Positions 1-11,728 of a DNA stretch of 11,728 nt are shown here, piece by piece. The number at the start of each line of letters is the position of its first letter. The first letter of the stretch is position 1. The notes below the pieces were generated by a model that saw only the letters and a list, made by a program, of their open reading frames with translations, had not been told where the DNA came from and did not search any database. The DNA lies in contig JBKPCR010000177.1 in assembly GCA_046727435.1 (NCBI GenBank), positions 1 to 11,728 of the forward strand, written 5' to 3'. A program made the translations under genes and the position numbers. Origin of the DNA: CAVPRW01 sp046727435 [NCBI: bacterium]. GTDB taxonomy: Bacteria > Tectomicrobia > Entotheonellia > J063.

Positions 1-269
1 AGACGATTGGCGACCAGTACCGGATGATGGAATTGCAACAAGACCACACCCGTTCCTAACCGCATCTGTTGAATATGCGGCACGATGCGGGCAATGAGCA
101 GGTCCGGCGCTGGGATACTCTCCCAGGCGCTGGTGAAATGCTCCCCGATCCAGGCCTCGTGGTATCCCAGGGCATCGGCGCGGATCAGCACGTCGATATC
201 TTCATCAAAGGCTTGTGCCAGGGGTTTTTCCGGCAGATGCATCGGCATCATAAACAGCCCATACTGCAT
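1..269 (-). CDS. Luciferase-like flavin-dependent monooxygenase, N-terminal part (cut by window edge)
   Basis: About 89 codons are visible, from an ATG at 269 (minus strand) to the left edge; the C-terminal three quarters lie outside. The start has a GGAGAG ribosome site nine to ten bases upstream. The protein opens with MQYGLFMMPMHLPEK and continues with a helix rich in Asp/Glu (AFDEDIDVLIRADALGY), then EAWIGEHF, PAPDLLIA and LGTGVVLLQFHHP. This order (beta-1 strand, 'GY.EAW.GEHF', 'P.PDLLIA', 'LGTGV..L..HHP') is the signature of the bacterial-luciferase-like LLM class TIM-barrel oxidoreductases, which use reduced flavin (FMNH2 or F420) to oxidise or reduce small organic substrates in the cytoplasm. 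The substrate cannot be read from this fragment. The family call is firm. Confidence 0.88.
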   Translation of the reverse strand, partial: MQYGLFMMPMHLPEKPLAQAFDEDIDVLIRADALGYHEAWIGEHFTSAWESIPAPDLLIARIVPHIQQMRLGTGVVLLQFHHPVLVANR

Positions 270-297
270 CGTGATCTCTCCTTTTATTAGCAGATTT

Positions 298-317
298 CCT
301 GCGGGCTCGCCCGCAGG
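298..317 (-). promoter_or_regulatory. GC-rich leader hairpin upstream of the luciferase-like gene
   Basis: CCTGCGGGC (298-306) and GCCCGCAGG (309-317) are perfect reverse complements separated by two bases, so the RNA could form an eight-pair stem with a four-base loop. It lies between the predicted promoter (338-366) and the start codon at 269. No T-run follows on either strand, so it is not a standard terminator. It could be an mRNA-stabilising or attenuating structure, or a protein-binding dyad. Confidence 0.4.
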
Positions 318-337
318 CGCTCAGCCACGCCGGCCTT

Positions 338-366
338 CTTATAGCATGACCGCAGATGGCGAGCAA
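338..366 (-). promoter_or_regulatory. Probable sigma-70 promoter of the luciferase-like gene
   Basis: On the minus strand TTGCTC (361-366) and TATAAG (338-343) are separated by exactly 17 bases. The -10 matches five of six consensus bases and the -35 three of six. Transcription would start near 331, giving a leader of about 60 bases that contains the hairpin at 298-317 and ends at the gene's GGAGAG site. The call rests on pattern only. Confidence 0.45.
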
Positions 367-446
367 CCGCGGGACAGCGACCGATGGGCTGAGATAGTGG
401 AGTCTGTGTAACGCATGTGATAGGGTGAAAAGTCTCAAGGAGAACT

Positions 447-499
447 GGACAGAGTCATGAGTGCTGAGGACTGAGAACAAAAGGCTCATGACTCTGTCC
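447..499. repeat. Perfect 15-bp inverted repeat with 23-base loop, flanked by an 8-bp direct repeat
   Basis: GGACAGAGTCATGAG (447-461) is exactly the reverse complement of CTCATGACTCTGTCC (485-499). The loop (462-484) holds purine-rich TGCTGAGGACTGAG-type sequence that offers alternative pairings: TGAGGA at 465-470 with TCCTCA at 498-503, and GCTGAG at 463-468 with CTCAGC at 506-511. The octamer GGAGAACT occurs at 439-446 and again at 521-528, the second copy supplying the ribosome site of the hydrolase at 535. The dyad would therefore sit in the hydrolase leader. It could be an operator, a regulatory hairpin or a small mobile repeat; no T-run follows the stem. The rest of 270-534 shows only the minus-strand promoter and leader hairpin. 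Confidence 0.6.
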
Positions 500-534
500 T
501 CAACGCTCAGCGCTTTTCTTGGAGAACTCTGCCA

Positions 535-2295
535 ATGGCCGAACAATTATCCTTGAGTCAACCGCAGTATCGTAGCGTCGTCGAGCCCCATCTCCCGGCG
601 CTGATGCGGGATGGGGTCACGCTCTATGCCGATGTCCATCGGCCTGATGCCGCTGGAGCATTCCCGGTCATTCTCATGCGGGTGCCATATGACAAGACCG
701 CGGCGACACCGCTGAACTACGTCAATTACTTTGTGCCGCGGGGTTATGTGGTAGTCGTCCAGGATACACGCGGCCGCTACACCTCGGAGGGAGAGTATTA
801 TCCCCTCATCCATGAGGCCGTCGACGGTTATGACACCGTGGAATGGGCAGCAACGCTCCCCTGGTCCAGCGCCAAGGTCGGCACCGCAGGCCAATCATAT
901 CACGGGGCCACCCAATATCTCCTGCCGCACACGTGCCCGCCGCATCTGGTGTGTCAAGTGCCGATCTCGGCCTCAGCCGATTTCCACGCCTCATGGGTGT
1001 ACCATACCGGCGGCGCCTTCGAGTTCGGCTGGCAGGTGGGATATGCCATCTTCATGGCGCGGAACACTGCCGAGCGCCAAAGACTCGGACATGCTTATCT
1101 GAACAAGCTTGACCAATTCGTACTCCCGGAGATCAACTTCGCAGAACCGCTCACGGACGAATGGTACCAACACCTCCCCATCAACGATTGGGCGGATTGG
1201 CTCAAGGAGACTGCTCCCTACTTCGCCGATTATCTCAACCATCCCGACGCAGGGGCCTATTGGGAGCCGCTGAATATCTACAGGCACCACCATGCGATTA
1301 GCACGCCGATGTACCACATCGGCTCCTGGTATGACATCTTCCAAGAAGGGACCCTCGGCAACTACACCGGCGTCGTGCGCAATGGCCGTCAAGAAGCGCG
1401 TACGACTCAGAAGTTACTCATGGGACCATGGGGCCATATCCGTCCCTACGCGGCACCCACAACCGGTGGGACCGGCGACATCGACTTCGGCCCCAACGCT
1501 GCCATTGAGATCCATGAGATCGAGCTGCGCTGGTTCGACCACTGGCTCAAAGGTATCGACACCGGCCTCATGCGTGAGCCGCCCGTCAAGATTTTCGTGA
1601 TGGGCGACAACACCTGGCGAGAGGAACAGGAGTGGCCGTTGGTGCGCACCCAATACACGTCCTACTATTTCCACAGTCAGGGCGCAGCGCAGAGCCTCCA
1701 CGGAGATGGCCGACTTAGCCTTGAAGGGCCGTCACAGGAGCCGCCGGATACCTATGTCTATGATCCAAGGAACCCTGTCCCAACACGTGGCGGCAATACG
1801 TTGGTGATCCCGATGGGAGTGTACGACCAGCGCCCGCTTGAAGAGCGTCGCGATGTCTTGTGCTACACCAGCGAGCCGCTCACTCATGCGCTGGAGATCA
1901 CCGGCCCGATCACGGTGAAGCTCTATGCCGCATCGTCGGCGCCGGATACGGATTTCACGGCCAAACTCGTCGATGTGCGCCCCGATGGCTACGCACAGAA
2001 TTTGGCGGACGGCATCATCCGTGCCCGCTACCGTGAATCGCGGGGAAATCCTAGCCCCATCATGCCCGGCATAGTCTACGAATACACCATCGACTTGTGG
2101 TCGACAAGTATGGTGTTCCATCCGGGCCATCGCCTCCGGGTCGAGATCGCTAGTGCCAACTTCCCGCGCTTCGACCGCAATCCGAACACCGGGCACCCCC
2201 TCTTTAGTGATGCCGAGCTACAGTCCGCGACGCAGACGATTTTCCATGATGCAGTACGGCCTTCGCATATAGTTCTGCCGGTGATCCCGCGGTAG
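535..2295 (+). CDS. CocE/NonD family hydrolase (X-Pro dipeptidyl-peptidase S15-like)
   Basis: This 586-residue protein has the layout of the CocE/NonD acyl-esterase and peptidase family: an N-terminal alpha/beta-hydrolase (about residues 12-330) with an inserted helical cap, then a C-terminal jelly-roll domain (about 340-583). The nucleophile is Ser121 in AGQSYHG, the expected G-x-S-Y-x-G. The acid is probably Asp267 in GSWYDIF and the base His301 in MGPWGH. The oxyanion-side segment QDTRGRYTSEGEY is also typical. The C-terminal domain has the family's YDPRNPVPTRGG and FTAKLVDVRPDG elements. The family cleaves acyl bonds in esters, amides or peptides; cocaine esterase and glutaryl-7-ACA acylase are members, but the substrate here is unknown. 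No signal peptide is visible, so a cytoplasmic location is likely. The ATG at 535 follows GGAG at 521-524. Confidence 0.93.
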   Translation: MAEQLSLSQPQYRSVVEPHLPALMRDGVTLYADVHRPDAAGAFPVILMRVPYDKTAATPLNYVNYFVPRGYVVVVQDTRGRYTSEGEYYPLIHEAVDGYDTVEWAATLPWSSAKVGTAGQSYHGATQYLLPHTCPPHLVCQVPISASADFHASWVYHTGGAFEFGWQVGYAIFMARNTAERQRLGHAYLNKLDQFVLPEINFAEPLTDEWYQHLPINDWADWLKETAPYFADYLNHPDAGAYWEPLNIYRHHHAISTPMYHIGSWYDIFQEGTLGNYTGVVRNGRQEARTTQKLLMGPWGHIRPYAAPTTGGTGDIDFGPNAAIEIHEIELRWFDHWLKGIDTGLMREPPVKIFVMGDNTWREEQEWPLVRTQYTSYYFHSQGAAQSLHGDGRLSLEGPSQEPPDTYVYDPRNPVPTRGGNTLVIPMGVYDQRPLEERRDVLCYTSEPLTHALEITGPITVKLYAASSAPDTDFTAKLVDVRPDGYAQNLADGIIRARYRESRGNPSPIMPGIVYEYTIDLWSTSMVFHPGHRLRVEIASANFPRFDRNPNTGHPLFSDAELQSATQTIFHDAVRPSHIVLPVIPR

Positions 2296-2302
2296 TGCAG
2301 CA

Positions 2303-2323
2303 CCCTCTCCTCCTGGGAGAGGG
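2303..2323. other. 8-bp hairpin between convergent genes
   Basis: CCCTCTCC (2303-2310) and GGAGAGGG (2316-2323) form a perfect stem with a five-base loop in the 79-base gap between the converging hydrolase and regulator genes. Neither strand shows a T-run directly after the stem, so a classic intrinsic terminator is not established. It could still halt transcription from both sides, or be a remnant of the short CCCTCTCC/GGAGAGGG-type repeats that recur in many GC-rich genomes. Confidence 0.4.
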
Positions 2324-2374
2324 AAGATCATCGGGGGCTTTACCTGGCGGCTATGCCTCGAGGGAGGGGAACGC

Positions 2375-3763
2375 CTAGCGTCGCGGAGATCGCCTGGGAG
2401 GGGTGATGCCGTGGGTCTTGAGCTTATAGTGCATGACGCGGGGGCTGATATCCAAATGCGCCGCAGCATCTTTTTGCACCCAATATGTGCGCTGCAGGGC
2501 CTGTAACAGGGCTTCCCGTTCGATGGCTTTGAGGGAGACGCCGTTGGGAGGCAGTCGGACGATTCTATCCTCCGACTCACCTGCACTGGAGCGCCGCTCA
2601 CCCAGGCTTAGACTACTGAGCCGCATCACCTCGTCCTCTTCCTGAGCCACCCCATGCGCAATCGTGCTCTCTAACTCCCGCAGATTCCCTGGCCAGGGGT
2701 ACTCCAGGAGGGCTCTCTCGACCATCTCGTCAAAGCGCTTGACACGCCGCTCGAACAGGCGACGATAACGCGTCAGAAACACTTGAGCAAGGGGGAGAAT
2801 GTCCTCAGGGTAATCCCGCAATGCGGGCATTTCCACAGCGATGGTCGTAAGCCGCGCGTAGAGGTCCGCCCTGAAGCGCTTGGCACGAATAGCCTCGGGA
2901 AGGCTGCCGCTAGTGGCCGCGACGACGCGCACATCGACGGTGATGGTTCTGGAAGAGCCGAGACGCTCAAAAGTATGGTCTTGGAGCACGCGCAGGAGTT
3001 TCAACTGAATCCTCGGGCTCACGTCGCCAATTTGATGCAGAAAAAGTGTTCCCTGGTTGGCATAGTCAAGGCCACCGATGTGGCGCATTTGAGCGCCGGG
3101 GAAGGCTGTGGGCTCGTGGCCAAAAAGCTCACTCTCCAGTGCTCGTTCGGAAAGCGCTGCGCAGTTGACAACGACCAGGGTCTGGTCGCTGCGTGGGCTG
3201 TTGGCATGAATCGCCGCCGCTAACACTCCCTTACCAGTCCCGGGTTCCCCCGTGATCAGAATATGCGCGCTGGTGTCGATGTCCCGCTGGAGACCGCTGA
3301 GGAGGTGTCGCAGGTGCACACTGTGTCTGATGATACGTTCGCTATCGTACATATGGGGCTGCACCCGCTTCAGATAGGTGATGGCCTGCAGCATGCGGCG
3401 ACATTCAAGCGCCCGTTCGACACGAAGATGGACCTCATCGAGCCTGATCGGGTGATGTTTGACCAGGTAGTCGTATGCCCCCAACTTTAACGCCTCGACA
3501 GCGCCGGAGAGCTCATTAGGATCAACGAGCATCAAGACGGGCGTGAAGTGATCGCTAGCCTGCGAGGCTCGTAAAATCTGGAGACCATCCCGCTCTGGGA
3601 GGCAAAGCGTGGTGAGAATGACCTCGAAGAGGTGATCTTGGAGCTGCTGAGTAGCTTCAATACCATCGTCGGCCTCGGCCACGTCGTGTCCGAGCTGGCG
3701 GAAGAAATCGGCGAGTTGCTGGCGTAGGAAAAGGTCTTGCTCGGCGATGAGGATTGTGCTCAC
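2375..3763 (-). CDS. Atypical NtrC-family regulator (receiver / AAA+ / Fis-type HTH) with degenerate active sites
   Basis: This 462-residue protein has a response-regulator receiver (about 1-118), a linker, a sigma-54-activator AAA+ domain (about 140-375) and a C-terminal Fis-type helix-turn-helix (about 410-452, KDAAAHLDISPRVMHYKLK). The chosen start is a GTG with AGGA eight bases upstream; it begins the beta-1 strand STILIAEQD, whereas an ATG at 3961 would add 66 unrelated residues and overlap the next gene. Several key residues are changed. The phosphoacceptor position reads VILTTLCLP, with Thr52 where Asp is expected; the acid pocket is Glu8-Gln9; Val80 replaces the switch Thr/Ser. Walker A is intact (GEPGTGKG, 172-179), but Walker B reads GTLFLHQIGD, with His243-Gln244 for Asp-Glu, and GAFTGA is TAFPGA (219-224). 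The FRADLYARL and PWPGNLREL segments are kept. No histidine kinase is nearby. DNA binding looks intact; phosphorylation, ATP hydrolysis and sigma-54 contact look impaired. Target genes are unknown. Confidence 0.92.
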   Translation of the reverse strand: MSTILIAEQDLFLRQQLADFFRQLGHDVAEADDGIEATQQLQDHLFEVILTTLCLPERDGLQILRASQASDHFTPVLMLVDPNELSGAVEALKLGAYDYLVKHHPIRLDEVHLRVERALECRRMLQAITYLKRVQPHMYDSERIIRHSVHLRHLLSGLQRDIDTSAHILITGEPGTGKGVLAAAIHANSPRSDQTLVVVNCAALSERALESELFGHEPTAFPGAQMRHIGGLDYANQGTLFLHQIGDVSPRIQLKLLRVLQDHTFERLGSSRTITVDVRVVAATSGSLPEAIRAKRFRADLYARLTTIAVEMPALRDYPEDILPLAQVFLTRYRRLFERRVKRFDEMVERALLEYPWPGNLRELESTIAHGVAQEEDEVMRLSSLSLGERRSSAGESEDRIVRLPPNGVSLKAIEREALLQALQRTYWVQKDAAAHLDISPRVMHYKLKTHGITPPRRSPRR

Positions 3764-3950
3764 GCCTCTTATCCTATCACGCGGTTGGCCTACCTGATTT
3801 TTCCCAACGACAGGAATCGACTCCCATGAGTGCCCTGGGAACCGCTCGCGAGCACTGTTACGGGCACAGCCGATGTATGATACAGAAGCGAGATGTAGCG
3901 GAAGTAACCTGTATAGTGACCTCCTACTGTAGGGCGTGCGAGGCGAGAAG

Positions 3951-4682
3951 TCAAGGTGCAAAATGCTGCGATGTATCCTCCGGCTTCGACCCTGGGACGT
4001 CTAGGTCCAGTTCCCGGCGTACGCGTGCGAAGATGGCCTCGAACATCGCCTGGGTGAGACGGCCGGTTTGCGTATTCTGTCGGCTCGGATGGTAGGAGGC
4101 CACCAGGAGCACGCCATCGGGGAAGAGCGCAACAGTGTCATGCCCGAAATGGGGGCGTGTGTCCGGCAGTGGTAACCCCAGCGCGCGCCGTGTGGCGAGA
4201 TAGGCATCGAAGGCGATCTTCCCCAAGGGGACGACAACGCGCACACGGCGTAGCAGTTCGAGCTCCCGTAGCAGATAGGGACGACACACCGCTAACTCGG
4301 CGCCGGATGGCTTGTTATCGGGCGGCACACACCGAACTGCCGCCGTGATATAGGCATCGTGCAGCGTGAGACCATCATCGCGGTGTTGCGAGGTCGGTTG
4401 ATTGGCGAATCCGAACCGATGGAGGGTCCGATACACCCAGTCACCACTCTGGTCGCCGGTAAACATTCGGCCCGTGCGATTGCCCCCATGCGCCGCGGGC
4501 GCCAGACCGATGATCAGGAGTCGCGCCTGGGGATCGCCGAAGCTGGGCAATGGTTTCCCCCAGTAATCCTCCTGCCGATATTGCCGCCGCTTCTCACGTG
4601 CCACGCGTGTGCGATGCTCAACCAAGCGCGGACACTGCGTGCATCGCAGAATGTGCTGTTGAAGTGTCGTCAGTGCCTGCAT
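3951..4682 (-). CDS. Family 5 uracil-DNA glycosylase (UDGb type), iron-sulfur
   Basis: This enzyme removes uracil and other deaminated bases from DNA at the start of base-excision repair. Numbered from the chosen start, the first iron-sulfur ligands are Cys14 and Cys17 (CTQCPRLV), and the later pair is probably Cys118 and Cys133. Motif 1 is GLAPAAHGGNRTGRMFTGD (from about 59), the form typical of family 5, without the catalytic Asp/Asn of other UDG families. Motif 2 is SYHPSRQNTQTGRLT, with His198. The intervening region (RDDGLTLHDAYITAAVRCVPP) also fits. The start at 4682 follows GGAGAAGGAACC with good spacing; in-frame ATGs at 4709 and 4721 would add 9 or 13 residues but lack a ribosome site. 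The gene is 187 bases upstream of, and on the same strand as, the atypical regulator; that gap holds no convincing promoter or gene. Confidence 0.92.
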   Translation of the reverse strand: MQALTTLQQHILRCTQCPRLVEHRTRVAREKRRQYRQEDYWGKPLPSFGDPQARLLIIGLAPAAHGGNRTGRMFTGDQSGDWVYRTLHRFGFANQPTSQHRDDGLTLHDAYITAAVRCVPPDNKPSGAELAVCRPYLLRELELLRRVRVVVPLGKIAFDAYLATRRALGLPLPDTRPHFGHDTVALFPDGVLLVASYHPSRQNTQTGRLTQAMFEAIFARVRRELDLDVPGSKPEDTSQHFAP

Positions 4683-4806
4683 GGTCTTGGGTTCCTTCTC
4701 CACCGTCATGTTGAGCAGCATTTTAGCTCGTTTCTCGTGGTGGGGGAAGGCCTTGCTCCTGTGATCTGCCTTTACCGATCCAAGCTTTTGTGCTTTACTA
4801 GGGGGC

Positions 4807-4829
4807 TATCGCTTACGATCGCCGCGATA
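4807..4829. promoter_or_regulatory. Operator-like dyad between the glycosylase and transporter genes
   Basis: TATCGC (4807-4812) and GCGATA (4824-4829) are perfect reverse complements 11 bases apart, with an outer GGG/CCC pair (4801-4803 with 4833-4835) on the same axis and CGATCG in the middle. This is the only clear symmetry in the roughly 320-base non-coding stretch 4722-5041, which otherwise holds no gene, no repeat and no promoter that I can score with confidence. A dyad ahead of a drug-efflux-type transporter is a plausible repressor site, but no regulator gene is adjacent. Confidence 0.25.
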
Positions 4830-5041
4830 AATCCCCTGGATCATGGCGACGGTCAGCTTCTATGAGTCCATTCCTCCCCTCCTGCCTCGAAACCAGTGGC
4901 GGTCGATTCGCTCTACCCGCTGAAGCGGCTCACTGGTGCACCGCTAGGGCGAGTATGCACGCGAAGGCGTGGCGGCCGCTCTTGCCTCAGTGTGCGGGCG
5001 ACGATACCCGCGCTGATCGATACTAGAATGGAGTCCAGACC

Positions 5042-6637
5042 TTGGCCCAGGAGTCGGCGCCAGCGCGATCTCACGCGATGCCAGAGGAGGGTAACAGGAA
5101 GAAGACCGCATGGTTGTCCCCCAACCACCCGTCGCATAAGTGGTGGGTCACCCTCGCTCTCATGCTGGGCATCCTCACCCAGGGTCTCAACTTCGGCACG
5201 CTGAACGTCGCTCTTCCCAGCATGATGACCAATCTGCGAGCCGATGTCGAAACCATCCAGTGGGTGGTCACATCGTTCATGGTCACCCGCACAGTGGTCA
5301 TGCCGACGATCGGATGGGTGGCCGCCGTCGCGGGCTCACGCACCTTTTACCTGGTGGGACTGCTCATCTATATCGTGGGCTCAGTGCTCTGTGGCCTCTC
5401 CTGGAGCGTTTCTTCGCTAGTCTTTTTTCGGGTGATTCAGGCCCTCGGTGCCGGTCCACTGTTTCCGCTGTCGATGGGCATGCTCTATGAGGTTTTCCCG
5501 GCTCATCAGCGTGGCTTGGCCATGGGTATTTTTATGGCCGGGATCTCGGTTGGACCAGCCATCGGCCCCTCCATCGGTGGGTATCTGGTCGAACATCTCA
5601 ACTGGCGGATGATATTTTACATGAACTTGCCCATGGGAATTATTTCGCTCGCAGCGGTGGCGTTGATTTTGCCGAAGAGTGGTCGGCCGCGCTATGTATC
5701 TCTCGACAAATTCGGCCTGTTGACCATGATCGCCTTTCTGGTCCCGCTGCTTCTGGCACTGATCCAGGGGCGCCATGAGGGGTGGGACTCGCGCTATATC
5801 CAGACGCTGTTCGCTATCGCCATCGTGTCCGGTATCGCCTTTGTGGTGATCGAATCCCGCCAGAAACACCCACTAGTGGAGCTGGCGCTGTTCAAGATCA
5901 TCCCCTTCAGTGCAGCGTCGGTTATCTTCTTCATTGGCACTATGGGGGAGTTTGCTTCCAACTTTCTCATTGCCCTGTTCTTGCAACGCGTCATGACGCT
6001 CACCCCCTTTCAAGCCGGGCAGATGCTGCTGCCGGGGGCGCTGACTTGGGGATTCAGCAATCTCATCTCCGGACGGTTGGCGGATAAGGTCAATAATCGT
6101 GTGCTCATCAGTATCGCCTTGATCATGATCGGCGTCGCCTTTTTCCGATTTTCGCATATCGACATGTGGGCAAGCCCAACGTATATTCTGTCGCTGTTTG
6201 TCGTCCAGAGCTTCGCGCGCGGTCTACTGCAATCGCCGCTGCTCAATGTGCTCATGGTCGTGCTTCCCAAAGAGAAAGTGTTGATGGGGTCCGGGTTGCG
6301 GGGCCTGATGAACGGACTTGGCAGCACGTTTGGCGTGTCGATGGCGGCGATTTTCGTGGAAAAACAGCAGACGCTCCACGCCCTAGCGTTCTCGGAAGAT
6401 CAGAGTTTGTATCCGATTGGCGCCGCCGAGGCAGTGACCGCGGCGCGGGAGCATTTGTCCATCGCTGGTGAATGGGATTTACTGCCGACCAAGGCCATGC
6501 TGATGGTGCGCCAGACGATGCTCGAGGAAGCCGCGGTGCTGGCCTATCGTGACTGCTATCTGGCGATTGCCCTGAGCTCACTTCTGTCGTTGACGATGAC
6601 CCTGTTCTTACGCACCTCGGCGCGGCAGCACGGATAA
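5042..6637 (+). CDS. MFS transporter, DHA2 (EmrB/QacA-like) family, about 14 membrane helices
   Basis: This 531-residue integral membrane protein has a hydrophobic profile fitting the 14-helix DHA2 drug:proton antiporter family. Recognisable signatures are NVALPSM in helix 1 (55-61), GWVAAVAGSRTFYLVG as motif A (91-106), FFRVIQALGAG in helix 4 and GISVGPAIGPSIGGYLVEH as antiporter motif C (168-186), followed by NWRMIFYMNLPMG. The probable start is a TTG at 5042, with GGAG eight bases upstream (5030-5033); the first in-frame ATG (5078) lacks a ribosome site. The acidic residue usual in helix 1 (L-D-x-T-x-V-N-V-A-L-P) is absent, replaced by NFGTLNVALP. No HlyD/EmrA-type adaptor gene is next to it, so it may work alone or with a distant partner. 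The substrate cannot be predicted. The 258 bases downstream hold no convincing gene. Confidence 0.93.
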   Translation: MAQESAPARSHAMPEEGNRKKTAWLSPNHPSHKWWVTLALMLGILTQGLNFGTLNVALPSMMTNLRADVETIQWVVTSFMVTRTVVMPTIGWVAAVAGSRTFYLVGLLIYIVGSVLCGLSWSVSSLVFFRVIQALGAGPLFPLSMGMLYEVFPAHQRGLAMGIFMAGISVGPAIGPSIGGYLVEHLNWRMIFYMNLPMGIISLAAVALILPKSGRPRYVSLDKFGLLTMIAFLVPLLLALIQGRHEGWDSRYIQTLFAIAIVSGIAFVVIESRQKHPLVELALFKIIPFSAASVIFFIGTMGEFASNFLIALFLQRVMTLTPFQAGQMLLPGALTWGFSNLISGRLADKVNNRVLISIALIMIGVAFFRFSHIDMWASPTYILSLFVVQSFARGLLQSPLLNVLMVVLPKEKVLMGSGLRGLMNGLGSTFGVSMAAIFVEKQQTLHALAFSEDQSLYPIGAAEAVTAAREHLSIAGEWDLLPTKAMLMVRQTMLEEAAVLAYRDCYLAIALSSLLSLTMTLFLRTSARQHG

Positions 6638-6856
6638 GGACACCTATACCGCACGGCTCATACGGGAGATCACACCGTGACCTTCCCCAAGGAGCTATTG
6701 ACTGCCGCGGATGTGCTTTACTCCGTGGCCCGTTCGGTCGCCGTCCTGGCCGGGCATAGGCATGAGGTGAAACCGTCAATTAGGCACGCTTAAGCACCAG
6801 GTTTCATGGTCAGAACGATCCTCGTGATCACCCTGCAGGATGCGGAAAACGCCACT

Positions 6857-6877
6857 CCCACACGCACAGCGCACGGG
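6857..6877 (-). terminator. Possible weak terminator downstream of the FmdB gene
   Basis: On the minus strand CCCGTGCGC, loop TGT, and GCGTGTGGG can form a nine-pair RNA stem if three G-U wobbles are allowed. A TTTT tract follows about seven bases later (6849-6846). It begins 18 bases past the FmdB stop codon. The wobbles and the spacing make this a weak candidate. Confidence 0.28.
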
Positions 6878-6895
6878 CACAGCGAGCAAATCTGC

Positions 6896-7117
6896 TTAAT
6901 GGCACGTGCAGGAGCCACAGCCGCAGGAGCCGCCGCCCTCTCCTCCCGAAGAGCCGGATGGGCCGACGCGATCCCCCACCTTTGAACCAAACAGCGAGAA
7001 TTTTTTCTCCAGCAGCCCAGATCCGCAGTTCGTGCATTCCACCTCCGCAGTGCTGGTCATGACCAACTTTTCAAAGTCTCGATTGCATACCAGACAATGA
7101 TATTCGTATATTGGCAT
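6896..7117 (-). CDS. FmdB family zinc ribbon protein with Cys-rich tail
   Basis: This 73-residue protein opens with MPIYEYHC, the hallmark of the FmdB regulatory-protein family. Two CxxC pairs, Cys8/Cys11 and Cys28/Cys31 (ECTNCG), make a small zinc ribbon. After FSLFGSKVG the chain becomes Gly/Ser-rich and ends GGGSCGCGSCTCH, with four more Cys (65, 67, 70, 72) and a final His. The start at 7117 is chosen because the conserved MPIYEY begins there and an AGGAAAGGGA ribosome region lies just upstream; an ATG at 7147 would add ten residues. The family's role is poorly defined; the name comes from proposed regulation of formamidase and amidase genes. The tail could bind a second metal, which is inference. 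Confidence 0.9.
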   Translation of the reverse strand: MPIYEYHCLVCNRDFEKLVMTSTAEVECTNCGSGLLEKKFSLFGSKVGDRVGPSGSSGGEGGGSCGCGSCTCH

Positions 7118-7179
7118 AGCTGGTTCCCTTTCCTGACCACCGCCCACGACCCACCGTCAGGCCCATACAGCATGACACG

Positions 7180-7389
7180 TCACTTCAGCTGCGAAACCCG
7201 CTGATCCGGATGGGCAGAATTTGGCACAAGATTCCGATCGGTACGATCGAGGACCAGATCGATCTTTTCCAGGACTGTCTAGCCGATGACCGCCGCATCC
7301 GATGGTACGAACATAGCACACTCAGGTGCTGTGGGCAACGGGGCGGCGATGGCCAGAAGAGTGTTGGCGTCTGCATCAGTGGGAGCGTA
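7180..7389 (-). pseudogene. Remnant of a clan AA (retropepsin-like) aspartic protease, interrupted by TAG
   Basis: In one minus-strand frame the stretch reads CAMFVPSDAAVIG, then a TAG at 7279-7281, then TVLEKIDLVLDRTDRNLVPN and a short tail to a TGA at 7180-7182. This resembles the C-terminal third of small bacterial clan AA aspartic proteases, where a 'vP.d.a.vlIGq.vLE.ldLvvDp..rrLVpn' segment closes the domain; the TAG stands where Gln (CAG) would be usual. The DTG/DSG active-site part is missing: a TGA lies just upstream in frame, and the region beyond is occupied by the opposite-strand selenoprotein gene. I read it as a decayed fragment. Recognition is by eye and moderate. The rest of 7118-7447 contains only the promoter and ribosome site of the next gene. 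Confidence 0.42.
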
Positions 7390-7393
7390 TGAT
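7364..7393 (+). promoter_or_regulatory. Probable promoter of the selenocysteine peroxiredoxin-like gene
   Basis: TTGGCG (7364-7369) and TATGAT (7388-7393) are 18 bases apart. The -10 matches five of six consensus bases and the -35 four of six. Transcription would begin near 7400, about 48 bases before the ATG at 7448, which has a strong AGGAGG at 7438-7443. The promoter lies within the antisense protease remnant. Confidence 0.4.
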
Positions 7394-7447
7394 GATCAAC
7401 GGCAATGGTGCACACGCACGTTGGGTATCAGTGGCTGAGGAGGACAA

Positions 7448-7996
7448 ATGACTCGGGAAATAACACGCCTTAGCGTTGGCGACTTGGCACCGCCATTCGC
7501 GCTGCAGGCCGGCGACGGCCAAGACATTCGACTCACAGACGTACTCAGCTCTCGGGCAGCCCTGCTGGTGTTCATTCGCGGCACCTGGTGACCGAACTGC
7601 CGCAAGCAACTGGAGCAGTTGCAAACCTATTTACCGATATATCATGCTCTCGGGGCCGAGGTCATGGTTATCGTTGGCCAGCGCGCTGAGAAGGTGGCCG
7701 ATTACTCCTGCGCTCGTAGTCTCGCCTTGCGGATCCTCGTCGATCCAGATCGCTCGGTGATCAAGCGCTATGGGGTCTATCATCGGCTTGGGCTCACGGC
7801 GTTCAACATCGCTCGGCCGGCCACGTTTATCATCGACCGTGCGCAACGCATCCGCTTCATGTATATCAGCAGAGGTCAGTCGGATCGTCCGGATCACGAG
7901 ACGTTGGTAGCCGAGCTTCAGAAACTGCACCTTCCACAACCACCGTCACCTCCCCTTGCGGCGGGCGGTCTTCCAGTTGGGCCCTCACCTCAGTGA
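7448..7996 (+). CDS. Peroxiredoxin-like (AhpC/TSA) selenoprotein, UxxC active site, in-frame TGA read as selenocysteine
   Basis: Read through the TGA at 7589-7591, this frame gives a 182-residue thioredoxin-fold protein. It starts at an ATG with AGGAGG four bases upstream and opens with LSVGDLAPPFALQAGDGQDI, the usual N-terminus of AhpC/TSA-type peroxiredoxins. The active-site segment is LLVFIRGTW-U-PNCRKQL, where U is codon 48 and Cys51 completes a UxxC motif; relatives have Cys at that position (RGxWCPxCRxQL). Conserved fold elements continue after the TGA: AEVMVIVGQ, ILVDPDRSVIKRYGV, the cis-Pro segment RPATFIIDRAQRIRF and a closing helix DHETLVAELQKL. Coding quality is therefore the same on both sides. 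A SECIS-like hairpin lies 3' of the TGA. The expected role is reduction of peroxides or disulfides in the cytoplasm, with the selenol as attacking group. The last 22 residues are Pro-rich and lie antisense to rsmI. A Cys-lineage gene with a nonsense mutation is the main alternative. Confidence 0.85.
7589..7622 (+). promoter_or_regulatory. UGA codon plus bacterial SECIS-like hairpin
   Basis: After the TGA (7589-7591), GCAACTG (7606-7612) and CAGTTGC (7616-7622) form a perfect seven-pair stem capped by GAG (7613-7615). This meets the published description of bacterial SECIS elements as I know it: upper stem of 4-16 pairs, apical loop of 3-14 bases with a G in the first two positions, and 16-37 bases between UGA and loop (21 here). 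SelB would bind the loop to deliver selenocysteyl-tRNA. The fold was judged by eye. Confidence 0.75.
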
Positions 7997-8594
7997 TCCG
8001 ACCACGGAGGATCTCCTCGAATTTTTTCGTCAGCTCGCGGGCCACGACCACACGACGGTCTCCCCACAGCGCCTGCATGTCGCCAAGGAGATCATACACA
8101 CGCCGTGGCGATTCGTAAAAAACCAGCGTACGTAGCTCATCTCGCAGGCCTTCGAGGCGTTTACGCCGTTTCCCAGGTTTTTTTGGGAGAAAACCTTCGA
8201 AGACAAACCGATCCATCGGCAGGCCTGCCACAACAATCGCGGTAACCACCGCTGCAGGGCCGGGAATGGGGATCACCGTGATCCCCTGGGCGATGGCGAG
8301 TTGCACCAGGCGGTATCCCGGATCGGAGATCAGTGGCGTCCCAGCCTCGGAGACGAGGGCGATACTCATACCCTCGTGCAAACGCCGGATTAAGGTCGGG
8401 GCTTTGTGGACCTCGTTGTGGTCGTAGAGGCTCGTGAGAGGCTTGTCGATCTGATAATGATCGAGGAGGATGCGCGTCCGGCGCGTATCCTCAGTGGCGA
8501 TCAATTCAACCTCCCGCAAGACTCGTAGGGCGCGCAAAGTGATGTCTTCTAGGTTGCCAATCGGCGTTGCCACCACATACAACATCCCCGCCAT
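7866..8594 (-). CDS. rsmI: 16S rRNA (cytidine(1402)-2'-O)-methyltransferase RsmI, lacking the C-terminal HTH domain
   Basis: RsmI methylates the ribose of C1402 in 16S rRNA, using S-adenosylmethionine, and helps shape the ribosomal P site. The tetrapyrrole-methylase fold is clear: LYVVATPIGNLEDITLRAL at the start, TEDTRRTRILL, SEAGTPLISDPGYRL (82-96), IPGPAAVVTAIVVAGLP (110-126), FEGFLP, FYESPRRV, VARELTKKFEE and a final GEVTVVVEG (214-222). The start at 8594 is chosen because GAGGAG lies six bases upstream and the domain begins there; an ATG at 8660 would add 22 residues and overlaps a likely -10 box. The product is 242 residues, against about 280 for family members that carry the C-terminal HTH domain; here only about 20 unrelated residues follow the catalytic core. 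Its last 131 bases overlap the converging selenoprotein gene. Confidence 0.95.
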   Translation of the reverse strand: MAGMLYVVATPIGNLEDITLRALRVLREVELIATEDTRRTRILLDHYQIDKPLTSLYDHNEVHKAPTLIRRLHEGMSIALVSEAGTPLISDPGYRLVQLAIAQGITVIPIPGPAAVVTAIVVAGLPMDRFVFEGFLPKKPGKRRKRLEGLRDELRTLVFYESPRRVYDLLGDMQALWGDRRVVVARELTKKFEEILRGRITEVRAQLEDRPPQGEVTVVVEGAVSEARLPTSRDPDDPTDLC

Positions 8595-8658
8595 GTGACG
8601 CTCCTCGCCTGGGCCAGAGAGTTCCTGTCGCACTGATACCCTGTCCATGACTCCGTGC

Positions 8659-8689
8659 ATTGTATCATTTCTGTCGGTGCGACGATGAA
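8659..8689 (-). promoter_or_regulatory. Possible rsmI promoter
   Basis: On the minus strand TACAAT (8659-8664) matches the -10 consensus at five of six positions. The best -35 candidate, TTCATC (8684-8689), is weak and 19 bases away. Transcription would start near 8652, consistent with translation from 8594 and not 8660. Confidence 0.3.
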
Positions 8690-8723
8690 ACGGCCTGCTG
8701 TCGCCTCAACGTTGTACCTGGTC

Positions 8724-8754
8724 TTGACAATCACGCTCAGATATGGTGCATTAT
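8724..8754 (+). promoter_or_regulatory. Probable sigma-70 promoter of the 8865-11049 gene group
   Basis: A perfect TTGACA lies at 8724-8729. The best -10 is CATTAT at 8749-8754 (four of six matches) with a long 19-base spacer; TGCATT at 8747-8752 gives a 17-base spacer but a poorer match. It is about 110 bases ahead of the first gene and directed away from rsmI. Confidence 0.5.
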
Positions 8755-8864
8755 CAGCCTTGATAGGCAGGTATCTCTGACTACTGTCTCCCATCATGGG
8801 GGGCACGTACACGTACGCTGGCTCCTAGAAGGCATTCTGACGACATCGACATGGGGTTGAAGCG

Positions 8865-9338
8865 ATGGCGCAGCAGACTGAGCAACGAGCAGTCATCAAC
8901 GGTCGAAATTATGTGGGATTTGTGATCCCAGGGCAATTCATCACTATCTATCGTGCCGATGAGGAGTTCAAACCGATTACTGACGGACTAGAGGGGGTAT
9001 GGACCTTTCGCTCGGAGACCCTCAAATTGGGGACGAACCCTACCCTGAATGAGGGGGAGATCCGGCATCATTTCGTCAATCGCCTTGGTGACGCCGAGAT
9101 GAACCAGGCTCCGCCGTCTGCGGGCAACCGGCTCGTGACCACGCTGAAAGCGCTGTTCCGAGATTTTACGATTCCCGCCATGTCTATTGTCAGCCTTGTT
9201 CTGGCTGTGTTGATGCTGTTCGCTGGCGTGTTACTCCTCGTCGATGCTCCAGCGCTCGGGCCGTTGATGGGTGGCATGGTGTTCGGCAGTGCGATCGTCT
9301 TGGTGCTTTTCGCCATTTTCGGCCCATTTATATGGTAG
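8865..9338 (+). CDS. Hypothetical protein with two C-terminal membrane helices
   Basis: I do not recognise a named family for this 157-residue protein. The N-terminal 100 residues are soluble and fairly polar, with beta-like stretches (YVGFVIPGQFITIYR and GVWTFRSETLKL). Two hydrophobic helices follow, about residues 103-126 and 131-154, separated by a short Asp-Ala-Pro-Ala-Leu-Gly turn, and the chain ends GPFIW. There is no signal peptide, so the soluble domain is probably cytoplasmic, by the hairpin topology. The ATG at 8865 has GGGG eight bases upstream. The next gene begins 25 bases after its stop on the same strand, so the two are probably co-transcribed. Confidence 0.8.
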   Translation: MAQQTEQRAVINGRNYVGFVIPGQFITIYRADEEFKPITDGLEGVWTFRSETLKLGTNPTLNEGEIRHHFVNRLGDAEMNQAPPSAGNRLVTTLKALFRDFTIPAMSIVSLVLAVLMLFAGVLLLVDAPALGPLMGGMVFGSAIVLVLFAIFGPFIW

Positions 9339-9362
9339 CCGGAGAGATGACGAGGATAAAAG

Positions 9363-10076
9363 ATGAGAACTTCCGATCAGCGGTCTCACAATCGTGCGAA
9401 GTTGACCCGTAAAGACTTGAAGGCTCCTGATGAATTTATTACGCTCACGGGGCGCTTTCTTAGCTTCGCGACTCAGCATCTGCAGACCATTGGGCTCATT
9501 CTTGGGGGTGTCATTGCCTGTGTGATCGGCGTATGGGGCCTGCTGGTGTATGTTCGTGGCATTGAACAGGATGCCTTTGCCAGTCTGTGGCACATCGAAG
9601 GACAGCTCCGCAGCGCTGCAGATACGGATGCCGTCCCGCCGGCATCGATTGAGCGCCTGCAACAAATCGCCCACCAGTTTGGTGCCGGGGAAGCACGGGG
9701 TTACGCCTGGCTTTATCTCGGCCATGCGCGCTATCGGCAAGGGGACTATGCCGCCGCCGGCATCGCCTACCAGCAAGCCATAGCACACGTACAGCCGACT
9801 GACTTACTGTGGTCGCTGGCCTCCTTGGGAACGGCGTACGCTCTGGAGGCAAGTGGAGATTTCAGACAGGCTCAGGATGCCTACCAGCGTGTGATCGACA
9901 CCAAGCCCGCGGGATTGATCATGGAGGCCTATCTCGGCAAAGGACGGGCCGCTGAGCAGAGCCACGATGTGGAGACCACCATTGTCGCCTACTCCGCTGT
10001 CATCGAGCAATTCCCGGCGCGGGCCGGGGCACTGGACCTCGCGGACAAGGTGGAGGCCCTGAAAGTCCGTCGCTAA
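9363..10076 (+). CDS. Membrane-anchored tetratricopeptide repeat protein (TPR_21/YfgM-like)
   Basis: The 237-residue protein has a charged N-terminus (LTRKDLKAPDEFITLTGRFL), one membrane helix at about 42-64 and a soluble C-terminal domain of TPR-type helix pairs: about 113-146 (AWLYLGHARYRQGDYAAAGI), 151-184 (ASLGTAYALEASGDFRQA) and 187-220. The topology, a short cytoplasmic N-terminus with the repeats outside, is that of the TPR_21/YfgM-like family, whose E. coli member associates with the Sec translocon and periplasmic chaperones. By analogy this protein probably scaffolds envelope protein contacts, but no partner is shown here. The ATG at 9363 follows ACGAGGA with seven-base spacing. It sits 25 bases after the two-helix protein, suggesting a shared transcript and possibly a shared membrane job. 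Confidence 0.85.
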   Translation: MRTSDQRSHNRAKLTRKDLKAPDEFITLTGRFLSFATQHLQTIGLILGGVIACVIGVWGLLVYVRGIEQDAFASLWHIEGQLRSAADTDAVPPASIERLQQIAHQFGAGEARGYAWLYLGHARYRQGDYAAAGIAYQQAIAHVQPTDLLWSLASLGTAYALEASGDFRQAQDAYQRVIDTKPAGLIMEAYLGKGRAAEQSHDVETTIVAYSAVIEQFPARAGALDLADKVEALKVRR

Positions 10077-10149
10077 GGTAGCCATGGTGCAAAACCGCGA
10101 GCATCACCTGACGGATAGAGCCAGAGGGACCGAAGGGGAGGACTACTGC

Positions 10150-11049
10150 ATGCCGAAGCGGATTGGATTTATCGGACTGGGAATCATGGGACGCCCTATG
10201 GCCAAAAACGTTTTATCCAAGGGCTTCCCGTTAGCCGTCTACAACCGTAGCTCGGCTGCCGTCGACGAGCTAGCCAAGCTGGGTGCACATGCCTGCCAGT
10301 CTGCCCGCGAAGTGGCTGAGCACTCGGAAGTGATTCTCGCCTGTCTGCCCGACTCTCCTGATGTCGAACAGGTGATCCTTGGCCCCAACGGTGTCCTAGA
10401 GGGGGCACGCCCAGGCAGCATCATCGCGGACATGAGTACTATCGCCCCGCAAGTATCCATCCGCATCGCCGAGGAGGCCGCCAAAAAAGGCGTGCAAATG
10501 CTCGATGCACCCGTCAGCGGCGGTGATAAAGGGGCCATCGCCGGCACGCTGTCCATCATGGTGGGTGGAGACAAAGAGGCGTTCGCTCAATGTCTAGAAA
10601 TCTTCCAGGCCATGGGAAGGAAGATCGTCCACGTTGGCGAGATCGGTGCCGGGGGCTATACTAAACTGGCCAATCAGATCATGGTGGCCTTGCAACTCGA
10701 AGCCATGGCCGAGGGCTTGGTGCTAGGGGCCAAGGCAGGAGTGGACCCGGCTCTCATGGTCGAAGCCATCGGCGCTGGGCTGGCCCGCTGCGGTGTGCTG
10801 GAGGTGCGCGCCCCCACGGTGCTTGAAGGCAACTTCGATCCAGGCTTTATGATCCGCCTGCATCTCAAAGACCTGCGTCTGGCGCTGGAAGCAGGACATG
10901 CCCTCGGCGTTCCCCTGCCAGTCACGGCCGTCGTGCGCGAAATGTACAATGCCCTCCAAGTCGCCGGCAAAGGCGATCGCGACCACTCAGCCATCATTCT
11001 GCTGCTCGAAGATCTCGCCAAGGTTCAAGTCCGGATGAAGTCATCCTGA
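10150..11049 (+). CDS. Beta-hydroxyacid dehydrogenase family, tartronate semialdehyde reductase-like (GarR/GlxR)
   Basis: This 299-residue NAD(P)-dependent oxidoreductase has an N-terminal Rossmann domain beginning RIGFIGLGIMGRPMAKN, with G-x-G-x-x-G at residues 9-14. NRS (32-34) lies at the end of beta-2, where Arg33 suggests an NADP preference. The substrate loop is DAPVSGGDKGAIAGTL (119-134), and the catalytic Lys is Lys172 in GAGGYTKLANQ. The C-terminal helical domain starts near 170. Length and motifs match 2-hydroxy-3-oxopropionate reductases and related 3-hydroxyisobutyrate dehydrogenases; substrates cannot be separated by eye. The start at 10150 has AGGGGAGGA seven bases upstream, and the dinucleotide fold begins there; an ATG at 10084 would add 22 residues. 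It lies 73 bases after the TPR gene and is probably in the same unit, although no functional link is evident. Confidence 0.9.
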   Translation: MPKRIGFIGLGIMGRPMAKNVLSKGFPLAVYNRSSAAVDELAKLGAHACQSAREVAEHSEVILACLPDSPDVEQVILGPNGVLEGARPGSIIADMSTIAPQVSIRIAEEAAKKGVQMLDAPVSGGDKGAIAGTLSIMVGGDKEAFAQCLEIFQAMGRKIVHVGEIGAGGYTKLANQIMVALQLEAMAEGLVLGAKAGVDPALMVEAIGAGLARCGVLEVRAPTVLEGNFDPGFMIRLHLKDLRLALEAGHALGVPLPVTAVVREMYNALQVAGKGDRDHSAIILLLEDLAKVQVRMKSS

Positions 11050-11132
11050 CGTTGCGCTGGACATGGCAATCCCTAACCCTGCTCAATCAACAGAGGTGCT
11101 CAGGGAAGGTAGCCAGTTCTGGGATCGTGGCG

Positions 11133-11728
11133 TTACTGAGGGATTTCGGCTTTCTGGCTTTCGACGGGTTGTGTATCGAAGAAGTAGAGTGCCGTGTCCG
11201 TGGCGGCAGCAACGTAACGGCCATCGTGCGAGACCCGAAAATCAAAAATCGGTTCAGGCACCGGTGCCACCCAGAGGGGGCTGCCTGTCAGGGCGAATCC
11301 CTGCAGATAATAACGCTGATCACGCTCGATCGCGGCGATGATCAGCGGGTAATTGGGGACAATGACGGCCTTCGAACTCTCAGTCGCTGGGGTATCGAGA
11401 TGGTATGTCCATTCCACCTTACCCGTGCGGTTAAAGAGCGCCAAGTGTTGGCCGTGAATGGTGTTGCCGTAGCTCAGCAAAAATTCTCCCTGCCGTGCTA
11501 GGCTCAGTTCTGTCACACCAAGGGGGAGTTTCCGTTGCCACATGAGCCGTCCCGTGCGCTCGTAAAGATGGAGAACTGGATTGAGCACTCCTGCCGCCAC
11601 AGCAAAGTAGTCGGCGTCCCCTGGTGAAATCGCCAGCGCCATGATCTCTTGTGGCAGCATTTGCTGCCAGGCGATGCGATGCTGCCGATCGATGAACAAG
11701 ACCTCACTGTTCCACAGTCCCATGAGCA
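11133..11728 (-). CDS. Beta-propeller (PQQ/WD40-like) protein, C-terminal part (cut by window edge)
   Basis: The frame is open from the right edge to a TAA at 11133-11135, giving about 198 codons; the N-terminus is outside the window. An ATG at 11723 is probably internal. The chain shows repeating four-stranded blade patterns of about 40 residues: LFIDRQHRIAWQQML, LHLYERTGRLMWQRKL, LALFNRTGKVEWTYHL and LQGFALTGSPLWVAPV. Each has the 'l.l.dr.G.l.W...l' form of PQQ-like quinoprotein blades, alternating with strands such as ISPGDADYFAVAA and VSHDGRYVAAATD. It ends in a final strand TALYFFDTQ and a short charged tail. Such propellers are scaffolds or sensors; quinone binding cannot be judged from this part. 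It converges on the dehydrogenase gene across an 83-base gap without a clear terminator. Confidence 0.75.
   Translation of the reverse strand, partial: LMGLWNSEVLFIDRQHRIAWQQMLPQEIMALAISPGDADYFAVAAGVLNPVLHLYERTGRLMWQRKLPLGVTELSLARQGEFLLSYGNTIHGQHLALFNRTGKVEWTYHLDTPATESSKAVIVPNYPLIIAAIERDQRYYLQGFALTGSPLWVAPVPEPIFDFRVSHDGRYVAAATDTALYFFDTQPVESQKAEIPQ

Follow-up and report, generated by a model that had tools for sequence, protein, structure and literature searches.

The window, by which we mean the whole stretch of DNA that was analyzed (11,728 nucleotides), carries on its forward strand a gene for a peroxiredoxin-like (Prx-like) protein whose frame contains one internal TGA codon. Translation from the ATG to the stop codon at 7994-7996 yields 182 residues when this TGA is read through, and the frame holds no other in-frame stop. 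The read-through product displays the motif RGTW-U-PNC at residues 44 to 51 and gives a single match to the Pfam AhpC-TSA model (PF00578), which covers residues 10 to 137, across the TGA (88.1 bits; cut-off, 26; E = 5.6e-25). Gene calling with table 11 produced a 47-amino-acid frame followed by a 125-amino-acid frame that starts at TTG 7619. A first reading, made from the sequence alone (the sequence-only reading), had described one frame with a lone in-frame TGA, a ribosome-binding site ahead of the ATG, and a stub plus a fragment as the product of standard calling; these observations all held, and the AhpC/TSA domain spans the TGA. The features of the gene are collected in Table 1.

Table 1. 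Features of the Prx-like gene, in window coordinates
Feature	Position	Strand	Basis or remark
Prx-like (AhpC/TSA-fold) UxxC ORF, probable selenoprotein	7448..7996	+	182 aa with read-through, then TGA stop
Ribosome-binding site AGGAGG	7438..7443	+	Printed sequence; 4 nt 5' of ATG 7448
TGA probably recoded as selenocysteine, residue 48	7589..7591	+	TGA in 44/46 close homologues, TGY in 2
C51, the Cys of the UxxC pair	7598..7600	+	Faces the peroxidatic Cys when aligned with true peroxiredoxins
bSECIS-type hairpin, 7-bp stem GCAACUG/CAGUUGC, apical loop GAG (7613-7615)	7606..7622	+	Hairpin search; family pairing
P124, cis-Pro position of thioredoxin type; true peroxiredoxins have Arg	7817..7819	+	159-row alignment; accessible part of PMC2757866

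We compared the codons of the gene with those of its nearest homologue, L123. Differences at codon positions 1/2/3 numbered 18/17/29 in the 45 codons upstream of the TGA and 35/28/65 in the 111 codons downstream. The bias toward third positions was weaker in a comparison with L203 (25/26/33 upstream and 48/40/58 downstream). Its presence on both sides of the TGA indicates that the part of the gene after this codon is still under constraint at the protein level.

Downstream, the Prx-like gene converges with rsmI on the reverse strand. The 3' ends of the two genes overlap by 131 nt (7866-7996), and in both the stretch that aligns with homologues extends into the overlap. The window RsmI is 59% identical to its counterpart in a Binatia genome and up to 58% identical to those in genomes of the phylum of L020. 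In a Methylomirabilota MAG, HIBADH (49%) is the only other window gene that adjoins the Prx-like gene. These similarities gave the host no consistent placement, and it may belong to a different phylum. On the other side lies an FmdB-type zinc-ribbon gene (6896-7147, reverse strand) with a Cys-rich tail, in which both Cys pairs are CxxC; the accessible part of a 2026 review lists a UxxU selenoprotein in the FmdB family (PMC13188914). Farther away, a perfect 15-bp inverted repeat (447-461 and 485-499, 23-nt spacer) stands just 5' of a CocE/NonD hydrolase gene that begins at 535. A search of the window against Rfam returned zero matches at gathering thresholds, for this repeat as for the rest.

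Codon 48 in homologues and selenocysteine genes in their genomes

Homologues were collected by protein searches that placed no condition on TGA, run in the phyla of four genomes that had been found by a DNA pattern (95 and 149 genomes, samples of 247 and 396). At E <= 1e-18 they yielded 46 homologues from four phyla, five of which (L020, L007, L012, L111, and L011) had already been found by the TGA pattern. Codon 48 was TGA in 44 of them, TGT in one, and TGC in one; we quote the share of Sec forms from these searches, whose phyla were picked for containing such forms. In homologues, the codon that faces the in-frame TGA of the gene therefore stands for Sec or Cys, a result that the sequence-only reading had named as support.

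The DNA pattern itself, F-x-R-G-x-W-TGA-P-x-C, occurred in at least 117 stretches of genome_contigs and in one of viral_contigs, counts that cover only forms with its fixed residues because the pattern demanded them. Among the 118 pattern matches listed, 105 matched the window protein (blastp, E <= 1e-3, small database) and 13 did not; 103 of these 105 listed stretches align across residues 47 to 60. The sole match in viral_contigs (L001) encodes no such protein and was rejected as a relative, and a protein scan of viral_contigs revealed zero relatives of the window protein.

The nearest homologue (L020/L123) comes from a Methylomirabilota MAG and is 53% identical over ∼160 residues. L207 and L208, the two Cys forms, read RGTWCPQC and are 38 to 40% identical to the window protein. 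A quick tree of 159 rows comprised 150 Sec rows, 5 Prx rows, and 4 Cys rows, of which two are ResA-like; its Sec share is inflated because pattern-selected rows were included. The window joined L123 with a support of 94, below the starred level, and many deep forks stayed open. The underlying alignment left out duplicates and rows with fewer than 38 codons before or 95 after the site; peroxiredoxins of the TxxU type are missing from it because their own TGA ends their frame.

Some homologues vary at or around the site. In L169 (1789-1833, reverse strand) and L176 (1630-1674, forward strand), both from the search of the phylum of the Binatia genome, the Prx-like genes read U-P-Y-A: the TGA and the hairpin are retained and the second Cys is replaced by Ala, so another resolving partner would be needed. 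Records labelled as Alphaproteobacteria, Reyranella and Asaia among them, also contain Prx-like UxxC genes (L102, L117, L071, L013, and L027).

Genomes of the relatives were searched for the genes that insert selenocysteine. A selB match over the cut-off was found in 31 of 32 Sec-form genomes (17/18 and 14/14), in neither of the two Cys-form genomes, and in 2 of 14 named controls; in one Sec-form genome (G012), selB was split into two pieces, each below the cut-off. For selA, the corresponding counts were 13/13, 0/2, and 1/14 (Escherichia coli). Matches to selD exceeded the cut-off in 12 of 13 Sec-form genomes (G004 fell below), 0 of 2 Cys-form genomes, and 2 of 14 controls, and each of the 12 Sec-form matches over the cut-off has an in-frame TGA of its own. 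The tRNA-Sec exceeded the gathering score in 15/18 and 13/14 Sec-form genomes and 0/2 Cys-form genomes, in a search that is unspecific near the threshold because 5 of 14 controls exceeded it too; the scores in G004 and G017 (47.2 and 48.6) resemble those of ordinary long-arm tRNAs. All absences in these counts are soft, as the completeness of the searched genomes is not stated.

A hairpin downstream of the TGA codon

In the window, the UGA lies 21 nt from the loop of the downstream hairpin. According to the accessible part of the 2026 review (PMC13188914), bSECIS elements have an apical loop of 3 to 9 nt with a G in its first two positions, an upper stem of 4 to 16 bp, and a distance of 16 to 37 nt between UGA and loop. 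The window hairpin (7 bp, GAG, 21 nt) lies within these limits; considered alone, its stability is within chance, 473 of 5,000 recodings with codons from seven other window genes being as stable, and p was 0.045 when the gene's own codons were used (200 recodings). An equally stable hairpin was found for 15 of the 396 TGAs in the window, and other window TGAs likewise have a hairpin plus open flanks. The best unconstrained fold of 7589-7640 is a different hairpin (-9.0 versus -7.4), and the folding z of this segment, -0.39 or -1.14 in two computations, is unremarkable overall.

Across the family, we scanned for hairpins with loops of up to 8 nt, leaving out duplicates and rows with fewer than 60 sense codons after the site. 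A bSECIS-type hairpin was present in 153 of the 155 Sec-form sequences listed, with a mean of -8.1 kcal/mol versus -3.0 kcal/mol in synonymous recodings. Among these 155, 57 reached p <= 0.05 and 128 reached p <= 0.2 (200 recodings each), whereas the following two segments of the same genes gave 21 and 23 at p <= 0.2 (60 recodings each); such p-values overstate the evidence, since the sequences are related. The plain folding energy behaved similarly, with a mean z of -0.75 after the TGA, whereas three control segments gave 0.02, -0.11, and -0.05. In other homologues, the loop stands 16 to 29 nt from the UGA.

Covariation was evaluated in 38 sequences, including the window, chosen by eye from 73 for the register of the window, with 35 left out. 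Here 95.1% of cells were paired, a share biased upward because the rows were chosen for register, and 28 two-sided changes were counted (a number reached by 0 of 500 shuffles). Two-sided changes affected 5 of the 7 stem pairs, and 1 of 500 shuffles also reached 5. A rule-based set of 39 rows, in which the stem starts 14 nt after the TGA, contained 33 double changes and showed pairing in 248 of 273 cells. When all 152 distinct Sec-form rows listed were used without selection for register, 736 of 1,064 cells were paired, with 132 double changes; sliding the register left at most 51% of cells paired and at most 85 double changes. How many pairs contain a double change is uninformative in these rows (5, versus 4 to 6 in slid registers). 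In L074 and L040, titled Actinobacteria/Actinomycetota, the stem is kept as GUAUAUG/CAUAUAC though the encoded residues differ.

Two explanations of the TGA compete with its decoding as selenocysteine. A recent mutation to TGA might have inactivated a Cys-type gene, or the codon might be a sequencing error, and it fits with either that the single TGA is the sole lesion and that the evidence on sel genes comes from the genomes of relatives only. However, the same TGA is shared by 44 of 46 close homologues, the third-position bias continues beyond it, and compensatory changes keep the hairpin across the family, which makes inactivation or error very improbable. A host with a changed genetic code would instead read every TGA as another amino acid. 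The Prx-like gene, in which only that in-frame TGA is passed over, would be compatible with such a code, but table 11 yields complete frames for CocE (586 aa), an NtrC-type protein, an MFS protein (531 aa), and HIBADH, each of which matches its family along most of its length, and the rsmI frame terminates in TGA, so we give a changed code hardly any credence.

Comparison among relatives shows the recoding site, the RNA structure kept by the family, Cys at the same position in genomes where sel genes were not detected, and the geometry of the motif. With a probability of about 0.88, we consider that the gene encodes a selenoprotein in which TGA 7589-7591 specifies selenocysteine. The 182-residue selenoprotein proposed by the sequence-only reading is supported by the read-through frame, by TGA or Cys codons in homologues, and by the pairing of the hairpin across the family. 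In the organism of the window, translation would begin at ATG 7448, and the hairpin at 7606-7622, acting via SelB and the Sec-tRNA, would place selenocysteine at UGA 7589 rather than allow termination; the ribosome would then continue past the UGA to complete the protein.

Active site, known relatives, and probable function

In 140 of the 150 TGA rows of the 159-row alignment, residues 44/48/51/124 are R/U/C/P, as in the window protein, and R44 is conserved in 151 of all 159 rows. The five rows with a true Prx motif instead have P/(S or T)/C/R at these positions. Relative to the canonical PxxxTxxC motif, R44 and U48 of the window protein replace Pro and Thr/Ser, C51 is kept, and P124 occupies the place of the catalytic Arg that the five true-Prx rows have. 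In an alignment to Aeropyrum PrxQ (2cx3), residue 48 stands opposite the Ser of SPVC and C51 opposite its Cys, which we take to be the peroxidatic Cys. The sequence-only reading had assigned the TGA to the position of the peroxidatic Cys, and this proved wrong: it is C51 that falls there, and U48 falls on the Ser/Thr of the Prx S/TxxC motif. Its UxxC motif, U48-P-N-C51, was borne out in the read-through product and in the alignment of homologues. Of its description of the protein as peroxiredoxin-like, the AhpC/TSA fold stands, and a peroxiredoxin function is made doubtful by the residues that U48 and C51 face.

The AlphaFold model (pLDDT 91.6) shows U48-P-N-C51 with a helix at 49-67. Among solved folds, PrxQ, Bcp4, and AhpE come closest to it, with ResA-type structures appearing from rank 22. 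By eye, the window protein has no visible N-terminal signal or anchor. None of the NCBIfam models exceeded its cut-off. The best match, over residues 14 to 110, was to the SelL-related redox protein model (NF040769), at 71.4 bits versus a cut-off of 120; the motif of SelL is UxxU, whereas the window protein has UxxC.

With its UxxC motif and a PF00578 score above the cut-off, the window protein resembles selenoproteins in the accessible parts of two sources. The Global Ocean Sampling survey of 2008 describes a "Prx-like 1" family (pfam00578, UxxC) with 225 Sec members and 2,740 Cys homologues (PMC2398784), and the 2026 review lists a "Prx-like thiol:disulfide oxidoreductase" (PF00578, UxxC/UxxU) as a high-confidence prediction (PMC13188914). 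Because Prx-like UxxC selenoproteins are tabulated there, the window protein is of a kind already described; compared by description, it has in common with both entries the Pfam domain, the UxxC motif, and the exchange of Sec and Cys (PMC2398784, PMC13188914). The proportions differ, Sec forms making up 44 of the 46 close relatives of the window protein versus 225 Sec and 2,740 Cys in the survey (PMC2398784). The TxxU peroxiredoxin selenoproteins share its fold and Pfam family, but they have Sec at the peroxidatic position after Thr, whereas the window protein has Sec three residues earlier and Pro at the Arg position. Prx genes with TPGU, in which an in-frame TGA occupies the true peroxidatic position, occur in L145, L148, L150, and L152, from genomes of the phylum of L020. 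The proteins ResA, TlpA, and CcmG combine CxxC and a cis-Pro with an extra helix-strand insertion in the fold, as the accessible part of PMC2757866 describes. They are like the window protein in the thioredoxin-type pair and the cis-Pro, ResA-type structures match its model at 23 to 25% identity, and the ResA model matches 50 of 50 members of set A1 at E <= 1e-5; however, the window protein scores 43.3 bits versus a ResA cut-off of 170, and Sec replaces the first Cys.

The position of U48 at the Thr/Ser of TxxC, together with Pro in place of the catalytic Arg, makes this a UxxC site of thioredoxin type carried by a peroxiredoxin fold. A thioredoxin-type pair and Pro would make a disulfide or selenenylsulfide reductase more likely than a classical peroxidase, and we rather favor a role as disulfide reductase, which rests on the motif, over the objection that the closest folds are those of peroxidases. 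We infer the direction of the redox reaction, the substrate, and the donor from there: the enzyme would most likely alternate between a reduced selenol/thiol form and an intramolecular selenenylsulfide, and a thioredoxin-like donor would most likely supply the electrons with which it reduces disulfides (or small oxidants). A serious rival, which concerns function only and shares the selenoprotein reading, is a Sec peroxidase in which Sec48, at a non-canonical position, attacks hydroperoxides and Cys51 resolves. PrxQ, Bcp4, and AhpE as best solved folds are what such an enzyme would lead one to expect, the conserved R44 adjoins the site and could activate the selenolate, and a thiol peroxidase model matches the protein. 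This match, at 43.7 bits, is nevertheless far under its cut-off of 140, and the catalytic Pro, Thr/Ser, and Arg of peroxiredoxins are R44, U48, and P124 in the window protein, so that we regard a Sec peroxidase as possible but on the whole somewhat improbable.

A literature search retrieved no name for the RGTW clade, which does not show the clade to be nameless. More tentatively, and at slightly less than even odds, the RGTW-U-PxC clade may constitute a distinct, nearly Sec-obligate family, from mostly uncultured phyla (Acidobacteriota, Methylomirabilota, and others), that is missed by current annotation models and has a thioredoxin-type UxxC/cis-Pro site on a peroxiredoxin scaffold, its Cys form being confined so far to two genomes that yielded no sel genes. 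The gene reported here adds a well-supported selenoprotein gene, which standard calling would split, like related genes, into a stub and a fragment. The available pairs of Sec and Cys forms (RGTWUPxC versus RGTWCPQC) could be used to measure what selenium contributes at a site of thioredoxin type.
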